Positions 1-64,000 of a stretch of DNA of 64,000 nucleotides are shown piece by piece. The translations under genes and the position numbers were made by a program. The notes below the pieces were generated by a model, which saw only the letters and a list, made by a program, of their open reading frames with translations, was not told the origin of the DNA and ran no database searches. The DNA is from Agromyces luteolus (lineage in GTDB: Bacteria; Actinomycetota; Actinomycetes; Actinomycetales; Microbacteriaceae), in contig NZ_WODA01000006.1 in the NCBI RefSeq assembly GCF_009729855.1, forward strand, positions 186,001 to 250,000. The letters run 5' to 3'. Every line of letters begins with the position of its first letter. Positions within the stretch are counted from its first letter, which is position 1.

Positions 1-1
1 C

Positions 2-709
2 GCCTGGCCCGTGCTCGTCTACGTTCCTGAGGCGCCGCCCGCGCCGGGGCGCGAGCGGGTCGGGTTCCTTCGGAGCTACGCGGTGCTCGTGCAGGACATC
101 GTGCGGCTCTGGCGCGAGTCGCGCCCGACCTTCTGGTTCCTGCTCGCGAGCGCGGTGTTCCGCGACGGGCTGGCGGGCGTCTTCGCGTTCGGCGCCGTGA
201 TCGCCGCGGTCGCCTTCCACTTCACCTCGGACGAGGTCCTGATCTTCGGCATCGCGGCGAACCTGCTGGCCGGAGTCTCGACGATCGTCGCGGGCCGCTT
301 CGACGACCGGTTCGGCCCGCGCGCGGTCATCCTGACGGCGCTCGGCGGGCTCGTCGGCGCCGGGCTCATCGTCTTCTTCCTGCATGACGCCGGGAAGCTG
401 CCGTTCTGGATCTTCGGCCTCATCCTCACGCTCTTCGTGGGGCCCGCGCAGGCGGCGTCCCGCTCGTTCCTCGCGCGCGTGACCCCGGCCGGTCGCGAGA
501 GCGAGATCTTCGGCCTCTACGCGACCACGGGCCGGGCGGCGAGCTTCCTGTCGCCGCTGCTCTGGTCGACGTTCATCGCGATCTTCGGTGCGACCTACTG
601 GGGCGTGCTCGGCATCGTGCTCGTGCTCGCCGCCGGGCTCGTGCTCATGCTGTTCGTCCGTGTGCCGCAGCGGGCGACGGATGCCGCGGCCGGGCCGACC
701 GCGCGATAG
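2..709 (+). CDS. MFS transporter, UMF1-like, C-terminal half (cut by window start)
   Basis: The reading frame is open from the window edge, so the true start lies outside. The 235 visible residues contain about six hydrophobic segments: FWFLLASAVFRDGL, VFAFGAVIAAVAFHF, LIFGIAANLLAGV, a loop with GRFDDRFGPRAV, then three more helices. This fits the second half of a major facilitator transporter. The FRDGL segment and the loop GRFDDRFG are reminiscent of the UMF1/Atg22-like MFS family often annotated in actinobacteria. The substrate cannot be told. It converges on the nuclease gene, with a strong hairpin between the two stop codons. Confidence 0.75.
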   Translation, partial: AWPVLVYVPEAPPAPGRERVGFLRSYAVLVQDIVRLWRESRPTFWFLLASAVFRDGLAGVFAFGAVIAAVAFHFTSDEVLIFGIAANLLAGVSTIVAGRFDDRFGPRAVILTALGGLVGAGLIVFFLHDAGKLPFWIFGLILTLFVGPAQAASRSFLARVTPAGRESEIFGLYATTGRAASFLSPLLWSTFIAIFGATYWGVLGIVLVLAAGLVLMLFVRVPQRATDAAAGPTAR

Positions 710-721
710 ACGCGAACACGA

Positions 722-762
722 CGACGGCGCGCCGCCCCGGGGAGGGGAGCGACGCGCCGTCG
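722..762. terminator. Hairpin between convergent genes
   Basis: Ten-base perfect arms CGACGGCGCG (722-731) and CGCGCCGTCG (753-762) enclose a 21-base G/C-rich loop. The hairpin lies between the stop codons of two converging genes, so it probably ends transcription from both sides. There is no long T tract. Confidence 0.6.
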
Positions 763-778
763 GGCTTGGGGGGCCGGA

Positions 779-3700
779 CTACGGTCCGACCGTGACCGTC
801 ACCTCCTGCGTGGTGGTGTTGCCGCTCGGGTCGGTCGCCTCGAAGACGAACGTGTACACGGCGCCGAGGCGGGCGAGCACGCGCGCCTCGGTGTCGGAGA
901 TCACCTCGACCTGGGCCTTGTGGCCCTCGGCCGTCGCCTCGACCAGCTCGACCGAGACCTCGCCCGAGTCATCCGTCGCATCGATGTCGAACGTGACGGT
1001 GCGCCACTTGGCGTTCGGCGGGAAGACGACCTCGGGGTCGACCGTCACCGAGAGCTCCGGCGGAATGAAGTCGAAGCCGACCAGGACGGGGTCGTGGTCG
1101 CTCGAGCGGAACGGGTCGGGCGCGAAGATCGCGTCCTGGGCGTCCTTCTTGAACGTCATGTCGTAGTCGAGCAGGCTCGGCTCGTCGGCGTTGATGGCCC
1201 ACGCCGCCGCGCCCGTGACCTTCGGGAGCAGCCCCGGTCCGGCGAGCGCGTAGTCGAGGTAGCCGAGCTGGCCGTCGAACACGTACGAGTAGGCGTTCTC
1301 GCCCTGCTCGGCGAGGAGCAGGTCGGTGTAGCCGGCCTCCGTGAGGACGTCGATCGGGTCCTCCTTGTCGTACGAGTTCAGGTCGCCGATGATCAGGTCG
1401 CGTCCCGGCTCGGCACCCGTCGGGCCGGTCGCGAGCCAGTCGACCATCGCCTCGGCGGCCGCCTCGCGGGTCAGGTTGCAGTTGCCCTGGCCGTCTTCCG
1501 TGTCCGGGTCGCCCGCGCAGGCGGAGCCCTTCGACTTGAGGTGGTTCACGACGACCGTGACCTCCTCGCCGGTCTCGACATCCGCGAACGTCTGCGCGAG
1601 CGCCGGGCGGTTGAGGTCGGTGTCGAAGCGCGGGTCGACGCTCTCGTCGAGGATCGCGAAGTCGCCCGCGAGCTCGACCTCGGACGGCTTGTAGATGAAC
1701 GCCGTCGTGATCACGTCGGTCCCGATGACGCCCGTGTCGAGCGCCGCGTAGACGTCACCGCCGAGCTCGTCGTTGAGCGCATCGACGAGCGTGAACACGG
1801 CCTCGTCGTTGTTCTCGATCTCGATGAGCCCGAACACGTCGGCGTCGATCTCGGCCAGCGCGGCCACGATCTTGGCCTCCTGCCGGTCGAACTCCTCCTG
1901 CGTGTTCGCGCCGCGGAAGTCGCCGCCCGAGCCGATCGACGTGAAGTAGTTCAGCACGTTGAAGCTCGAGACGGAGAAGTTCCCACCGACCTCGGGCACC
2001 TCGGGCCGCAGGTTCACGGCCTCGTACCCGGCACCCTGCGTGGGCTGGACGCGCCAGAGGTCGAACCGGTAGTCGAGCACGCCGGTGGCGTCGGTGACGA
2101 GGTCGCCGCCGCGGAACGTGTTGTCGAGGCCGAACACCTCCCCGTTCGGGTGGATCGCCGGGTCGGGGTTCTCGATGCTCCGGCCGTCGTCGAGCGTGAT
2201 GCGGTTCGCCTCATTCGCCTCGTCGAGCGCGATCGCCTCGGGCGAGCCCGGCTCGTGGACGGCCGTGGGCTGCATCTGCCGCTCGGTGCCGAGCGCGATC
2301 TCGTTGTACCGCCCGAAGTTGAAGTACTCGAGGATCGCGAGGTCCTGCGGCAGCGTCACGCGCATGCCCTCCAGTGCCTCCTTCGCCTCCGGCGTCGCCG
2401 GCAGCGTCAGTTCCGCTGCGGGCGGGAGCGCGGCGCCGGACTCGCAGACCGAGTTGGCCGTGGCCGTGATCTCGGTCATGCCGAAGAACTCGCTCACGAC
2501 GCCGGCGATGTGGACGACGTCGCCCTCCGCGACGGCCATGCCGTTCGGCGCGTAGACGAAGATGCCGTCGGAGGTCGCGGGGTCGCCGTCGCCGGCGTCC
2601 TGCACGTAGTAGCCGTCGAATCCGCCGTCCTGGAAGTCGCCGACGACCACGCCCTCGATCTCGACCGAGGATCCGACCACGGGCGAGGCGTCGCCGGAGC
2701 CCTGGACCGAGGCGATCGACACGGTCGCGGCGTTGCAGTCCGCCGGGGGCAGCGGCACGACGACGACGGTCAGCGAGTTGGGCGCGCCCGGGGTGTTGGC
2801 CGCCTCACCGGTGGCGAGAGTTCCCGCGAAGCCGGGGATGCCGGCGCGGTCGAAGTCGTTGCGCACCCAGTCGGCGGTCGAATCGGTGTCGGCGCCGTCG
2901 GGGATGCGCGAGGCACCACCGGGCGGGAAGTCGAGGCCGTCGTACTGCTCGGTGAGGACCGTGTCGCCGTAGGCCAGGTCCCCGGGGCCGCCGTCTTCCA
3001 CGGCGACCGAGTCGAGGATCTCGAATCCGGCGGCGTCGATGACGCCGTCGTTGTCGGCATCGAGGTCGTCGCCGAGCGCACCGCCGAACCCGGTCACGAG
3101 CAGGAGCGAGACGGTGCCGTTCTCGAGCGCGTTCGCGGGGAGCCAGGCGAGCGAGCGACCGCTGTCGTCGGCCGGTCCGAACGAGATGATCTCGTCGACC
3201 GCGCCCATGGCGGAGTTGGAGTCGCCTTCGATCTCGAGCACGCGGTAGCCGCTGACGTCGGTGCCGGGTTCGACGAGGATCTCGACGTACTCGGTGTCGG
3301 TGCCCGCGGTCGAGGCCGAGAACTCGTTGATGACGGGCGCCTGCGGACCGGTCTCGCCGCACGTGTGGGAGCCGAGGCCGTCGAACGTGTTCTGCGCGTA
3401 GCCCGTCCACTCGACGGCCGGGTCGAAGACGTCGGTCGGGTCCGTGTCGCCGACGCAGACGTCCGCGTTCCGGCGGAGGGTGTTGTCCTGGGTCGACGTG
3501 AGGCCGGAGCCCCACTCGCTGCCGGGGTCGAAGCCGACCTGGCCGAGCGAGTCGACGAGCGCGCCGTCGTGCTTCAGGACGATCGCGTCGTCGCCGTTCC
3601 ACAGGTTGCTCGCCGTGGTCTGGTCGGCGTACGCGGCGAGGTCCTCGTCGGCGAACACGAACGCGTCGCCGGCGGCGACCGTGCCCGAGAGGGCGAACGT

Positions 3701-3952
3701 GCCGGCGGTCGTCGCCGTGGCGCTGCCGTTGAAGTACACCTCGAGGGAGTAGCCGGCCAGCGGGATGTCGGCGTCGGTCGGGTTGTGGAGCTCGACCGCC
3801 TTGTTGAAGGACGAGCCCTCGACGTACTCGCTGATGATGAAGTCGGATGGCTCGACCTCGGCGGCGACGGCGGTCGCGGGTACCGCGAGGCCCACCCCCA
3901 TGAGGGCTGCTGCGGTCAGCCCCACGGTCAGTCGTTGGACGGGTCGTTGCAT
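779..3952 (-). CDS. ExeM/NucH-family secreted endonuclease with lamin-tail domain
   Basis: A 1057-residue secreted protein. Residues 1 to about 31 form a Sec signal peptide (basic start, hydrophobic core, ATAVAA). A lamin-tail-like domain follows at about 33-195, then a second region beginning APVINEFSAS, then an OB-like segment at about 400-510. The nuclease domain (endonuclease/exonuclease/phosphatase fold) spans about 655-950. It shows SSFNVLNYF, the metal-binding glutamate in GLIEIENN, NHLKSKG, GDLNSYD and the terminal SSDHDPV. The last 100 residues look like an Ig-type module. This order is that of ExeM/NucH extracellular nucleases, which degrade DNA outside the cell for phosphate or biofilm turnover. 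No LPXTG anchor is present, so it is probably released or loosely wall-bound. Confidence 0.9.
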   Translation of the reverse strand: MQRPVQRLTVGLTAAALMGVGLAVPATAVAAEVEPSDFIISEYVEGSSFNKAVELHNPTDADIPLAGYSLEVYFNGSATATTAGTFALSGTVAAGDAFVFADEDLAAYADQTTASNLWNGDDAIVLKHDGALVDSLGQVGFDPGSEWGSGLTSTQDNTLRRNADVCVGDTDPTDVFDPAVEWTGYAQNTFDGLGSHTCGETGPQAPVINEFSASTAGTDTEYVEILVEPGTDVSGYRVLEIEGDSNSAMGAVDEIISFGPADDSGRSLAWLPANALENGTVSLLLVTGFGGALGDDLDADNDGVIDAAGFEILDSVAVEDGGPGDLAYGDTVLTEQYDGLDFPPGGASRIPDGADTDSTADWVRNDFDRAGIPGFAGTLATGEAANTPGAPNSLTVVVVPLPPADCNAATVSIASVQGSGDASPVVGSSVEIEGVVVGDFQDGGFDGYYVQDAGDGDPATSDGIFVYAPNGMAVAEGDVVHIAGVVSEFFGMTEITATANSVCESGAALPPAAELTLPATPEAKEALEGMRVTLPQDLAILEYFNFGRYNEIALGTERQMQPTAVHEPGSPEAIALDEANEANRITLDDGRSIENPDPAIHPNGEVFGLDNTFRGGDLVTDATGVLDYRFDLWRVQPTQGAGYEAVNLRPEVPEVGGNFSVSSFNVLNYFTSIGSGGDFRGANTQEEFDRQEAKIVAALAEIDADVFGLIEIENNDEAVFTLVDALNDELGGDVYAALDTGVIGTDVITTAFIYKPSEVELAGDFAILDESVDPRFDTDLNRPALAQTFADVETGEEVTVVVNHLKSKGSACAGDPDTEDGQGNCNLTREAAAEAMVDWLATGPTGAEPGRDLIIGDLNSYDKEDPIDVLTEAGYTDLLLAEQGENAYSYVFDGQLGYLDYALAGPGLLPKVTGAAAWAINADEPSLLDYDMTFKKDAQDAIFAPDPFRSSDHDPVLVGFDFIPPELSVTVDPEVVFPPNAKWRTVTFDIDATDDSGEVSVELVEATAEGHKAQVEVISDTEARVLARLGAVYTFVFEATDPSGNTTTQEVTVTVGP

Positions 3953-4110
3953 CTCGGCACCTCCGGCACGCGACAGGGGGCCACCCTGACCCCCGGACGG
4001 CGTCAGCCTAGGGAGGTCGACGACGGTCGCGGAACCCCCGTCACGAGACGTTCACGCGCCGCCCGCGAATGTGCAGATTCCGGCCACCCGGCTGCTCAGA
4101 TGAGCACGGC

Positions 4111-4695
4111 TCACGAGTGCGGCGGATGCGCTCGGCGGAGCCCCGCGGCGAACCGGCCGAGGAGTTCGGCGAACCGTTCGCGATCCTCGTCGCTGAACCC
4201 GTCGAGCGCGGACTCGATCGCGCGGCGCCGGCTCGACGACGCCGCATGCACCGTCGCGCGACCGTCGTCGGTGAGGCGGATCCGCGTGCGCCGGGCGTCG
4301 TCGGGGTCGGCCTCGCGCACGACGAGGCCCTCCTCGACCGCCGCCTGCACGAGACGGCTCGCGCGCGGTTGATCGACGCCGACCGCGCCGGCGAGTTCGG
4401 TCACCGACATCGGCCGGTCCGCCGCGTCGAGCATCGCGAGCAGGCGGGCACGGGCGACCGGGCCCACGCGGAACTCCCACGGACCGCGGGCGCCGCCGGG
4501 ACCGCCGCGACCGAACGGCCCTCCGAAGGGGCCGCCGTGCGGACCGCCGAACGGCCCGCCGTGGCGACGGTGCTCGCCGGCCTCGCCATGCGGCGCCCCC
4601 CACTGCGGCCGGCCCCCGCGCCGGAGCGAGGCGAGCGCCGCTTCGATGCGCTCGACGGGGTCGCCGTCCCCCGCACCCGAGTGCTGCTCGTCCAT
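4111..4695 (-). CDS. MarR-family regulator with Gly/His/Pro-rich N-terminus
   Basis: 194 residues. The N-terminal third is a low-complexity linker with GPHGGPFGGPFGR repeats. Residues from about 75 on are a winged helix: ARLLAMLDAADRPMSVTELAGAVGVDQPRASRLV, then the wing EADPDDARRTRIRLTDDG. This is the usual MarR layout (helix-turn-helix, wing, C-terminal dimer helix). I chose ATG 4695. The frame stays open upstream, but that part (many Met and Asp residues) is only the translated operator array. The gene is divergent from a second MarR-like gene, and the palindromes between them suggest joint autoregulation. The ligand is unknown. Confidence 0.8.
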   Translation of the reverse strand: MDEQHSGAGDGDPVERIEAALASLRRGGRPQWGAPHGEAGEHRRHGGPFGGPHGGPFGGPFGRGGPGGARGPWEFRVGPVARARLLAMLDAADRPMSVTELAGAVGVDQPRASRLVQAAVEEGLVVREADPDDARRTRIRLTDDGRATVHAASSSRRRAIESALDGFSDEDRERFAELLGRFAAGLRRAHPPHS

Positions 4696-4707
4696 CCCCC
4701 CAGAATA

Positions 4708-4768
4708 CATGTCACTTGACATGCGATCCGATTGCATGTCATAGTGCATGTACATGTCATGCGACATG
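4708..4768. promoter_or_regulatory. Array of CATGTC/GACATG palindromes between divergent regulators
   Basis: 4708-4723 is a palindrome with seven-base arms CATGTCA and TGACATG around CT. 4753-4768 has six-base perfect arms CATGTC and GACATG. A degenerate third copy lies at 4735-4750. The centres are 27 and 18 bases apart. Position and symmetry fit an operator bound by one or both of the flanking MarR-like proteins. Confidence 0.7.
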
Positions 4769-4914
4769 GACCGTCGGCCTCCCCGGCACGCGGTCCCACG
4801 TCCGGGCACTCGCCCCGACGCCGCGATCGCGGCACCCCGAACACGCCCGCCGACCGATGCGGGCGTCGAACCACGCACCCCGGCGCGCCGACGCGCGCCC
4901 ACGAGAGGATTCCC

Positions 4915-5703
4915 ATGAACACCCACGATGAATTCGACGAGCACGACCACGACCGGCCCGGCGACGCCGACGGCGCGAGCGACGCGCCCGAGACGCCGGC
5001 CCCCGGCATCCGCCCCCTCGGCTTCTGGCTGAAGGTCCTCGAGCGGCGCATCGCCGCCGAGGTCGACGCCGCACTCGCCGAGGAGGGCGTCGGCCTGCGC
5101 GACTGGCGCCGCCTCAACCTCGTCGCCGGCGAGGTCCGCGACGAGCGACTCGCGGCGCGACTCGCCACCCGTCCGCACAAGCTCGACGACCTCGTCGAGC
5201 GCGGCTGGGTCACCGGCGAGCCCGGCGCCTGGACGCTGACCGACGCCGGGCGCGAGGTGCTCGACCGGCTCACCGAGCGCGTGCAGGCCGTGCGCGACGA
5301 CGTGCGCTCGGCCGTCTCCGACGAGGAGTACGCCACCACCGTCGCCTCGCTCGAGGCGATCGCGCGCGAGCTCGGCTGGGACGAGTCGACGCCCGAGCCC
5401 CGTCGCGGACGCGGGCGGCGACGCCCCCGGCTCGGCGACGACCCCGGCTTCGGACCCGCGCCCTGGATGCGCCGCGGCCGCGGCCGCTGGGGCACGCCGC
5501 CGTGGGCGGTCGGCGGGCCGCACGGCGGGCCGATGCGGCATCCGTCGGCGTTCGACGACCACCACGGTCACGACGTCGACGCGTGCGAGCACGAGCGGCG
5601 CCGGCACGGTCGCGGCCACGGCCGCCGCCACGACGACGTCCACGTGCACGACGGGCACGGCGGCCGTCGCGAAGGGCGCGGCGGACACCCCGCCGAGCGC
5701 TGA
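4915..5703 (+). CDS. MarR-like winged-helix protein with His/Arg/Gly-rich tail
   Basis: 262 residues starting at ATG 4915 behind GAGAGGA. The start is acidic and His-rich (DEFDEHDHD). Residues about 35-155 form a compact winged helix: GFWLKVLERRIAAEVDAALAEEGVGLRDWRRLNLVAG, then the wing WVTGEPGAWTLTDAGREVL and a long dimerisation helix. The last 100 residues are an unusual tail with RRGRGRRRPR, WMRRGRGRW and many histidines (DDHHGHD, HVHDGHGG). A histidine-rich tail could bind metal, and the arginine-rich part could add nucleic-acid affinity; both are inference. Divergent from the other MarR gene and controlled by the same palindrome array. It converges on the methyltransferase, with a terminator between. 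Confidence 0.75.
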   Translation: MNTHDEFDEHDHDRPGDADGASDAPETPAPGIRPLGFWLKVLERRIAAEVDAALAEEGVGLRDWRRLNLVAGEVRDERLAARLATRPHKLDDLVERGWVTGEPGAWTLTDAGREVLDRLTERVQAVRDDVRSAVSDEEYATTVASLEAIARELGWDESTPEPRRGRGRRRPRLGDDPGFGPAPWMRRGRGRWGTPPWAVGGPHGGPMRHPSAFDDHHGHDVDACEHERRRHGRGHGRRHDDVHVHDGHGGRREGRGGHPAER

Positions 5704-5710
5704 TGCCGCG

Positions 5711-5741
5711 CGGCCGGTCCGGACGAGGTCCGGGCCGGCCG
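5711..5741. terminator. Strong bidirectional hairpin
   Basis: Fourteen-base arms (5711-5724 and 5728-5741) pair at 13 of 14 positions across a GAG loop. The hairpin sits in the 44-base gap between two convergent stop codons and fits a shared terminator. Confidence 0.75.
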
Positions 5742-5747
5742 CCGGTG

Positions 5748-6519
5748 TCATCCGCCCCGGACCGCGTGCCCCAGGTACGACACCCGCACGTCGTCGACCT
5801 CGCCGAAGTCGAGCCGCCGGCTCAGTTCGCCGTAGCTCATCCGCCCCCGCCGGGTGCGCAGCAGGTCGCGCACCATCGACGGCAGGCCCGCCCTGGGCGC
5901 CAGGCCGACGGTCTCGGCGGCGACCAGTCCGTGTCGGTCCAGCGCCGCCGAGAGCTCGGCCGGGGTGATGAACATCGCCCAGTCGTGGATCTCGGGGTCC
6001 GTGATCCGCGTCCAGCGCCACTCCTGCATCGCGCGGATGACGAGCAGCCGGCTGCGCCGGGTGCGATTGATGGTGTCGTACAGGAACACGCCGCCGGGCC
6101 GGAGGACCCGAGCCACCTCCGCGATCACGCGATCGACGTCGGCGACGTGCTCGAGGACGTCGCAGCAGGCCACGACGTCGACGCTCGCATCGGCGAGCGG
6201 CAGCTGCTCGCCCCGCCCGAGGCGGTAGTCGACGGCGAGCCCGCCGGCCCCCGGCGTGGGCGCGCGCGGCGGCGATCGCCACCGGCGACGGGTCGATCCC
6301 CACGACCGCGAACCCGGACCGCGCGAACTCCTCGGAGAGGAACCCCGCGCCGCAGCCGACGTCGAGGACGCGGCCGCCGGACACGCCCAGCCGCGCGAGG
6401 ACCGTCCGGAAGTACCGCATGCGCGCTGGGGTGAAGCTGCCGTGCAGCACGTTGAGCGGATTGTCCTCGTCCCACCACGTCGCGCCGAGCCGGTCGTAGA
6501 CGTCGTTGTCGATCCCCAT
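5748..6519 (-). pseudogene. UbiG-type SAM methyltransferase with one-base frameshift
   Basis: Read in two frames, this is a complete class I methyltransferase of about 256 residues similar to UbiG (3-demethylubiquinol O-methyltransferase type). Frame one starts at ATG 6519 (MGIDNDVYDRLGATWWDED) and contains the SAM loop VLDVGCGAGFLSEEFA and GIDPSPVAI. Frame two continues with DYRLGRGEQLPLADASVDVV and CDVLEHVADVDRV, and ends at 5748. The switch is at the run of five C's at 6248-6252 (G's on the coding strand). Removing one base restores AHAGAGGLAVDYRLG, and the span of 772 bases is one more than a multiple of three. This is either a recent inactivation or a sequencing error. It lies 26 bases after the deaminase gene, in the same direction. 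Confidence 0.8.
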
Positions 6520-6545
6520 CGCCGCGCTCCCCGGCTGCGCCGGGC

Positions 6546-7148
6546 CTACCGCTCGGTCGCGCCGCGCGCGTTGTAGACGACCGCGTCCGACGCCCCGAAC
6601 GCGCGGAACACCCCGATCGCCTCGTCGCGGCGCACGCCCGAGTGCACGCGGATGCCGCGTCGCTCGAACTCGTCCATCCAGTCGGCGGGCATCGGGCCCT
6701 CGTCGAAGCCGGTGAGCCGCTCGCACTCGTCACCGTCGCCGGCGATGACGAGCCGGCGCACCCCGGACCACATCGTCGCGCCGTAGCACATGACGCACGT
6801 CGCCCAGTTGACGACGAGCTCGAGTTCGGCGCCTCCGGCGCCCAGGTCCCATCGACCGAGCCGGCGTTGCGCGAGCGAGAGCGCCGTGACCTCGGCGTGC
6901 AGCGAGCTCAACCCGCTCGAGAGCACCAGGTTCACCCCCGCCGAGACCAGTTCGCCGGATGCCGCGTCGACGACGAGCGCCCCGAACGGCCCGCCGCTGC
7001 CCTCCCGCCAGTTCCGGTCCGCGAGCTCGATCGCGAGCGCCATCCTCGCGTCGTCGTCGGGGAGCGGTTCGGCCGCGATCCGCGGGAGTTCGGCGACCAG
7101 CCACTCGGGCAGCGCGGCGGAGAAGGACGACGTCGGCGTGGCATCCAT
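6546..7148 (-). CDS. Nucleoside/guanine deaminase-like protein (CDA fold)
   Basis: 200 residues from ATG 7148, with GGAG upstream; a GTG at 7163 is an alternative start. The cytidine-deaminase fold is recognisable from GGPFGALVVD near residue 52, the catalytic zinc motif HAE at 84-86 (LHAEVTALSLAQ) and a second zinc pair C118 and C121. The second motif reads ATCVMC instead of the usual PCxxC, so the conserved proline is replaced by threonine. Relatives deaminate guanine, cytosine or tRNA adenosine; the length and the WATCVMCYGAT region look most like guanine-deaminase-type enzymes, but the substrate is not settled. It lies downstream of the polyamine-type transporter, 100 bases after the last permease start side, and could belong to that transcription unit. 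Confidence 0.75.
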   Translation of the reverse strand: MDATPTSSFSAALPEWLVAELPRIAAEPLPDDDARMALAIELADRNWREGSGGPFGALVVDAASGELVSAGVNLVLSSGLSSLHAEVTALSLAQRRLGRWDLGAGGAELELVVNWATCVMCYGATMWSGVRRLVIAGDGDECERLTGFDEGPMPADWMDEFERRGIRVHSGVRRDEAIGVFRAFGASDAVVYNARGATER

Positions 7149-7263
7149 GGGCCCATTCTCCACCCCGGCGCCGCCGATCGAGATGCCACGTGCGGCGGCA
7201 TCCGTCGCCCGAGACCGACTGCAGACCGACCGCAGGCGGCAACTCGATGCCGTGGCCTGGCGG

Positions 7264-8064
7264 TCAGCGCCGCTGCTGCTCGTCGCCGGAGAGCCGCTGG
7301 GCCAGCCAGATCGGGATGATCGAGACGAGCACGAGCACCACCGCGATGACCGACACGATCGGCGCCTGGTTCGGCCGGAACATGTTGTTCAGGATGAAGA
7401 TCGGGAGGGTCGTGACCCCCGACCCTGCTGTGAACGTGGTCACGATGATCTCGTCGAACGACAGCGCGAACGCGAGCAGGCCGCCCGCGAGCAGCGCCGA
7501 GCGCAACTGCGGGAAGGTCACGAGCCGGAACGTCGTCCAGACGCCCGCGCCCAGGTCGGCAGAGGCCTCCTCGAGCTTCGTACCGGTGCGGCGCAGGCGC
7601 GCGATCACGTTGTTGAACACGGTCACGATGCAGAACGTGGCGTGCGCGATGACCACGGTCCAGATCGACAGCGGCACGCCCATGATCGTGCGGAAGAAGT
7701 TGTTCAGCGCGATACCGGTGATGATGCCCGGCAGCGCGATCGGCAGGATCACGAGCAGGTTCACGGTGTGCCGCCCGAAGAAGTCGAACCGCTGCAGCGC
7801 GAACGAGATGAGCGTGCCGAGCACGAGCGCGACCGCCGTGGCGATGATCGCGACGAACACGCTCGTGCCGACGGCCTCCATCGCGCCCGCCGACTGGAAG
7901 GCGCGCTGCCACCACTCGAGCGTGAAGCCGGGCGGCGGCCAGCTCAGCGAGGTCGAGGTCGAGAAGGAGTTCACGAGCACCACGCCGAGGGGCACGTACA
8001 CGATCACGAGGATGAGGCCGGCGACGACGGCGAGCGTCGTGCGCGAGAGTCGGGAGAGTCGCAT
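7264..8064 (-). CDS. potC: Polyamine-type ABC transporter permease (PotC-like)
   Basis: 266 residues with six predicted membrane helices (the first is LAVVAGLILVIVYVPLGVVLVNSF). The loop LEEASADLGAGVWTTFRLVTFPQL is the EAA motif that docks onto the ATPase. The sequence around LSWPPPGFTLEWWQRAF and FDEIIVTTF is typical of PotC/YdcV permeases for spermidine, putrescine or related cations. It begins ten bases after the stop of the other permease gene. Together with the neighbouring permease, lipoprotein and ATPase genes it makes a complete importer. The substrate is inferred from family resemblance only. Confidence 0.88.
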   Translation of the reverse strand: MRLSRLSRTTLAVVAGLILVIVYVPLGVVLVNSFSTSTSLSWPPPGFTLEWWQRAFQSAGAMEAVGTSVFVAIIATAVALVLGTLISFALQRFDFFGRHTVNLLVILPIALPGIITGIALNNFFRTIMGVPLSIWTVVIAHATFCIVTVFNNVIARLRRTGTKLEEASADLGAGVWTTFRLVTFPQLRSALLAGGLLAFALSFDEIIVTTFTAGSGVTTLPIFILNNMFRPNQAPIVSVIAVVLVLVSIIPIWLAQRLSGDEQQRR

Positions 8065-8074
8065 CCGTCGCCCC

Positions 8075-9064
8075 TTAGAGGTTGTCGAGGGCGCCCGTGC
8101 GACGCACGAGCGCGAGGTAGCCGAAGATGATCGCGATCGGGATGAGCGCGATCGCCGCCGCGAGCGGCAGGTTGTTCGCCGCGCCGACGTTCGTGTAGAC
8201 GAGGTTTCCTAGCATCTGGCTCGCGCCGCCGACGATGTTGACCGTGATGTAGTCGCCGAGCGAGAGCGAGAAGCTGAAGATCGTGCCGGCGATGATCGCG
8301 GGCAGCGCCATGGGGAGGACGACGTGGCGGATGGTCGGCCACGTCTTGCCTCCGAGGTCGGCGGATGCCTCGAGCAGCGAGTCGGGCACGCGCTCGAGCC
8401 CCGCGAAGATCGGCAGGATCACGTACGGCAGCCACAGGTACGACAGCGTGATGACCGTGGCGGGCAGCCCGTAGCCGGGCGTGTGCAGGCCGAACGGCGC
8501 GAGCACCCACTCGAGGATGCCGTCCTGCGAGAGCACCGAGCGCCAGGCGTAGGCCTTCACGAGGTAGCTCGCCCAGAGCGGCATGAGCACCGCGATGACG
8601 AGGAGGCGGCGGGCGCGCGGCGAGGCGACCTTCGCCATGTAGAACGCGATCGGCAGGGCGAGCGCCACGTCGATGATCGTGACGAGGAGCGCCACGCCGA
8701 TCGTGCGGAACGTCACCGTCTGGTACAGCGAGCCGGTGAGCACCGTGATGATGTTGTCGAGCGTCCACTCGGTCGTGATCTCGCCCGTGAAGCTGTTCAC
8801 CGACCAGAACGCGGTGACGAGCAGCGCGGCGAGCGCCACGACGTAGACGAGGCCGAGCCAGAACAGCGGCGCCGCGAGCAGGAACCCCAGCCGCACCCGC
8901 GGGTGCGCGGTGAGGAAGACCGACGCGCGCCGTGCCGGCGTCGCCTTCGGCCTCGGAATGCCGCGGCGAGGCGCTCCACCGGGTGCCGTGTCGGCGCGGT
9001 CGGGCTCGGGCGGGTCGGATGCCGCGCCGCGAGCGGATGCCGGTGCCGTCGCGTTCATCGTCAT
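8075..9064 (-). CDS. potB: Polyamine-type ABC transporter permease (PotB-like)
   Basis: 329 residues from ATG 9064, preceded by ACAGGAAG at good spacing. The first 65 residues form a cytoplasmic, proline/arginine-rich extension; longer open sequence upstream of 9064 is not conserved. Six membrane helices follow, starting GFLLAAPLFWLGLVYVVALAALLV. The EAA loop is LLEASADLGGKTWPTIRHVVLPMAL. The pattern SLSLGDYITVNIVGG is characteristic of PotB/YdcU permeases. The gene follows the binding-protein gene after an 85-base gap that holds a very stable hairpin, which could lower permease expression relative to the binding protein. Confidence 0.88.
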   Translation of the reverse strand: MTMNATAPASARGAASDPPEPDRADTAPGGAPRRGIPRPKATPARRASVFLTAHPRVRLGFLLAAPLFWLGLVYVVALAALLVTAFWSVNSFTGEITTEWTLDNIITVLTGSLYQTVTFRTIGVALLVTIIDVALALPIAFYMAKVASPRARRLLVIAVLMPLWASYLVKAYAWRSVLSQDGILEWVLAPFGLHTPGYGLPATVITLSYLWLPYVILPIFAGLERVPDSLLEASADLGGKTWPTIRHVVLPMALPAIIAGTIFSFSLSLGDYITVNIVGGASQMLGNLVYTNVGAANNLPLAAAIALIPIAIIFGYLALVRRTGALDNL

Positions 9065-9106
9065 GCTGCTTCCTGTCGGGTGGTGCTTCGGGGGAAACGG
9101 GGGTGT

Positions 9107-9136
9107 GCGGGCCGGGGAGCGTGCTCCCCGGCCCGC
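9107..9136 (-). terminator. Intra-operon hairpin after the binding-protein gene
   Basis: Perfect 14-base arms (9107-9120 and 9123-9136) surround only two central bases, giving a very stable stem directly behind the lipoprotein stop codon. In ABC operons such stems often stabilise the upstream mRNA or act as leaky terminators, so that binding protein exceeds permease. That role is inferred. Confidence 0.65.
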
Positions 9137-9149
9137 GCGGGCCGTCAGG

Positions 9150-10337
9150 TCAGCCCTTGATCTCCTGCCACGCAGCGGTCCACTGCGCGTAGTCGACGCA
9201 CTCGACGTCGGTGCGGCCGTCGACGCACTCGGCGATCGGGGTCGTCCAGTACCAGATCTGCGAGGCGTACTCCTCGTCACCGGCGTGGTAGGCCTCGCAG
9301 TCCTCGCGGTACTCGCAGGCTTCCTGGCTCGACGGGGCCTCGCCGAAGTAGGCGGTCGCGGTCGCGTTGGCCTCGGGGCTGGCGATGTAGTCGAGCCACA
9401 TGTAGGCGCAGTTCACGTTCGCCGCGTCGGAGGCGACCATCCAGGTGTCCGACCAGCCGGTCGCGCCCTCTTCGGGGAGGACGACGTCGGTCGACGCGCC
9501 CGAGCCCGCGAGCACGTTCTGGATGACCTGCCACGTCGTGCCGACGACCGAGTCGCCGGTCTCGAAGGCCTGGATCTCCTTGAGGTAGTCCGACCAGTAC
9601 TCGCCGATCGACTCGCGCTGGACCTTCAGCAGGTCGACCGCGGCCTGGAACTGCTCCTCGTCGAGGGCGTAGGGGTTCTCGATGCCGAGCTCGGGCTGGT
9701 GGGCCATGAGGTAGACCGCGGCGTCGGCGATGTAGATCGGCGAGTCGTACGCGGTCACCTTGCCGGCGTTCTCACCGGCCTTGTCGAACACGACGTCCCA
9801 CGAGGTCGGCGCCTCGGCGAAGGTCTCCGTGTTGTACATGAGCAGGTTCGCGCCGTAGCCGTGCGGAACGCCGTAGCTCTGCCCGTCGACCGAGTTCCAC
9901 TCCTTCTCCTTGAGGAAGTCGAAGATGCCCTCGTAGTTCGGGATGAGGTCGGTGTTCACGGGTGCCACGTCACCGCCGGCGATGAGGCGGAGCGTCGCGT
10001 CGCCCGAGGCGGCGACCACGTCGTACTCGCCCGTCTTCATGAGGTTCACGGCCTCGTCGGAGGTGCCGTAGGTCTTCGAGGTGACCTCGCAGCCCGTCTC
10101 CTCCTCGAAGGGCGTGACCCAGTCGACGTCCGGGCTGTTGGAGCCGTCCTCGACGTAGCCGGGCCACGCGAGGATCGAGACCTGGCCCTCGGCGTCGCCG
10201 AGCTCGGTGAGGGTCTCGTCGGTCGACGCGGAGTCGCCCGACGTGGTGCCGCAGGCGGTCAGGGTGAGCAGGGCGATCGATCCGATCGCCAGGCCGACGG
10301 TCGCGCCGCGGCGCGCCGTGCGCGGGGTGCGCATCAT
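9150..10337 (-). CDS. potD: Spermidine/putrescine-type substrate-binding lipoprotein
   Basis: 395 residues from ATG 10337, with AGGAGAG upstream. Residues 1-28 are a lipoprotein signal ending in the lipobox LTAC. The mature protein is a type II periplasmic-binding fold: VSILAWPGYVEDG, a first lobe with GEYDVVAASGDATLRLIAGG, YGVPHGYGANLLMYNTE, and the domain-closing segment WSDTWMVASDAANVNCAYMWLDYI. These are features of PotD/PotF/YdcS polyamine-binding proteins. The protein should sit on the outer face of the membrane and deliver substrate to the two permeases. Two cysteines near the C-terminus (CEYREDCEAY) and others could form disulfides. Confidence 0.87.
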   Translation of the reverse strand: MMRTPRTARRGATVGLAIGSIALLTLTACGTTSGDSASTDETLTELGDAEGQVSILAWPGYVEDGSNSPDVDWVTPFEEETGCEVTSKTYGTSDEAVNLMKTGEYDVVAASGDATLRLIAGGDVAPVNTDLIPNYEGIFDFLKEKEWNSVDGQSYGVPHGYGANLLMYNTETFAEAPTSWDVVFDKAGENAGKVTAYDSPIYIADAAVYLMAHQPELGIENPYALDEEQFQAAVDLLKVQRESIGEYWSDYLKEIQAFETGDSVVGTTWQVIQNVLAGSGASTDVVLPEEGATGWSDTWMVASDAANVNCAYMWLDYIASPEANATATAYFGEAPSSQEACEYREDCEAYHAGDEEYASQIWYWTTPIAECVDGRTDVECVDYAQWTAAWQEIKG

Positions 10338-10387
10338 GGTTCTCTCCTGGTTTCTCTTGGTGGGTGGAGGTGGTGCGTTCGGTGGGA

Positions 10388-10428
10388 CCCGGTGGTCGAG
10401 TGGGCCCGAAGGACCCGTATCGAGACCC
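10388..10428. repeat. Half copy of the dispersed GGTGGTCGAGT palindromic element, intergenic
   Basis: The sequence CCCGGTGGTCGAGTGGG followed by CCCGAAGGACCCGTATCGAGACC is the left arm of the same element found in the sulfur genes. Here it lies between the ATPase stop codon and the lipoprotein gene and is not translated. It shows that the element also occurs outside genes. Confidence 0.8.
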
Positions 10429-10433
10429 GAGAC

Positions 10434-11483
10434 CTAGGCGGCCGGCGCGGATGCGGCATCCGCCCCGCCCAGCGCGACGACGTCGTCGTCGTGCCAGCTG
10501 ACGACGACGCGATCGCCGCGCTCGTCGTCGTGGACCCGGTTGCGGTCGTTCTGCTCGAGCACGCTGACGCGCACGCCGGCGTCGAGGTCGACGACGAGGC
10601 GGATGCCGCTGCCGAGGTAGATCGTCTCGACGACGGTGCCCGGGGCGTTGCGCACGTCGGCGCCGGTCTCGCCCGACCCGACGGCCATCTTCTCGGGGCG
10701 CACGGAGTGCACGCCGCCGCGGCCGAGGAGCTCGCGCGAGACCGCGTCGTCGAAGAGGTTCGACGTGCCGACGAAGTCGGCGACGAAGCGGGAGCCGGGG
10801 CGCTCGTACAGCTCCGCCGGCGTGCCGAGCTGCTCGATGCGGCCGTTGTTGAACACGGCGACGCGATCGGAGAGCGTGAGCGCCTCCTCCTGGTCGTGCG
10901 TGACGAAGATGAAGGTGATGCCGAGCTCGCGCTGGATCTCCTTCAGCTCGACCTGCATCTGCTCGCGGAGCTTGAGGTCGAGCGCGCCGAGCGGCTCGTC
11001 GAGGAGCAGCACCTTGGGCTGGACGACGGTGGCACGGGCGAGCGCGACGCGCTGGCGCTGGCCGCCGGAGAGCTGGGACGGCTTGCGGTCGCCCATCTGC
11101 TCGAGGCGCACCGACGCGAGGGCCCGGCGGGCGCGCTCGATGCGCTCCCTGCGCCCGATGCCGCGCACGCGGAGGCCGTAGGCGACGTTCTCGAGCACGC
11201 TCATGTGCGGGAACAGCGCGTAGTCCTGGAAGACCGTGTTCACGTCGCGGTCGAACGGCGCGCGCTTGGTGACGTCGTCGCCGAAGAGCTCGATCGTGCC
11301 GCCCGTGGGCTGCTCGAAGCCGGCGATGAGGCGGAGCACGGTCGTCTTGCCGGAGCCCGACGGGCCCAGCATGGAGAAGAACTCGCCCGCGGCGATCTCG
11401 AGATCGACGTGGTCGACGGCGGTGACGGCTCCGAACTCCTTGGTGAGTCCGGTGAGCCGGATGGCCGGCTGCGGGTCGGTCAT
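10434..11483 (-). CDS. potA: Polyamine-type ABC transporter ATPase (PotA-like)
   Basis: 349 residues from ATG 11483, behind AAGGAGAGG. The nucleotide-binding domain shows Walker A GPSGSGKTT near residue 40, the Q-loop VFQDYALFPHM, signature LSGGQRQRVALARA, Walker B VLLLDEPLGALD and switch histidine FVTHDQEEAL. A C-terminal TOBE-type regulatory domain of about 110 residues follows, as in PotA/CysA/MalK. It energises the importer formed with the downstream lipoprotein and permeases. It is the first gene of the transporter operon and is transcribed divergently from a GntR regulator, with an inverted repeat in the gap. Confidence 0.9.
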   Translation of the reverse strand: MTDPQPAIRLTGLTKEFGAVTAVDHVDLEIAAGEFFSMLGPSGSGKTTVLRLIAGFEQPTGGTIELFGDDVTKRAPFDRDVNTVFQDYALFPHMSVLENVAYGLRVRGIGRRERIERARRALASVRLEQMGDRKPSQLSGGQRQRVALARATVVQPKVLLLDEPLGALDLKLREQMQVELKEIQRELGITFIFVTHDQEEALTLSDRVAVFNNGRIEQLGTPAELYERPGSRFVADFVGTSNLFDDAVSRELLGRGGVHSVRPEKMAVGSGETGADVRNAPGTVVETIYLGSGIRLVVDLDAGVRVSVLEQNDRNRVHDDERGDRVVVSWHDDDVVALGGADAASAPAA

Positions 11484-11515
11484 GGGCCTCTCCTTCGATG
11501 GCGTGGTTCCTAATC

Positions 11516-11536
11516 CTATGAATCCATATGTCATAG
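11516..11536. promoter_or_regulatory. Inverted repeat CTATGA-N9-TCATAG, likely operator
   Basis: Perfect six-base arms CTATGA (11516-11521) and TCATAG (11531-11536) flank an AT-rich nine-base spacer. The repeat is the most AT-rich spot in the gap between potA and the divergent GntR gene. It is a good candidate operator for that regulator. Confidence 0.6.
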
Positions 11537-11634
11537 TCCAGAGGTTCGTGTTACGGTCGCATCACGGATTCGCCGACGACCGTCCCCAGTCCGGGGGGTG
11601 AGCGGGTCCGCAGGTGCTCGATCGAGGAGGACGG

Positions 11635-12423
11635 ATGCCGCACGCCACCGCGCGCGCCGACGCCGCCCGCGCCGTCGTCTTCTCGCCCCTCGAGGGCGCG
11701 GGCCGGGCCGAACTGGTCGAGCAGCGCCTCACCGACGCCATCGCGTCGGGCGTCCTCCGCGACGGCGAACGACTCCCCAGCGAGGCCGACCTGGCCAAGT
11801 TCCTCGGCGTCGCCCCGGTCACCGCGCGCGAGGCGCTCGTCGCGCTCCGGCACAAGGGACTCGTGCGCACCCGCCGCGGACGCGACGGCGGCAGCTTCGT
11901 CACCTACGACGACGACCTGTCGCTGCGCCTCACCGAGGAGCGCGTCCGGGCGCTCAGCCGGATCGAACTGCGCGACCTCTCGCTGCACTACGCCGCCATC
12001 GCCGGCATGGCCGCCGAGGTCGCCGCCGACCGCGCGAGCGACGACGACCTGCAGAGCCTCGTCGAGATCGATGCCCGGGCCGACCTCGCCACCCCCGGCG
12101 GCGCACGCCGCGCCGTCGGCCGCTTCCAGCTCGAGGTCGCCGCGATCAGCCAGTCGCCCCGGCTCGTGCACGAGGAGCTGCGCCTGCAGGCCGAGACGGG
12201 CGCCCTGCTCTGGATGTGCCTGCGCGAACAGGAGTACCGTGACCGCACGAGGGAACACCGCCTCGACGTGATCGCCGCGATCCGGGCGGCGGATGCCGCA
12301 TCCGCCCGCCGCGCGACGACGACGTGCATCGGCACGGCGGTGGAATGGCTCATCGACGAGAAGGTGCGGCTTGAAGCCGCACTCCCACCGTCCATCGCGC
12401 ACGAGGAAGGGAGCGCGCCATGA
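11635..12423 (+). CDS. GntR/FadR-family transcriptional regulator
   Basis: 262 residues. ATG 11635 is chosen because GAGGAGGA lies just upstream; an in-frame ATG at 11614 has no such site. The N-terminal winged helix spans residues about 20-90: EQRLTDAIASGVLRDGERLPSEADLAKFLGVAPVTAREALVALRHKGLVRTRRGRDGG. The rest is an all-helical effector domain of FCD type. The FCD metal ligands are not clearly recognisable. It is divergent from the polyamine-type transporter and overlaps the next gene by four bases (ATGA). It therefore probably controls the transporter in response to a small molecule, and the partner protein may supply sensing. Confidence 0.85.
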   Translation: MPHATARADAARAVVFSPLEGAGRAELVEQRLTDAIASGVLRDGERLPSEADLAKFLGVAPVTAREALVALRHKGLVRTRRGRDGGSFVTYDDDLSLRLTEERVRALSRIELRDLSLHYAAIAGMAAEVAADRASDDDLQSLVEIDARADLATPGGARRAVGRFQLEVAAISQSPRLVHEELRLQAETGALLWMCLREQEYRDRTREHRLDVIAAIRAADAASARRATTTCIGTAVEWLIDEKVRLEAALPPSIAHEEGSAP

Positions 12424-13211
12424 CGCAGGCACTCGCCACGGGCGCGGCCGCGATCGCGCGGCGCATCGCCGACGTGATCGACCCGGTGTTCGCGCTCATC
12501 GACGGCTGGCAGCAGCGGATGGAGGCGCGGCTCGCACCCGAACCCGAGCCGCGGGCCGCCGACCTCGACCCCGCCGTCGCGGCGACCGTCGCCGCCGAAC
12601 TCGACCGCCCCGGCACGCTCATCACGGGCGCCGGCTTCGTCGCCGCGCCGGGCTACCTCGCCGACGCGCCCTGGCACCTCGCGTGGTGGCTGAGCGACGG
12701 CAACCCGTTCCGCGGCGTGCCTGCCCGTGGCATCCGTCGCCTCGATGCGGTCAGCGACCCGGACGCCGAGTCGTTCCGCGACTACACGACGCTCGAGTGG
12801 TGGCGCGTTCCCGAGCGCACCGGCTCACGGCACCTGACCGGGCCCTACGTCGACTACCTCTGCACCGACGACTACACGGTCACCGTCACGACGCCGGTGA
12901 CGATCGACGGCGACATGGTCGGGCTCGTCGGCGCCGACATGTACGTCGCCCGGCTCGAGCAGGTGCTCGAACCCGTACTGCGCGACGCCGGTCGCACCCT
13001 GACCGTCGTGAACGCCTCCGGTCGCATCGTGACCTCGACCGATCCGCACCGGGCGACCGGGGCGCTCCTGCGCCTGGACGGACTCCCCGACGCGCTCGCC
13101 CCGCTCCGCGAGGCCGAGGCGGAGGGGCGCGTGACCGCCGCCGTCCGGCTGCCGGACGGTGCCGACGTGGTGCCGTGCGGCGACACGTCGTTGGCGCTCG
13201 TCGCCGAGTAG
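12420..13211 (+). CDS. Soluble Cache (PDC)-domain protein coupled to the GntR gene
   Basis: 263 residues, starting with ATG 12420 that overlaps the regulator stop. The middle of the protein matches the Cache/PDC sensor fold: EWWRVPERTG (the place of the common RxWY signature), GPYVDYLCTDDYTVTVTTPVTIDG and GLVGADMYVARLE. Such domains normally sense amines, amino acids or acids outside the cell, flanked by membrane helices. Here there is no signal peptide or membrane segment, so the protein should be cytoplasmic. Translational coupling to a GntR regulator next to a polyamine-type importer suggests it binds the imported substrate or modulates the regulator. No output domain is visible. Confidence 0.7.
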   Translation: MTQALATGAAAIARRIADVIDPVFALIDGWQQRMEARLAPEPEPRAADLDPAVAATVAAELDRPGTLITGAGFVAAPGYLADAPWHLAWWLSDGNPFRGVPARGIRRLDAVSDPDAESFRDYTTLEWWRVPERTGSRHLTGPYVDYLCTDDYTVTVTTPVTIDGDMVGLVGADMYVARLEQVLEPVLRDAGRTLTVVNASGRIVTSTDPHRATGALLRLDGLPDALAPLREAEAEGRVTAAVRLPDGADVVPCGDTSLALVAE

Positions 13212-13340
13212 CGGCATCCGCCCGCACCGGGCGTCGATGCGGGGTGACCGAACCCGAAACACGCGCCCGCTATGGTGAGGCCATCGGAACGGGGCGCACG
13301 CGCGAGCGCGTGCGACTGACGAGAGGCCGGCGCTCGAGAC

Positions 13341-13895
13341 GTGACGACCACCATCAGGCAGAAGCAGGCCCGCAGGCGGCGCGGCCGGGCGGTCGCCTAC
13401 GCGGTGGTGACGCTCGCCTGGGCGCTCGCGGTCTGGCTCAGCGCGGTGCTCGCCCCGCCGGACTGGCTGCACGGCATCGCCCTCTTCGTCCACCTCGCGT
13501 CGCTCGTCGTCGGGCTCGGCGCCGTGCTCATGATCGAGTGGCACGCATTCCTCTGGGCCACCGGCTGGAGCACCGTGCGCGAGCTGCGGCAGGCCGATCG
13601 CACCATGATCCTGCCGGTCTGGGCCGGGCTCACCGGCCTGCTGGCCAGCGGCGCGCTGCTCGAACCGGACCTGATGTCCACGCCGACGCAGGTGAAGCTC
13701 GTCGCCGTGCTCGTGCTGACGCTCAACGGGGTGGCGCTCACCAAGTGGACCTCGGACCTCGCCCGCCTCCCCGCGCGGACGACCTTCCGCGGCCTGCCCG
13801 GCCGTGCGAAGTTCGGCTTCGTCTCGAGCGCCGTGGTCTCGCAGGCGGCGTGGTGGACGGCCGTGGTCATCGGCCTGCTCAACGCCACCGGGTGA
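13341..13895 (+). CDS. Small multi-pass membrane protein, unknown function
   Basis: 184 residues from GTG 13341. After a basic N-terminus (RQKQARRRRGR) there are four to five hydrophobic segments: VAYAVVTLAWALAVWLSAVL, IALFVHLASLVVGLGAVLMI, MILPVWAGLTGLLASGALL, LVAVLVLTLNGVALT and VSQAAWWTAVVIGLL. Histidines in FVHLAS and EWHAFLW lie in or near helices. I do not recognise a named family. It stands alone, followed after 95 bases by the VWA-domain gene. Confidence 0.7.
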   Translation: MTTTIRQKQARRRRGRAVAYAVVTLAWALAVWLSAVLAPPDWLHGIALFVHLASLVVGLGAVLMIEWHAFLWATGWSTVRELRQADRTMILPVWAGLTGLLASGALLEPDLMSTPTQVKLVAVLVLTLNGVALTKWTSDLARLPARTTFRGLPGRAKFGFVSSAVVSQAAWWTAVVIGLLNATG

Positions 13896-13922
13896 GGCGC
13901 GCCGCGGGCCGTGTGGACGTTC

Positions 13923-13938
13923 CCTGCGAGGTCGCAGG
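13923..13938. promoter_or_regulatory. Palindrome upstream of a TAGGCT -10-like box
   Basis: CCTGCGA-GG-TCGCAGG is a perfect seven-base palindrome. A TAGGCT sequence, a good actinobacterial -10 element, lies at 13948-13953, so the palindrome overlaps the -35 position. It may be an operator for the VWA gene starting at 13991. Confidence 0.45.
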
Positions 13939-13990
13939 CTGCTGAGCTAGGCTCACGATCGAGCCCAGCCGTCCCCCGACTGGAGGAACG

Positions 13991-15904
13991 ATGACCGACG
14001 CACCGAGCCACCCGCCGGCCCGACGCGATCGCAGTCAACTGCGCGAGGAGCGCCGTCGACGGCGTCGGCGTGGCATCCAGGTCGCCGTGGCGGCGGGCAT
14101 CGCCGCCGTCCTCCTCATCGGCGGCGCCGTCACCGCGATGGTCCTCATCAATCAGGGCTCCACCACGGCGGCGCCCAGCGAGGCGCCCGAACCCGAGCCC
14201 ATCGTCTTCCCCGACGACGAACCCGCGGCCGAGCCCGGCGCCGAGCCCTGCACGACGGTGTCGGTGCTGTCGTCGTTCGAGAACGCCGAGATGGTCGAGC
14301 GGCTCGCCTACGGCTACAACGCCGAGCCGCGCGACGTCGACGGCTCGTGCGTCACGGTCGTCGCCTCGAAGGACAAGTCGGGCATCGCCGCCGAGGAGGC
14401 CGCCGTCGGGTTCTCCGAGGCCGCCGAGGACGAGCGGCCGGTCGTGTGGATCCCCGACGCCCGGTCGTGGCTCGGCGTCGCACGCGAGGCCGGCGGCGGA
14501 GCGAACGTGCCCGAGGAGGGGACGAGCGTCGGGTCGTCCGACATCGTGCTCGCCATGCCCGAGCCGCTCGCCGCCGCCATCGGTTGGGGCGAGGAGCCGC
14601 CCACCTGGGCCGAGGTCTTCGAGACCGCCGCGGACGCCGAGGTCTGGGCCGACCTCGACCACCCCGAGTGGGGCGAGTTCAAGCTCGGCAAGACCAGCCC
14701 GGTCATCGCGAGCTCGGGCGAGGCCGCCATGCTCGCCTCGTACGGCGCGGCCGCGGGGTCGGTCGCCGACCTCACGGCCGACGACATCGCCGACGACGAG
14801 GTCACCGACGAGGTGAAGCAGCACGAACTGGCGACGAGCCACTACATGGCCACGCCCGAGCACTTCCTCTGGCACGCCCGGCAGTCGGCCGACGCCGGCG
14901 GGTCGGCGGCCGACTTCCTCTCGGCCGTGATCGTCGACGAGAAGTCGGTGTGGGACTACAACCGCGGCATCACGAGCCGCGACGGCGTCACGCGCATCGA
15001 GAGCGACCCGCCCGCCGAGGCGCTCGTCCCCATCTACCCGAGCGACGGGTTCTACATCGCCGACAACCCGGCCGTCGTGCTCACCGGCTCATGGGTCGAC
15101 GAGGGCGAAGCCGCCGCCGCGGAGGACTTCCTGCGATTCGCCGGCACGAAGGAGGGCCAGGCGATCGTCCGCGAGACGGGGTACCGCGACCTGAACGGCG
15201 AGCTCGACGCCGAGATCCAGGAGGTCGGCGCACTGGCCGAGACCTCCGACGCAGGCCTCGACTTCCCCGAACCGCAGGTCGTGGTGGCGATGCACGAGGC
15301 GTTCCCCGACGTGCGCAAGCGCGCGAACGTGCTCTTCCTCCTCGACGTGTCCGGGTCCATGGGCGACCCGATCGAGACCGGCGAGACGAAGCTCGAGGCC
15401 GCGAAGCACGCGGTCGAGCTGTCGCTCGACCACTTCTCGGACGGCGACCAGGTCGGGCTCGCGGCGTTCTCCGAGGTCGACGCGCAGGCGCTCGCCCCCG
15501 GCGAGGTGAGCGCGGTCGCCGACATCGCCGACACCCGCGACGACTTCGAGTCGGCCCTCGGCGGGCTGGAGCCGATCGAGTGGACGCCGCTCTACGAGGC
15601 GGTCGACACGTTCGCCAAGCGGCAGGCCGACGACTGGGACCCCGACCGCATCAACGCGATCGTGCTGCTCAGCGACGGCCGGAACGAGACCGAGGCGCCG
15701 AGCACGTCGTCGCAGCAGATGCTCGACACCCTCGAGGAGCTGCACCACTCGACCCCGGTGCTCGTCTTCACGCTCGCCTACGGCGCCGACGCCGACGTGA
15801 AGACGCTGCAGTCGATCTCGAGCGCGACGGGCGCGCACTATTACGACGCGACCGACCCGACCGAGGTCGACGAGGTGCTCGGCGACCTCGTCACGAGCTT
15901 CTGA
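13991..15904 (+). CDS. Membrane-anchored solute-binding-like protein fused to a VWA domain
   Basis: 637 residues from ATG 13991, behind GGAGGAA. A basic cytoplasmic start (RRRRRRR) and one membrane helix (VAAGIAAVLLIGGAVTAMVLI) are followed by a proline/glutamate-rich stalk. Residues about 80-420 resemble an extracellular solute-binding fold (ERLAYGYNAEP, VVWIPDARSW, GKTSPVIASSG, YPSDGFYIADNPAVVL, AEDFLRFAGT). Residues about 445-637 are a von Willebrand A domain with an intact MIDAS motif DVSGSMG, a later threonine in EWTPLYEA and an aspartate in LLSDGRNE. The protein faces outward and may bind a ligand or another protein in a metal-dependent way. The fusion is known from other actinobacteria; its role is unknown to me. 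Confidence 0.8.
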   Translation: MTDAPSHPPARRDRSQLREERRRRRRRGIQVAVAAGIAAVLLIGGAVTAMVLINQGSTTAAPSEAPEPEPIVFPDDEPAAEPGAEPCTTVSVLSSFENAEMVERLAYGYNAEPRDVDGSCVTVVASKDKSGIAAEEAAVGFSEAAEDERPVVWIPDARSWLGVAREAGGGANVPEEGTSVGSSDIVLAMPEPLAAAIGWGEEPPTWAEVFETAADAEVWADLDHPEWGEFKLGKTSPVIASSGEAAMLASYGAAAGSVADLTADDIADDEVTDEVKQHELATSHYMATPEHFLWHARQSADAGGSAADFLSAVIVDEKSVWDYNRGITSRDGVTRIESDPPAEALVPIYPSDGFYIADNPAVVLTGSWVDEGEAAAAEDFLRFAGTKEGQAIVRETGYRDLNGELDAEIQEVGALAETSDAGLDFPEPQVVVAMHEAFPDVRKRANVLFLLDVSGSMGDPIETGETKLEAAKHAVELSLDHFSDGDQVGLAAFSEVDAQALAPGEVSAVADIADTRDDFESALGGLEPIEWTPLYEAVDTFAKRQADDWDPDRINAIVLLSDGRNETEAPSTSSQQMLDTLEELHHSTPVLVFTLAYGADADVKTLQSISSATGAHYYDATDPTEVDEVLGDLVTSF

Positions 15905-15929
15905 GCGGGCTCGGGCGCCGGAGCGCTCG

Positions 15930-15973
15930 TTCGCTCGTTCGCTCGCTCGCCCGTTCGCTCGCCCGTTCGCCGA
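15930..15973. repeat. Low-complexity CGTTCGCTCG tract
   Basis: A run of short units CGTTCGCT/CGCCCGTT follows the VWA gene stop codon. It is simple-sequence DNA without coding sense. Confidence 0.6.
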
Positions 15974-15983
15974 GCGCGTGTGC

Positions 15984-16025
15984 TTCCGACGAGCGCGTTC
16001 GCGTACGCACGCGCGCTCGTCGGAA
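15984..16025. terminator. Hairpin with 14-base perfect arms
   Basis: TTCCGACGAGCGCG (15984-15997) pairs perfectly with CGCGCTCGTCGGAA (16012-16025) across a 14-base loop that itself contains the palindrome GCGTACGC. Located between the VWA gene and the chelatase gene, it could end the upstream transcript. Confidence 0.6.
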
Positions 16026-16091
16026 CTGCACGCGCTCGTCATGCGGCGTGACACGCGCGCGGCGCGCGGGACCGGGTGCGACCATGGGCGG

Positions 16092-16847
16092 ATGACGCCT
16101 CGCCGCCCGCCCGCGCTCGTCGCCGTGTCGCACGGCACCTCGTCGCCCGAGGGCCGTGCCGCGGTGCGCGGACTGTACGACGCCGTGGTCGCGGCGGTCG
16201 CCGAGCGGTGGGCGGATGCTGCGTCCGAGACGCGACTCTGCCACGTCGACGTCGAGCAGCCCGACGTGCCGGCCGCGCTCGCCACGCTCCCCGACGGGGA
16301 GCCCGCGGTGATCGTGCCCCTGCTGCTGTCGGCGGGCTACCACGTGCACGTCGACCTCGCCGAGGCCGCGGCGGAGGCCCGCGATGGCGGTCGCGTGGTG
16401 GTCGTCGCCGATGCGCTCGGTCCCGACGACCGGCTCATCGCGGTCCTGCAGCGCCGGCTCGCCGAGGCCGGCACTCGTGACGACGACCCCGTCGTGCTCG
16501 TCGTGGCGGGCTCGAGCGACGTGCGCGCCGTCGAGGCCTGCGAGCGCGTGCGCGACGCGCTGGCCGAGGCATCCGTCGCCGACGTCTCGATCGGGTTCCT
16601 GTCGGCGGCCGAGCCGCGGCTGCCCGATGCGGTCGCCGCCGCGCGCGCCGCCGGCGCGGGGCACGGGCCCGGCGCGCGGGTCGCCGCCGCGAGCTACCTG
16701 CTCGCGCCCGGGTACTTCCAGGACCTCGCGGCGAGCTCCGCGCCCGACGTGCTCGCCGAGCCGCTGCTGCGCCCCGACGACGCGCCCGCCGAGCTCGTGC
16801 AGGTCGTGCTCGACCGATACGCGGAGGCGCTCGCCCGCTCCAAGTGA
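16092..16847 (+). CDS. Sirohydrochlorin chelatase (CbiX/SirB-like)
   Basis: 251 residues from ATG 16092. It begins with the chelatase signature ALVAVSHGTSSPEGRA, whose histidine binds the metal, followed by VIVPLLLSAGYHVHVDL with the second conserved histidine. The C-terminal half repeats the fold (VVLVVAGSSD, AAASYLLAPGYFQDL). Class II chelatases of this size insert iron or cobalt into sirohydrochlorin. With the SUMT gene about 9 kb downstream and the siroheme-dependent sulfite reductase next door, iron insertion for siroheme is the likely job. The precorrin-2 dehydrogenase step is not encoded in this window. Confidence 0.85.
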   Translation: MTPRRPPALVAVSHGTSSPEGRAAVRGLYDAVVAAVAERWADAASETRLCHVDVEQPDVPAALATLPDGEPAVIVPLLLSAGYHVHVDLAEAAAEARDGGRVVVVADALGPDDRLIAVLQRRLAEAGTRDDDPVVLVVAGSSDVRAVEACERVRDALAEASVADVSIGFLSAAEPRLPDAVAAARAAGAGHGPGARVAAASYLLAPGYFQDLAASSAPDVLAEPLLRPDDAPAELVQVVLDRYAEALARSK

Positions 16848-16853
16848 GTTTTC

Positions 16854-16903
16854 CGTGCTCGAGTGACGTTCGAGACCGCACTCCGGCGCAGGAGCCTCAC
16901 TCG
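16854..16903. repeat. Direct repeat, copy 1
   Basis: Fifty bases starting CGTGCTCGAGTGACG and ending CCTCACTCG. Copy 2 at 17024-17073 differs at only two positions. The unit contains CTCGAGTGA near one end and TCACTCG(AG) near the other, so it is also an inverted repeat, perfect over nine bases in copy 2. Confidence 0.85.
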
Positions 16904-16951
16904 GCGCCGAGCCCCGGACGCGCGAGCCGCGGCCGTGCCCTTTCACGGCCC

Positions 16952-16998
16952 ATTTCTGGGATCGAGTACGGCCTGACCCCGTACTCGATCCCAGAAAT
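16952..16998. repeat. 20-base perfect inverted repeat (hairpin)
   Basis: Arms ATTTCTGGGATCGAGTACGG (16952-16971) and its exact complement (16979-16998) flank a seven-base loop. It lies midway between the two 50-base direct repeats. The arms are less GC-rich than their surroundings, which points to acquired DNA or a conserved structural role. Confidence 0.85.
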
Positions 16999-17023
16999 CG
17001 AACTCGGGCGGGCGGCGGCCGGA

Positions 17024-17075
17024 CGTGCTCGAGTGACGTTCGAGTCCGCACTCCGGCGCAGGAACCTCACTCGAG
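17024..17075. repeat. Direct repeat, copy 2
   Basis: Second copy of the 50-base unit (two mismatches to copy 1). It has perfect nine-base inverted ends CTCGAGTGA (17028-17036) and TCACTCGAG (17067-17075). Confidence 0.85.
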
Positions 17076-17226
17076 GCGGGGTCGCGTCCGCACGTCATAT
17101 TTCGCCGTGCGACGCCTCGTGACACGGGGTGACCGCGCGTGACGGGCCCGGGTTCCGGCATCCGCCGGACCCCCGTACCTTCGTCGGCACGTGCCCCGAA
17201 CGGGGCGCGGACGAGGAGGGGAAACC

Positions 17227-18996
17227 GTGACGATCGAGACGACGGATGCCGCGACGCGCGCGCCGCGCACCGAGCGCGCCGAGCGTCCCGCGCGCGCGGA
17301 TCGGCCAGCCCGCGACATCCGCCCGCCCCGACCCTCGGCGAAGCCGAACGGGCAGTGGAAGGTCGACGGCACGACCCCGCTCAACGCGAACGAGGAGTGG
17401 AAGCAGGCCGACGGCGGCCTCGAGGTGCGCGAGCGCATCGAGCGGATCTACGCCGACGGCGGCTTCGCGTCGATCGACCCGACCGACCTGCACGGCCGGT
17501 TCCGCTGGTGGGGCCTGTACACGCAGCGCAAGCCCGGCATCGACGGCGGCCGGACCGCGACCCTCGAGCCGCACGAGCTCGAGGACGAGTACTTCATGCT
17601 GCGCGTCCGCATCGACGGCGGGCAGCTCACGACCGAGCAGCTGCGCGTCATCGGCGGCATCTCGACCGAGTTCGGCCGCGACACGGCCGACCTGACCGAC
17701 CGGCAGAACGTCCAGCTGCACTGGATCCGCGTCGAGGACGTGCCCGAGATCTGGAGCCGGCTCGAGGCGGTCGGCCTCGGCACGACCGAGGCCTGCGGCG
17801 ACGTGCCCCGCGTCGTCCTCGGCTCACCGGTCGCGGGCATCGCGGCCGACGAGCTCATCGACCCGACCCCGCAGATCGACGAGATCACGAGCCGGTTCAT
17901 CGGCGACGAGTCGCTCGCGAACCTGCCGCGCAAGTTCAAGTCTGCGATCACGGGCCACCCCAGCCAGGACGTCGTGCACGAGATCAACGACGTCGCGTTC
18001 GTCGCGGTCGAGCACCCCGAGCTCGGCGTCGGCTACGACCTCTGGGTCGGCGGCGGGCTGTCGACGGCGCCGCGCCTGGCCGAGCGCCTCGGCGTCTTCG
18101 TGGCGCCCGACCGCGTCGCCGACGCCTGGCACGGCGTCGCGCAGATCTTCCGCGACTACGGCTACCGGCGGCTGCGCAACAAGGCGCGCCTGAAGTTCCT
18201 GCTCGCCGACTGGGGCACCGAGAAGTTCCGCGATGTGCTCGAGACCGAGTACTTGGGGCATGCCCTTCCGGACGGCCCGGCCGCGCCGACGCCCGTGACG
18301 ACCGGCGACCACGTCGGCGTGCACCGCCAGAAGGACGGCCGCTTCTACGTCGGCGCCACGCCGATCGTCGGCCGCGTTTCCGGCCCGACGCTGACGAAGC
18401 TCGCCGACCTCGTCGAAGCGCACGGCTCGACCCGCCTGCGGACCACGCCGCACCAGAAGGTCGTCATCCTCGACATCCCGGAGGAGCGGGTCGAATCGCT
18501 CATCGCGGGCCTCGACGAGCTCGGGCTCCAGGCGCGACCGAGCCTCATCCGCCGGGGCACGATCGCGTGCACGGGCATCGAGTTCTGCAAGCTCGCGATC
18601 GTCGAGACGAAGGCGTTCGCGACGGCGGCCGTGCTCGACCTCGAGGAGCGGCTCGACGCCTTCGACCTGCCGCACCCCATCAGTCTGCACGTCAACGGAT
18701 GCCCCAACTCGTGCGCGCGCATCCAGACCGCCGACATCGGACTGAAGGGCCAGCTCGTCACGATCGACGGCGAGCAGGTGCCGGGCTACCAGGTGCACCT
18801 CGGCGGCGGCCTCGCGTCGCAGGACCGCGACGAAGCCGGCCTCGGCCGGACGGTGCGCGGCCTCAAGGTCACGGCCGACGGCATCGCCGACTACGTTTCG
18901 CGCGTGGTGACGCGGTTCCTCGACGAGCGCCACGCGGCGGCCGACGAGACGTTCGCGCAGTGGGCGCACCGCGCCGACGAGGAGTCGCTCCGATGA
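17227..18996 (+). CDS. sir: Ferredoxin-dependent sulfite reductase (siroheme, 4Fe-4S)
   Basis: 589 residues from GTG 17227, behind GAGGAGGGG; a GTG at 17191 has no such site. It catalyses six-electron reduction of sulfite to sulfide with ferredoxin. The first 45 residues are a variable, arginine-rich extension. Two ferredoxin-like half domains follow (LHGRFRWWGLYTQRKPG, FMLRVRIDGGQL; and GVHRQKDGRFYVG). The siroheme/4Fe-4S cysteines are clear in CTGIEFCK and NGCPNSCAR. Length and sequence match the mycobacterial SirA type rather than NADPH-linked CysI. It opens a run of eight genes whose starts overlap the previous stop. FprA at the end of the region could regenerate the ferredoxin. Confidence 0.92.
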   Translation: MTIETTDAATRAPRTERAERPARADRPARDIRPPRPSAKPNGQWKVDGTTPLNANEEWKQADGGLEVRERIERIYADGGFASIDPTDLHGRFRWWGLYTQRKPGIDGGRTATLEPHELEDEYFMLRVRIDGGQLTTEQLRVIGGISTEFGRDTADLTDRQNVQLHWIRVEDVPEIWSRLEAVGLGTTEACGDVPRVVLGSPVAGIAADELIDPTPQIDEITSRFIGDESLANLPRKFKSAITGHPSQDVVHEINDVAFVAVEHPELGVGYDLWVGGGLSTAPRLAERLGVFVAPDRVADAWHGVAQIFRDYGYRRLRNKARLKFLLADWGTEKFRDVLETEYLGHALPDGPAAPTPVTTGDHVGVHRQKDGRFYVGATPIVGRVSGPTLTKLADLVEAHGSTRLRTTPHQKVVILDIPEERVESLIAGLDELGLQARPSLIRRGTIACTGIEFCKLAIVETKAFATAAVLDLEERLDAFDLPHPISLHVNGCPNSCARIQTADIGLKGQLVTIDGEQVPGYQVHLGGGLASQDRDEAGLGRTVRGLKVTADGIADYVSRVVTRFLDERHAAADETFAQWAHRADEESLR

Positions 18997-19841
18997 GCGC
19001 GCGGAACGTCGGCCCCGGTGGTCGAGTGGCGCCGAACCCCGGTGGTCGAGTAGCACCGAAGGCGCGTATCGAGACCACCCCGGTGCGCGGTCTCGATGCG
19101 GGCGCTTCGCGTCCTACTCGACCGACGGGCTTCCGTTCCCCCGACGAACTGCGTGCCCTCGCCGAGGCCGGCAACGCGGCGCTCGGCAGCCTGACCGACC
19201 ACGAGGCATCCCCCGCCGAGGTCGTCGCGTGGGTCGCGGCGAACTTCGCGACGGAAGCCGCAGCCGTCGCCTGCTCGATGGCCGATGCCGCGCTCCCCCA
19301 CCTCGTGGCCGAGCAGCTGCCCGGCGTCGACGTGCTGTTCCTCGACACCGGCTACCACTTCGCCGAGACGCGCGTCACGCGCGACGAGGTCGCCCGGCAG
19401 CTCGACGTGCGCGTGGTCGACGTGCTGCCCGAGCAGACCGTCGCCGAGCAGGACGCCGAGTTCGGCGCCCAGCTGTTCGCCCACGACCCCGCGCTGTGCT
19501 GCGCACGGCGCAAGGTCGAGCCGCTCCAGCGGGCCCTCGGCGGCTACGAGGTGTGGTTCACGGGCGTCCGCCGCGACGAGGCGCCGACGCGCACGCTCAC
19601 GCCGCTCGTGACGTACGACGATCGGAACGGGCTCGTGAAGGTGAATCCGGTCGCGGCGTGGACCTTCGACGACCTCCTCGACTACGCGGGCGTGCACCAG
19701 GTGCCCGTGAACCTCCTGATGTCGCACGGCTACCCCTCGATCGGCTGCGAGCCGTGCACGAAGCCCGTCGCCGCGGGCGAGGACCCGAGGTCCGGCCGCT
19801 GGGCCGGCCTCGCCAAGACGGAATGCGGGTTGCACCTATGA
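18993..19841 (+). CDS. cysH: APS reductase (4Fe-4S type) with element-encoded N-terminus
   Basis: 282 residues from ATG 18993 (ATGA overlap). It reduces adenylyl sulfate to sulfite and AMP with thioredoxin. The PP-loop-type domain begins near residue 50 (AVACSMADAAL, FLDTGYHFAET). Two cysteine pairs, CCARRK and CEPC, mark the iron-sulfur APS-reducing form, and the catalytic cysteine is in KTECGLHL. Residues 7-45 (GGRVAP twice, ARIET, GLDAGASRPTRPT) are translated palindromic element. The last in-frame ATG/GTG/TTG before the conserved domain is GTG 19083, directly before the right arm, so at least that arm must be read. No CysC kinase gene is near, in line with direct APS use. Confidence 0.92.
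   Translation: MSARNVGPGGRVAPNPGGRVAPKARIETTPVRGLDAGASRPTRPTGFRSPDELRALAEAGNAALGSLTDHEASPAEVVAWVAANFATEAAAVACSMADAALPHLVAEQLPGVDVLFLDTGYHFAETRVTRDEVARQLDVRVVDVLPEQTVAEQDAEFGAQLFAHDPALCCARRKVEPLQRALGGYEVWFTGVRRDEAPTRTLTPLVTYDDRNGLVKVNPVAAWTFDDLLDYAGVHQVPVNLLMSHGYPSIGCEPCTKPVAAGEDPRSGRWAGLAKTECGLHL
19012..19128. repeat. Palindromic element in frame inside cysH
   Basis: A truncated left arm (19012-19036) is followed by a full left arm GGTGGTCGAGTAGC...GTATCGAGACC (19041-19076) and a right arm GGTCTCGATGCGGGC...CTACTCGACC (19089-19127). The arms are imperfect complements of each other. The whole stretch is open in the cysH frame. Confidence 0.9.
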
Positions 19842-21037
19842 GCGAGAGCATCATCCCCGGTGGTCGAGTGGCGAGCGCCGGCGAGGCCATCCCCGGTGGT
19901 CGAGTAGCGAGCGCCGGCGAGGCCATCCCCGGTGGTCGAGTAGCACCGGAGGCGCGTATCGAGACCGCCCGCGTGCAAGGTCTCGATACGGGCGCTGGCG
20001 CGTCCTACTCGACCACCGAGAACCTCGATACGGGCGCTGGCGCGTCCTACTCGACCACCGAAGGTCTCGATACGGGCGCTGGCGCGTCCTACTCGACCAC
20101 CGAAGGTCTCGATACGGGCGCTGACGCGTCCTACTCGACCACCGCCACGCTCGACGCGCTCGACGTGCTCGAGGCGGAGGCGATCCACGTGATCCGCGAG
20201 GTCGTCGCCGAGTTCGAGCGGCCCGTGCTGCTCTTCTCCGGCGGCAAGGACTCGGTCGTCGTGCTGCACCTCGCGGCCAAGGCGTTCTGGCCCGCGAAGG
20301 TGCCGTTCCCCGTGCTGCACGTCGACACGGGCCACAACTTCCCCGAGGTGCTGCGGTTCCGCGACGAGACGGTCGCTCGGCTCGGCATCCGCCTCGAGGT
20401 CGCCTCGGTGCAGGACTACCTCGACGACGGCCGGCTGCAGGAGCGTGCCGACGGCACCCGGAACCCGCTGCAGACGCAGCCGCTGCTCGACGCCATCGCG
20501 GCCGGTCGGCACGACGCGGTCTTCGGCGGCGCGCGCCGCGACGAGGACAAGGCGCGCGCCAAGGAGCGCATCATCTCGTTGCGGGACGAGTTCGGCCAGT
20601 GGGATCCGCGCAACCAGCGACCCGAGCTCTGGAGCCTCTACAACGGGCGGCACACGGTCGGCCAGCACGTGCGCGCGTTCCCGATCTCGAACTGGACCGA
20701 GCTCGACGTGTGGCGCTACATCGAGCGCGAGGGCATCGCGCTGCCGCCGCTCTACTTCGCACACGAGCGCGACGTGTATGCGCGCGACGGCATGTGGCTC
20801 GCGGTGAGCGACGTCTCCGCGCCCCGCGCGGGCGAGACGGTCGAACGCCGCACGGTCCGCTACCGCACCGTCGGCGACCTCAGCTGCACCGGGGCGGTCG
20901 TCTCGGAGGCCGCGACGCTGTCGGACATCGTGCGCGAGGTCGCGGCATCCACCCTCACCGAGCGCGGTGCGACGCGCGCCGACGACCGCCTCTCCGAGGC
21001 GGCCATGGAGGACCGCAAGAAGGACGGGTACTTCTGA
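19838..21037 (+). CDS. cysD: Sulfate adenylyltransferase small subunit with repetitive N-terminus
   Basis: 399 residues from ATG 19838 (ATGA overlap). With CysN it makes APS from sulfate and ATP. The conserved part starts near residue 105 (LDVLEAEAIHVIREV) and contains the PP-loop LLFSGGKDS, HVDTGHNFPEVL, RRDEDKARAKERI and WSLYNGRH. Normal CysD has about 300 residues; this one has about 100 extra at the front. These are two IPGGRVASAGEA units of 12 residues, a unit ending ARIET, and four units of 14 residues like GLDTGAGASYSTTE. A GTG at 20165 lies just before the conserved part and could in principle give a shorter product, but no good Shine-Dalgarno precedes it. Confidence 0.92.
   Translation: MSESIIPGGRVASAGEAIPGGRVASAGEAIPGGRVAPEARIETARVQGLDTGAGASYSTTENLDTGAGASYSTTEGLDTGAGASYSTTEGLDTGADASYSTTATLDALDVLEAEAIHVIREVVAEFERPVLLFSGGKDSVVVLHLAAKAFWPAKVPFPVLHVDTGHNFPEVLRFRDETVARLGIRLEVASVQDYLDDGRLQERADGTRNPLQTQPLLDAIAAGRHDAVFGGARRDEDKARAKERIISLRDEFGQWDPRNQRPELWSLYNGRHTVGQHVRAFPISNWTELDVWRYIEREGIALPPLYFAHERDVYARDGMWLAVSDVSAPRAGETVERRTVRYRTVGDLSCTGAVVSEAATLSDIVREVAASTLTERGATRADDRLSEAAMEDRKKDGYF
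19856..20146. repeat. Tandemly amplified arms of the palindromic element inside cysD
   Basis: Three left-arm units begin at about 19856, 19892 and 19928 (period 36 bases). Four right-arm units begin at 19979, 20021, 20063 and 20105 (period 42 bases). Both periods are multiples of three, so the reading frame is kept. The copies are almost identical, which points to recent duplication. Confidence 0.9.
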
Positions 21038-22467
21038 TGAGCGAGCACATCGGCGATCGAGTGGCGAGCGCGAGCGTGGGTCTCGATACGGGCGCTGACG
21101 CGTCCTACTCGACCACCGAAGGTCTCGATACGGGCGCTTCGCGTCCTACTCGACCCACAGCGACCGGCACGCTCTTCCGCTTCGCGACGGCCGGGTCGGT
21201 CGACGACGGCAAGTCGACGCTCGTCGGCCGCCTGCTGCACGACTCGAAGGCGATCCTCGCCGATCAGCTCGAGTCGGTGGCCCGCACCAGCGCGGAGCGC
21301 GGCTTCGGCGGCGAGCCGGGCGCGATCGACTTCGCGCTGCTCACTGACGGGCTGCGCGCGGAGCGCGAGCAGGGCATCACGATCGACGTCGCCTACCGCT
21401 ACTTCACGACCGGTCGCCGGTCGTTCATCCTCGCCGACTGCCCCGGCCACGTGCAGTACACGCGCAACATGGTCACGGGCTCGGCGACCGCCGACGCGGT
21501 CGTCGTGCTCGTCGACGTGCGCAACGGCGTGCTCGAGCAGACCCGACGCCACCTCGCGGTCGTGCAGCTGCTTCGCGTGCCGCACGTGATCGTCGCCGTG
21601 AACAAGATCGACCTCGTCGGCTACGACCGCGCCGCCTTCGACGCGGTGGCGGCGGATGTCGCGGCGCTCGCGAACGACCTCGGCCTGCCCGACGCGCACG
21701 TCATCCCGGTCTCCGCGCTCGCGGGCGACAACGTCGTCGAGCGCTCGGCGAACACGCCCTGGTACGACGGGCCGTCGCTCCTCGAGCTGCTCGAGGAGCT
21801 GAGCACGATCGACGAGCTCGAGACCGACCTCGAGGCGCTGCGGCTGCCCGTGCAGCTCGTGATCCGCCCGCAGGGCGGGCTGTCGCCGGACGTGACGGAT
21901 GCCGCGGCCGATGAGCTCCGCGACCATCGCGCCTTCGCGGGCCGCATCGAGTCGGGCACAGTGAAGGTCGGCGATCCCGTCGAGGTGTTCCCCGCCGGCG
22001 TGCGGACGACGGTCACGGGCATCCGCCGCGGCCCCGAAGCGCTCGCCGAGGCATCCGCCCCGCTCTCGGTCGCGCTCGAGCTCGCCGACCCCGTCGACGC
22101 CGCGCGCGGCGCGGTGATCGCCGCCGCCGGCTCGCTGCCCGCGCCGCGGCGCGAGCTCGACGCTGACGTGTTCCAGCTCGACGCGCGACCGCTCGCGACC
22201 GGGGCCCGGGTGCTCGTCAAGCACGGCACCACGACCGTGCAGGCGATCGTCACCGACATCCGCGGACGCCTCGACCTCGACACGCTCGAGACGACGCCGA
22301 CCGCGTCGCTCGCGACGAACGACATCGGGCTCGTCCGCCTGAAGCTCGCGGCCGACCTCGCCGCCGAGCCGTACGCGGCGCACCGCCGTGCGGGCGCGTT
22401 CCTCGTCATCCACCCGCAGGACGGCGCGACCCTCGCCGCCGGCATCGTCGTGGAGGCGCCGGCGTGA
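21037..22467 (+). CDS. cysN: Sulfate adenylyltransferase large subunit (GTPase)
   Basis: 476 residues from ATG 21037 (TGATG overlap). The GTPase domain drives APS synthesis by CysD: G1 GSVDDGKST, switch region EREQGITIDVAYRYF, G3 DCPGHVQYTRNM, G4 NKID, then two beta-barrel domains. There is no CysC kinase fusion. Residues 5-41 are element-derived (DRVASAS, then GLDTGADASYSTTE and GLDTGASRPTRPT). Between the element and GTLFRFATAGS there is no ATG, GTG or TTG in frame. The last possible start is GTG 21076, three bases before the right arm, so the right-arm peptide must be part of the protein. Confidence 0.92.
   Translation: MSEHIGDRVASASVGLDTGADASYSTTEGLDTGASRPTRPTATGTLFRFATAGSVDDGKSTLVGRLLHDSKAILADQLESVARTSAERGFGGEPGAIDFALLTDGLRAEREQGITIDVAYRYFTTGRRSFILADCPGHVQYTRNMVTGSATADAVVVLVDVRNGVLEQTRRHLAVVQLLRVPHVIVAVNKIDLVGYDRAAFDAVAADVAALANDLGLPDAHVIPVSALAGDNVVERSANTPWYDGPSLLELLEELSTIDELETDLEALRLPVQLVIRPQGGLSPDVTDAAADELRDHRAFAGRIESGTVKVGDPVEVFPAGVRTTVTGIRRGPEALAEASAPLSVALELADPVDAARGAVIAAAGSLPAPRRELDADVFQLDARPLATGARVLVKHGTTTVQAIVTDIRGRLDLDTLETTPTASLATNDIGLVRLKLAADLAAEPYAAHRRAGAFLVIHPQDGATLAAGIVVEAPA
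21051..21158. repeat. Palindromic element in frame inside cysN
   Basis: A degenerate left arm (GATCGAGTGGCGAGCG) is followed by two right-arm units, 21079-21120 (42 bases, like those in cysD) and 21121-21158 (the shorter GCTTCGCGTCC form, like the one in cysH). Confidence 0.88.
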
Positions 22468-23570
22468 CCCGCCGCGGGCTCGGTGCACAGCTCGGCGAAC
22501 TCGTCGCCGGCGTCGCGGTCGCCGCGGCGATCGTCATCGTGCCCGTGGTGATCGGGTCGGTCGGCCGTGCCGCGGCCGAGGGGCCGGGCGCAGCCGGGGC
22601 GACGGATGCCGCGGCCCTCCGCCTCGGCTACTTCGCCAACGTCACGCACCTGCCCGCACTCGTCGGCCTCGAGACCGGCGCCATCGCCGACGAGCTCGGG
22701 GCGACCGCGCTCGAGCCGCAGGCGTTCAACGCCGGGCCGGCCGCCGTCGAGGCACTGAGCGCCGGCGCGATCGACGCCGCCTACCTCGGTCCGAGCCCGG
22801 CGATCAACAGCTTCGTGCAGTCGGGCGGCACCTCGCTCCGGATCGTCGCGGGCGCCGTCGGCGGCGGTGCCGCACTCGTGGTGCGCGACGGCATCGACGA
22901 CGCCGACGACCTGCGGGGCGCGACGCTCGCGACGCCCCAACTCGGCAACACGCAGGACGTCGCGCTCCGCACCTGGCTCGCCGACCACGACCTCGAGACC
23001 TCGCCGACCGGCGGCGGCGACGTCGACATCGTGCCGACCGACAACGCCCGCACGCTCCAGCTCTTCACGACCGGCGCGATCGACGGCGCGTGGCTGCCGG
23101 AGCCCTGGGCCTCGCGGCTCGTCATCGAGGCGGGCGCGAACGTGCTCGTCGACGAGGCGGAGCTCTGGCCGGGCGGCGCGTTCCCGACGACGCTGCTCGT
23201 CGTGCGCGCCGAGTACCTCGAGGCGCACCCCGACGCGGTCGCTGCGCTCGTCGCCGGGCACGCGGCATCCGTCGACTGGATCTCGACGCACCCCGACGAG
23301 GTGCCGGCGCTCGTGAACGCTCGCCTTGCGGCCGACGCCGGAGCGCCGCTGCCCGACGCCGTGCTCGAGCGCGCGCTCGCGCACGTCGCGCCGACGGTCG
23401 ACCCGTTCGCGGCGGCGCTGCCCGTGCTGCAGCGGAACGCCGTCGCGGCCGGGACGGCGGAGGCGGGCGATCTCGCCGGCATCCTCGACCTCGGGCCGCT
23501 CGACGCCGTCCAAGCCGGCGCCGGGCTCGACCCGATCGACGATGCCGGACTCGACGGGGGTGCGCGATGA
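22464..23570 (+). CDS. SsuA/TauA-like substrate-binding protein
   Basis: 368 residues from GTG 22464 (GTGA overlap with cysN). An N-terminal hydrophobic segment (LVAGVAVAAAIVIVPVVIG) serves as signal or anchor; there is no lipobox cysteine. The mature part has the NMT1/SsuA fold: LRLGYFANVTHLPALVGLETG, AVEALSAGAIDAAYLGPSPAINSF, GATLATPQLGNTQDVALRTWL and GAWLPEPWASRL. Relatives bind aliphatic sulfonates, taurine or similar compounds. Its place inside a sulfur assimilation operon supports sulfonate or sulfate-ester uptake. The C-terminus is longer and Ala/Asp-rich. Confidence 0.85.
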   Translation: MTRRGLGAQLGELVAGVAVAAAIVIVPVVIGSVGRAAAEGPGAAGATDAAALRLGYFANVTHLPALVGLETGAIADELGATALEPQAFNAGPAAVEALSAGAIDAAYLGPSPAINSFVQSGGTSLRIVAGAVGGGAALVVRDGIDDADDLRGATLATPQLGNTQDVALRTWLADHDLETSPTGGGDVDIVPTDNARTLQLFTTGAIDGAWLPEPWASRLVIEAGANVLVDEAELWPGGAFPTTLLVVRAEYLEAHPDAVAALVAGHAASVDWISTHPDEVPALVNARLAADAGAPLPDAVLERALAHVAPTVDPFAAALPVLQRNAVAAGTAEAGDLAGILDLGPLDAVQAGAGLDPIDDAGLDGGAR

Positions 23571-24316
23571 CCGCGGCACCCGCCATCCGCCTCGCCGGCG
23601 TCGGCAAGCAGTACGCCGCCGACGGGCCGGTCGTGCTCGACGGCATCGACCTCGCCGTCGCACCGGGCGAGTTCGCGTGCCTGCTCGGTGCGTCGGGCTG
23701 CGGCAAGTCGACGCTCCTCGCCCTCATCGCCGGGCTCGAGCAGCCGAGCACCGGCACGATCGAGGTCGACGGCCGCGCCGCGGTCATGTTCCAGGAGGCG
23801 TCGCTGCTGCCGTGGCTCAGCGCCCGACGCAACGTCGAGCTCGCACTGCGCTTCGGCGACGCCGGCCTCTCGCGGGCGGCGCGCCGCGACCGCGCGCTCG
23901 AGCTGCTCGACGTCGTGCACCTCGCGGATGCCGCGGACAAGCGACCGCACGAGCTGTCCGGCGGCATGCGGCAGCGCGTCGCGCTCGCGCGCGCCCTCGC
24001 TCAGGACCGGTCGGTGCTGCTCATGGACGAGCCGTTCGCCGCGCTCGACGCCATCACGCGCGACCTGCTGCACGAGGAGCTCGAGCGCGTCTGGCGCGAG
24101 ACCGGCCGGACGATCGTGTTCGTCACGCACAACGTGCGCGAGGCCGCGCGGCTCGGGCAGCGCGTGCTGCTCATGTCGAGCCGCCCGGGCCGCATCGTCA
24201 ACGAGTGGCGCATCGCCGACGACGGGCCGCGCCGCATCGAGTCGCCCACCGTGTCCGAGCTCTCGGTCGAGATCACCGAGCACCTGCGAAGGGAGATCCG
24301 CCGCAATGCCGCATGA
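23567..24316 (+). CDS. SsuB/TauB-like ABC transporter ATPase
   Basis: 249 residues from ATG 23567 (ATGA overlap). It shows Walker A GASGCGKST, Q-loop MFQEASLLPWL, signature LSGGMRQRVALARA, Walker B VLLMDEPFAALD and FVTHNVREA with the switch histidine. The LSGGM signature and the short length without a TOBE domain are typical of the nitrate/sulfonate/taurine (SsuB/TauB/SsiB) subgroup. It works with the binding protein before it and the permease after it. It carries no palindromic element. Confidence 0.9.
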   Translation: MTAAPAIRLAGVGKQYAADGPVVLDGIDLAVAPGEFACLLGASGCGKSTLLALIAGLEQPSTGTIEVDGRAAVMFQEASLLPWLSARRNVELALRFGDAGLSRAARRDRALELLDVVHLADAADKRPHELSGGMRQRVALARALAQDRSVLLMDEPFAALDAITRDLLHEELERVWRETGRTIVFVTHNVREAARLGQRVLLMSSRPGRIVNEWRIADDGPRRIESPTVSELSVEITEHLRREIRRNAA

Positions 24317-25394
24317 CACCCTCCCCGCCGCGACCGGTGGTCGAGTAGCGAGCGACAGCGAGCCCCACCCCGGTGGTCGAGTAGCGAGCGACAGCGAGCG
24401 TATCGAGACCCCCTCGCCGGGTCTCGATACGGGCCCTTCGGGTCCGACTCGACCCACGGAACAGAGCGACAGCGAGCGTATCGAGACCCCCTCGCCGGGT
24501 CTCGATACGGGCCCTTCGGGTCCTACTCGACCCACGGAACAGCTCGACACCGAGCTGCGTGGGCTCGACCGGCTGCAGACGACCGCCGAGCGCCGCACCC
24601 CGTGGTGGCGCCGGGCGATCGACGGCGTGCTCCCGCCCGTGCTGCTCCTCGTCGTGCTCGTCGCGGCCTGGCAGGCCTACACGGTCATCGCGCAGCCGCG
24701 GCCCGACCTCGCACCCGGCCCGCTCGACGTCGCCGCCGCGCTCGGCCAGGCCTGGGAGGACGGACGCCTGCAGCTCGCCGTCGCGACGAGCCTCGAGCGC
24801 GGCATCCTCGGCTTCCTCATCGCGGTCGCCGTCGGCACCCCGCTCGGCCTGCTGCTCGCCGAGTGGGCGCCGCTCCGGCGCGCGCTCGGCCCGCTCATCT
24901 CGGGCCTGCAGGTGCTGCCGTCGGTCGCGTGGGTTCCCGCCGCGATCCTCTGGTTCGGGCTGTCGGATGCCACGGTGTACTTCGTCGTGCTCATGGGCGC
25001 GATCCCGTCGATCGTGAACGGGCTCGTCGCCGGTGTCGCGCAGGTGCCGCCGCAGCTGCGCCGGGTCGGCACGGTGCTCGGCGCGTCGCGGCTCGAGCTC
25101 GCGGCATCCGTCGTGCTGCCTGCGGCGCTGCCCGGCTACCTCGCCGGGCTCAAGCAGGGGTGGGCGTTCTCGTGGCGCTCGCTCATGGCGGCCGAGATCA
25201 TCGCGTTCGGCGGATCGATCGGCTTCGGCGTCGGCTCGCTGCTGCAGCAGGGCCGCGACCTCGCCGACCTCGCGAGCGTGCTCGGCACCATCCTCGTGAT
25301 CCTCGCCATCGGCGTCGTGATCGAGTTGCTCGTCTTCGCCCCGGTCGAGCGCGGGATGCTGCGCCGCCGCGGACTCACTGGAGGAACCCCATGA
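24306..25394 (+). CDS. SsuC/TauC-like ABC permease with element-encoded N-terminus
   Basis: 362 residues from ATG 24306, which overlaps the ATPase gene by 11 bases. The membrane part begins near residue 105 (VLPPVLLLVVLVAAWQAYTVI) and has six helices, with the EAA-type loop LRRVGTVLGASRLELAASVVLPAALPGYLAGLK. Residues 10-80 are palindromic element: two GGRVASDSE units and then a 26-residue unit (SDSERIETPSPGLDTG...) twice. No start codon occurs between 24306 and GTG 24627, which lies at the edge of the first helix. That GTG is a possible but weak alternative start. Permeases of this family usually have 250-290 residues. Confidence 0.88.
   Translation: MPHDTLPAATGGRVASDSEPHPGGRVASDSERIETPSPGLDTGPSGPTRPTEQSDSERIETPSPGLDTGPSGPTRPTEQLDTELRGLDRLQTTAERRTPWWRRAIDGVLPPVLLLVVLVAAWQAYTVIAQPRPDLAPGPLDVAAALGQAWEDGRLQLAVATSLERGILGFLIAVAVGTPLGLLLAEWAPLRRALGPLISGLQVLPSVAWVPAAILWFGLSDATVYFVVLMGAIPSIVNGLVAGVAQVPPQLRRVGTVLGASRLELAASVVLPAALPGYLAGLKQGWAFSWRSLMAAEIIAFGGSIGFGVGSLLQQGRDLADLASVLGTILVILAIGVVIELLVFAPVERGMLRRRGLTGGTP
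24334..24541. repeat. Palindromic element with 78-base tandem duplication inside ssuC-like gene
   Basis: Two left-arm units (starting about 24335 and 24371) are followed by a 78-base block GAGCGACAGCGAGCG...CCACGGAACA present twice (24386 and 24464). The block contains the inner part of the left arm, a short spacer and the whole right arm. 78 bases is 26 codons, so the frame is kept. Confidence 0.9.
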
Positions 25395-26272
25395 CCGAGA
25401 ACATCCCCGGTGGTCGAGTAGCGCCGGAGGCGCGTATCGAGGCCCCCACGCGAGGTCTCGATACGCTCGCTGACGCTCGCTACTCGACCACCGGAGACGA
25501 CCGGAAGGGCCACGTCGCACTCGTGGGCGCGGGCCCCGGCGAGCCCGGGCTGCTCACCATCCGCGGGCTCCGCGCGCTCGAGGCCGCCGACGTGATCGTC
25601 GCCGACCGGCTCGGCGCCCGCTCGGTGCTCGACGGCCTCGCCGCCGAGGGCGTCGAGCTTCGCGCCGAGGTCGTCGACGTGGGCAAACTGCCCGGCCACC
25701 ACGCCGTGCCGCAGGACGCGATCAACGAGCTGCTCGTCACGCTCGCCCGCGACGGCAAGCGCGTCGTGCGCCTCAAGGGCGGCGACCCGTACGTGTTCGG
25801 CCGCGGCGGCGAGGAGCTCGCGTACTGCCGCGAGGGCGGCGTGGACGTCGAGGTCGTGCCCGGCATCACGAGCGCGGTGTCGGTGCCCGCGATCGCCGGC
25901 ATCCCGCTCACGCACCGCGGGCTGGCGACGACGTTCACGGTCGTGACCGGCCACGACCAGATCCAGTCGCTCGGCGGCACGCGCGACCACACCGTAGTGC
26001 TGCTCATGGGCGTCGGCACGCTCGCGAACTCGGCCATCACGCTCGCCCGCGGCGAGCGCGGTGCCGACTGCCCCGTCGCGATCGTGGAGGATGGATACGG
26101 CCCTCGCCAACGAGTGACGATCGGCACGCTCGGCACGATCGCCCACCAGGCGGCGGTGCGGGGCGTGCGGTCGCCCGCGGTCGTGGTGGTCGGCGACGTG
26201 GTGCGGCTGAGTCCGTACGCGCCCGCCGAGCTCGCGGCATCCGCCCTCACGGCGCCCCCGGCCCTCGACTGA
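25391..26272 (+). CDS. cobA: Uroporphyrinogen-III C-methyltransferase (SUMT)
   Basis: 293 residues from ATG 25391 (ATGA overlap), behind GGAGGAAC. It methylates uroporphyrinogen III twice to precorrin-2, the first step to siroheme for the sulfite reductase of the same operon. Family motifs are VALVGAGPGEPGLLT, VRLKGGDPYVFGRGGEE, VVPGITSAVSVPAIAGIPLTHRG and VTGHD. Residues 5-35 are a complete palindromic element in translation (IPGGRVAPEARIEA...GLDTLADARYSTTGD). The next start codon is a GTG inside the first beta strand (25523), so the element must be translated in full. The enzyme is not fused to the CysG dehydrogenase/chelatase domain. Confidence 0.92.
   Translation: MTENIPGGRVAPEARIEAPTRGLDTLADARYSTTGDDRKGHVALVGAGPGEPGLLTIRGLRALEAADVIVADRLGARSVLDGLAAEGVELRAEVVDVGKLPGHHAVPQDAINELLVTLARDGKRVVRLKGGDPYVFGRGGEELAYCREGGVDVEVVPGITSAVSVPAIAGIPLTHRGLATTFTVVTGHDQIQSLGGTRDHTVVLLMGVGTLANSAITLARGERGADCPVAIVEDGYGPRQRVTIGTLGTIAHQAAVRGVRSPAVVVVGDVVRLSPYAPAELAASALTAPPALD
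25406..25494. repeat. Complete palindromic element in frame inside cobA
   Basis: Left arm CCGGTGGTCGAGTAGC...GTATCGAGGCC and right arm GGTCTCGATACGC...GCTACTCGACCACCGG pair over their outer parts across a short spacer. It is the cleanest full copy in the window and lies only five codons after the start codon. Confidence 0.9.
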
Positions 26273-26327
26273 CCCGCCGTCCACCCTGTCCCGACCTTCT
26301 CCGTACTCCCCGAAAGGCCATGCCCTC

Positions 26328-27752
26328 ATGACCCTCAACCTCCGTGTCGCGATCGTCGGCGCCGGCCCCGCCGGCATCTACGCGGGCAACATCCTGCGCC
26401 GCCAGGTCGACGAGGCCGGCGGCGAGGTCGCGATCGACCTGTTCGAATCGCTGCCCGCGCCGTACGGCCTGATCCGCTACGGCGTCGCGCCCGACCACCC
26501 GCGCATCAAGGGCATCGTCAACTCGCTGCACGAGATGCTCGACGAGGGCACGATCCGCCTCATCGGCAACGTCGAGGTGGGCCGGGACGTCACGGTCGAC
26601 GAGCTGCGCGAGCGCTACGACGCCGTGATCTTCGCGACGGGCGCGCTGAAGGACGCCCCGCTCGACATCCCCGGCATCGACCTGCCCGGCTCGTACGGCG
26701 CGGCCGACCTCGTCGCCTGGTACGACGGCCACCCCGACGTGCCGCGCGACTGGCCGCTCGAGGCGGAGTCGATCGCGGTTATCGGCAACGGCAACGTCGC
26801 GCTCGACGTCGCGCGCGTGCTGGCGAAGCATCCGGCCGACCTGCTGTCGACCGACATCCCCGCGAACGTCCACGCGGGCCTCCTCGCCTCGCCCGTGACC
26901 GACGTGCACGTGTTCGGACGCCGCGGCCCGTCGCAGGTGAAGTTCACGCCCATCGAGCTGCGCGAGCTCGGCGAGGTGCCCGACGTCGACATCGTCGTGT
27001 ACGACGACGACTTCGCGCGCGCCGAGGGCGACGAGCATGCCGCGCACCTGCTCGCGACGAACAACCAGGTCAAAGTCATGACGCGCACCCTCAACGGATG
27101 GCGCCGCGCCGACGACCGGCCGTACACCGCGTCGCGTCGCCTGCACCTGCACTTCTTCCACTCACCCGTCGAGGTGCTCGGCACCGACGCCGTGGAGGCC
27201 GTGCGCTTCGAGCGCACCCGCCCGGTCGGCGACGGCTCGGTCGCGGGCACGGGCGAGTTCGTCGACGTGCCCGTGCAGGCCGTGTACCGCGCGGTCGGCT
27301 ACGCGAGCTCGCCGATCGACGGCGTGCCGTTCGACGGGTCGGCCCGCGTGATCCCGAACCAGGGCGGGCGGGTGACGGATGCCTCCGGCGCCCCCGTCGC
27401 CGGCGTCTACGCGACGGGCTGGATCAAGCGCGGCCCCGTCGGGCTCATCGGCCACACCAAGGGCGACGCGCTCGAGACGGTCACGAACCTCGTGGCCGAC
27501 GCGCAGGCCGGCGTGCTCGCCGCGCCCGGCGTCGCACCGGTCGTCGAGGCGGCCGACGGAGACGAGGTGCTCGAGCTGCTCGAGGCCCGAGGCATCCGCT
27601 TCACGACCTGGGCCGGATGGCTCGCCCTCGACGCGCACGAGCGCTCGCTCGGCGAGGCGTTCGAGGGTCCGGTCGCGCGCGAGCGCGTGAAGGTCGTGCC
27701 GCGCGACGAGCAGGTCGACCTCTCGCGCGACGGCGCGCTCGTCGCCGGCTGA
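26328..27752 (+). CDS. fprA: Ferredoxin-NADP reductase (FprA type)
   Basis: 474 residues from ATG 26328. It moves electrons between NADPH and ferredoxin and so can feed the ferredoxin-dependent sulfite reductase. The N-terminal FAD-binding motif is VAIVGAGPAGIYAGN, followed by LPAPYGLIRYGVAPDHPRIKG, which is typical of the adrenodoxin-reductase/FprA family. The NADP site is AVIGNGNVALDVAR, and the C-terminal GWIKRGPVGLIGHTKGDA closes the FAD pocket. There is no N-terminal ferredoxin domain (so not FprB). It has its own Shine-Dalgarno and lies 55 bases after cobA, so it may be co-transcribed with the operon. Confidence 0.93.
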   Translation: MTLNLRVAIVGAGPAGIYAGNILRRQVDEAGGEVAIDLFESLPAPYGLIRYGVAPDHPRIKGIVNSLHEMLDEGTIRLIGNVEVGRDVTVDELRERYDAVIFATGALKDAPLDIPGIDLPGSYGAADLVAWYDGHPDVPRDWPLEAESIAVIGNGNVALDVARVLAKHPADLLSTDIPANVHAGLLASPVTDVHVFGRRGPSQVKFTPIELRELGEVPDVDIVVYDDDFARAEGDEHAAHLLATNNQVKVMTRTLNGWRRADDRPYTASRRLHLHFFHSPVEVLGTDAVEAVRFERTRPVGDGSVAGTGEFVDVPVQAVYRAVGYASSPIDGVPFDGSARVIPNQGGRVTDASGAPVAGVYATGWIKRGPVGLIGHTKGDALETVTNLVADAQAGVLAAPGVAPVVEAADGDEVLELLEARGIRFTTWAGWLALDAHERSLGEAFEGPVARERVKVVPRDEQVDLSRDGALVAG

Positions 27753-27776
27753 GGCGGCGGCCGCCCACCGCCCTCG

Positions 27777-27855
27777 CGGTTCGCAGGAGAACCCGCGATT
27801 CACAGGACCGATCCAGGCCGGACGTCCTGTCGCGCCACGGTTCTCGTGTGAACCG
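27777..27855. terminator. Imperfect 32-base inverted repeat between convergent genes
   Basis: 27777-27808 and 27824-27855 pair at 23 of 32 positions, with solid blocks CGGTTC, GAGAACC and ACAGGAC. The repeat lies between the converging fprA and TetR genes and fits a two-way terminator. Confidence 0.55.
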
Positions 27856-27874
27856 GGGGCTGGCTACCTGACCG

Positions 27875-28546
27875 TCAGGCGTCGGAGACGGCGGCGAAGA
27901 CGTCGACCGCGGCCGGGTCGGCGCCGACGGCGCGGAGGCGCGCGACGATGCCGCGACGGGCCCGCGCGTAGGAGGCGTTCGAGCCGCGCATGACCGAGTC
28001 GCGGTTCGCGAGGTCGAGGAGCGCGTTGAACTCGAACGCGAGCTGGTCGGGGTCGTCGAGCGCGGGCAGCTCTCCGAGCGAGCGAGCGTGGCCGAGGGAT
28101 GCCGCGAGGTAGCCGCTCCAGTCGGCGAGCGCGTGGTCGATGGCGTCGCGCACCGGTCCGGGCTTGGCGTCGAAGTCGGCGGCCGCCTCGGCGAAGAAGC
28201 ACCCGCCCGGGAACACCCTCCCGCGCGAGTACGCGATCCAGCGGTCGGCCAGCGCGAGGACCCGGCCGAGTCCACGGGGAAGCTCCCGCGCGGGTTCGAC
28301 GACCGTCTCGACGAAGCGCAGCCGCGCGGCCTCGACGGTGGCGAGCTGCAGGCGTTCCTTGCTGCCGAACAGCGTCGCGACGCCGCTCTTCGACACCGAT
28401 GCGGCGTCGGCGATCCGCGCGATCGAGAGCTGGTCGAGCCCCTCGACCGAGGCGAGGTCGACGGCGGCGGCGAGCACCTGGCGACGCGACGCGTCACCCC
28501 TGGCGCGTCGGCCGTCGGCGACGTCGATCGAGATTCCCGTGCTCAC
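27875..28546 (-). CDS. TetR-family repressor
   Basis: 223 residues from GTG 28546; a GTG six codons upstream is an alternative start. The N-terminal helix-turn-helix runs RRQVLAAAVDLASVEGLDQLSIARIADAASVSKSGVATLFGSKERLQLATVEAA. The C-terminal ligand domain contains GRVFPGGCFFAEAAADFDAKPGPVRDAI, as in TetR_C regulators annotated near hydrolases and efflux pumps. It is divergent from an alpha/beta hydrolase, with two palindromes in the 71-base gap, so it probably represses both genes until an ester or lipophilic ligand binds. Confidence 0.87.
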   Translation of the reverse strand: MSTGISIDVADGRRARGDASRRQVLAAAVDLASVEGLDQLSIARIADAASVSKSGVATLFGSKERLQLATVEAARLRFVETVVEPARELPRGLGRVLALADRWIAYSRGRVFPGGCFFAEAAADFDAKPGPVRDAIDHALADWSGYLAASLGHARSLGELPALDDPDQLAFEFNALLDLANRDSVMRGSNASYARARRGIVARLRAVGADPAAVDVFAAVSDA

Positions 28547-28562
28547 CCTCTCGATTTTACGC

Positions 28563-28598
28563 ACGAACGTTCGTATACTCAACGTACGACCGTTCGTA
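28563..28598. promoter_or_regulatory. Two palindromic TetR operators
   Basis: ACGAACGTTCGT (28563-28574) is a perfect 12-base palindrome. TACGA-CCGT-TCGTA (28585-28598) is a second copy. The centres are 23 bases apart, about two helical turns. Both overlap AT-richer TATACT and TATTCT sequences that could be -10 boxes for the divergent genes. Confidence 0.75.
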
Positions 28599-28617
28599 TT
28601 CTTTGATCGGAGTCCTC

Positions 28618-29559
28618 GTGACCACCATCGCCGAGACCGCGACCACCGCGGCACTCCTGACCCGCGTCGCCGCCGTCCGCGCCGCCGAATCCGTCTCCCC
28701 CGAGGCATCCGCCGCCGTCGCCCTGCCGCTCTTCATGCGCGTCGGCGGGCGCCTGCCGGTCCGGCCCGCCGACCGTGCGGTCCACGAGTCGGCGAAGCGC
28801 TCGACCATCCGCGTGCGGGGTCGCGACCTCGCGACCTACGAGTGGGGCAGCGGGCCCGACACGATCCTGCTGGTGCACGGATGGCGCGGCCGCGCGTCGC
28901 AGTTCGCGCCCATCGTGCGCGAGCTCCGCTCCGAGGGCTTCCGGCTGCTCGCGTTCGAGGCGCCCGCCAACGGCGAGTCGCCCGGCCGCCGCACCGACAT
29001 CCGCGACTGGCTCGGCGCGATCGACGCGCTCCAGGCCCGCGAGGGTCGTTTCCACACGATCATCGGGCACTCGTTCGGCGCGATGGCGGCCCGCGCGGCG
29101 CTCTCGGACGGCGTCGCCGCCGGCGGGCTGGTGGCCATCGCCGGCCCCTCGCGCGCGAGGTTCCTGATCGACGCCTTCACCCAGCGCATCGGCGCCCGCC
29201 CGAGCACCGCCGACGCCCTCGCCGCGCGCTTCGCGCGCCGCATCCTGCCCGACGTGGCCGACCCGTGGCCGCGGTTCGACGGCGCCGCGAACCCCCTGCC
29301 CGAGCGGATGCCGCTGCTCGTCGTGCACGACCGCGGTGACCGCGAGGTCCCCGCGAGCGAGGGCATCCGCCTGCACGACGCGCACGGGGCCCGCTCGCGC
29401 CTCGTCCTCACCGACGGCGCGGGCCACAACCGGGTGCTCGGCGCGGATGCCACGCTCGACGCGGTCACCGCGTTCGCGACGGGCGGGCCGACGCACGTCG
29501 ACCGCATCCGGCTCGCCGCCGCGGCGTCGGACTCCGCGACCCTGCCCGCTACGACCTAG
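28618..29559 (+). CDS. Alpha/beta hydrolase
   Basis: 313 residues from GTG 28618, behind GGAG. The fold is seen in ILLVHGWRGRASQF (oxyanion HGW), the nucleophile elbow IGHSFGAMAA (serine of GHSFG), the acid region VVHDRGDREVPASEG and the catalytic histidine in TDGAGHNRVLG, so the triad is complete. It carries about 70 extra residues before the hydrolase core (AALPLFMRVGGRLPV). No signal peptide is seen. It is probably an esterase or related enzyme, controlled by the adjacent TetR protein. The substrate is unknown. Confidence 0.85.
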   Translation: MTTIAETATTAALLTRVAAVRAAESVSPEASAAVALPLFMRVGGRLPVRPADRAVHESAKRSTIRVRGRDLATYEWGSGPDTILLVHGWRGRASQFAPIVRELRSEGFRLLAFEAPANGESPGRRTDIRDWLGAIDALQAREGRFHTIIGHSFGAMAARAALSDGVAAGGLVAIAGPSRARFLIDAFTQRIGARPSTADALAARFARRILPDVADPWPRFDGAANPLPERMPLLVVHDRGDREVPASEGIRLHDAHGARSRLVLTDGAGHNRVLGADATLDAVTAFATGGPTHVDRIRLAAAASDSATLPATT

Positions 29560-29672
29560 CGCTGCCGCTCGCCGGCGCACACGCCCTCGCCGACGGAGGT
29601 CCGTTCGAGCCGGCGCGCACGGCCGCTACCGCGCTCAACGCCACCCGGGGGACGGTTTCCTCCGCGTCCGTC

Positions 29673-29703
29673 GGAGAAAGGTATCCGGCGGATACCCTTC
29701 TCC
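29673..29703. terminator. Hairpin after the hydrolase gene
   Basis: GGAGAAAGGTATCC (29673-29686) pairs at 13 of 14 positions with GGATACCCTTCTCC (29690-29703) across a GGC loop. A second small hairpin, CTCCGGC-TCC-GCCGGAG, lies at 29825-29841 before the converging glycosyltransferase. The 293-base gap shows no gene. Confidence 0.6.
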
Positions 29704-29852
29704 CTGCTCCGGCCAGCAAACCGTGTCCGGATGCGCGGCACGGCGGTCGCACCGGGAGGACCCGGGGGGCTTCGAGGTGTGCGCGAGCGAGATCCCCACC
29801 GGCGGGTGCGGGAGGGGGCGCGCCCTCCGGCTCCGCCGGAGTCGCACGACGA

Positions 29853-30728
29853 TCAGAGTTCGAGCACCCCGAACCGGATCGAGCCGGCGATCCGACCGGC
29901 GCGGCGCGCCGCCCGACCGACCCAGTCCCTCCGTCGGTCGACCGACCAGATCGAGAAGGGCGCCATCGCGACGAGGCCCAGCATGCGGACGGCCCCGCCG
30001 AGCGAGGACGAACGCGGGGCGCCGTGCTCGCGGAAGAGCACGTAGAGCTGGACCGAGCCGATGCCCCACCGGTACTGCTGGCGCCAGAGTTCGCGGAGCG
30101 AGGTCCTCATCCGATACGTGACGTGCGCCCCGTCGACCCGGACGAGCGGGTGACCGCGCAACTGCGCATCCCAGCAGAACGCCGTGTCCATGCTCGCGAG
30201 CATCGACTCGCGGAACCCGCCGACCTCGCGCCAGACCTCCGCGCTGACGCCGAGGTTGTTGGTGGCGGCCGCGTCGAGGAACCCCTTCGACGGCAGGATC
30301 GCCGACCACTTGGTCGTCCGCCCCATGCCGGCCCGCGGATCGGACGCGGAGTCGTGCGAGGCGGTGGACACCCCGGCGATGAACGAGTGCTCGGCGGCCG
30401 CGGCGGCCATCGCCGCCAGCCACCCCGGCTCGGCGATGTCGTCGGCATCGAGGAACAGCAGGTAGTCGCCCGACGCGGTCTCGGCGGCCACGTTCCTGGC
30501 ATGGCTCGCGCCCGGTACCGACGAGGCGTCGACGACGCGCAACTCGGGGAGGCGGTCCCGGCACGCCTCGGCCCGGGCGACGGTGTCGTCCCGGGAGCCG
30601 TTGTCGGCGACGATCACCTCCCATGGGCCCTGCCATCCCTGTGCGGCGAGGGCCTCGAGCTGGGTGCCGATGGTCGCCCCCGCGTCACGCGCGGGGATGA
30701 TCACGGAGAGGTGGGGGTACTCGGGCAC
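29853..30728 (-). CDS. Family 2 glycosyltransferase
   Basis: 291 residues from GTG 30728. GT-A features are SVIIPARDAGATIGTQLEAL, VIVADNGSRDDT, the metal-binding LFLDADDIAEPGW and the acceptor-side QQYRWG (QxxRW-like). A hydrophobic stretch MLGLVAMAPFSIWSV near the end suggests membrane contact. It should add a sugar from a nucleotide donor to a surface polysaccharide or lipid. It is the first gene of the large polysaccharide locus as read from the left, and it lies downstream of a GT4 gene and a tyrosine phosphatase in the same direction. Confidence 0.85.
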   Translation of the reverse strand: MPEYPHLSVIIPARDAGATIGTQLEALAAQGWQGPWEVIVADNGSRDDTVARAEACRDRLPELRVVDASSVPGASHARNVAAETASGDYLLFLDADDIAEPGWLAAMAAAAAEHSFIAGVSTASHDSASDPRAGMGRTTKWSAILPSKGFLDAAATNNLGVSAEVWREVGGFRESMLASMDTAFCWDAQLRGHPLVRVDGAHVTYRMRTSLRELWRQQYRWGIGSVQLYVLFREHGAPRSSSLGGAVRMLGLVAMAPFSIWSVDRRRDWVGRAARRAGRIAGSIRFGVLEL

Positions 30729-30784
30729 CCGCTCATCGTAGGCGGCGGAGTCGGCACCGCTCCAGAGGCACCCGCGGGAACGGC

Positions 30785-31954
30785 CTACCTCGCGGACGCG
30801 GCGAGCACTCGCTCGTAGACGTCGAGATGGGCGCGCGCGACCGCGAGGTCGTCGAGCAGGCCCGGGGTCGCGGCGGCCGCCCCGGAGAGGCGCGCGCGCA
30901 GCGCGGCGTCCTCGTCGAGCCGCGTGAGCGCGGCGGCGAGCGCGCCGACGTCGCGCGGCAGCACGAGCAGGCCGTTCACGCCGTCGGCGACCCACTCGGC
31001 GGGGCCGCCCTCGTCGGCCGCGACCGTCACGCGACCGGCCGCGAGGTACTGCAGCACGTTCTGGCCGAGCGGCTCGGCGCGCGTCGAGTACTGCACCGCG
31101 ACGTCCCATCCGTCGAGCAGCCTCGCCACGTCGTCCACGTGCCCGAGCACGTCGACCTGCGCGCCGACGCCGAGTTCGTCCGCCCGGCGGTGCAGCTCGG
31201 CGAGGTACGCCTCGTGCCCGAAGGGCGCGCCGCCGGCGAACTGCAGGCGGATGTCGCGTCCCGCGAACGCACGCGCGAACGCCTCGAGCAGCTCGGCCTG
31301 GCCCTTCCAGGGGTCGATCCGGGCGAGCATGCCGATCGTGCGCAGCGGGGCATCGGCGCTGACGAGCAGGGCGGCACCGATCGCGAGGCCGGAGGCGCTC
31401 GGCACGACCTCGGCCACGGCGTCGGACCGGAGGAAGCGCCGCGCCGAGTCGAGGGTGGCGCGCGAGTTCGCGATGACGCCGTCGGCTCGGGGCAGCACGA
31501 CCCGGGTCATGAGCGCGTGCCCCGGCCCGCCGAGCGACTCGGGGTCGACGAGGTCGCGCAGGTGCACCACCAGCGGGGTGCGGGCGACCCGCGCGGCGAG
31601 CGCGCCGTAGGCGGCCGAGCGCGCCGTGTTCGCATCGACGAGGTCGGCCGACCGGAACGCTGCGGACGTCCGCACCGCGAGCGCCTGCACGGCGAGCCGC
31701 GCGCCGAACCCGAGCACCGCGAGCGGGCCGCCGGAACTCGCGCCCGCGGGCTGGCGCACCCCTGCCGATCTCCGGGGCACGCGCGGCGGCACGGCGTCCC
31801 ACACGTTCGGGCCCGGCTCGAGCGGCGGGGTCTGCAGCACGGCCGACCAGTCGGGTCGGGCCTGCAGCATCCGCACGAGCGCCAGTTCGGCGCCGCCGGC
31901 CGCACCGGTGTGGTCCAGGTGCAGCACGCGAAGCGGCCGCTCCCGCGCGCTCAC
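30785..31954 (-). CDS. Family 4 glycosyltransferase
   Basis: 389 residues from GTG 31954, which overlaps the phosphatase stop (GTGA). Two Rossmann lobes are visible: LRVLHLDHTGAAGGAELALVRML at the N-terminus and IGMLARIDPWKGQAELLEAFARAF at the start of the donor lobe. The usual E-x7-E motif reads AEPLGQNVLQYLAAG, so the second glutamate is a glutamine. That is a tolerated but less common change. Probably cytoplasmic, acting on a lipid-linked glycan. Translational coupling with the phosphatase suggests joint expression. Confidence 0.83.
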   Translation of the reverse strand: MSARERPLRVLHLDHTGAAGGAELALVRMLQARPDWSAVLQTPPLEPGPNVWDAVPPRVPRRSAGVRQPAGASSGGPLAVLGFGARLAVQALAVRTSAAFRSADLVDANTARSAAYGALAARVARTPLVVHLRDLVDPESLGGPGHALMTRVVLPRADGVIANSRATLDSARRFLRSDAVAEVVPSASGLAIGAALLVSADAPLRTIGMLARIDPWKGQAELLEAFARAFAGRDIRLQFAGGAPFGHEAYLAELHRRADELGVGAQVDVLGHVDDVARLLDGWDVAVQYSTRAEPLGQNVLQYLAAGRVTVAADEGGPAEWVADGVNGLLVLPRDVGALAAALTRLDEDAALRARLSGAAAATPGLLDDLAVARAHLDVYERVLAASAR

Positions 31955-32682
31955 GTGTCGCGCCTGCCGAACCAGCGGCGAACGCGACCCCCGCGCGACG
32001 TCGCCGAAGCGCCGCCCGACCCGGAGGCGTCCGACCTGCCGAGCCCCTCGAACGAGAACGCGTCGGGATCCTCGACCGTCGCCCGAAGCGAGTGGACGTC
32101 GGCCGGCGGCATCCCGAACAGCGTCGCGGCGATCGACGCCAGCGGCGGCACCTCCTCGCGCGCCATCGCGCGGTAGGCGTCGTCGTCGCGGCCCTGCGGG
32201 TCGGTGATGTCGCCGTCGTCGTCCACGCCGAACGCGCGCCGACGGCCGAACGCGGCGACGCGGGACCGGAGCTCGTCGACGGAGGCCGGAGCGGGCGCAG
32301 GGCCCAGCCCCGCGGCGATCCCGCCGGCCTCCCGGATCGTGAAGGTGGACCGCAGCATCGACGGCACCATGCCGAGCACGCCGTCGCGATGCGCGACATC
32401 CGCCGTGAGCACGAGGTCGGCGCCGCCGATGACGCGCTCGTCGACCTGGGTCGCGCGGTGCGCCCGGCCGTCGGCGCCGAGCCGTTCGGTGATCGCTCGC
32501 GTCCGGCTCCGCATGGGCCGGCCCACGGGCGCGGCGAGGCCGGCGCTCGTGACGACGACGCGGGCCGCGGCATCCGTCGGCAGGTACCGGTCGACCCAGG
32601 TCCGCAGGAGCGCCGCGGCGAGCGCCGACCGGTTGATGTTGCCCGTGCAGACCACGAGCACGCGGAACTCGTCGGGATCCAT
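31951..32682 (-). CDS. Low-molecular-weight protein tyrosine phosphatase with C-terminal extension
   Basis: 243 residues from ATG 32682. The catalytic loop is VCTGNINRSA (CX5R) near residue 12, and the general acid is in DITDPQG. Typical members have 150-190 residues; this one has an extra tail ending SGGASATSRGGRVRRWFGRRD. In polysaccharide loci these enzymes dephosphorylate the BY-kinase that controls chain length, here the kinase at 47-48.6 kb. The tail might serve localisation. The N-terminal half also contains an insert before the DP motif, so the assignment rests mainly on the two catalytic motifs. Confidence 0.82.
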   Translation of the reverse strand: MDPDEFRVLVVCTGNINRSALAAALLRTWVDRYLPTDAAARVVVTSAGLAAPVGRPMRSRTRAITERLGADGRAHRATQVDERVIGGADLVLTADVAHRDGVLGMVPSMLRSTFTIREAGGIAAGLGPAPAPASVDELRSRVAAFGRRRAFGVDDDGDITDPQGRDDDAYRAMAREEVPPLASIAATLFGMPPADVHSLRATVEDPDAFSFEGLGRSDASGSGGASATSRGGRVRRWFGRRDT

Positions 32683-32763
32683 GCGCGATCACCCCCGGCT
32701 CGCCACGACCGGGGAGCGGGGCCCCGGATAAGGTTTCTGCAACGGAAGTCTAGAGGGGGTGCG

Positions 32764-34830
32764 GTGCGCGTACTCAGGGTCTCGCACAGTGCCGTCGTCG
32801 ACGAGTGGCGCGGTCGCGAGCGTGCGCTCACCGCGCTCGGCGTCGACGTCGAGCTGTGCTGCGCCCGGCGGTGGCACGCCGGCGGCGCTCCCGTGATGCT
32901 GCACGCCCGACCCGACGAGCGGGTGCGCGGCGTGCGCACGCTCGGGCGGCATCCGGCGCTCTTCGTCTACGACCCGCTGCCGCTGTGGCGGGCGCTGGGC
33001 CACGAGGTCGACGTGATCGACGTGCACGAGGAGCCGTTCGCGCTCGCGACCGCCGAGATCCTGCTGCTGCGGGCACTGCGCCGGCAGGCCCGTCGCACGC
33101 CCGTGGTGCTCTACACCGCGCAGAACCTCCGCAAGCGGTACCCGATCCCCTTCCGCTGGCTCGAGCGGTGGGCGCTCCGCGCCGCGTCGGGCGTGTCGGC
33201 GTGCAACACCGAGGCCGCTCGCATCGCGGAGGACAAGGGCTTCGTCGGTCGGGCGCGCGTGATCCCGCTGGGCGTCGACCTCGAGCGGTTCACGCCGGCG
33301 GATGCCGCGACCACGACCGGCGGTCGAGTCGGCGCGCCGGCGCCGACTCGAGACCCCGCCGCCCCGATCACCGTGGGCTTCATCGGCCGGCTCGTGCCCG
33401 AGAAGGGCGTGCTCCTGCTGCTCGACGCGCTCGCGCGCGAGCCCCGGCTGCGCCTGCGCGTGGTCGGCACCGGACCGCTCGCGTCCGAGTTGCCCGCGCA
33501 CGCGGCATCCGTCGGCGTCGCCGATCGCGTGGAGGTCGTGGGGTCCGTCGACCCGGCCGGCATCCCGGAGATCCTGCGGACGTTCGACGTGCTCGCCGTG
33601 CCGTCGCTGCCGACGGCCTCGTGGACCGAGCAGTTCGGCCGGGTCGCGGTCGAGGCGATGGCGTGCGGCGTCCCGGTCGTGTCGAGCGATGCGGGCGCGC
33701 TGCCCGACGTCGTCGGAGGCGCGGGCGTCGTGGTGCCGACGGGCGACGCGGCGGCGCTCGCCGACGCCCTCGTGGACGCGGCCGGCCCACGTGCCGCCGA
33801 GCTGCGCGCCGCCGGCTTCGTCCGCGCCGAGGAGTGCAGCTGGGGCGCGGTCGGCCGCGACTACCTCGAGCTGTACCGGTCGATCGTGCACGAGGCATCC
33901 GTCGCCCCCGAGCCGACGCCCACGCTCGAGGTCATTGTGGTCGCCTATGGTGCGCCAGAGCTGCTGCGTCGCGCGCTCGAGCCGGTCGCGGGCCTCCCGG
34001 TCACGGTCGTCGACAACTCGTCGCTGCCCGCGATCCGCGCGCTGTGCGACGAACTCGGCGTGCGCTACCTCGATCCCGGCCGCAACGGCGGCTTCGCGGC
34101 CGGCGTGAACCACGGCCTCGCGAACCTGATCGCGCCCGGCTCCGACGTGCTGCTGCTGAACCCCGACGCCGAGATCTCGGCCGACGACGTCGCCCGGCTG
34201 CACCGCGCGCTGCGCGCGCGCCCCGACCTCGCGAGCGTCGGCCCCGCGCAGGTCGACGGGCAGGGCCACGAGGCGCGCGTCGAGTGGTGGCTGCCCTCGC
34301 CGTCGGGCACGTGGCTCGAATCGCTCGGGCTCGCGCGGCTCCGCCGCGACCCGTCGTACGTCATCGGCTCGGTCCTGCTGCTCCGCGCCGAGGCGCTCGA
34401 CCAGGTGGGATGGTTCGACGAGCAGTACTTCCTCTACGCCGAGGAGGCCGACTGGGCCCACCGCGCGCATCGGCTCGGCTGGCGGCACGCGGTCGTGCCC
34501 GAGGCGCGCGCGGTGCACGTCGGCGCGGGAACCGGCGGCGATCCGCGCCGGCGCGAGGCGCACTTCCACGCGTCGCAGGAGCGGTTCCTCCGCAAGCACT
34601 TCGGCGCGGCCGGCTGGCAGTGGGCGCGTACCGGCCAGTGGCTCGGTGCGACCGTTCGGTCGATCGTGCTCCCCGGCGAGCGAGGCCGTGCCGCGCGGCG
34701 CCGCGCGGCGCTCTACCGGCTCGGGCCGGCGCGGGTGGAGGCGCGATTCGGGCGAGCGGATGCCGCGAGCACGAGTACGGTGGCGCATGCGACCCCGACC
34801 ACCGACACCCCAGCGGAGGCCACGGCATGA
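32764..34830 (+). CDS. Two-domain glycosyltransferase (GT4 fused to GT2)
   Basis: 688 residues from GTG 32764. Residues 1 to about 385 are a GT4 domain: LRVSHSAVVDEWRGRERAL, VIPLGVDLERF, GFIGRLVPEKGVLLLLDAL and the E-x7-E motif TEQFGRVAVEAMACG. From about 388 a GT2 domain follows: LEVIVVAYGAPELLRRAL, VVDNSS, GRNGGFAAGVNHGL, LLNPDAEIS, and WFDEQYFLYAEEADWAHRA of the rhamnosyl/galactofuranosyl-transferase type. One polypeptide could thus add two successive sugars. A short palindrome encoding GGRVGAPAPTRD sits at the hinge between the two lobes of the GT4 domain. The next gene overlaps by four bases. Confidence 0.87.
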   Translation: MRVLRVSHSAVVDEWRGRERALTALGVDVELCCARRWHAGGAPVMLHARPDERVRGVRTLGRHPALFVYDPLPLWRALGHEVDVIDVHEEPFALATAEILLLRALRRQARRTPVVLYTAQNLRKRYPIPFRWLERWALRAASGVSACNTEAARIAEDKGFVGRARVIPLGVDLERFTPADAATTTGGRVGAPAPTRDPAAPITVGFIGRLVPEKGVLLLLDALAREPRLRLRVVGTGPLASELPAHAASVGVADRVEVVGSVDPAGIPEILRTFDVLAVPSLPTASWTEQFGRVAVEAMACGVPVVSSDAGALPDVVGGAGVVVPTGDAAALADALVDAAGPRAAELRAAGFVRAEECSWGAVGRDYLELYRSIVHEASVAPEPTPTLEVIVVAYGAPELLRRALEPVAGLPVTVVDNSSLPAIRALCDELGVRYLDPGRNGGFAAGVNHGLANLIAPGSDVLLLNPDAEISADDVARLHRALRARPDLASVGPAQVDGQGHEARVEWWLPSPSGTWLESLGLARLRRDPSYVIGSVLLLRAEALDQVGWFDEQYFLYAEEADWAHRAHRLGWRHAVVPEARAVHVGAGTGGDPRRREAHFHASQERFLRKHFGAAGWQWARTGQWLGATVRSIVLPGERGRAARRRAALYRLGPARVEARFGRADAASTSTVAHATPTTDTPAEATA
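33319..33355. repeat. Short in-frame palindrome in the GT4-GT2 gene
   Basis: Arms TCGAGTCGGCG (33324-33334) and CGCCGACTCGA (33341-33351) are exact complements around CGCCGG. The outer bases GGCGGTCGAG and GAGACC match the ends of the palindromic element of the sulfur genes, so it may be a shortened relative. Confidence 0.65.
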
Positions 34831-36005
34831 CCCGCATCGTGCAGATCGTCCCGTTCATCGGCCCCGGCACGGGCGTCGCCGGCGTGGCGTGGCACCTCCA
34901 GCAGGAGCTGCAGGCGCTCGGCGCGACCGTCGAGGTGTTCACGTTCCAGTCCGCCCGCCGTGGGCGATCGACGCCCCGGTCGTCGCGCAACACGATCCTC
35001 GCCCGGATTCGCGGCGGCTGGCGCATGATCTGGTTCAGCACCGTCGGCACCCGCTGTGCGAAGCAGTACCTCGCCGAGCGTCCGGACGCGATCTCGATCT
35101 GCCACAACAACGTGGTCGCCGGCGACGTCTACGTCAACCACGGCCTGCTGCTCGCATCGATGCGTGCCCGAGGACGATCGTGGTGGGGCATCTACCGCAA
35201 TCCGGTGCACGACTTCATCTACCTGCGCGACCGCATCCGGTACCGCGGGCGCACGCACCGGGTCGCCGTCTGCCTGTCGGAGGGCGAGGCCGACGACCTG
35301 CGGGCGACGTACGGCCCGATCGGCCCGCGCATCGAGGTCATTCCGAACGGCGTCGACCTCGACCGGTTCCGTCCGCCGACGCCGGAGGAGCGCGCCGCGG
35401 CGCGCTCGGAACTCGGGCTCGGCCCCGATCAGCGCGTCGGCGTCTTCGTGGGGCACGAGTTCTCGCGCAAGGGGCTCTCGTTCGCGATCCGCGGGCTCGC
35501 GTACGGCCCGAGCGCGCTGCTGATGGTGATCGGCGGGAACGACGAGATCATCGCGGAGGCGCATGCCGAGGCGATCGAACACGGCGTCGGCGACCGCGTG
35601 CTGTTCCTCGGGGTGCGGAAGGACCTCCCGCACCATCTCGCGGCCTGCGACTTCTTCGTCTTCCCGAGCGCGTACGAGGCGAACGCCCTGGTCGTGCTCG
35701 AGGCGCTCGCGAGCGGCCTGCCGGTGATCGCGACCCCGGTCGGCTTCGCGCCCGAGATCGTGCGCGACGGCGAGAACGGCTACCTGGTCGAACGCGACCC
35801 GGTGGCGGTCGGCGCGCGGATGGAGGAGCTCGCGACGCTCGACGACGAGTCGTTCGCGGCGTTGCGTCGTGGGGCGCGGGCGTCGGCCGAGGCGTACGGA
35901 TGGCGCGAGGTCGCCCGCCGCTACCTCGAACTCGCCGAGCGGCTCGAGGCCGAGCGGAGCGGTGCGGGAACCGACGCCGCCTCAGCCGACCGGACGACCG
36001 GATGA
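34827..36005 (+). CDS. Family 4 glycosyltransferase (first of a duplicated pair)
   Basis: 392 residues from ATG 34827 (ATGA overlap). N-terminal VQIVPFIGPGTGVAGVAWHL, the short motif GDVYVNHGLL, VIPNGVDLDRFRPP, GVFVGHEFSRKGLSFAIRGL and the E-x7-E segment YEANALVVLEALASGLPV. About half of its residues match the next gene, and block order is the same, so the two arose by tandem duplication. Both should use nucleotide-sugar donors and build adjacent linkages of the surface glycan. The GHEF motif replaces the usual VGR segment of GT4 enzymes. Confidence 0.87.
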   Translation: MTRIVQIVPFIGPGTGVAGVAWHLQQELQALGATVEVFTFQSARRGRSTPRSSRNTILARIRGGWRMIWFSTVGTRCAKQYLAERPDAISICHNNVVAGDVYVNHGLLLASMRARGRSWWGIYRNPVHDFIYLRDRIRYRGRTHRVAVCLSEGEADDLRATYGPIGPRIEVIPNGVDLDRFRPPTPEERAAARSELGLGPDQRVGVFVGHEFSRKGLSFAIRGLAYGPSALLMVIGGNDEIIAEAHAEAIEHGVGDRVLFLGVRKDLPHHLAACDFFVFPSAYEANALVVLEALASGLPVIATPVGFAPEIVRDGENGYLVERDPVAVGARMEELATLDDESFAALRRGARASAEAYGWREVARRYLELAERLEAERSGAGTDAASADRTTG

Positions 36006-36017
36006 CCGGATGACCGG

Positions 36018-37184
36018 ATGACTCGGATCGTCCAGATCGCGCCGTCGATCGAGCCCGGCAGCGGCGTCGCCGGCGTCGCCTACGCACTCGAGCGGGAGTT
36101 CCGCGCGGCGGGCGTGCCGGTCGAGCGCTTCACGGCGGCCGAGGCCGGACGCACCCTCGACCGACCGCACCGCACGACGCTCGGCCTGCACCTCGCGCGC
36201 GCGGGCAACGTGATCTGGTTCAGCACGCTCGGCACACGGCGCGCGAAGCGCTACCTCGCCGAGCGGCCCGACGCCGTGTCGTTCACCCACAACGACGTCA
36301 TGGCGGGCGACGTCTACGTCAACCACGGCCTGCTGCAGGCGGCGATGCGTGCCCGGGGCAACTACGCCTGGCGGATGGTGCGCAACCCGGTGCACCTGTT
36401 CACCGCGTTCCGCGACCGCATCCGCTATCGCGGCCGCACGCATCGCGCCGTGGTCGCCCTGACCGGGGAAGAGGCACGGCTGCTGACCGAGGTCTACGGG
36501 CGCGTGCGGCCACCGGTCACGGTCATCCCGAACGGCGTCGACGTCGAGCGGTTCAGCCCCGGCGATGCCGCGGGGCGCGCGGCCGTCCGCGGCGAACTCG
36601 GGATCGCGGTCGACGCCACGGTCGCGATCTTCATCGGCCACGAGTTCGAGCGGAAGGGGCTGCACCTGGCGATCGACGCGCTGCGGATGGCGCCGGGCGT
36701 CGTACTCCTCGTCGTCGGCGGCAGCTCCGACATGATCCGGCGCGCCGGTTCGCAGGCACGCCGAGCGGGCGTCGCCGGTCGCGTGGTGTTCGCGGGCGAG
36801 CGGCCGGATCCCGTGCCGCTGCTGCGCGCGGCCGACGTGCTCGTGCTGCCGAGCGCCTACGAGGCGAACGCGCTCGTCGTGCTCGAGGCGCTCGCCTGCG
36901 GCGTGCCGGTGGTCTCGACGCACGTGGGCTTCGCGCCCGACATCGTGGTCGACGGCGAGAACGGATTCCTCGTCGAGCGCAAGGTCGCACCGATCGCGAC
37001 TCGCCTGGCCGAGCTCGACGGCCTCGACGCAGCGACCCGCGAGGAGTGGCGCCAGCGCGCACGGCGGACGGCCGAGCAGCACTCGTGGCGCGAGGTCGCG
37101 GCGCGGTACCTCGAGCTGGCCCGCTCGATCGAGGCGCGGAAGGCGGCGGGCCGGCCGACGGACCGCGCGGCGGGCGCCTCGTGA
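36018..37184 (+). CDS. Family 4 glycosyltransferase (second of a duplicated pair)
   Basis: 388 residues from ATG 36018. Clearly paralogous to the gene before it: VQIAPSIEPGSGVAGVAYAL, FTHNDVMAGDVYVNHGLL, VIPNGVDVERFSPG, IFIGHEFERKGLHLAIDAL and YEANALVVLEALACGVPV. The 12-base gap and the end of the upstream gene consist of repeated CCGGATGA units, giving several ATG and TGA triplets. The ATG at 36018 is chosen because it aligns with the start of the paralogue. It overlaps the following gene by four bases. Confidence 0.87.
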   Translation: MTRIVQIAPSIEPGSGVAGVAYALEREFRAAGVPVERFTAAEAGRTLDRPHRTTLGLHLARAGNVIWFSTLGTRRAKRYLAERPDAVSFTHNDVMAGDVYVNHGLLQAAMRARGNYAWRMVRNPVHLFTAFRDRIRYRGRTHRAVVALTGEEARLLTEVYGRVRPPVTVIPNGVDVERFSPGDAAGRAAVRGELGIAVDATVAIFIGHEFERKGLHLAIDALRMAPGVVLLVVGGSSDMIRRAGSQARRAGVAGRVVFAGERPDPVPLLRAADVLVLPSAYEANALVVLEALACGVPVVSTHVGFAPDIVVDGENGFLVERKVAPIATRLAELDGLDAATREEWRQRARRTAEQHSWREVAARYLELARSIEARKAAGRPTDRAAGAS

Positions 37185-38224
37185 CCGAGCCGCTCCGCAT
37201 CCTGCACGCCATCCGCTCCGACGGCTTCTCCGGCGTCGAGCAGTTCGTGCTGAGGCTCGCCCGCACGCAGGCGGCGGACGGGCACGCCGTGCACGTGATC
37301 GGCGGCGACCCGCCGCGCATGCGGCCCGGCCTCGACGATTCGGGGATCGGGCACACCGCCGCCGCCCGCACGATCGAGGTGCTCCGCGCGGTGCGCGGCC
37401 TGGCCGACGAGGTCGACGTCGTGAACACGCACATGACCGCGGCGGATGTCGCGGCCGTCGCAGCCCTCGCGACCCGCGGGCGCGCGCGCCGGCCCGCGGT
37501 CGTCGCGACCTGCCACTTCGCGAGGCCGCGCGGCCGGGTCGGCGCCGTGCCGATCGAGGCCCTGGTGCGCGGCCGGATCGATGCGCAGCTCGCGATCTCC
37601 TCCGCCGTTGCGTCGGCCGTCGAGGGCCCGAGCACGGTCGTCCACACGGGCATCGACCCACGCCCGGCGGGCGACCCGGGCGCGCGCGAGCGCACGGTCC
37701 TCATGGCCCAGCGCCTGCAGCCCGAGAAGCGCACCGACGTCGGGGTGCGCGCGTTCGCCGCGTCCGGACTGGCCGACGAGGGCTGGACGCTCGACGTCGC
37801 CGGGATCGGCCCGGACCGGGAGCCGCTCGAGGCGCTCGTCGCGGAGCTCGGCATCGCGGCATCCGTGCGCTTCAGCGGGTACCGCACCGACCTGCCGGAA
37901 CTACTGACGCGCGCCGGCATCCTGCTCGCGCCGTGCCCCGTCGAGGGGCTCGGCCTGACGCTCCTCGAAGCCATGGCATCGGGTCTGCCGCCCGTCGCCG
38001 CGGACGCCGCGGGCCATGTCGAGCTGCTCGACGGCCTCGACGAGCGGGCGCGCTTCGCGGCGGGCGATGCGGATGCCGCGGGCGAGCGCCTGCGGTCCCT
38101 CGCCGCCGACCCGGCCGGACGTGCCGCCCTCGGCGCCGCCGCACGCGAACGCCAGCAGTCGGAGTTCTCGCTCCGCGCCCAGGCCGACGGGACCGAGGCC
38201 GTCTACCGGAAGGCCATCGGATGA
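37181..38224 (+). CDS. Family 4 glycosyltransferase
   Basis: 347 residues from GTG 37181 (GTGA overlap). N-terminal RILHAIRSDGFSGVEQFVLRLA with the acceptor-lobe glycine motif, HMTAADVAAVAAL, donor-lobe VLMAQRLQPEKRTDVGVRAF, VRFSGYRTDLPELL and the E-x7-E motif VEGLGLTLLEAMASGLP. The protein is short for GT4, with a compact first lobe. It belongs to the five-gene plus-strand run 32.8-39.4 kb, in which almost every start overlaps the previous stop. Confidence 0.85.
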   Translation: MTEPLRILHAIRSDGFSGVEQFVLRLARTQAADGHAVHVIGGDPPRMRPGLDDSGIGHTAAARTIEVLRAVRGLADEVDVVNTHMTAADVAAVAALATRGRARRPAVVATCHFARPRGRVGAVPIEALVRGRIDAQLAISSAVASAVEGPSTVVHTGIDPRPAGDPGARERTVLMAQRLQPEKRTDVGVRAFAASGLADEGWTLDVAGIGPDREPLEALVAELGIAASVRFSGYRTDLPELLTRAGILLAPCPVEGLGLTLLEAMASGLPPVAADAAGHVELLDGLDERARFAAGDADAAGERLRSLAADPAGRAALGAAARERQQSEFSLRAQADGTEAVYRKAIG

Positions 38225-39354
38225 CCGACCTCGTCGTGCTGTCGCTCGAACGCTGGGACCAGGTGTGGCGACGCAACCAGCACCTCGTCGCGGGGCTGTT
38301 GCGCACCGACCCGGAGCTGCGCGTGCTCTTCGTCGAACCCGCCGCCGACCCCGTGCACGACCTCTCGTCGCGCCGGCGGCCGGCCACCGGCCAGCGCGTG
38401 ACCGAGGTCGGCGACCCGGCAGCCGGGCGACTCTGGACGTATCGTCCGACGAAGTGGTTGCCGCGCCGGTTCGATGCGCGAGCAGACGAGCGCCTCGCGG
38501 CGGGCGTCGTGCATGCAGCGCGATCGCTCGGCATGGAGCATCCGCTGCTCTGGATCAACGACCCGGGCGCCGTCGAACTCGCCGAACGCACGGGCTGGCC
38601 GACGCTCTACGACGTCACCGACGACTGGCTCGCGGCCGACCGCTCGGAGGGCGAACGGGCCCGCGCCGCCGCCACCGAGGCCCGGCTGCTCGAGGTCGCC
38701 CGCGAGGTCGTGGTCTGCTCGCCCGAACTGGAGCGCCGCAAGGGCGCGACCCGCACGGTCACCCTCATCCCGAACGGCGTCGACGCGGCCGCCTATCGGC
38801 GGCCCGCCCCGCGCCCGGCCGACCTGCCCGCCGGGCGCACCGCGCTCTACCTGGGCACGGCGCACCCCGACCGCATCGACGTCGACCTCTGCGAGGCGAC
38901 CGCGCGTGCCGTCGCCGCCGCCGGCGGCACGCTCGTGCTCGTCGGCCCGAACCTCCTCGGCGGCGCCGCGACCGCCCGCCTCGAGGCCGCGGGTGCGATG
39001 CTGCTCGGCCCTCGGCCGAGCGCCGCCGTCGTCGGCTACCTCCAGCACGCCGACGTGCTCGTGGTGCCGCACGTCGTGACGCCGTTCACCGACAGCCTCG
39101 ACCCGATCAAGCTCTACGAGTACCAGGCCGTCGGCCGGCCCGTGGTCTCGACGCCGGTGGCGGGGTTCCGGGATGTCGCGGACTCGCGCGTCACGGTCGC
39201 CGAGGCGGCGTCGTTCCCGGGCGAGGTGGTCGCGGCGCTGGAGTCGGCGCGGCCGTTCCCCGACGGTGCCGACGGGCCGGCCAGCGACTGGAGCGAGCGG
39301 GTCGCGGCGATGCGCGCCGTCCTCAAGCGGTTGGCGACGTTCGACACCGCGTAG
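38221..39354 (+). CDS. Glycosyltransferase, TuaH-like
   Basis: 377 residues from ATG 38221 (ATGA overlap). It begins DLVVLSLERWDQVWRRNQHLVAGLL, contains LLWINDPGAVELAERTGWPTLYDVTDDWLA, VVVCSPELERRKG and VTLIPNGVDAAAYRRP, and ends with DSLDPIKLYEYQAVGRPVVSTPVAG. The WRRNQHL and DPIKLYEYxA segments are typical of a GT-B group often annotated as teichuronic-acid-type TuaH transferases. The classic E-x7-E is replaced by D-PIKLY-E. It closes the plus-strand run and converges on the next glycosyltransferase. Confidence 0.8.
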   Translation: MTDLVVLSLERWDQVWRRNQHLVAGLLRTDPELRVLFVEPAADPVHDLSSRRRPATGQRVTEVGDPAAGRLWTYRPTKWLPRRFDARADERLAAGVVHAARSLGMEHPLLWINDPGAVELAERTGWPTLYDVTDDWLAADRSEGERARAAATEARLLEVAREVVVCSPELERRKGATRTVTLIPNGVDAAAYRRPAPRPADLPAGRTALYLGTAHPDRIDVDLCEATARAVAAAGGTLVLVGPNLLGGAATARLEAAGAMLLGPRPSAAVVGYLQHADVLVVPHVVTPFTDSLDPIKLYEYQAVGRPVVSTPVAGFRDVADSRVTVAEAASFPGEVVAALESARPFPDGADGPASDWSERVAAMRAVLKRLATFDTA

Positions 39355-39366
39355 CCGGGTCGCCGA

Positions 39367-40527
39367 TCAGAGCTGTTCGAGCACGCGGCGGAGGTTGCCC
39401 CACGCCCAGTCCCAGTCGCGCGCGACGGCGCGAGCGCGGGACGCCGCAGCGCGGCGGGCACGCTCGGTTGGATCGTCGATCAGCTCGCGGAGGGCGTCGG
39501 CCAACGCCGCCGGATCGTTCGGCGGGACGAGGATGCCCGCGTCGCCCACCACGTCGGGCAGGCCGCCGATGCGGGACGCGACGACGGGCAGTCCGCTCGC
39601 GAGGCCTTCGCCGGCCGTCAGCCCGCTCGGCTCGTCCCACTTCGACGGGACCACGAGCGCATCGGCCGATCGCAGCAGATCCGGAAGGCGGTCGCGCTCG
39701 ACGAAGGGCTCGAAGCGGACGACGGCGCCGGATTCGTCGGCGAGCCGCCGCAGGTCCTGCTCGTACGGCGAGAGCGGGGCGTCGCGCGCGAACCCCCGGC
39801 TTCCGACGACGGTCACCTCGACGGAACCCCAGGCGAGCAGGCCGGCGGCCCTGACGAGCACGTCGGGTCCCTTCTCCGGGATCACGCGGCCGACGAACAT
39901 CGCCCGGAACGGCTCGCCGCGTGCCGGCGCTCGGACGCGACGGTGATCGCCTGGCTGGAATCGCTCGGTGTCGATGCCGTTCCGGACCACGTGCACGCGT
40001 TCTGCGAGGTGCGGAGGTAGCGCAGCCCGCATCCGCTCTGCAAGCTCGTCGCCGACGCACACGATGGCGACCGCCGGTTCGAGCATTCGGCGAGCTTCGG
40101 CGCGCGAGTAGGTGCGGAGGAGATCGTTGTGCGCGTAGAGCACGACCCGATGCTCGCTGTCCCGCAGCATCCAGGGGATCACGGGTGCATTGTGCGCGAG
40201 CACGAAGGCCGGTGGCTGCCGCCGAACGGCGTCGACGAGCGGAGCATAGAACCGTTCGACGCCCCGGCGGGGCAAGCCGAGTCGTCCCCTGACGAGGTCA
40301 CCAACTCGATCGCGTCGGGTGAGCCACGCTGCGCGGTCGAACTCGATGAGTGCCGCGCTGTCGTATCGCGGCCGCATCGTCGAGCGATCGAGCACCGCGG
40401 CGTGCCGAACCGGATCGGGGTCGCGGCTCGCCGCGCCCGCGAGCCCGTGCACGACGGTGGGGATCGCCGACCCGGTGCGCGGCGAGAAGTGGTCGCCGGG
40501 CGTGATGGCGTGGACGATGCCGATCAC
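39367..40527 (-). CDS. Family 4 glycosyltransferase
   Basis: 386 residues from GTG 40527, which has GGAG four bases upstream. Longer open sequence to 40587 would run through a terminator hairpin and is rejected. The start is GIVHAITPGDHFSPRTGSAIPTVVHGLA. Then come VVRNGIDTERFQPGD, MFVGRVIPEKGPDVLVRAAGLL and the E-x7-E motif DEPSGLTAGEGLASGLPV. It converges on the TuaH-like gene with only 12 bases between, and lies downstream of the small secreted protein. It probably has its own promoter, since a terminator precedes it. Confidence 0.85.
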   Translation of the reverse strand: MIGIVHAITPGDHFSPRTGSAIPTVVHGLAGAASRDPDPVRHAAVLDRSTMRPRYDSAALIEFDRAAWLTRRDRVGDLVRGRLGLPRRGVERFYAPLVDAVRRQPPAFVLAHNAPVIPWMLRDSEHRVVLYAHNDLLRTYSRAEARRMLEPAVAIVCVGDELAERMRAALPPHLAERVHVVRNGIDTERFQPGDHRRVRAPARGEPFRAMFVGRVIPEKGPDVLVRAAGLLAWGSVEVTVVGSRGFARDAPLSPYEQDLRRLADESGAVVRFEPFVERDRLPDLLRSADALVVPSKWDEPSGLTAGEGLASGLPVVASRIGGLPDVVGDAGILVPPNDPAALADALRELIDDPTERARRAAASRARAVARDWDWAWGNLRRVLEQL

Positions 40528-40572
40528 AGCACTCCATCCCGCAAGGGCGCGTCGTCGATGACGGATGCACGA

Positions 40573-40604
40573 GAGCCCGGCAGGCACTTCGGCCTACCGG
40601 GCTC
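40573..40604 (-). terminator. Terminator of the secreted-protein gene
   Basis: GAGCCCGGCAGGC and GCCTACCGGGCTC pair at 12 of 13 positions across ACTTCG. The hairpin begins 21 bases after the stop codon of the gene at 40626 and supports a later start for the following glycosyltransferase. Confidence 0.7.
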
Positions 40605-40625
40605 CACGTGACGCGCTCGGGCTGA

Positions 40626-41180
40626 TCAGATGATCAGGCTGGCGAGGCAGAGCTTCTGCGCCGCGGTGAATGCGCCCTCGCTGCAGGACGCGCCGTTGAG
40701 CGGCGGCACGGCGGGGACCGACGACGAAACGGACTCCGAACCACCAGGACCACCGTCGATGTCGTACATCAGAGTGAGCGTGTTGTTCTGGCTGTTCGGG
40801 GCTTCCTTGGTCACGATCGCGATCTGGGGGAACGTGGAGTTCGCCGGGACCACGAACGACGTCGCGGTGCCGACGCACGTGTCGAGGTTGACCACCGCGA
40901 CCCCACCGAGGTCGGCCCCGCCGAGCGTGGCGGACGTGATGGTGACGGTGATCGGCACGTTGAACGTGTTCTGGATGCTCGCCTTGAATGCGTAGCCCTT
41001 GTACGTGGAGTTCGAGTTGCCCGGCAGCTTGCAGCCGAGACCGGTGAGGGTGATGATGCCGGGCGATGCGGCGTACGCGGGGGTCGAGACGGCGAGCGCC
41101 ACGACCGGGACGGACCACGCCGCTGCCTTGGCGACGGTGCGCCGGCTGACGCCGGGACGCTGTTCTTCGAGGTCGCTCAT
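40626..41180 (-). CDS. Small Tat-type secreted protein of unknown function
   Basis: 184 residues from ATG 41180, with AGGAAGG upstream. The N-terminus carries a twin-arginine signal: SRRTVAKAAAWSVPVVALAVSTPAYA, with cleavage expected after AYA. The mature part of about 148 residues is rich in Thr, Ser, Val and Asn and predicted all-beta (YAFKASIQNTFNVPITVTITSATLGG). It has four cysteines (GCKL, DTCVG, SCSEG, KLCLA) that could form two disulfides outside the cell. I recognise no family. It is followed by its own terminator and preceded by the HPr-kinase-like gene in the same direction, so it may belong functionally to that cassette. Confidence 0.75.
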   Translation of the reverse strand: MSDLEEQRPGVSRRTVAKAAAWSVPVVALAVSTPAYAASPGIITLTGLGCKLPGNSNSTYKGYAFKASIQNTFNVPITVTITSATLGGADLGGVAVVNLDTCVGTATSFVVPANSTFPQIAIVTKEAPNSQNNTLTLMYDIDGGPGGSESVSSSVPAVPPLNGASCSEGAFTAAQKLCLASLII

Positions 41181-41201
41181 GACAGACCTTCCTATGCTGT
41201 G

Positions 41202-41232
41202 TGGGAAAAGATCTCGGTTTTCGGGTTTCCCA
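41202..41232. promoter_or_regulatory. Inverted repeat upstream of the secreted-protein gene
   Basis: TGGGAAA (41202-41208) and TTTCCCA (41226-41232) are exact complements; the surrounding GTGTGG and CAGCACAC continue the symmetry imperfectly. The position just upstream of the ribosome-binding site suggests an operator or leader structure. Confidence 0.5.
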
Positions 41233-41308
41233 GCACACTCTAAGGGTTTCGGGCCCTCGCCGTCGAGTCCCATAACACCCGCATTCGGGGGACGTACGTA
41301 ACAATCGC

Positions 41309-42460
41309 TCAGCTTCGGATGAGCAGGCTCGCGTCCTCCAAGCTGCGCAGCGCCTGGGAGATCACCCGGTCGACGTCCACGTCGGCGGGCGGTGCCGGGA
41401 GGTCCCTCTGCGCTGCCGTCTTCAGTTCGTCCTCCGTGAGCCCATCGGCCGCGAGCCAGAGGGCGGGCCCCACGCCGACGAGCACCGTGAGCCGCCCCGC
41501 CGCGAGCACGACGAGCGAGTCGTCGACGATCCTCGCGTCGGCGAACGTCCCCCGCCAGTACGCCCCCGGGCGGTCGCCGGCATCGGGAGTCGCTACCTCG
41601 GGGAGCACCCTCCCGTCGCAGTCGCAGCCGCGCTGCGACAGGTCGGCGACGTCCATCACCATCGGGGCGCTCTCGTCAACGGACCCCAGCAGGTCGTCGA
41701 CGATGCCCGGGATCGTCGACGCCTCGGAATACACGATCCGCCGCACACCGCCGGTCGAGCGGATCGTGTCGATCAGCGTTCCGAGCGGTCGATCGAGTGC
41801 GGAGAGGAAGCTCGACTGGGCGACGAGCTCCGGAAGCGCGTCGATGATCGGCACCGATTCGACGAACGGCTCCGCGACCTCAGGTCGCCGGTCGAGCAGG
41901 ACGAGGGCGGCGAGCTCGAGCTCGGCGTCCGGCAGCCCCTTGAGATCGAGTCCGGATGCGGGCTCGGTCGCCTTCACTCCCGCCTTCGTCCCGATGGACA
42001 GCGGCTTGCGGTACGGGATGACGGAACCGCCCGGTCGTATCGCGAGGGTCTCATCGGTCACGTAGCCGAAGGCGCGGCCGAACTCTCGGGCCGCCGTGGT
42101 CTTGCCCCGGCCGGAGGGGCCGACGAAGCCGATCACCCGGCCGTCGTCGAGCGTCACCGCGGCCGCGTGGAGCATCAGCGCTTCCCCGCGCAGCCCTCCG
42201 ATCGCCTCCAGGGTGACCTGCGACGTGATCCGCTGCGCGAGCGCCTCCGGGGAGTTGGCGCTGACCGTGAGGTCGCCGTTCGCCGGGTCGGAATCGCGAC
42301 GCACACCTGCGCGGAGCACGCGATCCGGTTCGCCGTCGCCGTCGTAGGCCAGGTCGGCCCAGTGCGCCGTGATGGCCGCCTGCTCGGCGTTGCTCAGCGA
42401 ATCGTCGAGCTCGATGCGGACGTGGCTCGACAGGGCGCGCACGTCGATGGCGGTGGACAT
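41309..42460 (-). CDS. HPr-kinase-like ATP-binding protein
   Basis: 383 residues from ATG 42460. The core is LMLHAAAVTLDDGRVIGFVGPSGRGKTTAAREFGRAFGYVTDETLAI, with the P-loop at about 114-121 and the LHAAAV strand and TDE motif typical of HPr kinase/phosphorylase-like proteins. The first 85 residues and the last 150 are family-specific, including a CDCDG pair. In other bacteria HprK-like proteins occur together with PqqD-like and nucleotidyltransferase-like partners in glycan loci (the HPr-rel-A type of system); all three occur here in a row. Its substrate is unknown. It may phosphorylate a small molecule, a glycan precursor or a protein. The PqqD gene precedes it by 62 bases. Confidence 0.75.
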   Translation of the reverse strand: MSTAIDVRALSSHVRIELDDSLSNAEQAAITAHWADLAYDGDGEPDRVLRAGVRRDSDPANGDLTVSANSPEALAQRITSQVTLEAIGGLRGEALMLHAAAVTLDDGRVIGFVGPSGRGKTTAAREFGRAFGYVTDETLAIRPGGSVIPYRKPLSIGTKAGVKATEPASGLDLKGLPDAELELAALVLLDRRPEVAEPFVESVPIIDALPELVAQSSFLSALDRPLGTLIDTIRSTGGVRRIVYSEASTIPGIVDDLLGSVDESAPMVMDVADLSQRGCDCDGRVLPEVATPDAGDRPGAYWRGTFADARIVDDSLVVLAAGRLTVLVGVGPALWLAADGLTEDELKTAAQRDLPAPPADVDVDRVISQALRSLEDASLLIRS

Positions 42461-42522
42461 GTCGGAAGCCTACCCGCCCGTCGCGGGCCCACAGCCGGTC
42501 GTTGCATGGTGCGACCGCGGCA

Positions 42523-42792
42523 TCACAGGTCGCCCGAGACCAGCAGGCCGAGGGTCACGAGTTCCGCGACGAAGCGCTCGACGTCCTCCCGGATCTCGTC
42601 GGGCTCGGTCCCCGTCGAGGCGGCGACCCGGTCGACGATCGTCGCCGCCGGCCCGCCGCAGGCCTCCGCCCAGATGAGCTCGGCCACACCGTCGAACACG
42701 ACGATCGGACCGGAGGGGAGCACGGCCGCGTAGCGGACGTCGTCCTGGACGAGCTGCGCCGTCGCCGCGGACGGCCGGTACGCCGGCGTCAT
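42523..42792 (-). CDS. PqqD-like protein (RRE-type chaperone)
   Basis: 89 residues from ATG 42792, which overlaps the stop of the nucleotidyltransferase gene (ATGA). Sequence features are RYAAVLPSGPIVVFDGVAELIWAEACGG, with the small three-strand start, followed by helices TIVDRVAASTGTEPDEIREDVERFVAELVTLGLLV. That is the PqqD fold, a recognition domain that in RiPP pathways holds a precursor peptide. In kinase-linked cassettes such domains probably present a substrate to a partner enzyme. No radical-SAM or cyclase gene is near, so a RiPP pathway is not supported. Confidence 0.8.
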   Translation of the reverse strand: MTPAYRPSAATAQLVQDDVRYAAVLPSGPIVVFDGVAELIWAEACGGPAATIVDRVAASTGTEPDEIREDVERFVAELVTLGLLVSGDL

Positions 42793-43667
42793 CGAGTGAC
42801 CCCCTGGCGACGCAGGCGCGCTCGCGCGGCGCGCACGGCCTCACGCGCCGCCACGGCCGGGCGACGCACGAACTCGACGACGATCTCCCATCGAGACGGG
42901 CGCCGTCCGAGACGGTGCGCGAGGTGATCGACGTTCACGAGCGGTGCGCGGCCCACGAGCCGTAGTCGGGTCCCCAGGTCGGGCGCCGCCTGGATCCGCG
43001 CCCACCACTCGAGGGACCGCGGGCCGCCCTGCGAGACGACCTTCCAGAGCAGGTACTCGCGGCGTCCGCGATAGCGCTCCAGGTCGCCCGTCGCCGCCGC
43101 AAAGGCGACCTCGGCGCGCAGCCGGGGGACCAACTCCTCCATCGCCGCGCGCTGCGCGGCATCCGCCTCGTCCCACACGACCGGGAGGTCGCGCCGACCG
43201 CCGCTCGCCGATCGAGCCGCGTTCAGTACCAGCAGCACGCGCTGCCCGGCGACGCTCGGCACCGAGCAGAGGACGCCGGCGATCTCGAGGCGGCCCCGGT
43301 CGCCCCAGAGCACATCGAAGGCCGCTGCCGGCTCCAGGCCGATCCCGGGGAAGTACCGGTGGACGTCGACGTACCCCCAGTCGGGGTGCAGGTAGGTCTG
43401 GGCGTGCCCGAACGGCGAACCGTTCGCGAACGTGCTGTAGAGGGACCATCCGGCTCGTCGCAGCGCGCCGTCGATCGCCGCGACCTGGTCGGGGCGCACC
43501 ATGACGTCGACGTCGGTGCCGAAGTGACCGGCCCGCAGCGTCGGATCGACGGCGGCGCCCTTGATGTGCAGGAGGTCGGCGCCGACCTCGTCGGCGACGT
43601 ACTGCACGGCGGCATGCCCGAACTGGAGGCGCACCTGAAGGGGCACGCTGACTCGAGACTCGTCCAC
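42789..43667 (-). CDS. Nucleotidyltransferase-fold protein of the kinase/PqqD cassette
   Basis: 292 residues from GTG 43667, behind GGAGGAG. The N-terminal part shows LLHIKGAAVDPTLRAGHFGTDVDVMVRPDQVAAIDGALRRAGW, the hG-xKG...DxDxxV pattern of the nucleotidyltransferase_5 family (polymerase-beta-like fold). HPDWGYVDVHRYFPGI gives a further acidic/histidine site, and a helical C-terminal half follows. Members occur in glycan loci with HprK-like and PqqD-like proteins. The transferred group and acceptor are unknown. First gene of the three-gene minus-strand unit. Confidence 0.75.
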   Translation of the reverse strand: MDESRVSVPLQVRLQFGHAAVQYVADEVGADLLHIKGAAVDPTLRAGHFGTDVDVMVRPDQVAAIDGALRRAGWSLYSTFANGSPFGHAQTYLHPDWGYVDVHRYFPGIGLEPAAAFDVLWGDRGRLEIAGVLCSVPSVAGQRVLLVLNAARSASGGRRDLPVVWDEADAAQRAAMEELVPRLRAEVAFAAATGDLERYRGRREYLLWKVVSQGGPRSLEWWARIQAAPDLGTRLRLVGRAPLVNVDHLAHRLGRRPSRWEIVVEFVRRPAVAAREAVRAARARLRRQGVTR

Positions 43668-43816
43668 GCTCCTCCGTCCTCCTCGATCAGCGTAGCGAGG
43701 CGGATGGTACGTCCGACTGTCCGCGCCGCGGGCGATGCCGGTCGAGCCGTCTAGATTGATCTCATCGCTCGCCGAGCCGGCGGCGAGGACGCTCCAGTCG
43801 GAGGGACCAGCCCGAG

Positions 43817-44881
43817 ATGACGCCCGCCGCCCCGCGACTCACGATCGCGACGATCGCCACGGGAGCCCCGATGGGGGCGCAGGCGTACCAGGAGCAGGTC
43901 GCGAGCCGCGCGGCATCCGCCCTCGCTGCCGTCGACGATCGGGAGTGGCGGTACCGGAGGCTCGTGTTCCGGTCGATGCGGTCGGAGCTCGACGGCAACC
44001 GGCGACTCCCGCTCGGCCGCGTCGCGCGGGCGTCGGTCGGGCAGCGGCGTGCGCTCGGGCGGGCGATCTACGGGGGCGACGCCGTCTCGCACCGCATGAA
44101 CCTCGAGCTGCCGCCGTCGCCGCACGGCGACGTCATCACGATCCACGACGTGGTCGCCTGGCGGTTCCCCGACGAGTCCGCAGCGGTGCCGGCGGCGATC
44201 GAGGAGGCGAGACGGGCCGCGGCGGTCATCTGCGTCTCCGAGTTCAGCGCGCACGAGGCCGTCGAGCTGCTCGGCATCAGCGAGCCCCACGTCGTGCACA
44301 ACGGCGTGGACCCGCGGTTCTTCGACGCGGCTCCGCTCGACGCGGCCGCGCGGCGGGCCCACGGACTGCCCGAGCGGTACGTGCTGCACGCGGGCGGCGC
44401 GACGCGACGCAAGAACCTCGAGGCGCTCGCCGAGGCCTGGCCGCTCGTGCACCGCGAGCGACCGGAGCTCGAGCTCCTGCTCGCCGGACCGCCGCACCCG
44501 ACCCGCACGGCGCTCTTCGACGGCATGCCAGGCACCCGACTCGTGGGGCGCCTGCCCGATGAGATCATGCCGGGGCTCGTCGCGAGCGCGGAGGTCGTGG
44601 TCGTGCCCTCGCTGTACGAGGGCTTCGGCCTTCCCGCGCTCGAGGCGATGGCCGCGAACGTGCCCGTCGTCGCCGCGGCGACGAGCTCCCTTCCCGAGGT
44701 CGTCGGCGGTGCCGGCATCCTCGTCGAACCCAACGGCGCCGCGATCGCCGGTGGCCTGCTGGATGCCACGGGCGGGTCGGACCTCGGGCCGCTCGTCTCG
44801 GCCGGGCGCGCCCGCGCCGGCGAGTTCACCTGGGAGCGCTGCGCGGAGGCGCACGCCCGGGTCTGGGCCGCGCTGGCCTGA
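43817..44881 (+). CDS. Family 4 glycosyltransferase
   Basis: 354 residues from ATG 43817. TIATIATGAPMGAQAYQEQ, VITIHDVVAWRFPDES, VICVSEFSAHEAVELLGI, VVHNGVDPRFF, VLHAGGATRRKNLEALAEAW and the E-x7-E motif YEGFGLPALEAMAANVPV identify a GT4 enzyme of the WbaZ/mannosyltransferase-like type. It is divergent from the nucleotidyltransferase/PqqD/kinase unit, with a 149-base promoter region between. It converges on a pyruvyl transferase gene. Confidence 0.87.
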   Translation: MTPAAPRLTIATIATGAPMGAQAYQEQVASRAASALAAVDDREWRYRRLVFRSMRSELDGNRRLPLGRVARASVGQRRALGRAIYGGDAVSHRMNLELPPSPHGDVITIHDVVAWRFPDESAAVPAAIEEARRAAAVICVSEFSAHEAVELLGISEPHVVHNGVDPRFFDAAPLDAAARRAHGLPERYVLHAGGATRRKNLEALAEAWPLVHRERPELELLLAGPPHPTRTALFDGMPGTRLVGRLPDEIMPGLVASAEVVVVPSLYEGFGLPALEAMAANVPVVAAATSSLPEVVGGAGILVEPNGAAIAGGLLDATGGSDLGPLVSAGRARAGEFTWERCAEAHARVWAALA

Positions 44882-44895
44882 GAGCCCGGGCGCGG

Positions 44896-45801
44896 CTATC
44901 CGCGACCCGCGAGCACGCGGAACGCACCGCCGGGGAACCGCGGGAGGTCGGGCAGCACGTCCGCCAACCGACCGATGGCGCGCTCGAGGTCGTCGCAGGA
45001 TCGCTCGACCTCCGCGCGCGGCGCGGCGGACGCGCCGGCCATCATGCCCTCGAGCCCGCGCGACTCGTCGAACTCCGTGAACCGGCTCGAGCCGGGGGTC
45101 ATCACCGACTCGTAGTCCCGGAACTTGAACGCGCCGCCGCTGAGCGGAGGCTCGAGCATCGTCCAGGTCGCCGGGATGCCGTACGCGTCGGCCGTGACGA
45201 GTCCGTGCAACGAGGTCGTGATCACGGCCTCGGCCGCCGCGATCTCGCGCACGACCCGCGCTGCGGGCTGGTGCACGTTCACGACGTGGACCCGGAGGCC
45301 CGCGGCATCCGCCATCGACATGAACGGTTCGTGCGACCGGTGGTGCCCGTGCGGCACGAGCGCGACGTCCCACCTCGGCTTCGGCCGCCGCGCGCGGCGC
45401 GCCACCAGGATGCCCGGGTCGCCGAGGGCGACGTCCGCGGGCGCCCCGATCAGGTCGCGGGTGAGGTGGCCGCGTACGGCGAGCACGGTCGCGTCCGGCA
45501 GCGGATGCGGCTTCCCGTACATGAGGCCGCTGCCCCAGATCGCGCCGTCGAAGTGCTCCGGGAGGAACTCGAGGATGCTGCCGACGCCCGCGAGGCGGGC
45601 CTTCGATGGCACGCGGTGCACGGGCGCGATGCCGTAGTCCGGGAGCAGCCAGGGCGTCAGGTCGTCGCCGAAGTTCGGATGGCCGTCCCACCAGGTGGCG
45701 GGGACGACGACGCCGCCGCGCCACATCGCGCTGCGCGTCGCTGCGGTCGCGAGCCGGCGCACCTGCCGCACGCGGCGTCGCCGCGGGGTCGAGTAGGTCA
45801 T
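44896..45801 (-). CDS. Polysaccharide pyruvyl transferase family protein
   Basis: 301 residues from ATG 45801, overlapping the stop of the upstream GT4 gene. WWDGHPNFGDDLTPWLL is the family N-terminal motif, followed by AIWGSGLMYG, VLAVRGHLTRDLI, VALGDPGILV and the C-terminal VITTSLHGLVTADAYGIPATW, with the conserved SLHG. Members transfer pyruvate ketal groups from phosphoenolpyruvate to sugars, giving acidic glycans. This is the shortest of three such proteins in the locus. Confidence 0.85.
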   Translation of the reverse strand: MTYSTPRRRRVRQVRRLATAATRSAMWRGGVVVPATWWDGHPNFGDDLTPWLLPDYGIAPVHRVPSKARLAGVGSILEFLPEHFDGAIWGSGLMYGKPHPLPDATVLAVRGHLTRDLIGAPADVALGDPGILVARRARRPKPRWDVALVPHGHHRSHEPFMSMADAAGLRVHVVNVHQPAARVVREIAAAEAVITTSLHGLVTADAYGIPATWTMLEPPLSGGAFKFRDYESVMTPGSSRFTEFDESRGLEGMMAGASAAPRAEVERSCDDLERAIGRLADVLPDLPRFPGGAFRVLAGRG

Positions 45802-47051
45802 GCCGTCTCCGCCGCTCGCCGATCGCGGGCGTCGTCGCCGTCGAGGATGCGGTCGTAGTCCGCGACGTACGCCTCGGCGACCCGCCGCCAGGTGAACTCG
45901 GGCACGCGGCGCCGCCCCGCGTCCACGAGTCGCGCCCGGAGCTCCCGGTCGTCGACGACGCGACGGATCGCCGAACGCAACGCGTCCACGTCGAGCGGAT
46001 CGACGAGCAGTCCGTCGACGCCGTCGACGACGAATCCGGGCGCACCGCCGCGTTCGGTCATCACGAGCGCGGCACCGGACCGCCAGGCCTCGAGCGCGAC
46101 GATGCCGAACGCCTCCGTCCGGCTCGGAACGACGACGGCCGTCGCTCCGGCCATGGCGTCGGCGACGGCCGTCGGGTCGAGTCGGCCGGCGAGCACGACG
46201 CGGCCGCCGAGTCCGTGTGCGTCGACGAGCGCCTCGAGGCGGGCCTGCTCCGGCCCGTCTCCGACGATGACGAGACGGATGTCGCCGCCGGCGGCGGCAT
46301 CGATCCCGTCGGGATCGGCCGGGCCGGCGCCAGAGCGCAGGCCGGCCATGGCGTCGATCAGCAGGTCGAACCCCTTCGTCCGGCCGAGCCGGCCGACCGC
46401 GAGGAGGTACTCGCCCTCGAACGGGCTCCGGCGGGCGTCGCCCGCCACGGCGAGATCGACCCCGTTCGGCACGACCTCACCGCCGATGAGCCCGAAGCGG
46501 GAGCGCAGGTCGTCGACGACGAAGGCCGACGGCGCCGTCACCGCCGCGGCCGCGGCGAGCGCGCGCCGCAGCGCGGCCCGAAGCAGCGCCGAGCGATCGT
46601 AGACCGCGCCGTCGTCGGCGACCGTCTCACCGTGCGACGTGACCATGAGCGGAAGGCGGGACCGGCGGTGGAGGGCGAGCGCGTAGACGCCGTTCGGGCC
46701 GAAGCAGTGGACGTGGACGAGGTCCGGACGGAATTCCGCGCGCGCGTCGGCCCAGCGCCGCCAAGCGCCGGGGTAGGCGCGAGCGAACCGCGCGATGCCG
46801 CCCGGGGACGCCGAGGGCAGCGGCGTCGGGAGGTAGCGGACCGTCACGCCGTCGAGCTCGCGCGTCACCGGACCGGTTCCGCGATCCACGCTCCACACCT
46901 CGACCGCGCAACCCTGGCCGATCAGCTCACGAGCGACCTGGCGCACGTGCTCCTCGACTCCGCCGACGTGCGGAGCGTACGAGGAGGTCACGAGCGCGAC
47001 GCGTCGCCTCCCCGCCGTCCGGGCGCGGCGGGGCGATCCCGATCCGCCCAC
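45798..47051 (-). CDS. Family 4 glycosyltransferase
   Basis: 417 residues from GTG 47051. VALVTSSYAPHVGGVEEHVRQVAREL is the classic GT4 start; then HVHCFGPNGVYALALHRR, VTSHGETVADDGAVY, VVPNGVDLAVAGDA, LAVGRLGRTKGFDLLIDAM and the E-x7-E motif TEAFGIVALEAWRSG. It lies three bases after the stop of the BY-kinase gene and overlaps the pyruvyl transferase, so kinase, transferase and pyruvyl transferase form one transcription unit together with the polymerase gene further upstream. Confidence 0.88.
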   Translation of the reverse strand: MGGSGSPRRARTAGRRRVALVTSSYAPHVGGVEEHVRQVARELIGQGCAVEVWSVDRGTGPVTRELDGVTVRYLPTPLPSASPGGIARFARAYPGAWRRWADARAEFRPDLVHVHCFGPNGVYALALHRRSRLPLMVTSHGETVADDGAVYDRSALLRAALRRALAAAAAVTAPSAFVVDDLRSRFGLIGGEVVPNGVDLAVAGDARRSPFEGEYLLAVGRLGRTKGFDLLIDAMAGLRSGAGPADPDGIDAAAGGDIRLVIVGDGPEQARLEALVDAHGLGGRVVLAGRLDPTAVADAMAGATAVVVPSRTEAFGIVALEAWRSGAALVMTERGGAPGFVVDGVDGLLVDPLDVDALRSAIRRVVDDRELRARLVDAGRRRVPEFTWRRVAEAYVADYDRILDGDDARDRRAAETA

Positions 47052-47054
47052 GCG

Positions 47055-48614
47055 TCAGCCGCGCTGGTCGGTCGGCGGTTCGGTGACGAACTCGTCCGAC
47101 TCCTCCGCCGCCGGCGCGCCCGCCGTGCGGGTCGCCTTCGAAGCGGGAGCCTTCCGGGAGGACGTCGGCGCGTCCGAGGGAGCCTCGGCGGTCGGCGTGT
47201 CCGGGTGCTTGGATTCCGCGTGCTTGGACGTGTAGTCGTGCCGGTACTCGTACGAGTAGGTCGCGGCATCCGCACCCCGGAGCGGCGACTTGTTCAGCAC
47301 GATGCCGAGTGCACGACCGCGCGCCTTCCGCAGCGTGTCGAGCGCCTTCTCGAGGAGGTCGTATGTCGTCTTCCCGAGCGTCACGACGATGAGGGCTCCG
47401 TCGGCCTGGTGGGTCAGCACCGCGCCGTCCGTCACGGGGAGGAGCGGCGGCGCGTCGATGATCACCGTCGCGTGCTTGGTGAGGTCTGCGAGCAGCGTGT
47501 GCATGCGCTCGGAGCCGAGCACCTCGCTCGGGTTCGGCGGAACGCTGCCCGCCGTCAGCACGAGGAGGTTGTTCGACTTCTCCGTGCGCTGGAGCACCTC
47601 GGAGAGGGCCGCGCGACCGGCGAGGACGTCGCTCAGCCCTGCGCCGCCGGGGAGCCCCATGGTCTTCGCGACCATCGATCGCCGCAGGTCGCCGTCGACG
47701 AGGACGACGGTGGTGCCGGCCGCTGCGAGCGTGAGCGCCAGGTTGCACGCGATCGTCGACTTGCCGTCGCCGGGCAGCGGACTCGTGACGACGATCGTCT
47801 TCGGCGGATGGTCGACGTCCATGAACTGGAGGTTCGTGCGCAGTGCTCGCAGCGCCTCGGAGACCGCGAAGGTGCCGTTCCTGCCCGTGCTGTTCGCGGC
47901 CGACGCGTCGACGAGCCGGTTCTTCTCGTCCATGCTCGGCACGAACGGGATCGTGCCGACGACCGCGACGCCGGTCTTCGCCTCGGTGTCCTCGGCGTTG
48001 CGGATGCGGCGGTCCGCCGCCGTCCGGATCATGGCGAACGCGATGCCGAAACCGAAGCCGAGGACGCCGCCGACGATCAGCGCGGTCTGCACGTCCGGGA
48101 AGGCCGGCTGGGTCGGGACCGAGGCGGACTCGCGCGAGATCACCGCGACGGGAGCTTCTCCGGACTCGCTGCTCTCGGACTCGACGCCTTCGATCACCGT
48201 GGCCATGGAACGGAGCCAGGCCTCGGCGAGCGCCTTCGCATCGGCTCCGGTCGACGCCTCGGCTGTCGCGTTCAGGATGGGCGTGTCGCTCGGGTTCGTC
48301 ACTTCAACCCGGTTGATCAGCTCCTCGGGGGTGGTCTCCAGTTCGAGCTCGTCGATCACGCCCTCCGCGACATCGGTCCATCCGGCGATGATCAGGTAGG
48401 ACGACACTCGCGAGCGAGCGACGCTGTCGCCGAGCGACATGCTGCCGACGTCGGTGCCCTGCCCGGTGGACTGCACGAGCCCGCTCGCCGACGCGACGTA
48501 GACCGGCGTCTGGAGCAGCGTCCAGCCGTAGCCGGCCCCCATGCCGACCGCCGTCATGAGCACGATCGCGATCCAGTGCCGGCGCAGGCCGCGGAGGTAG
48601 TCGCGCAGTTCCAA
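47055..48614 (-). CDS. Wzz-type co-polymerase fused to BY-kinase
   Basis: 519 residues from TTG 48614, supported by GGAGGT six bases upstream. Residues 14-35 and about 172-195 are the two membrane helices of a Wzz chain-length domain with an extracellular loop between. The cytoplasmic kinase has Walker A SPLPGDGKST near 281, Walker A' VVLVDGDLRRS and Walker B VIIDAPPLLPVTDG. The C-terminal tail carries a tyrosine cluster (YSYEYRHDY), the usual autophosphorylation sites, and ends in a Thr/Ser/Pro-rich stretch. Such proteins control polymer length and export. The phosphatase at 32 kb is the likely counterpart. Confidence 0.9.
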   Translation of the reverse strand: MELRDYLRGLRRHWIAIVLMTAVGMGAGYGWTLLQTPVYVASASGLVQSTGQGTDVGSMSLGDSVARSRVSSYLIIAGWTDVAEGVIDELELETTPEELINRVEVTNPSDTPILNATAEASTGADAKALAEAWLRSMATVIEGVESESSESGEAPVAVISRESASVPTQPAFPDVQTALIVGGVLGFGFGIAFAMIRTAADRRIRNAEDTEAKTGVAVVGTIPFVPSMDEKNRLVDASAANSTGRNGTFAVSEALRALRTNLQFMDVDHPPKTIVVTSPLPGDGKSTIACNLALTLAAAGTTVVLVDGDLRRSMVAKTMGLPGGAGLSDVLAGRAALSEVLQRTEKSNNLLVLTAGSVPPNPSEVLGSERMHTLLADLTKHATVIIDAPPLLPVTDGAVLTHQADGALIVVTLGKTTYDLLEKALDTLRKARGRALGIVLNKSPLRGADAATYSYEYRHDYTSKHAESKHPDTPTAEAPSDAPTSSRKAPASKATRTAGAPAAEESDEFVTEPPTDQRG

Positions 48615-48677
48615 GTGGACACCTCCGTGTCGTGCCGCTGTTCCGTTCGCACCGCCGGGGACAGTGAGCGAATTGCG

Positions 48678-50036
48678 TCAATGGTATGTCAAGCCCCTCG
48701 GACCCGCTCGTTCGAGCCCGACCTCCGGGCCTGCGCGCTCCTCGCGCGCCATCGCGCCGAGGCAGATGCCGGCGATGACGAACGGGATGGAGACCTGGGC
48801 TGCCACCCAGAACAGGTCGAACTGCGCCTGGACGATCCGGCTGAGGACGATGGCGACCGCCAACGTGCCGAAGCGGGGATCGACATGCCAGAGCACGAGC
48901 AGGATCCCGATCCACATCACGATGAACGCCGCGAGTCCGACGATGCCGGCACTCGCCAGCACCTCGAGCTCGCCCTGCGGGGGCTGGTAGCCGAGACTGC
49001 CGGGCTCGCGCCAGTAGCGCAGGCCGTGCCCGAAGACCGGGGACTCGCGCCAGTAGAGGTACACCTCGCGGAACCAGTCGAGGCGCTGGAAGACCGAGTT
49101 GTGCTGGTTCTGCGACTGGACCTGCTCGACGACCATCGACACGATGAGCCAACCGGCCGGGATGAGCAGCAGCAGCACGAGGATCCGCGACCGGCGCGAC
49201 GTGCTTCGGCGGATCACCGCGATCATGATGGCCGCCATCAGCCCGATCAGCGCCTGCCGCGACTGCGACACGACCACGCCGGCCACGAGCATCCAGAACG
49301 CGAGCCTGGACCAGCCCTTGGTCCAGGCGACCCAGTCGGGATTCAGGTACGCGACGACGGCGGCCAAGGCGAACGCCGTCCCGACGAAGTTCTTGTGCAT
49401 CGGGATCGGCCAGCTCGGCGCCGCCGGCCCGAAGTCGCCGCGCGCGTACCCCGCTGCAGCCTCGACGAGGGTGACCGCGGCGATCACGCAGGCGGTGAAC
49501 ACCAGCACCGAGAGCGCCGTCCGCGCGTAGCCGGCCGCGCCCAGCGCCCAGCCGACGATCAGGGCGCCGGACACCAGCAACCACGCATGGAACCACTCGA
49601 ACGTGTTGGCGAGGTACGGGTTGACGATGACCGTGAAGAGGGTGGCGAACTGGTACAGCAGGTTCAGCCAGAGCAACTGCCGGAGCGGCCTGCTGTACGG
49701 GCGCTGACCGAGCAGCAGCGCGGTGCCGAAGGCGGCCGCCAATGCCGCGTCGGAGACGGAGAGGTCGGCGCCGCCGATGCCGATGCGCTGCGAGATCATG
49801 AGTCCGGGCATCGCGAACAACGCGATCGCCAGCGGCTTCGAGGCGGTCAGTGATGCCGCGATCACGAAGGCCGCGATCACGATGGCGAACGTGGCGCCAC
49901 CCGACGCACCCCGGTCGAGGAGGAAGTACGTGGCCGCGGCCGCGGCGAAGGCGTACATCGCCCAGCGCCACGCACCGGACCACCATTCGACGGTCCGGAG
50001 GTGCCGGATCACCCGGCGCTCGCTCGTCGAACTCAT
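48678..50036 (-). CDS. O-antigen ligase/polymerase-like membrane protein (Wzy type)
   Basis: 452 residues from ATG 50036. About eleven hydrophobic segments are spread over the protein. A large extracytoplasmic loop between segments contains SQNQHNSVFQRLDWFREVYLYWRESPVFGHGLRYWREPG, which fits the Wzy_C/O-antigen-ligase pattern with conserved Arg, His and Gly (GHG). It should polymerise lipid-linked repeat units on the outer face of the membrane. It lies directly upstream of the chain-length kinase in the same direction, the expected pairing for a Wzx/Wzy pathway. No classical Wzx flippase is seen; the ABC exporter at 56.5 kb may replace it. Confidence 0.85.
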   Translation of the reverse strand: MSSTSERRVIRHLRTVEWWSGAWRWAMYAFAAAAATYFLLDRGASGGATFAIVIAAFVIAASLTASKPLAIALFAMPGLMISQRIGIGGADLSVSDAALAAAFGTALLLGQRPYSRPLRQLLWLNLLYQFATLFTVIVNPYLANTFEWFHAWLLVSGALIVGWALGAAGYARTALSVLVFTACVIAAVTLVEAAAGYARGDFGPAAPSWPIPMHKNFVGTAFALAAVVAYLNPDWVAWTKGWSRLAFWMLVAGVVVSQSRQALIGLMAAIMIAVIRRSTSRRSRILVLLLLIPAGWLIVSMVVEQVQSQNQHNSVFQRLDWFREVYLYWRESPVFGHGLRYWREPGSLGYQPPQGELEVLASAGIVGLAAFIVMWIGILLVLWHVDPRFGTLAVAIVLSRIVQAQFDLFWVAAQVSIPFVIAGICLGAMAREERAGPEVGLERAGPRGLTYH

Positions 50037-50114
50037 GGCCCCGGTCCTTCGTGAGATTCGCTTCAGTATCGCAGGTGACGCCGCCACCGCGGGCCGTCAA
50101 CGTAGTCTGGCCCG

Positions 50115-51254
50115 ATGAGCGAGCGGCTCGTCGGCATCGTCACGATCAACGACGACACGAACTACGGCAACCGGCTCCAGAACTTCGCGCTGCACGAGAT
50201 CGTCCGGTCCCTCGGCTGGGTGCCCGAGACGATCGCCAATCGACCGCCGTCGTGGGACCGTTCGCTCCTCGTGCCGCGGACGATGCACGACCTCTGGCAC
50301 GACCTTCCCGGCGTGGTCGAGCGGGCTCGGTCGCGGATGCCGCGACGGCTCCGAGCCCCGGCCGCGCCGAGCCCGCCGTTCCTCGAGGTTCGACGCGCGG
50401 CGATCGCGGGGTTCGCCCGCGACCGCATCCGATCGTCGCCCCAGGCCTATTCGACGATGCCGACCGACTACTGGGCCGACCGCTACGAACGCGCGATCGC
50501 GGGCTCCGACCAGGTCTGGAACCCGACGTACCGAAGAGCCCAGACGCTCGACTTCCTCGACTTCACCGAGGGCGCGAAACGCATCGCGTACGCGCCGAGC
50601 TTCGGCGTCCGACGCATCCCCGGCTACCTCCGCTCCCGCTACCGCCGGTGGATCGGAGGCATCGCCCACCTCTCGGTCCGGGAGACCGTGGGCGCGGACA
50701 TCGTCGCCGACCTGACCGGCCGCGATGCCCCGGTCGTGCTCGACCCGACCGCCCTGCTCCCTCGGGCCGACTGGGACGCGCTGATCGGGGATCGGCCGCG
50801 ACCCGTGGACGTCCGCTACGCGGTCCGGTTCTTCCTCGGTCGGCCGACGGCCGCCCAGGACGACTGGATCATGCAGGATGCCGCCCGGCGTCACCTGGAG
50901 GTCGTCGACCTGCACGCCCTCGACGACGAACGGTTCGCCGACGTGGACCCGCTCGGCTTCGTCTCGGCGATCGCCCATGCGGATGCCGTGTACACCGACT
51001 CGTTCCACGCGGCGAGCTTCTCGCTGCTCTATCGACGCCCACTCGTACTCGGGCAGCGGTACGCCGACGATGCGAGGCAGGAGGAGCTCATCGCGCAGCA
51101 TCGGCTCGCGGCGCGAGCGACCGGCGTCGACGGCCTCCGCGTGATCGCGGACGTCGACTGGCTCAACGTCGAGGCGGGTCGCGAGCGGCTCCGCTCGTCG
51201 TCCCTGGGCTTCCTCGCCGGCGCGCTGGGCGACGCGGCGGCCGGGCCGGGGTAG
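50115..51254 (+). CDS. Polysaccharide pyruvyl transferase family protein
   Basis: 379 residues from ATG 50115. The family pattern is complete: GIVTINDDTNYGNRLQNFALHEIV, IAGSDQVWNPTY, IAYAPSFGVRRIPGYL, LSVRETVGADIVADLTGRDAPVVLDPTALL and the C-terminal DAVYTDSFHAASFSLLYRRP. It resembles proteins often annotated WcaK-like. The ketal donor is expected to be phosphoenolpyruvate. Divergent from the Wzy-like gene with 78 bases between, it heads a plus-strand pair with a GT2 gene. Confidence 0.86.
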   Translation: MSERLVGIVTINDDTNYGNRLQNFALHEIVRSLGWVPETIANRPPSWDRSLLVPRTMHDLWHDLPGVVERARSRMPRRLRAPAAPSPPFLEVRRAAIAGFARDRIRSSPQAYSTMPTDYWADRYERAIAGSDQVWNPTYRRAQTLDFLDFTEGAKRIAYAPSFGVRRIPGYLRSRYRRWIGGIAHLSVRETVGADIVADLTGRDAPVVLDPTALLPRADWDALIGDRPRPVDVRYAVRFFLGRPTAAQDDWIMQDAARRHLEVVDLHALDDERFADVDPLGFVSAIAHADAVYTDSFHAASFSLLYRRPLVLGQRYADDARQEELIAQHRLAARATGVDGLRVIADVDWLNVEAGRERLRSSSLGFLAGALGDAAAGPG

Positions 51255-51298
51255 CCCGCACGGTCCGCGGTCCGGCAGTGCCCCGCTAGCATGACCGC

Positions 51299-52306
51299 GT
51301 GCAGGAGAGACAGCCGGATGCCGCGGGGCCGACGTTCGCGCTCGTCATCCCCACCCACCGCCGCCCCGACCTCGTCCTGCAGGCGGTCGACAGCGCGCTG
51401 CGCCAGACCAGGTCGTTCGACCAGGTGATCGTGGTGCCCGACGGCCTGGACGATCCCGCGATCGGCGCCCTCGCCGAATCGCCCGTCGACGTCGTGCCGA
51501 TCGAGAAGGCGGGCGTGGCGGCGGCCCGCAACGCCGGGCGCGCGCACGCGCGAACCGAATGGGTGTGCTTCCTCGACGACGACGACCTGCTGCACCCCGA
51601 CTACCTCGCCCGCGTCGAGGCCGAGGTGGTGAGCTCGCCCGGCATCGGCGCGATGAACGCCGCCTACTGGAGCTTCGCCCCGGAGGCCGGGCCCGACGAC
51701 GAGTTCGCCGCGACCACGCTCGACGAATGCCTCGAGGCGATCGAGACCGCCGTGCCGACGCGCGACCTGTCGTACCTCGAGATCGAGGGCCGGAGCTTCG
51801 ACCTGCTGCTCGAGCGGATGCGCGGATCGATGAGCACGACCGCCGTCCGGCGCGACCTGCTGGAACGAGCCGGCGGATTCCCGCACGGGTTCGTCACCGC
51901 GCAGGACTGGGTGATGTACGTCAACGTCGCTCGCCTGACCGAGTGGCGCCTGATCGCCGATCGCCTGGCCTTCTTCCGCGATCTCCCGGACTCGATCACG
52001 CGCACCGGTTCACCGCTGAAGGGCCTGACCGCGCTCCGTGCCATCCGGTCGTTCTGGCAGCCGACGTCGCTGCCGACGCCCCCGCACCGGCCGCTCGACG
52101 CGTACCGGGACCACTACCGGCACGTGCTCGGCTGGGCGCTCCTCGCCTGCCGGCGGGCGCGCGACGTCCGCTCGTACCGCGAGGCGCTCGCGATCGCCCG
52201 CGACATCCTCCCGCACCGCATCGACCGCGTGCGCGCAGCGATGCCGCGCCGGGTCAGCGGCGCCATCTCGCGGGTTTCGTCGGCCGTGAGCCCTCGGCGC
52301 CGCTGA
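51299..52306 (+). CDS. Family 2 glycosyltransferase
   Basis: 335 residues from GTG 51299. FALVIPTHRRPDLVLQAVDSALRQ and VIVVPDG form the nucleotide-sugar pocket, and VCFLDDDDLLHPDYL is the metal-binding site. A helical C-terminus with many arginines follows (RVRAAMPRRVSGA). No membrane segments are seen. It probably transfers a single sugar to the lipid-linked repeat unit. It lies 44 bases after the pyruvyl transferase gene, converging on another GT2 gene. Confidence 0.85.
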   Translation: MQERQPDAAGPTFALVIPTHRRPDLVLQAVDSALRQTRSFDQVIVVPDGLDDPAIGALAESPVDVVPIEKAGVAAARNAGRAHARTEWVCFLDDDDLLHPDYLARVEAEVVSSPGIGAMNAAYWSFAPEAGPDDEFAATTLDECLEAIETAVPTRDLSYLEIEGRSFDLLLERMRGSMSTTAVRRDLLERAGGFPHGFVTAQDWVMYVNVARLTEWRLIADRLAFFRDLPDSITRTGSPLKGLTALRAIRSFWQPTSLPTPPHRPLDAYRDHYRHVLGWALLACRRARDVRSYREALAIARDILPHRIDRVRAAMPRRVSGAISRVSSAVSPRRR

Positions 52307-52336
52307 GGCGGCCGAGCGGACGAGGCATCCGCCTCG

Positions 52337-53308
52337 TCAGGGGGCGACGCCCTCCGTGCGCCCGCCGAGCGTCGCACGCAGCTCGCGCCCCAGCGCGTCC
52401 ACGCGACGCGGGGGGAGCGGCGACCAGCGCGCCGACCGGAGCATCGCCGCTGCGCCCCATCCGACGCCGACGACCGTCACGCCCAGGCGCTTGAGCCTCG
52501 CGCCGAGCCCGCCCGCACGACCGACCGCGCGGAACTGCACGCCGACCCACCGGCGGAGGAGCGGGGAGCGGATGCCGCCGTCGCGGGCGAGCAGCACCAT
52601 GTGGTTCCTCCGCCCGTAGAGCTTGTAGCGGGTGTCGAACCGGGCGCCGCGCACGTGCGGTGCGGGGAGGTGGTCGACCGCCGCGTCGGGCGCGAAGATC
52701 GCGCGACCGCCGATCGCCCTGACCCGGAGGAAGACGTCGGTGTCCTCGCGGAGCGCGGTGCCCGGGTAGTCGTCGCGGAACCCGCCGAGTTCGGCGAGCG
52801 TCGACCGGCGGAAGGACATGTTCGCGCCGATGCCGTGGTCGACGACCACGATGCCGCCTGGGAGCGAGGCGAACCCGTCGGTCAGCGTCCCGTCCGGGAG
52901 GAGCCGGCCGATCGGCTTCTCGTACGTCTCCTCGCCCGGCAGGCCGTTGCACGTGCGCCCCGACACGGCCGAGACCTCCGCATCCGCGAAGGCCGCGAGC
53001 AGCGCGGCCTGCCACCCGGGGCGGAGCACGACGTCGTCGTCGAGGAAGCTCACGATCGCGCCGCGGGCGTGCCGCAGCGCGGCGTTGCGCGACCGCGTCA
53101 TCCAGCCCGCGAGCTCCGGGGCGTGCACGTACACGATCGGCCTGGCGAATCCGTCCGCGATGTCACGACGGTCGGCGGCCGAGGCGTCCACGACGACGAT
53201 CTCGGCGTCGTCAGAGAGCCCGGCGTCGAGCGACCGGAGGCAGCGCTCGAGGAACTCGGGTCGCTCATAGGTCACGATGCACACGCTCAGCACCGGTGCA
53301 CCGCCCAT
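52337..53308 (-). CDS. Family 2 glycosyltransferase
   Basis: 323 residues from ATG 53308. VLSVCIVTYERPEFLERCLRSL, IVVVDASAADR, RSRNAALRHARGAIVSFLDDDVVLRPGW and GANMSFRRSTLAELGGFRDDYPGTALREDTDVFLR are typical of inverting GT2 enzymes, with a DxD-like metal site and an ED catalytic pair. The C-terminal part contains RYKLYGRRNHMVLLA. It stands alone on its strand and is divergent from the GT14 gene. Confidence 0.86.
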   Translation of the reverse strand: MGGAPVLSVCIVTYERPEFLERCLRSLDAGLSDDAEIVVVDASAADRRDIADGFARPIVYVHAPELAGWMTRSRNAALRHARGAIVSFLDDDVVLRPGWQAALLAAFADAEVSAVSGRTCNGLPGEETYEKPIGRLLPDGTLTDGFASLPGGIVVVDHGIGANMSFRRSTLAELGGFRDDYPGTALREDTDVFLRVRAIGGRAIFAPDAAVDHLPAPHVRGARFDTRYKLYGRRNHMVLLARDGGIRSPLLRRWVGVQFRAVGRAGGLGARLKRLGVTVVGVGWGAAAMLRSARWSPLPPRRVDALGRELRATLGGRTEGVAP

Positions 53309-53377
53309 GGTCTCCCGCCCTCCGCCGATACCGGGTGATTCTATCCACGCGATGCGACCGGCTCGTAGGCTTCGGTC

Positions 53378-54385
53378 ATGGTCGGCGAGCAGGCGGGCGG
53401 GCGCTCCGCGCGCGGGGGTGCGGCGTACGTCGTGCTCACCCATCGGGACTGGCCGCAGGTGCAGCGACTGGCACGCGCCATCCGCTCGTCGAGCCCCGAC
53501 GCGTTCGTCCTCATCGCCCATGACGACCGCACCACCGCGTTCCCGGCGGAGACCGGCGATCCCCGCGTCCGGGTGTTCGTCCACGGCCTCGACACGGACT
53601 GGGGCTCGTGGGAACTCGTGGAGGCGACACTGCGAGCGTTCGAGGAGGTGCGCCGGCGCGCCGACCCCGCCATGGTGGTGCTCGTGTCGGGACAGGACTA
53701 CCCGATCCGGCCGCTCGCCGAGTGGGAGGCGGAGGTGCTCGCGGCCGGCGGCTGGGTCGGAACCGCCGAGGAACTGCGGTACGCGCCGCACTGGGGGCGT
53801 CGGCGCGGCGAGGGCCGGGACGAGCTCACGCGGTACGCGTACCGGTGGTTCCGCACCCCGCTCGCGCGCCTCGGCGTCAGGGTCGGCGGTCGGCCCGGCG
53901 CGTTCCTGCGGCGCGTGCGCGGCGCGATCGCCCTCCGCCTCGAGCCCGTGCTCGGCGTGCGGGTCGTCAGCCGGGGTCGAGGCGTGCACTGGGGCATCCG
54001 TCGCCCCACCCCCTTCACGGCCGACCGCCCCTGTTACACGGGGAGCCAGTGGGTCGCGATCTGCCGGCCCGAACTCGACCGGCTCCTCGACGAGGACCTC
54101 GCGCCGGGCTCGCGACTCCGCCGCCTCTACCGGCGCACGATCATCCCCGACGAGTCCGCCCTCGTCACGCCGCTCGCGTGGCGTTCGCCGCCGGCCGACC
54201 TCGCCCCCGTGACGGATGTCTCGTGGGACGCCGAACTCGACCAGCCGACGGTCCGCACGGTCGACGACCTCGAGCGGCTCGCCGCGTCGGGCTCGGCCTT
54301 CTGCCGCAAGGTCGACCCGGTCGCCAGCGCCGCCCTGCTGGACGCGCTCGACCGGCGCGTCCACGCGAACCGGGCCGAGGGGTAG
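53378..54385 (+). CDS. Core-2/I-branching-like glycosyltransferase (GT14)
   Basis: 335 residues from ATG 53378. AAYVVLTHRDWPQVQRLARAI, VVLVSGQDYPIRPLAEWEAEV, CYTGSQWVAICRPELDRLL and IIPDESALVTPLAW match the beta-1,6-N-acetylglucosaminyl/xylosyl-transferase-like family GT14. Metal independence is usual in the family. In bacteria GT14 members occur in capsule and exopolysaccharide loci and could add branch sugars. The gene is followed after 40 bases by the first of the two PP-loop genes, so the two are probably co-transcribed. Confidence 0.85.
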   Translation: MVGEQAGGRSARGGAAYVVLTHRDWPQVQRLARAIRSSSPDAFVLIAHDDRTTAFPAETGDPRVRVFVHGLDTDWGSWELVEATLRAFEEVRRRADPAMVVLVSGQDYPIRPLAEWEAEVLAAGGWVGTAEELRYAPHWGRRRGEGRDELTRYAYRWFRTPLARLGVRVGGRPGAFLRRVRGAIALRLEPVLGVRVVSRGRGVHWGIRRPTPFTADRPCYTGSQWVAICRPELDRLLDEDLAPGSRLRRLYRRTIIPDESALVTPLAWRSPPADLAPVTDVSWDAELDQPTVRTVDDLERLAASGSAFCRKVDPVASAALLDALDRRVHANRAEG

Positions 54386-54425
54386 GATCCCCGCGTCCGA
54401 CGAATGCTCGAGATGGGAGTCCGGG

Positions 54426-55592
54426 TTGCGCATCGGAGTGCCCGCGATCGAGTCCGACCGCGGCCGCGTCACCTGGTCGGTGCCGGTCGCGGGAGTCCCG
54501 GGCGCCCCGACCCGGCTCTGGTTCACGGTTCCGGGCGAGCACGCCGCGCTCCTCACCCACCTCGCCGATCCGGCCGTCATCGGACTCCTCGTGCCCGCCA
54601 TGCACGCGGGCGCGGCGATGACCGTCGACGGGCCCGTGACCGACGAGGTCGTGTTCGGGCTGACCCACGGCTACCAGCACGTGATGGAGGCCGTGATCCC
54701 GGAGCTGCGACCCATCGGGATCGAGGCCGGAGCGCAGGCTGCCGCGAGGGAGCCGGCTCCCGGCGTCGCGACCGGATTCTCCGCCGGCATCGACAGCTTC
54801 GCGGTCGTCGCCGAGCACCTCTCCCCCGCGATCCCGGACGAGCTCAGGCTCACGCACCTGGTGTTCTTCAACGTCGGCGCGATGACGGGCGGAGCGGCCG
54901 GGCGGCGTCGATTCGAGCGGATGCGCACCCGGCTCGCCCCGTCCGCCGAGCGACTCGGCCTGCCGTTCGTCCCGGTCGACTCGAACCTCGACGACTTCTT
55001 CCCGTTCGCGGGATTCGTGCAGACCCACGGCCCGCGGAACCTGAGCGCGGCGTCCCTGCTGCAGGGCGGGATCGGCCGCTTCCTCTACGCGAGCACCCAC
55101 CCCTTCGCGCGGGTCTCCGTCGGGCGCTCGCACAGCACCGCGTACTCCGATCCGATCTCGATGCCGCTCCTCGAGACGACGGCGTTCCGCCCGCGATTCC
55201 ACGGCAGCCGGTACACGCGCGCCGAGAAGACCACGATCGTCGCCGGGCTGGGCGAGTCGCACCAGAGCCTGCACGTCTGCACCACGCTCACGGCCGACGG
55301 GAGCAACTGCTCGAGGTGCAGCAAGTGCCTGCGGACCCAGCTGACCCTCGAGCTCATCGGGCAGCTGGGCTCGTACGGGCGCGTCTTCGACCTCGAGGTG
55401 TACGAGCAGCTCCGACGCGGCTTCCTCGACGAGGTGGCCCACTCCCGGGATCCGCACCTGGTGGAGCTCCGCGAGTTCGCCCGGGAGACCGGCTTCCGGC
55501 TCCCGCCGGCCGGCGCCGGATTCCTCCGCCACGGGCTGCGTCGCCTCGAGCGCAAGTCCGGCGTGCTGCGCGGTCGACTCGCGGGCGGATGA
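54426..55592 (+). CDS. PP-loop-type protein with QueC-like four-cysteine site (paralogue 1)
   Basis: 388 residues from TTG 54426; GGGAG lies six bases upstream and no ATG or GTG is in frame nearby. After an N-terminal beta-rich region of about 110 residues comes TGFSAGIDSFAVVAEHL, a variant of the SGGxDS pyrophosphatase loop, followed by LTHLVFFNVGAM (the next strand) and VDSNLDDFF. Near residues 285-301 four cysteines are spaced C-x9-C-x2-C-x2-C, ending CSRCSKCLRT, very like the zinc site of QueC. Fold and spacing suggest an ATP-dependent ligase or amidase of the adenine nucleotide alpha-hydrolase superfamily. The substrate is unknown. A paralogue lies at 59.5 kb. Confidence 0.7.
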   Translation: MRIGVPAIESDRGRVTWSVPVAGVPGAPTRLWFTVPGEHAALLTHLADPAVIGLLVPAMHAGAAMTVDGPVTDEVVFGLTHGYQHVMEAVIPELRPIGIEAGAQAAAREPAPGVATGFSAGIDSFAVVAEHLSPAIPDELRLTHLVFFNVGAMTGGAAGRRRFERMRTRLAPSAERLGLPFVPVDSNLDDFFPFAGFVQTHGPRNLSAASLLQGGIGRFLYASTHPFARVSVGRSHSTAYSDPISMPLLETTAFRPRFHGSRYTRAEKTTIVAGLGESHQSLHVCTTLTADGSNCSRCSKCLRTQLTLELIGQLGSYGRVFDLEVYEQLRRGFLDEVAHSRDPHLVELREFARETGFRLPPAGAGFLRHGLRRLERKSGVLRGRLAGG

Positions 55593-55635
55593 CCCGGGGT
55601 CGTCGACCCTCGCGCGGGTCGGTTACGTTGGCACC

Positions 55636-56511
55636 GTGCTGGCATTCATCACCTCGCTGCGGCATCCCCGCAACAGCGCCGACTACGGCGAGGTGGAGGC
55701 GCTGCTCGCGGATTCGCTGCGCTCGGTGCTCCGCCAGGAGAGCCCGGACTTCAGCGTCTGGGTCGTCGGCAACCGCCGGCCGGCGAACCTGCCGGACCGA
55801 GTGAACTGGGTGGAGGTGGACTTCGCCCCGCCGAGCGAGCGGCGCGGCCCGCAGACGGGGCGTGAGGCGGTCCTGCTCGACAAGGGCACGAAGCTCGCCG
55901 TGGGCCTCATCGCGGCGTCGGCCGAGCGCCCCGACCACGTCATGCTGTTCGACGCCGACGACGCCGTGTCGAAGCGCCTCGCCGGGCTCTCGGCCGCCGA
56001 CCCCGAGGCCGACGGGTGGCGGGTCGTCGAGGGCTGGCGCTGGTCGAGCGAGCGGCGCGCGATCCGGCGCCAGCCGGACTTCCACCGCCACTGCGGCACC
56101 GCATTCGTCGTGCGGCGCGACCTCTACGAGGTGCCGGACGGACTCGGCCTCGGCGCGAGCCAGGAGGAACTCCTCGAGGCCTTCGGCGAGCGCCTCTTCC
56201 GCCGGATCGGATCGCACCGGCACCTGAGCGACGACCTCGCCGCGGAGGGGCATCCGCTCAGCCCGGTCGGGTTCCCGGCCGTGCTCTACCGCGTCGGCAC
56301 GGGGGAGAACCACTCGGGCGTCTCGCTCGGCGGGTTCGGGCGCCCGATCGGCCGCGCCGTGGCCTCGGAGTTCGGGGTGCCCGCCACGCGACTCACGCCG
56401 GCCGGGCTGTTCCGCTCGGTCCTGCCGGGCCGTCGCGCGCTCGAGCGGATGCCGCGGCTCAACTCGATCGTGACCGGCGCGGGGCGCGGCGACGACTCCC
56501 GTCGCGCCTGA
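55636..56511 (+). CDS. Putative GT-A glycosyltransferase
   Basis: 291 residues from GTG 55636. Weak but consistent GT-A features: LAFITSLRHPRNSADYGEVEALLADSLRSVL at the start, FSVWVVGNRRP, then HVMLFDADDAVSKRLAGL with a DxD-type metal site, HRHCGTAFVVRRDLYEVP and LYRVGTGENHSG. It does not match the standard GT2 pattern closely, and I do not recognise the exact family. Its place after the GT14 and PP-loop genes, and before the ABC exporter, supports a glycan role. Confidence 0.6.
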   Translation: MLAFITSLRHPRNSADYGEVEALLADSLRSVLRQESPDFSVWVVGNRRPANLPDRVNWVEVDFAPPSERRGPQTGREAVLLDKGTKLAVGLIAASAERPDHVMLFDADDAVSKRLAGLSAADPEADGWRVVEGWRWSSERRAIRRQPDFHRHCGTAFVVRRDLYEVPDGLGLGASQEELLEAFGERLFRRIGSHRHLSDDLAAEGHPLSPVGFPAVLYRVGTGENHSGVSLGGFGRPIGRAVASEFGVPATRLTPAGLFRSVLPGRRALERMPRLNSIVTGAGRGDDSRRA

Positions 56512-58320
56512 TCAGTCGAGCTCGCCGAGTTCCACGAGGCGTGCGAAGTCGGCGTTCGTCGCGCGCACCTCCTCGAAGGTGCCCTCGGCATCGACGTGCC
56601 CGCCCTTGAGGAACACCAGGGTGTCGGCGTGCCGCACGGTCGAGAGCCGGTGGGCCACGATGAGGATCGTCAGCGACCCCTGGAGCGCTCCGAGCGTCTG
56701 GGCGATCTCGTGCTCCGTGACGTTGTCGAGCGCCGAGGTCGCCTCGTCGAGCACCAGGACGCGAGGGCGACGGTAGAGGGCGCGTGCGAGTCCGATGCGC
56801 TGGCGTTGACCGCCCGACAGGCGCACGCCGCGCTCGCCCACGACCGTCTCGAGTCCGTCGGGCAGTTCGGCGACGAGCGCCTCGAGCTGCGCCATCCGGA
56901 TCACCTCGTGGACCCGTTCGAGGTCGACGTCGTCGGCCGGGACGCCGAACGCGATGTTGGTGGTCAGGGTGGCGTTGAGCAGGAAGACGTCCTGCGGGAC
57001 GACGCCGAGCTCGGCGTACCAGCTCGCGGGGTCGGCGGCGATCGACCGGCCGCCGACGAGTACCTCGCCCTCGGTCGGCTGGAGGAGGCCCAGCACGATA
57101 TCGAGGAGCGTGCTCTTGCCCGCGCCGCTCGAGCCGACGAACGCGGTCGTCCGGTTCTCCCCGATCTCGAGCGAGATCCCCTGCAGCACGTGCTCCTCGG
57201 AGTCCGGGTAGTGGAAGCCGAGGTCGCGGAGGACGATGTCGCCCGAGAACCGCTCGGAGCTCCGCGGACGCTCGTCGTGCACGCCGCCGGCGGCGAGCTC
57301 GTCGACGGCCTTCGAGATGATGTCGAGCCCGGCGCGGCCGGTGCGGATCGTCGCGAGACCTGCGCCGATGCGGTTGAGGCCGGGAAGCGCGCGAAGGGAT
57401 GCGGCGGCGAACACACCGAGCACGGTCAGTGCCTCGGCGGGCGTACCGGTGGTGAAGAGGATGACCGAGATGCCGAGGATGGCGACGACGAACCCGATCT
57501 CGAGGAGGTAGCGGGGTGCGTCGGAGAGGATCCCCATGACCCGCGCGGCCCGCGCGCGGCGCAGCCGGGCCGCGCGGAAGCCGTCGATGAAGGCGTTCGC
57601 ACTGGAGGTCAGGCGCGCCTCGCGGAAGCCGTCGAGCCCTGGCAGGAGGAACTGCCACGCCTCGAGGCCGGCGGCGGCGACCTCCTCGCCGATGCGGTAC
57701 TGGCGTCGGCGGAGCAGCATCTGGACGCCGAACACGAGCACGCCGAAGAGCACCACGGCGAAGAGCGTGACCGCGACCGAGGTCAGCAGGAGCACGACCA
57801 CGATGCCGGCCAGCACCACGATGTCGGAGACCAGGCTGACGACGTTGAGGAGCACGCTCGAGGCCTGCCCGGTCGCATCGTTGATGTTGCGGTAGATCTC
57901 GCTGATCCGGCGCGACCGGTGGTCGGCGTACGGCGCGAGCGCGTAGCGCCGCGCGAGTTCGGCGGCCGACAGCGCCGAGATCTTCGTCGTGCGACCGAGC
58001 AGCCACCAGCGGAAGGCGATCGCGCCGATGCTCTTGACGATGAAGACGAGGGTGATGATCCCCGCGACGACCGGGATGAGCGTGGAGATCTCCGTGGTCC
58101 CGAGCGCGTCCGAGATCGACTGGGTGAACCAGTTGTCCGTCTCGCCGGAGAAGAGCTGCGTGAGGGGGATCATCGCGGCGACGCCCAGCGTGTCGAGGGC
58201 CGCGAGGATCAGCGAGGCCCCGATCGTGCCGACCACCCACCGCTTCGGGTCGGCGCCGGCCATGTCGAGCATCATGCGCAGCTGCGCGGTCAGGCTCCGC
58301 TCGCGCGCGCTTCGTGCCAT
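56512..58320 (-). CDS. ABC exporter, lipid-linked glycan flippase type (MsbA/PglK-like)
   Basis: 602 residues from ATG 58320, with GGAGGAG upstream. Residues 1 to about 330 form a six-helix membrane domain (VVGTIGASLILAALDTLGVAAMIPL and others). The ATPase follows: Walker A GSSGAGKST near 395, Q-loop VPQDVFLLNATLTTNIAF, signature LSGGQRQRIGLARALYRRP, Walker B VLVLDEATSALD and the switch histidine in VAHRLSTV. The single-chain membrane plus ATPase layout of 600 residues fits PglK/MsbA-type exporters, which flip lipid-linked oligosaccharides. It could supply the flippase step that the locus otherwise lacks. Confidence 0.87.
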   Translation of the reverse strand: MARSARERSLTAQLRMMLDMAGADPKRWVVGTIGASLILAALDTLGVAAMIPLTQLFSGETDNWFTQSISDALGTTEISTLIPVVAGIITLVFIVKSIGAIAFRWWLLGRTTKISALSAAELARRYALAPYADHRSRRISEIYRNINDATGQASSVLLNVVSLVSDIVVLAGIVVVLLLTSVAVTLFAVVLFGVLVFGVQMLLRRRQYRIGEEVAAAGLEAWQFLLPGLDGFREARLTSSANAFIDGFRAARLRRARAARVMGILSDAPRYLLEIGFVVAILGISVILFTTGTPAEALTVLGVFAAASLRALPGLNRIGAGLATIRTGRAGLDIISKAVDELAAGGVHDERPRSSERFSGDIVLRDLGFHYPDSEEHVLQGISLEIGENRTTAFVGSSGAGKSTLLDIVLGLLQPTEGEVLVGGRSIAADPASWYAELGVVPQDVFLLNATLTTNIAFGVPADDVDLERVHEVIRMAQLEALVAELPDGLETVVGERGVRLSGGQRQRIGLARALYRRPRVLVLDEATSALDNVTEHEIAQTLGALQGSLTILIVAHRLSTVRHADTLVFLKGGHVDAEGTFEEVRATNADFARLVELGELD

Positions 58321-58432
58321 GGTCTCCTCCGCGCCACGCCCCCGATTCGGGCGGGCGGGCCCTCCGAATCCTATCTTCGAGTCGCGCGCGATCGAGAACC
58401 GGGCCGCCTGCGAGGGGCGCCGGCTCCCTCGA

Positions 58433-59500
58433 TCAGGTGCGCTCCAGCGCGGTCTCGATGAGCGCCGTGAGCCGCGCGACGTGCTCGTCCCTCCGGAACC
58501 GTCGCCCCCATGCCCGCACGGCCGCGGGGTCCATGCCGCGCGCGGCACGGATCGCATCGGCCAGGTCCGAGACGGTGACGGATGCCGCGTGCGCGCCGCT
58601 CACGCCGGGCTGCACGGTCTCGAGGTAACCGCCCGCGGCGATCGTCGCCGCCGGCGTGCCCTCGAGGGCGGCCTCGAGCACGGTGAGCCCGAAGTCCTCG
58701 CGACCGGCGCCGAGCACGACCGCCGCATGGCGGTAGACCCAGCACAGTTCGGCATCGGTGACGCGGCCGAGCCCGTGGACGCCCGCCTCGGGCGCGTCGA
58801 TCGCCTCCGACCCCGCGCCGACGGCGACGATCGCGAGTCCCGCCTCGCGGGCCGCGTCGACGGCGAGGCGCACGTTCTTGTAGCCGCGGTCGCGCGCGAC
58901 CACCACGGCGAACCCGTCCGGCAGGTCGCGCGGCGGGGCCGCGGCATCCGTCGCCACCGGCTCGACCGGCGGGTGCACGACCGTCGAGTCGAGGCCGTAG
59001 GCGGCGCGGATGCGCTCTCGCGTCACCTCGGAGTTCGCGACGATCGCACTCGCCCGGGCCATGGCCTCGGCGTCGCCCCGACGCAGCACCGGCGTGCTGA
59101 CCGCCAGGCCCGCCCGACGGAACCGGCTCAGGCGCAGGCGGTAGTCGTCGGCCGCGTACAGCCACCGCGCCGGGCTGTGCACGTAGACGACGTGCGGCAT
59201 CCCGTAGCGGAAGCGGTGCGCCCACCCGCTCGACGACGCGAGGGCGACGTCGCCGCCCGACACGCTCGTCCGGGCCGCGATGGCCGGCAGCGCCGGAAGC
59301 ATCCGCTCGACCTGGCCCGACATCGCCGGCGGGATGCTCGCCTGCACGTCGAGGTCGCGGAACGCCTCGAACGTCGTCTCGGGGCGGTAGGCGAGCGTGA
59401 CGACGCGCGAGGCCCCGAAGCCCGCCGCCCACTCGGCGACGACGCGTTCGGCGCCGCCCACCTGGACGAGGTAGTCGTGCGCGAGGACGAGGTCGGTCAC
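58433..59500 (-). CDS. Family 4 glycosyltransferase
   Basis: 355 residues from GTG 59500, overlapping the upstream PP-loop gene (GTGA). DLVLAHDYLVQVGGAERVVAEWA, VVYVHSPARWLYAADDYRL, VANSEVTRERIRAAYGL, VVHPPVEPV, VVVARDRGYKNVRLAVDAAREAG and the E-x7-E motif GREDFGLTVLEAALEGTP identify it. It is similar to WbaZ-type mannosyl- or rhamnosyl-transferases. The overlap points to co-translation with the PP-loop protein, so the two may act on the same sugar. Confidence 0.86.
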   Translation of the reverse strand: MTDLVLAHDYLVQVGGAERVVAEWAAGFGASRVVTLAYRPETTFEAFRDLDVQASIPPAMSGQVERMLPALPAIAARTSVSGGDVALASSSGWAHRFRYGMPHVVYVHSPARWLYAADDYRLRLSRFRRAGLAVSTPVLRRGDAEAMARASAIVANSEVTRERIRAAYGLDSTVVHPPVEPVATDAAAPPRDLPDGFAVVVARDRGYKNVRLAVDAAREAGLAIVAVGAGSEAIDAPEAGVHGLGRVTDAELCWVYRHAAVVLGAGREDFGLTVLEAALEGTPAATIAAGGYLETVQPGVSGAHAASVTVSDLADAIRAARGMDPAAVRAWGRRFRRDEHVARLTALIETALERT

Positions 59501-60714
59501 GCCGTCCCCCCGTGCGGACGCACGATCCGCACCGCACCCCGCGCCGCCGACCGGGCCGCGCTGCGCGCTGCGGCGACGGTCGCGCGGCCGCGGGCCGCGG
59601 CCCGCCACGCCCGCGGGATGCCGACGCGCTCGTCGTAGAGCTCGACGACGCCGCGGGTGCTGGGCTGCGATCTCGGCTGGAGGCTCCGGTCGAGCGCTTC
59701 GCGCGTGTACGCCTCGCGCCACCGCGGGTCGCCGGGGACGTCGAACACGCCCCGGTAGTGGTCGAGGGCTCCGAGCAGGTCGAGCGTGAGCATGGTCCGC
59801 CGGCACTTCCAGCACCTCGAGCAGTTCGTGCCGTCGACCGACTCGGTGCACACGTCGAGCCGGTCGTAGGAGTGCGGGACCCGCGCGACGAGCGCGGTCT
59901 TCTGCGCCCGATCGAGGTCGGCCCCGGACGACCGGAGGATGAGCGATCCGGACGAGAGCGCCGGCAGCAGCATCGGATCGGCGTACGAGAGGTCGTAGAT
60001 CGGGGTGGCCGTGACGTCGCGGTACGGCACGGACGACGCGTACAGGAACCGGCGAAGACCGCCCGCGAGCAGGTGCGCCACGGCGGCGTTGCGCATGGTG
60101 TGCGTCTGCTGGAAGCCGAGCCCGGGCGCGGTGTAGAGGTCGTCGACGTTCGAGTCCACGTCGATGAGCGGCAGGCCCATCGTCGTGGCGCCCTCCCGGA
60201 GCCGTTCGAGGCGGCGCCGGTACAACTCCCGCCCGCGTTCGGCGCGGCCGTGCGAGCCGACGTTGTTGAAGAGGAGGTGCGTGACGCGCAGCGCCTCCGG
60301 CGCGTCGGCGGCGAAGTGGTGACGAGCCAGCGTGGCGTACGAGTCCACCCCGGCGGAGTACGCCGTGGCCACGGCGTGACCGGGCGCCAACGGAGGAGCC
60401 TCGTCGCGGGCGTCGATGGCGATGCCCGAGAGCTCCGGACGGACGCCGCGGAGGATCACGGGGACGTCCTGCCGCAGGTTCCACACGAGTTCGCCGGTCA
60501 CCGGCCCCTCGACGACGAGGTCGCGCCGCAGCCGCATCGCGGGCATGAGCAGCGCCACCACCGCGGCATCCGCCCTGGCGTTGACGAGACCGGCCGCCGA
60601 CTCGGGCATCGAGAACCGGAGGCGTTCGACGCCGTCCAGGCCGGCGAGTTCGACCTCGTAGGTGACGCGGCCGCCGCCGGTCCCGACGACCGGCGTGCCG
60701 ATGACGATCGTCAT
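59497..60714 (-). CDS. PP-loop-type protein with QueC-like four-cysteine site (paralogue 2)
   Basis: 405 residues from ATG 60714. Same layout as the protein at 54.4 kb: beta-rich start (GGGRVTYEVELAG, LVVEGPVTGEL), ATAYSAGVDSYATLARHHF (PP-loop variant) near residue 118, LRVTHLLFNNVGS, VDSNVDDLY, and near residue 286 the cysteines C-x8-C-x2-C-x2-C in DVCTESVDGTNCSRCWKC followed by RRT. This spacing equals that of QueC. The C-terminal 40 residues are Ala/Arg-rich. It lies six bases after the dCTP deaminase gene's far end side and overlaps a GT4 gene. Function unknown; likely an ATP-using modification of a glycan precursor. Confidence 0.7.
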   Translation of the reverse strand: MTIVIGTPVVGTGGGRVTYEVELAGLDGVERLRFSMPESAAGLVNARADAAVVALLMPAMRLRRDLVVEGPVTGELVWNLRQDVPVILRGVRPELSGIAIDARDEAPPLAPGHAVATAYSAGVDSYATLARHHFAADAPEALRVTHLLFNNVGSHGRAERGRELYRRRLERLREGATTMGLPLIDVDSNVDDLYTAPGLGFQQTHTMRNAAVAHLLAGGLRRFLYASSVPYRDVTATPIYDLSYADPMLLPALSSGSLILRSSGADLDRAQKTALVARVPHSYDRLDVCTESVDGTNCSRCWKCRRTMLTLDLLGALDHYRGVFDVPGDPRWREAYTREALDRSLQPRSQPSTRGVVELYDERVGIPRAWRAAARGRATVAAARSAARSAARGAVRIVRPHGGTA

Positions 60715-60720
60715 GCGCGC

Positions 60721-61326
60721 CTAGCCCCCGGCTGAGCCGGCGTCGGTCACGCCGACATCCGCCCTGCTGAAGTTCTGGAACGACCGCGACGCGGTTGGGC
60801 CGCGCTGGCCCTGGTACCTGCTCGCGTAGGCCGGCGATCCGTAGGGGCGCTCGCTCGGCGACGAGAGGCGGAAGAAGCAGAGCTGGCCGATCTTCATGCC
60901 CGGCCAGAGCTTGATCGGCAGGGTCGCGACGTTGCTCAACTCGAGCGTGACGTGCCCGGTGAACCCCGGGTCGATGAAGCCGGCCGTCGAGTGGGTGAGG
61001 AGGCCCAGCCGACCCAGCGAGCTCTTGCCCTCGAGGCGCGCCGCGACGTCGTCGGGCAGCGTGACGGCCTCGAACGTCGACGCGAGCACGAACTCGCCCG
61101 GGTGGAGGACGAAGGCCTCGTCGGGGCGCACGTCGATCAGGTGGGTCAGCTCGGGCTGGTCTTCGGCCGGGTCGATGAAGGGGTACTTGTGGTTGTCGAA
61201 CAGCCGGAAGTACCGGTCGAGGCGCACGTCGATCGACGACGGCTGGATCATCGCGGGGTCGTACGGGTCGAGCCGGATGCGCTCGCGGTCGAGTTCGGCC
61301 CTGATGTCGCGATCCGAGAGCAGCAT
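60721..61326 (-). CDS. dcd: dCTP deaminase (dUMP-forming type)
   Basis: 201 residues from ATG 61326. It deaminates dCTP and, in actinobacterial bifunctional forms, also cleaves the product to dUMP. The N-terminus [12 protein letters not shown], the active-site region [35 protein letters not shown], with its catalytic Glu and Ser-Ser-Arg, and the C-terminal YQGQRGPT lid are all present. The last 20 residues ([15 protein letters not shown]) are variable. It is a housekeeping gene inside a polysaccharide locus, between a PP-loop gene and a pyruvyl transferase gene on the same strand. Confidence 0.93.
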
Positions 61327-61346
61327 GCCCACAGCGTACCGACGCG

Positions 61347-62498
61347 TCAGAGATTCGCGACGAGGTAGGCCGTCGCCCGCTCGCGCTCGGCGTCGAGCAC
61401 GCGGTTCACGGCCGCCCAGTCCGGCGCGAAGACCCGTTCGTCGAGGTCGTCGGCGGATGCCCCGGCACGGTGGTGCTCGAGGCCGAAGACGCCGAGCAGC
61501 GAGTCGAACCGCGCCGCCCCGCGCCGCTCGTTCGCGTGCACGAGGAACGGCCGGTTGAACAGGATCGAGAAGACGCAGCCGTGGTAGGAGTCGGTCACGA
61601 CGAAGTCGGCGGACGCGATGCTCGCCAGCCAGTGCTCGACCGAGGGCCGGTCGAACCGGGCGCGGTCGGCGGCGTACTCGGCGTAGGACGTCGGGGGCTG
61701 CGTCGGGAGGAGTTCCATCGTCGGTGCCCCGACCCGCTCGGCGATCGCACGCTCGGCGCGGAGCATGTCGTCGGTCGCGTCGAGGCGGTAGATGAGCGTC
61801 CGGCCCGCCGCCGGGGCGGGCGCCGTGCCGGAGCGCGCGACGAGCGCGCGGTAGTGGTCGGGCGTGAGGAGCATGGTCGGGTCGAGGTGTCGCTCGGCGC
61901 GCACGCCGAACTCCTCGGAGCAGATGCGGATGCCCGACTCCTCGCGCACCGAGACCGCGTCGAACCTGCGGATCAGCTCGGCCGATCGCGCACGCTCGCC
62001 CTCGCTGTACTCGTCGATGTCGTCCCGGCCGAAGGAGGCCGCGTACGAAATGCGGCGCGGCCGCTCGCCGTGGAACTCCTCGATCACCTCGAGGTACTGC
62101 TCGGGGATCTCGGCGTACGCCGCCCGCCAGACCTGGTCGCTGCCGACGACGAAGGCGTCGAACCGGTGCGCGAGGCGGGCGCGGCCGCGCGGCGTGTCCG
62201 CCCGCTCGACCGCCGACGAGGTCGCGAGGTGTTTCCGGACGAAGCGCTGCTGCGCGGCGAGCACCTCGCGCGGTGCGCGCCAGCGCCAGTCGAGACGCGC
62301 GGGAAGCAGCATCCGCACCGCCCGTCGCGCCGCCCAGATGCGGTGCACCACCCGCCGCCGGAGCGGAATGGGGTCGCCGGTGTCGACGAACGCACGATGG
62401 CCGAGGTCTCGGATGGCTCGCTGCAGCGCGTACGCCTGGACGATGCCCCCGTAGTTCGTGTGGAGGGGCAGCGTCTTGATCAGTACCCTGCGAGACAC
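61347..62498 (-). CDS. Polysaccharide pyruvyl transferase family protein
   Basis: 383 residues from GTG 62498. [95 protein letters not shown] and [22 protein letters not shown] give the full family pattern. Divergent from the F420-hydrogenase-beta-like gene with only 42 bases between; these two families are often neighbours in glycan loci. Confidence 0.88.
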
Positions 62499-62540
62499 GG
62501 GACGACGCTAGCAGCGCGGCCCGGTCGGACAGGGGGGCGC

Positions 62541-63935
62541 ATGACGCACGGCATCGAGCAGGTCGTCGAACGAGGGATGTGCATCGGGTGCGGCGCCTGC
62601 TCGGTCCGAACGTCGGGGGCGATCCCGGTGACGATCGGGCGCCGCGGCGTCTACGAGGCGCGGCTCGACGGCGCTCTCTCGACGGACGCGCTCCGCGCCG
62701 CGAGCCGCGTCTGCCCGTTCTCCGACGACGCACGGAACGAGGACGTGCTCGCACGCGAGCGATTCGCCGACCTCCCGAGGGACGACCGGATCGGTGCGCA
62801 CCTGGAGGTCGTCGCCGGGCGGCGCACCTCGGAGCACGAGATCGTCGGCAGCAGCTCGGGCGGCCTGACGTCGCTGCTCCTCGAGGAGCTGCTGCGCGCC
62901 GGGCTCGTCGACGGCGTGCTGCACGTCGGCCGCTCGGCGGGCGACCCGCGGTTCTCGTACACCGTCTCGACCTCGCCCGAGAAGATCGAGCGGGACCGGA
63001 AGTCGATGTACTCGGCGACGACGCTCGCCGACGTGGTCGCCGGCATCCGCGGCGACGGCCGGACCTACGCCGTGGTGGGCGTGCCGTGCTTCATCAAGGC
63101 GCTGCGGCTCCTCGCGGCCGAGCTGCCCGACCTCGACGCGCAGTTCGGCGTCTACGTCGGCCTCGTCTGCGGGCACCTCAAGTCGACCTTCTTCGCCGAG
63201 TCGCTCGCCTGGCAGGCGGGCGTGCCGCCCACCGAGCTCGAGGGCATCGACTTTCGGGTCAAGAACGCGTCCCGCTACGCCTGGGACTACGACTACGACG
63301 CCGTCAGCGTCGACGGCGCGCACCACGTGCGCCGCTCGGCCGACACGATCGACGGCGGGTGGGGGTTCGGCGCCTTCCAGCCCGAGGCCTGCAACTTCTG
63401 CGACGACGTCTTCGCAGAGGGGGCGGATGTCGCCTTCGCCGACGCCTGGCTCCATAAGTACGCCGCCGACTGGCGGGGCACCAACGCGGTCGTGATCCGC
63501 GACGAGCGCGTTCGCCGCCTGCTGCAGGCGGCCGCCGAGCGCGGCGGCGTGGAGCTCGAGCCGCTGTCGGTGGAGGACGCGGCGCGATCGCAGGCCGGCG
63601 GCTTCCGGCACCGGCGCGCGGGTCTCTCGCTGCGCCTTGCCGACGACCTCGCCGCGGGACTCAGCGTGCCGACCAAGCGCGTCCCGCCCGACCGCACCGT
63701 GGTGTCGCGGCGTCGCGCCGCCGTGCTGCGGCAGCGGCGGCGGATCTCCCGGCTCTCGCTCGTGGCCTTCGCGGATGCCCGCGAGGCGGGCGACTTCGAG
63801 CGGTACGCGGGGCCGATGCGGCGCGCCATCCGTCGGTATCGGTTCCTGGACGCCTGGTCGCAGGGCGCGAAGGCGCTGACGCGCCACGTCGCACGGCCGG
63901 TCGTGCATCGGGCGCGGCGGATGCTGCGCCGATAG
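62541..63935 (+). CDS. Coenzyme F420 hydrogenase/dehydrogenase beta-subunit-like protein
   Basis: 464 residues from ATG 62541, behind AGGGGGGC. An N-terminal ferredoxin-type site is reduced to MCIGCGAC and CPF (residues about 13-60). The FrhB core follows: [62 protein letters not shown], and [21 protein letters not shown] basic C-terminal tail ends the protein. Homologues next to pyruvyl transferases are thought to be flavin/iron-sulfur reductases acting on sugars or pyruvyl groups; the exact reaction here is unknown. Last complete gene of the window; the remaining 65 bases hold nothing recognisable. Confidence 0.85.
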
Positions 63936-64000
63936 GCGCCCGCTCGGCCCCGCTTCGGCCACCGCATCGGCCGCCTCGCGCGGGTGCGGTGACGGCAGTC

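Follow-up and report, generated by a model that had tools for sequence, protein, structure and literature searches.

In-frame copies of a palindromic repeat at five gene starts of a sulfur operon and in other genes of Agromyces

Five genes of one sulfur operon of Agromyces luteolus carry copies of a palindromic repeat near their N-termini, which raises the question whether this repeat DNA is part of the encoded enzymes or lies in front of them, and how it came to occupy five gene starts. In the window (the whole stretch of 64,000 nt that was analysed), the initial annotation had described an in-frame element in cysH, cysD, cysN, an ssuC-like gene and cobA, and all five are present, on the + strand, with the insertions at 19017-19126, 19859-20143, 21051-21158, 24336-24535 and 25409-25492, respectively. 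The start of cysH (PAPS reductase) overlaps, as ATGA, the stop codon with which the preceding NIR_SIR gene ends (18993..18996), and the cysH array (19015..19128; two left arms, one right end, one right arm) reads PGGRVAPNPGGRVAPKARIETTPVRGLDAGASRPTRPT. An ATGA overlap also joins the cysH stop to the cysD start (19838..19841); the cysD array (19857..20144) has three left and four right arms at 36- and 42-nt steps and reads PGGRVA...RIETARVQGLDTGAGASYSTT followed by more right-arm units, and GLDTGAGASYSTT is a peptide of the predicted CysD. The cysN gene starts in a TGATG overlap with the cysD stop (21035..21039), and its array (21051..21158; one decayed left arm, two right arms) reads GDRVASASVGLDTGADASYSTTEGLDTGASRPTRPT. 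In the gene of the SsuC-like ABC permease, which overlaps the end of the ABC-ATPase gene (24306..24316), the array lies at 24334..24537, and cobA (tetrapyrrole methylase), which starts in an ATGA overlap with the ssuC-like stop (25391..25394), has an element pair (25407..25492) that reads PGGRVAPEARIEAPTRGLDTLADARYSTT.

No stop codon interrupts the frame of any of the five genes between the overlapping start and the core, the element included. The Pfam matches (PAPS_reduct in CysH and CysD, GTP_EFTU in CysN, BPD_transp_1 in the SsuC-like protein, TP_methylase in CobA) start behind the element in every case, and CysD is homologous to the protein of the solved structure 1zun, likewise a CysD, from residue 105 onwards, directly behind the array. 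Residues 8-92 of an AlphaFold2 model of CysD have a pLDDT below 50, a weak sign of disorder, because parts of the core are also of low confidence.

The repeat family and its genomic positions

The repeat unit is a hairpin of the form CCGGTGGTCGAGTAG-[variable inner stem]-CGTATCGAGACC. Its two-arm pattern has 73 matches in the genome (3.90 Mb), against none for a reversed control pattern. Within the window, arm GGTGGTCGAGTAG (at most two mismatches) is found 26 times versus 1.48 expected, and arm GGTCTCGATACG (at most one mismatch) 15 times versus 0.56 expected; in neither case did any of 100 shuffles give as many. Conservation across 135 units ends at the edges of CCGGTGG...CGAGACC. The arms were themselves the search string, whereas neither the initial CC nor the loss of conservation beyond the arms follows from the search. 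The inner stem covaries, with 75 different sequences among 116 units; in a tally that pooled intergenic and intragenic copies, pair 1 is C-G in 61 and G-C in 54 units and thus paired in 115 of 116 (0.50 expected from the column mix), pair 4 is paired in 104 of 105, and pair 2 in just 72 of 116. An Rfam scan of the window gave no family for the hairpin at the gathering score. The other forward frame of the left arm was stated to contain TAG; there are in fact two other forward frames, one of which does contain TAG, the other (W-S-S) being open, so that two of three forward frames are open for the left arm and three of three for the right arm.

The whole-genome arm search that had been suggested located copies both between and inside genes. 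Classification of the 73 clusters, each of at least two arms, placed 57 mostly between genes and the other 16 in frame within 15 genes. The 16 intragenic clusters are a manual choice, with gene calls made by codon scores and not taken from annotation. They include one in TilS (L110), despite its low flank score, and leave aside a decayed in-frame cluster in a gene that we take to be amidase-like (L126) and two clusters that are read through as the C-terminal end of the upstream gene (L098 2681 and L099 2707, with stops at +113 and +111). Neighbouring genes of the 57 mostly intergenic clusters are co-directional in 33 cases, convergent in 16, divergent in none and unclassified in eight. Of 108 arms of one kind and 114 of the other, 100 each were listed for placement, and about one per kind outside the window is unplaced. 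Of 71 gene ends facing non-intragenic clusters, 57 stop 0-60 nt before the cluster, three touch its first base, and eight use the cluster's own TAG as stop codon. Outside the five genes the window contains just one two-arm copy, to which no strand is assigned: a single intergenic unit at 10389..10427, 6 nt behind a stop codon.

Reading frame, start codons and translation

In-frame copies occur in at least 15 genes, five of them in the sulfur operon; the remaining ten include genes for HutH, a ClpC-like protein, an SNF2 helicase and an ABC-F protein. The element is not peculiar to sulfur genes. All ten of the ORFs outside the window that carry it have Pfam domains, and the same repeat peptides occur in unrelated proteins (HutH, helicase, transporter). 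It had been claimed that the element always sits behind overlapping stop and start codons; this is true of the five operon genes and of three more N-terminal copies (PaaA/PaaC, FecCD, redoxin), but several other copies are located mid-gene.

On the coding strand, all 36 arms inside genes are in phase 0, both the 18 left arms (10 genes) and the 18 right arms (13 clusters, 12 genes). GGT is always a whole codon, and the base before the left arm is nearly always C. Arms on the minus strand are less strict (-b: nine in phase 0, three in phase 2; -a: nine in phase 2, seven in phase 1). This phase lock exceeds what mere tolerance predicts, most of all for the right arm, which is open in every phase. 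From arm to arm, intragenic units measure 35-44 nt, and they grow in tandem; their length is a multiple of three in 16 of 22 cases, as compared to 26 of 94 other units (Fisher p 1.4e-4, with the caveat that tandem units are not independent).

The HutH and Clp loops are filled with the element in some congeners and free of it in others. These sites were recovered in 15 of 15 genomes for HutH, in 15 of 15 for Clp site 2 and in 13 of 15 for Clp site 1, and in every recovered case the reading frame is kept. In two congeners, G260 and G270, part of the Clp insert is read in a different frame (AYRDP). Clp site 1 shows no clean insertion, as some 20 nt of the empty site have given way to the element; no target-site duplication could be resolved. 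Such mid-gene copies with element-free orthologues are better evidence of coding than N-terminal copies, and they support the view, implied by the earlier comparison with Rickettsia, that the element would be protein-coding. Repeats are a known source of assembly error and the present assembly consists of 26 contigs, but congeners with assemblies of their own, such as G260 and G270, show these insertions as well, which makes an assembly artefact hardly credible.

Could the five N-terminal copies nevertheless be untranslated leader hairpins, with translation beginning behind them? A survey of GTAG REPs (PMC3733652, as far as its text was accessible) cautions that REPs annotated as part of an N-terminus may in many cases lie outside the gene for this very reason, and in-frame GTG codons do exist behind the element in cysD (20165, 21 nt behind), cobA (25523, 28 nt) and ssuC (24627, 87 nt). 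The GTG of cysD, however, lies within the conserved LDALDVLEAEAIH and that of cobA already within the VALVGAGPG strand, both inside conserved secondary structure. In cysH and cysN the last in-frame starts (GTG 19083 and GTG 21076, respectively) are just before the right arm, and none follows within 120 nt of the element's end in cysH or within 117 nt in cysN, the latter a distance that reaches deep into the GTPase core. For cysH and cysN these positions agree with the initial annotation. The ssuC gene is the weakest case against a late start, because its GTG opens the first hydrophobic segment. Moreover, the upstream start of cysD and cysN, overlapping the upstream stop, is kept at all 30 loci examined, which come from 29 congeners and the A. 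luteolus genome itself and include element-free ones, and a leader hairpin cannot account for the mid-gene copies. On the strength of the start-codon positions and the mid-gene copies we reject a pure leader hairpin, which we regard as very improbable. Judged by sequence comparison, translation of the in-gene copies appears to be the only good reading, because in some congeners the gene is intact without the element while in others it has the same or a sister repeat at the same place.

Relation to known repeat families

Protein-coding palindromes are already known as a kind, both in Rickettsiales and among certain other REPs; the closest precedents are the Rickettsia elements and intragenic GTAG REPs. 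Rickettsia palindromic elements (RPEs) are described as lying between genes and fused in frame within unrelated conserved proteins; the insert-bearing product of gmk was shown to be made and active, and protein-coding palindromes of Wolbachia are cited alongside (PMC2229807, accessible part). The Agromyces repeat is similar in that small palindromes are found between genes and in frame inside conserved genes of which element-free orthologues exist. Compared by description only, RPEs are 105-146 bp long (PMC2229807), whereas the intragenic Agromyces units have 35-44 nt, grow in tandem and belong to a GC-rich actinobacterium. With its many palindromic copies, some in frame in conserved genes that have element-free orthologues, the Agromyces element would by its sequence features be of the RPE-like kind.

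GTAG/CGTC-tagged REPs are reported to be short hairpins near 3' ends, mostly between co-directional or convergent neighbours, with the TAG of the element serving as stop codon and with intragenic clusters encoding 43-82 residues (PMC3733652, accessible part). The Agromyces clusters, likewise of short hairpins near 3' ends and with some copies inside genes, resemble them in their neighbours (33 co-directional and 16 convergent of 49 classified clusters, no divergent ones) and in the use of their own TAG as stop. They differ in that GTAG is present but not terminal: GGTGGTCGA lies outside it and is conserved at 88-100% per position (135 units), a figure that is partly due to construction, as the search for units tolerated at most two mismatches in the arms. 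The host phylum differs as well, Actinobacteria being missing from the phyla listed in the accessible text of PMC3733652. The mycobacterial MIRU is apparently mobile and inserts at start codons via -4 stop/start coupling, bringing its own ORF coupled to the gene (PMC12548453, accessible part). In Agromyces, by contrast, the start is retained and the repeat joins the downstream protein; an own ORF with a -4 overlap into the downstream start is found in none of the five genes. RepRanger counted REPs in three Actinomycetota, e.g. Arthrobacter livingstonensis (PMC12306157); these computed, REP-like sequences are from the same phylum, but in-frame coding copies and Microbacteriaceae do not appear in the accessible text, from which the string 'microbacteri' is absent.

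No description of the Agromyces family was found in a library of open-licence papers, in which none of four arm strings occurs; within that scope, the earlier statement that actinobacterial cases are undescribed holds. New here are an actinobacterial family, its strict codon phase, its in-frame tandem growth and the recurrent colonisation of one operon. Earlier cases of protein-coding REPs were often left with uncertainty by doubtful start codons. For annotation, the present case is a warning that N-terminal repeats of coupled genes can be coding sequence.

Recurrence in the operon and a proposal for its spread

The comparison with related genomes, including element-free relatives, revealed sites both with and without the element. 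Two congeners have a cysD core identical to that in records of A. mediolanus and A. humi, which places the host in Agromyces. The cysD loci were confirmed by the CysD motif in 30 of 30 cases in one set of loci and in 21 of 23 in another. An element of family A or of its sister family B, which were distinguished by eye in the operons, is present in eight of 30 cysD genes and absent from the other 22. Two of the 11 operons read have no repeat. The remaining nine with some repeat give no rate, because the operons were chosen mostly for repeats already seen there, and the cysD figure is less biased. The cysH gene was found in all but one of 12 operons read. In different congeners the same operon N-termini are occupied by families A and B, perhaps also by a third repeat, and the N-terminal tail decays in some genomes. 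A PEPVEG repeat in the operons is a candidate genomic repeat.

Why such copies persist in the operon may be explained in more than one way. Hairpins behind the start codons might tune coupling or mRNA stability, the peptide being incidental. Whole pairs fold strongly in cysD (-57.4 kcal/mol, z -6.8), cobA (-60.0, z -7.6) and ssuC (-50.1, z -4.7), none of the classified clusters lies between divergent genes, and structure directly behind a stop codon is reported to reduce coupling (PMC12548453, accessible part). The genome-wide covariation of the inner stem points the same way, but is no argument for a role in the operon, because intergenic and intragenic copies were pooled. Against such a role, the tested pieces of cysH (z -1.5) and cysN (one unit, z -2.5) fold less strongly, most cysD genes and two operons do without the element, and mid-gene copies can have no such function; we therefore consider it unlikely, if conceivable.

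Selection for the peptide itself, with tails on CysH, CysD, CysN and CobA aiding the pathway, e.g. by holding the enzymes together, is improbable. The recurrence of sister families at the same N-termini would fit it, as would the finding that A and B each need three label changes on the cysD+cysN tree (eight labelled rows), and that G255 has family B in cysH and cysD despite just five strict copies genome-wide. However, identical peptides are found in the unrelated HutH, helicase and transporter, relatives manage without the tails, and the tail is predicted to be disordered and subject to decay. Every other genome whose cysD contains A or B has at least 23 copies of the family in question, which argues for supply rather than need.

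As a very probable account overall, we propose that the repeat is a REP-like palindrome belonging to Agromyces as a genus, that it increases in copy number within the genome and mostly comes to rest shortly after a stop codon, and that in-frame copies in tolerant stretches of genes are kept and translated. Retention and translation of such landings, presumably neutral and read as flexible, probably disordered tails or loops, would be possible because the forward frames of the arms are mostly open. In operons with stop/start overlaps, the site just behind a stop codon would already belong to the stretch that encodes the N-terminus of the following protein. The initial annotation had suggested entry into intergenic gaps and later absorption into the gene. 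We reject this, as the overlap is also present in relatives without the element, which indicates that the element entered a coding region, 14-30 nt downstream of a start codon that was already there. Copies at that distance would spare the ribosome landing site and extend a variable linker only; the likely order of events is that units multiplied in tandem, by multiples of three bases, after entry.

A RAYT gene accompanies known GTAG REPs often, not always. A search with the RAYT profile (Y1_Tnp, PF01797), for which controls were positive in 10 and 5 of 14 control genomes, gave no match in the own genome (E 1) or in 16 related genomes (E 0.001). The Agromyces repeat thus differs from many GTAG REPs, and RAYT as its mover was rejected for these 17 genomes. 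It is a speculative and rather doubtful extension of our proposal that a palindrome enters genes in a phase-locked manner without a known transposase, and that this operon is a recurrent landing site in which the tails of sulfate-assimilation enzymes are remade from successive repeat families. Since one genus offers the same enzyme loops with and without the element, two sister families and 0 to 194 copies per genome, both movement without a known transposase and the conversion of repeat DNA into protein become testable. Across the family, the strict two-arm pattern matches 25 of 249 genomes of the Microbacteriaceae, and a shorter pattern matches four of 396 genomes of the phylum, among them the own genome and one from another family.

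A palindromic repeat family in the genome

A whole-genome search with the arms of the palindromic element, as proposed in the initial annotation, gave 73 matches to GGTCTCGATACG-N5-30-TACTCGACCACC in Agromyces luteolus (3.90 Mb, 26 contigs) versus none for the reversed control pattern; the individual arms have 108 and 114 exact occurrences. Among the matches listed (100 positions among the 108 and 100 among the 114), in 53 surrounding stretches plus the window, 73 clusters with at least two arms were identified. Across 135 units, the element starts with CCGGTGG and finishes with CGAGACC, and conservation falls immediately beyond. The inner stem retains its palindrome despite copy-to-copy variation, with 75 distinct sequences among 116 units; its first pair is C-G in 61 and G-C in 54 of these, while the second is frequently unpaired (paired in 72). 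RNA folding of pairs gave z-scores of -6.8 for cysD, -7.6 for cobA and -4.7 for ssuC, and the pieces tested gave -1.5 for cysH and -2.5 for cysN.

Protein-coding palindromes are already known as a kind from the Rickettsia palindromic elements (RPEs), correctly named as precedent in the initial annotation and described as such in the accessible part of PMC2229807. Intragenic GTAG and CGTC REPs are a precedent of the same kind, as far as the available text of PMC3733652 goes; that text lists GTAG REPs in Proteobacteria, Cyanobacteria, Chloroflexi and the PVC group, and CGTC REPs in Proteobacteria, Chlorobi, Bacteroidetes, Spirochaetes and Thermotogae, with Actinobacteria in neither list. A later tool, according to the portion of its paper at hand, counted REPs in three Actinomycetota (PMC12306157). 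Actinobacterial MIRUs provide a precedent for insertion at coupled junctions, albeit with a different outcome in the available excerpt (PMC12548453). No description of the present element was found in the open-licence literature searched, and with the RPE and REP precedents we therefore regard the kind as known and the family as apparently new.

Copies within genes and their probable translation

Among the arm matches listed, 16 of the 73 clusters lie in frame inside 15 genes. In the window, five arrays occupy the 5' ends of cysH, cysD, cysN, the ssuC-like permease gene and cobA, as had been claimed earlier; Pfam agrees with these five gene families, and the profile matches start behind the repeat. 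Other in-frame copies were found in genes assigned by Pfam to HutH (histidine ammonia-lyase), a ClpC-like AAA+ protein (two inserts), an SNF2 helicase (an insert of some 86 residues following the GLGKT motif), an ABC-F protein, a LysE exporter, a class III aminotransferase fusion and TilS. Those of PaaA/PaaC, FecCD and redoxin are N-terminal, directly behind a start codon overlapping the upstream stop. This repeats the arrangement noted initially for the sulfur operon, where the cysD and cysN starts overlap the upstream stop at 30 of 30 loci, with the element present or absent. HutH (stretch L085) carries Cys-Ser-Gly (GCSGDL) at the position of the MIO tripeptide, where Ala-Ser-Gly is expected.

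All coding-strand left arms (18 of 18, 10 genes) and right arms (18 of 18, 12 genes) have codon phase 0. One of the other two phases of the left arm contains TAG and one is open; the right arm is open in all three. Minus-strand arms are more variable in phase. Of the 22 intragenic units, 16 have a length divisible by three, versus 26 of the 94 other units (p 1.4e-4; units in tandem are non-independent).

To judge from the reading frames, which are open on both sides, the mid-gene copies would be translated, the only other reading being a broken gene. In cysH the 120 nt following the element contain no start codon, nor do the first 117 nt in cysN, and the next ones in cysD and cobA are embedded in conserved structure; in ssuC, translation might begin 87 nt beyond the element. 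The CysD tail is predicted to be disordered (residues 8-92, pLDDT below 50, in a model averaging 67.2 with parts of the core weak too), and homology to solved CysD begins at residue 105.

Copies between genes and a possible route into coding sequence

The remaining 57 of the 73 clusters among the matches listed were not classed as intragenic: 33 lie between co-directional genes, 16 between convergent genes and none between divergent genes, and 8 have unclear flanks. Of 71 gene ends facing these clusters, 57 lie within 60 nt before the cluster, 3 touch its first base, 8 stop on the element's TAG, 2 read through and 1 is farther away. Proteins ending on the left-arm TAG (stretch and position: L086 3642, L094 2850, L097 1501, L102 4281, L108 2693, L113 3079, L118 2726 and L120 2973) finish with VVE in six cases and EVE/AVE in two. 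At L098 2681 and L099 2707 the upstream gene reads through the cluster (stops at +113 and +111), and the element may form the C-terminal end of its protein. The position close behind gene ends resembles the REP habit described in the accessible part of PMC3733652. In the window, an additional two-arm copy lies between genes at 10391-10427. The window contains 37 copies of GCGGATGCC versus 1.98 expected (e.g. 22018-22026 and 23924-23932), and this word may be Chi-like or serve chromosome organisation.

We propose that the element acts as a REP parked behind stop codons, and that where the next gene starts on the upstream stop codon, this parking place would be coding sequence. Copies inserted in frame 14-30 nt downstream of the start would survive because the ribosome landing site and the folded core are untouched, and tandem growth would follow in steps of three. 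No Y1_Tnp domain was found in the 17 genomes searched.

Distribution in related genomes

Two of the congeners have cysD cores identical to those in records of A. mediolanus and A. humi. With a shorter pattern, this family (A) has 92 copies in A. luteolus and, in other genomes, 194 in G302, 105 in G295, 85 in G260, 40 in G268, 31 in G274, 23 in G270, 10 in G258, 4 in G278, 3 in G255, 1 each in G259 and G275, and none in G266, G272, G263, G300 and G276. The sister family B (GGTTTCGAGACG...CTCCTCAACC) has 105 copies in G295, 93 in G268 and at most 8 in each of 16 other genomes searched. A distant actinobacterium of the same class and another taxonomic family (G517) has 69 copies with the same arms and longer inner stems.

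Family A occurs in 5 of 30 cysD genes (A. luteolus, G260, G270, G274 and G302) and family B in 3 of 30 (G255, G268 and G295); these genomes are rich in the same family, except G255 with 5 strict family B copies. On the cysD+cysN tree, labels A and B each require three changes over the eight labelled rows, a count that omits 22 rows, includes losses and crosses some weak branches. The shared cysD element of A. luteolus and G260 is identical at 88 of 90 positions and the core at 94.1%, which argues that this tail was inherited and is not fresh.

Among 11 further operons, picked mainly for having repeats, these occur in cysD, cysN and cobA of G260 (with arm matches at the ssuC position); cysH, cysD, cysN, ssuB and ssuC of G270; cysH, cysD and cobA of G302 (decayed in ssuB); cysH, cysD and cysN of G274; cysH, cysD, cysN and cobA of G268; cysH and cysD of G255; and cysD of G295, where cysH was not found. 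G258 has a decayed repeat in cysH, and none was seen in G278 and G272. The N-termini in this operon are also occupied by family B and, in cysN of G275 (L191), by a repeat-like peptide, PEPVEG, which looks like a third repeat.

HutH and ClpC-like proteins were aligned for A. luteolus and 14 congeners; the gene reading frame is intact in every recovered case. HutH contains the element in A. luteolus and G260, a decayed copy in G270, family B in G268 and what may be a remnant in G302; none was seen in the remaining congeners of the 15 genomes aligned. The second Clp site contains the element in A. luteolus, G278, G260 and G270 (in the latter two partly in another reading frame), family B in G268 and an apparent A/B hybrid in G295, with no element seen in the other nine of the 15. 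The first site is occupied in A. luteolus and G278 and, by an insert of different form, in G274; for two genomes this site was not recovered. G278, with its 4 copies by the shorter pattern, carries both inserts in a ClpC-like gene (L152) whose protein is 95% identical, and may have acquired this gene by transfer.
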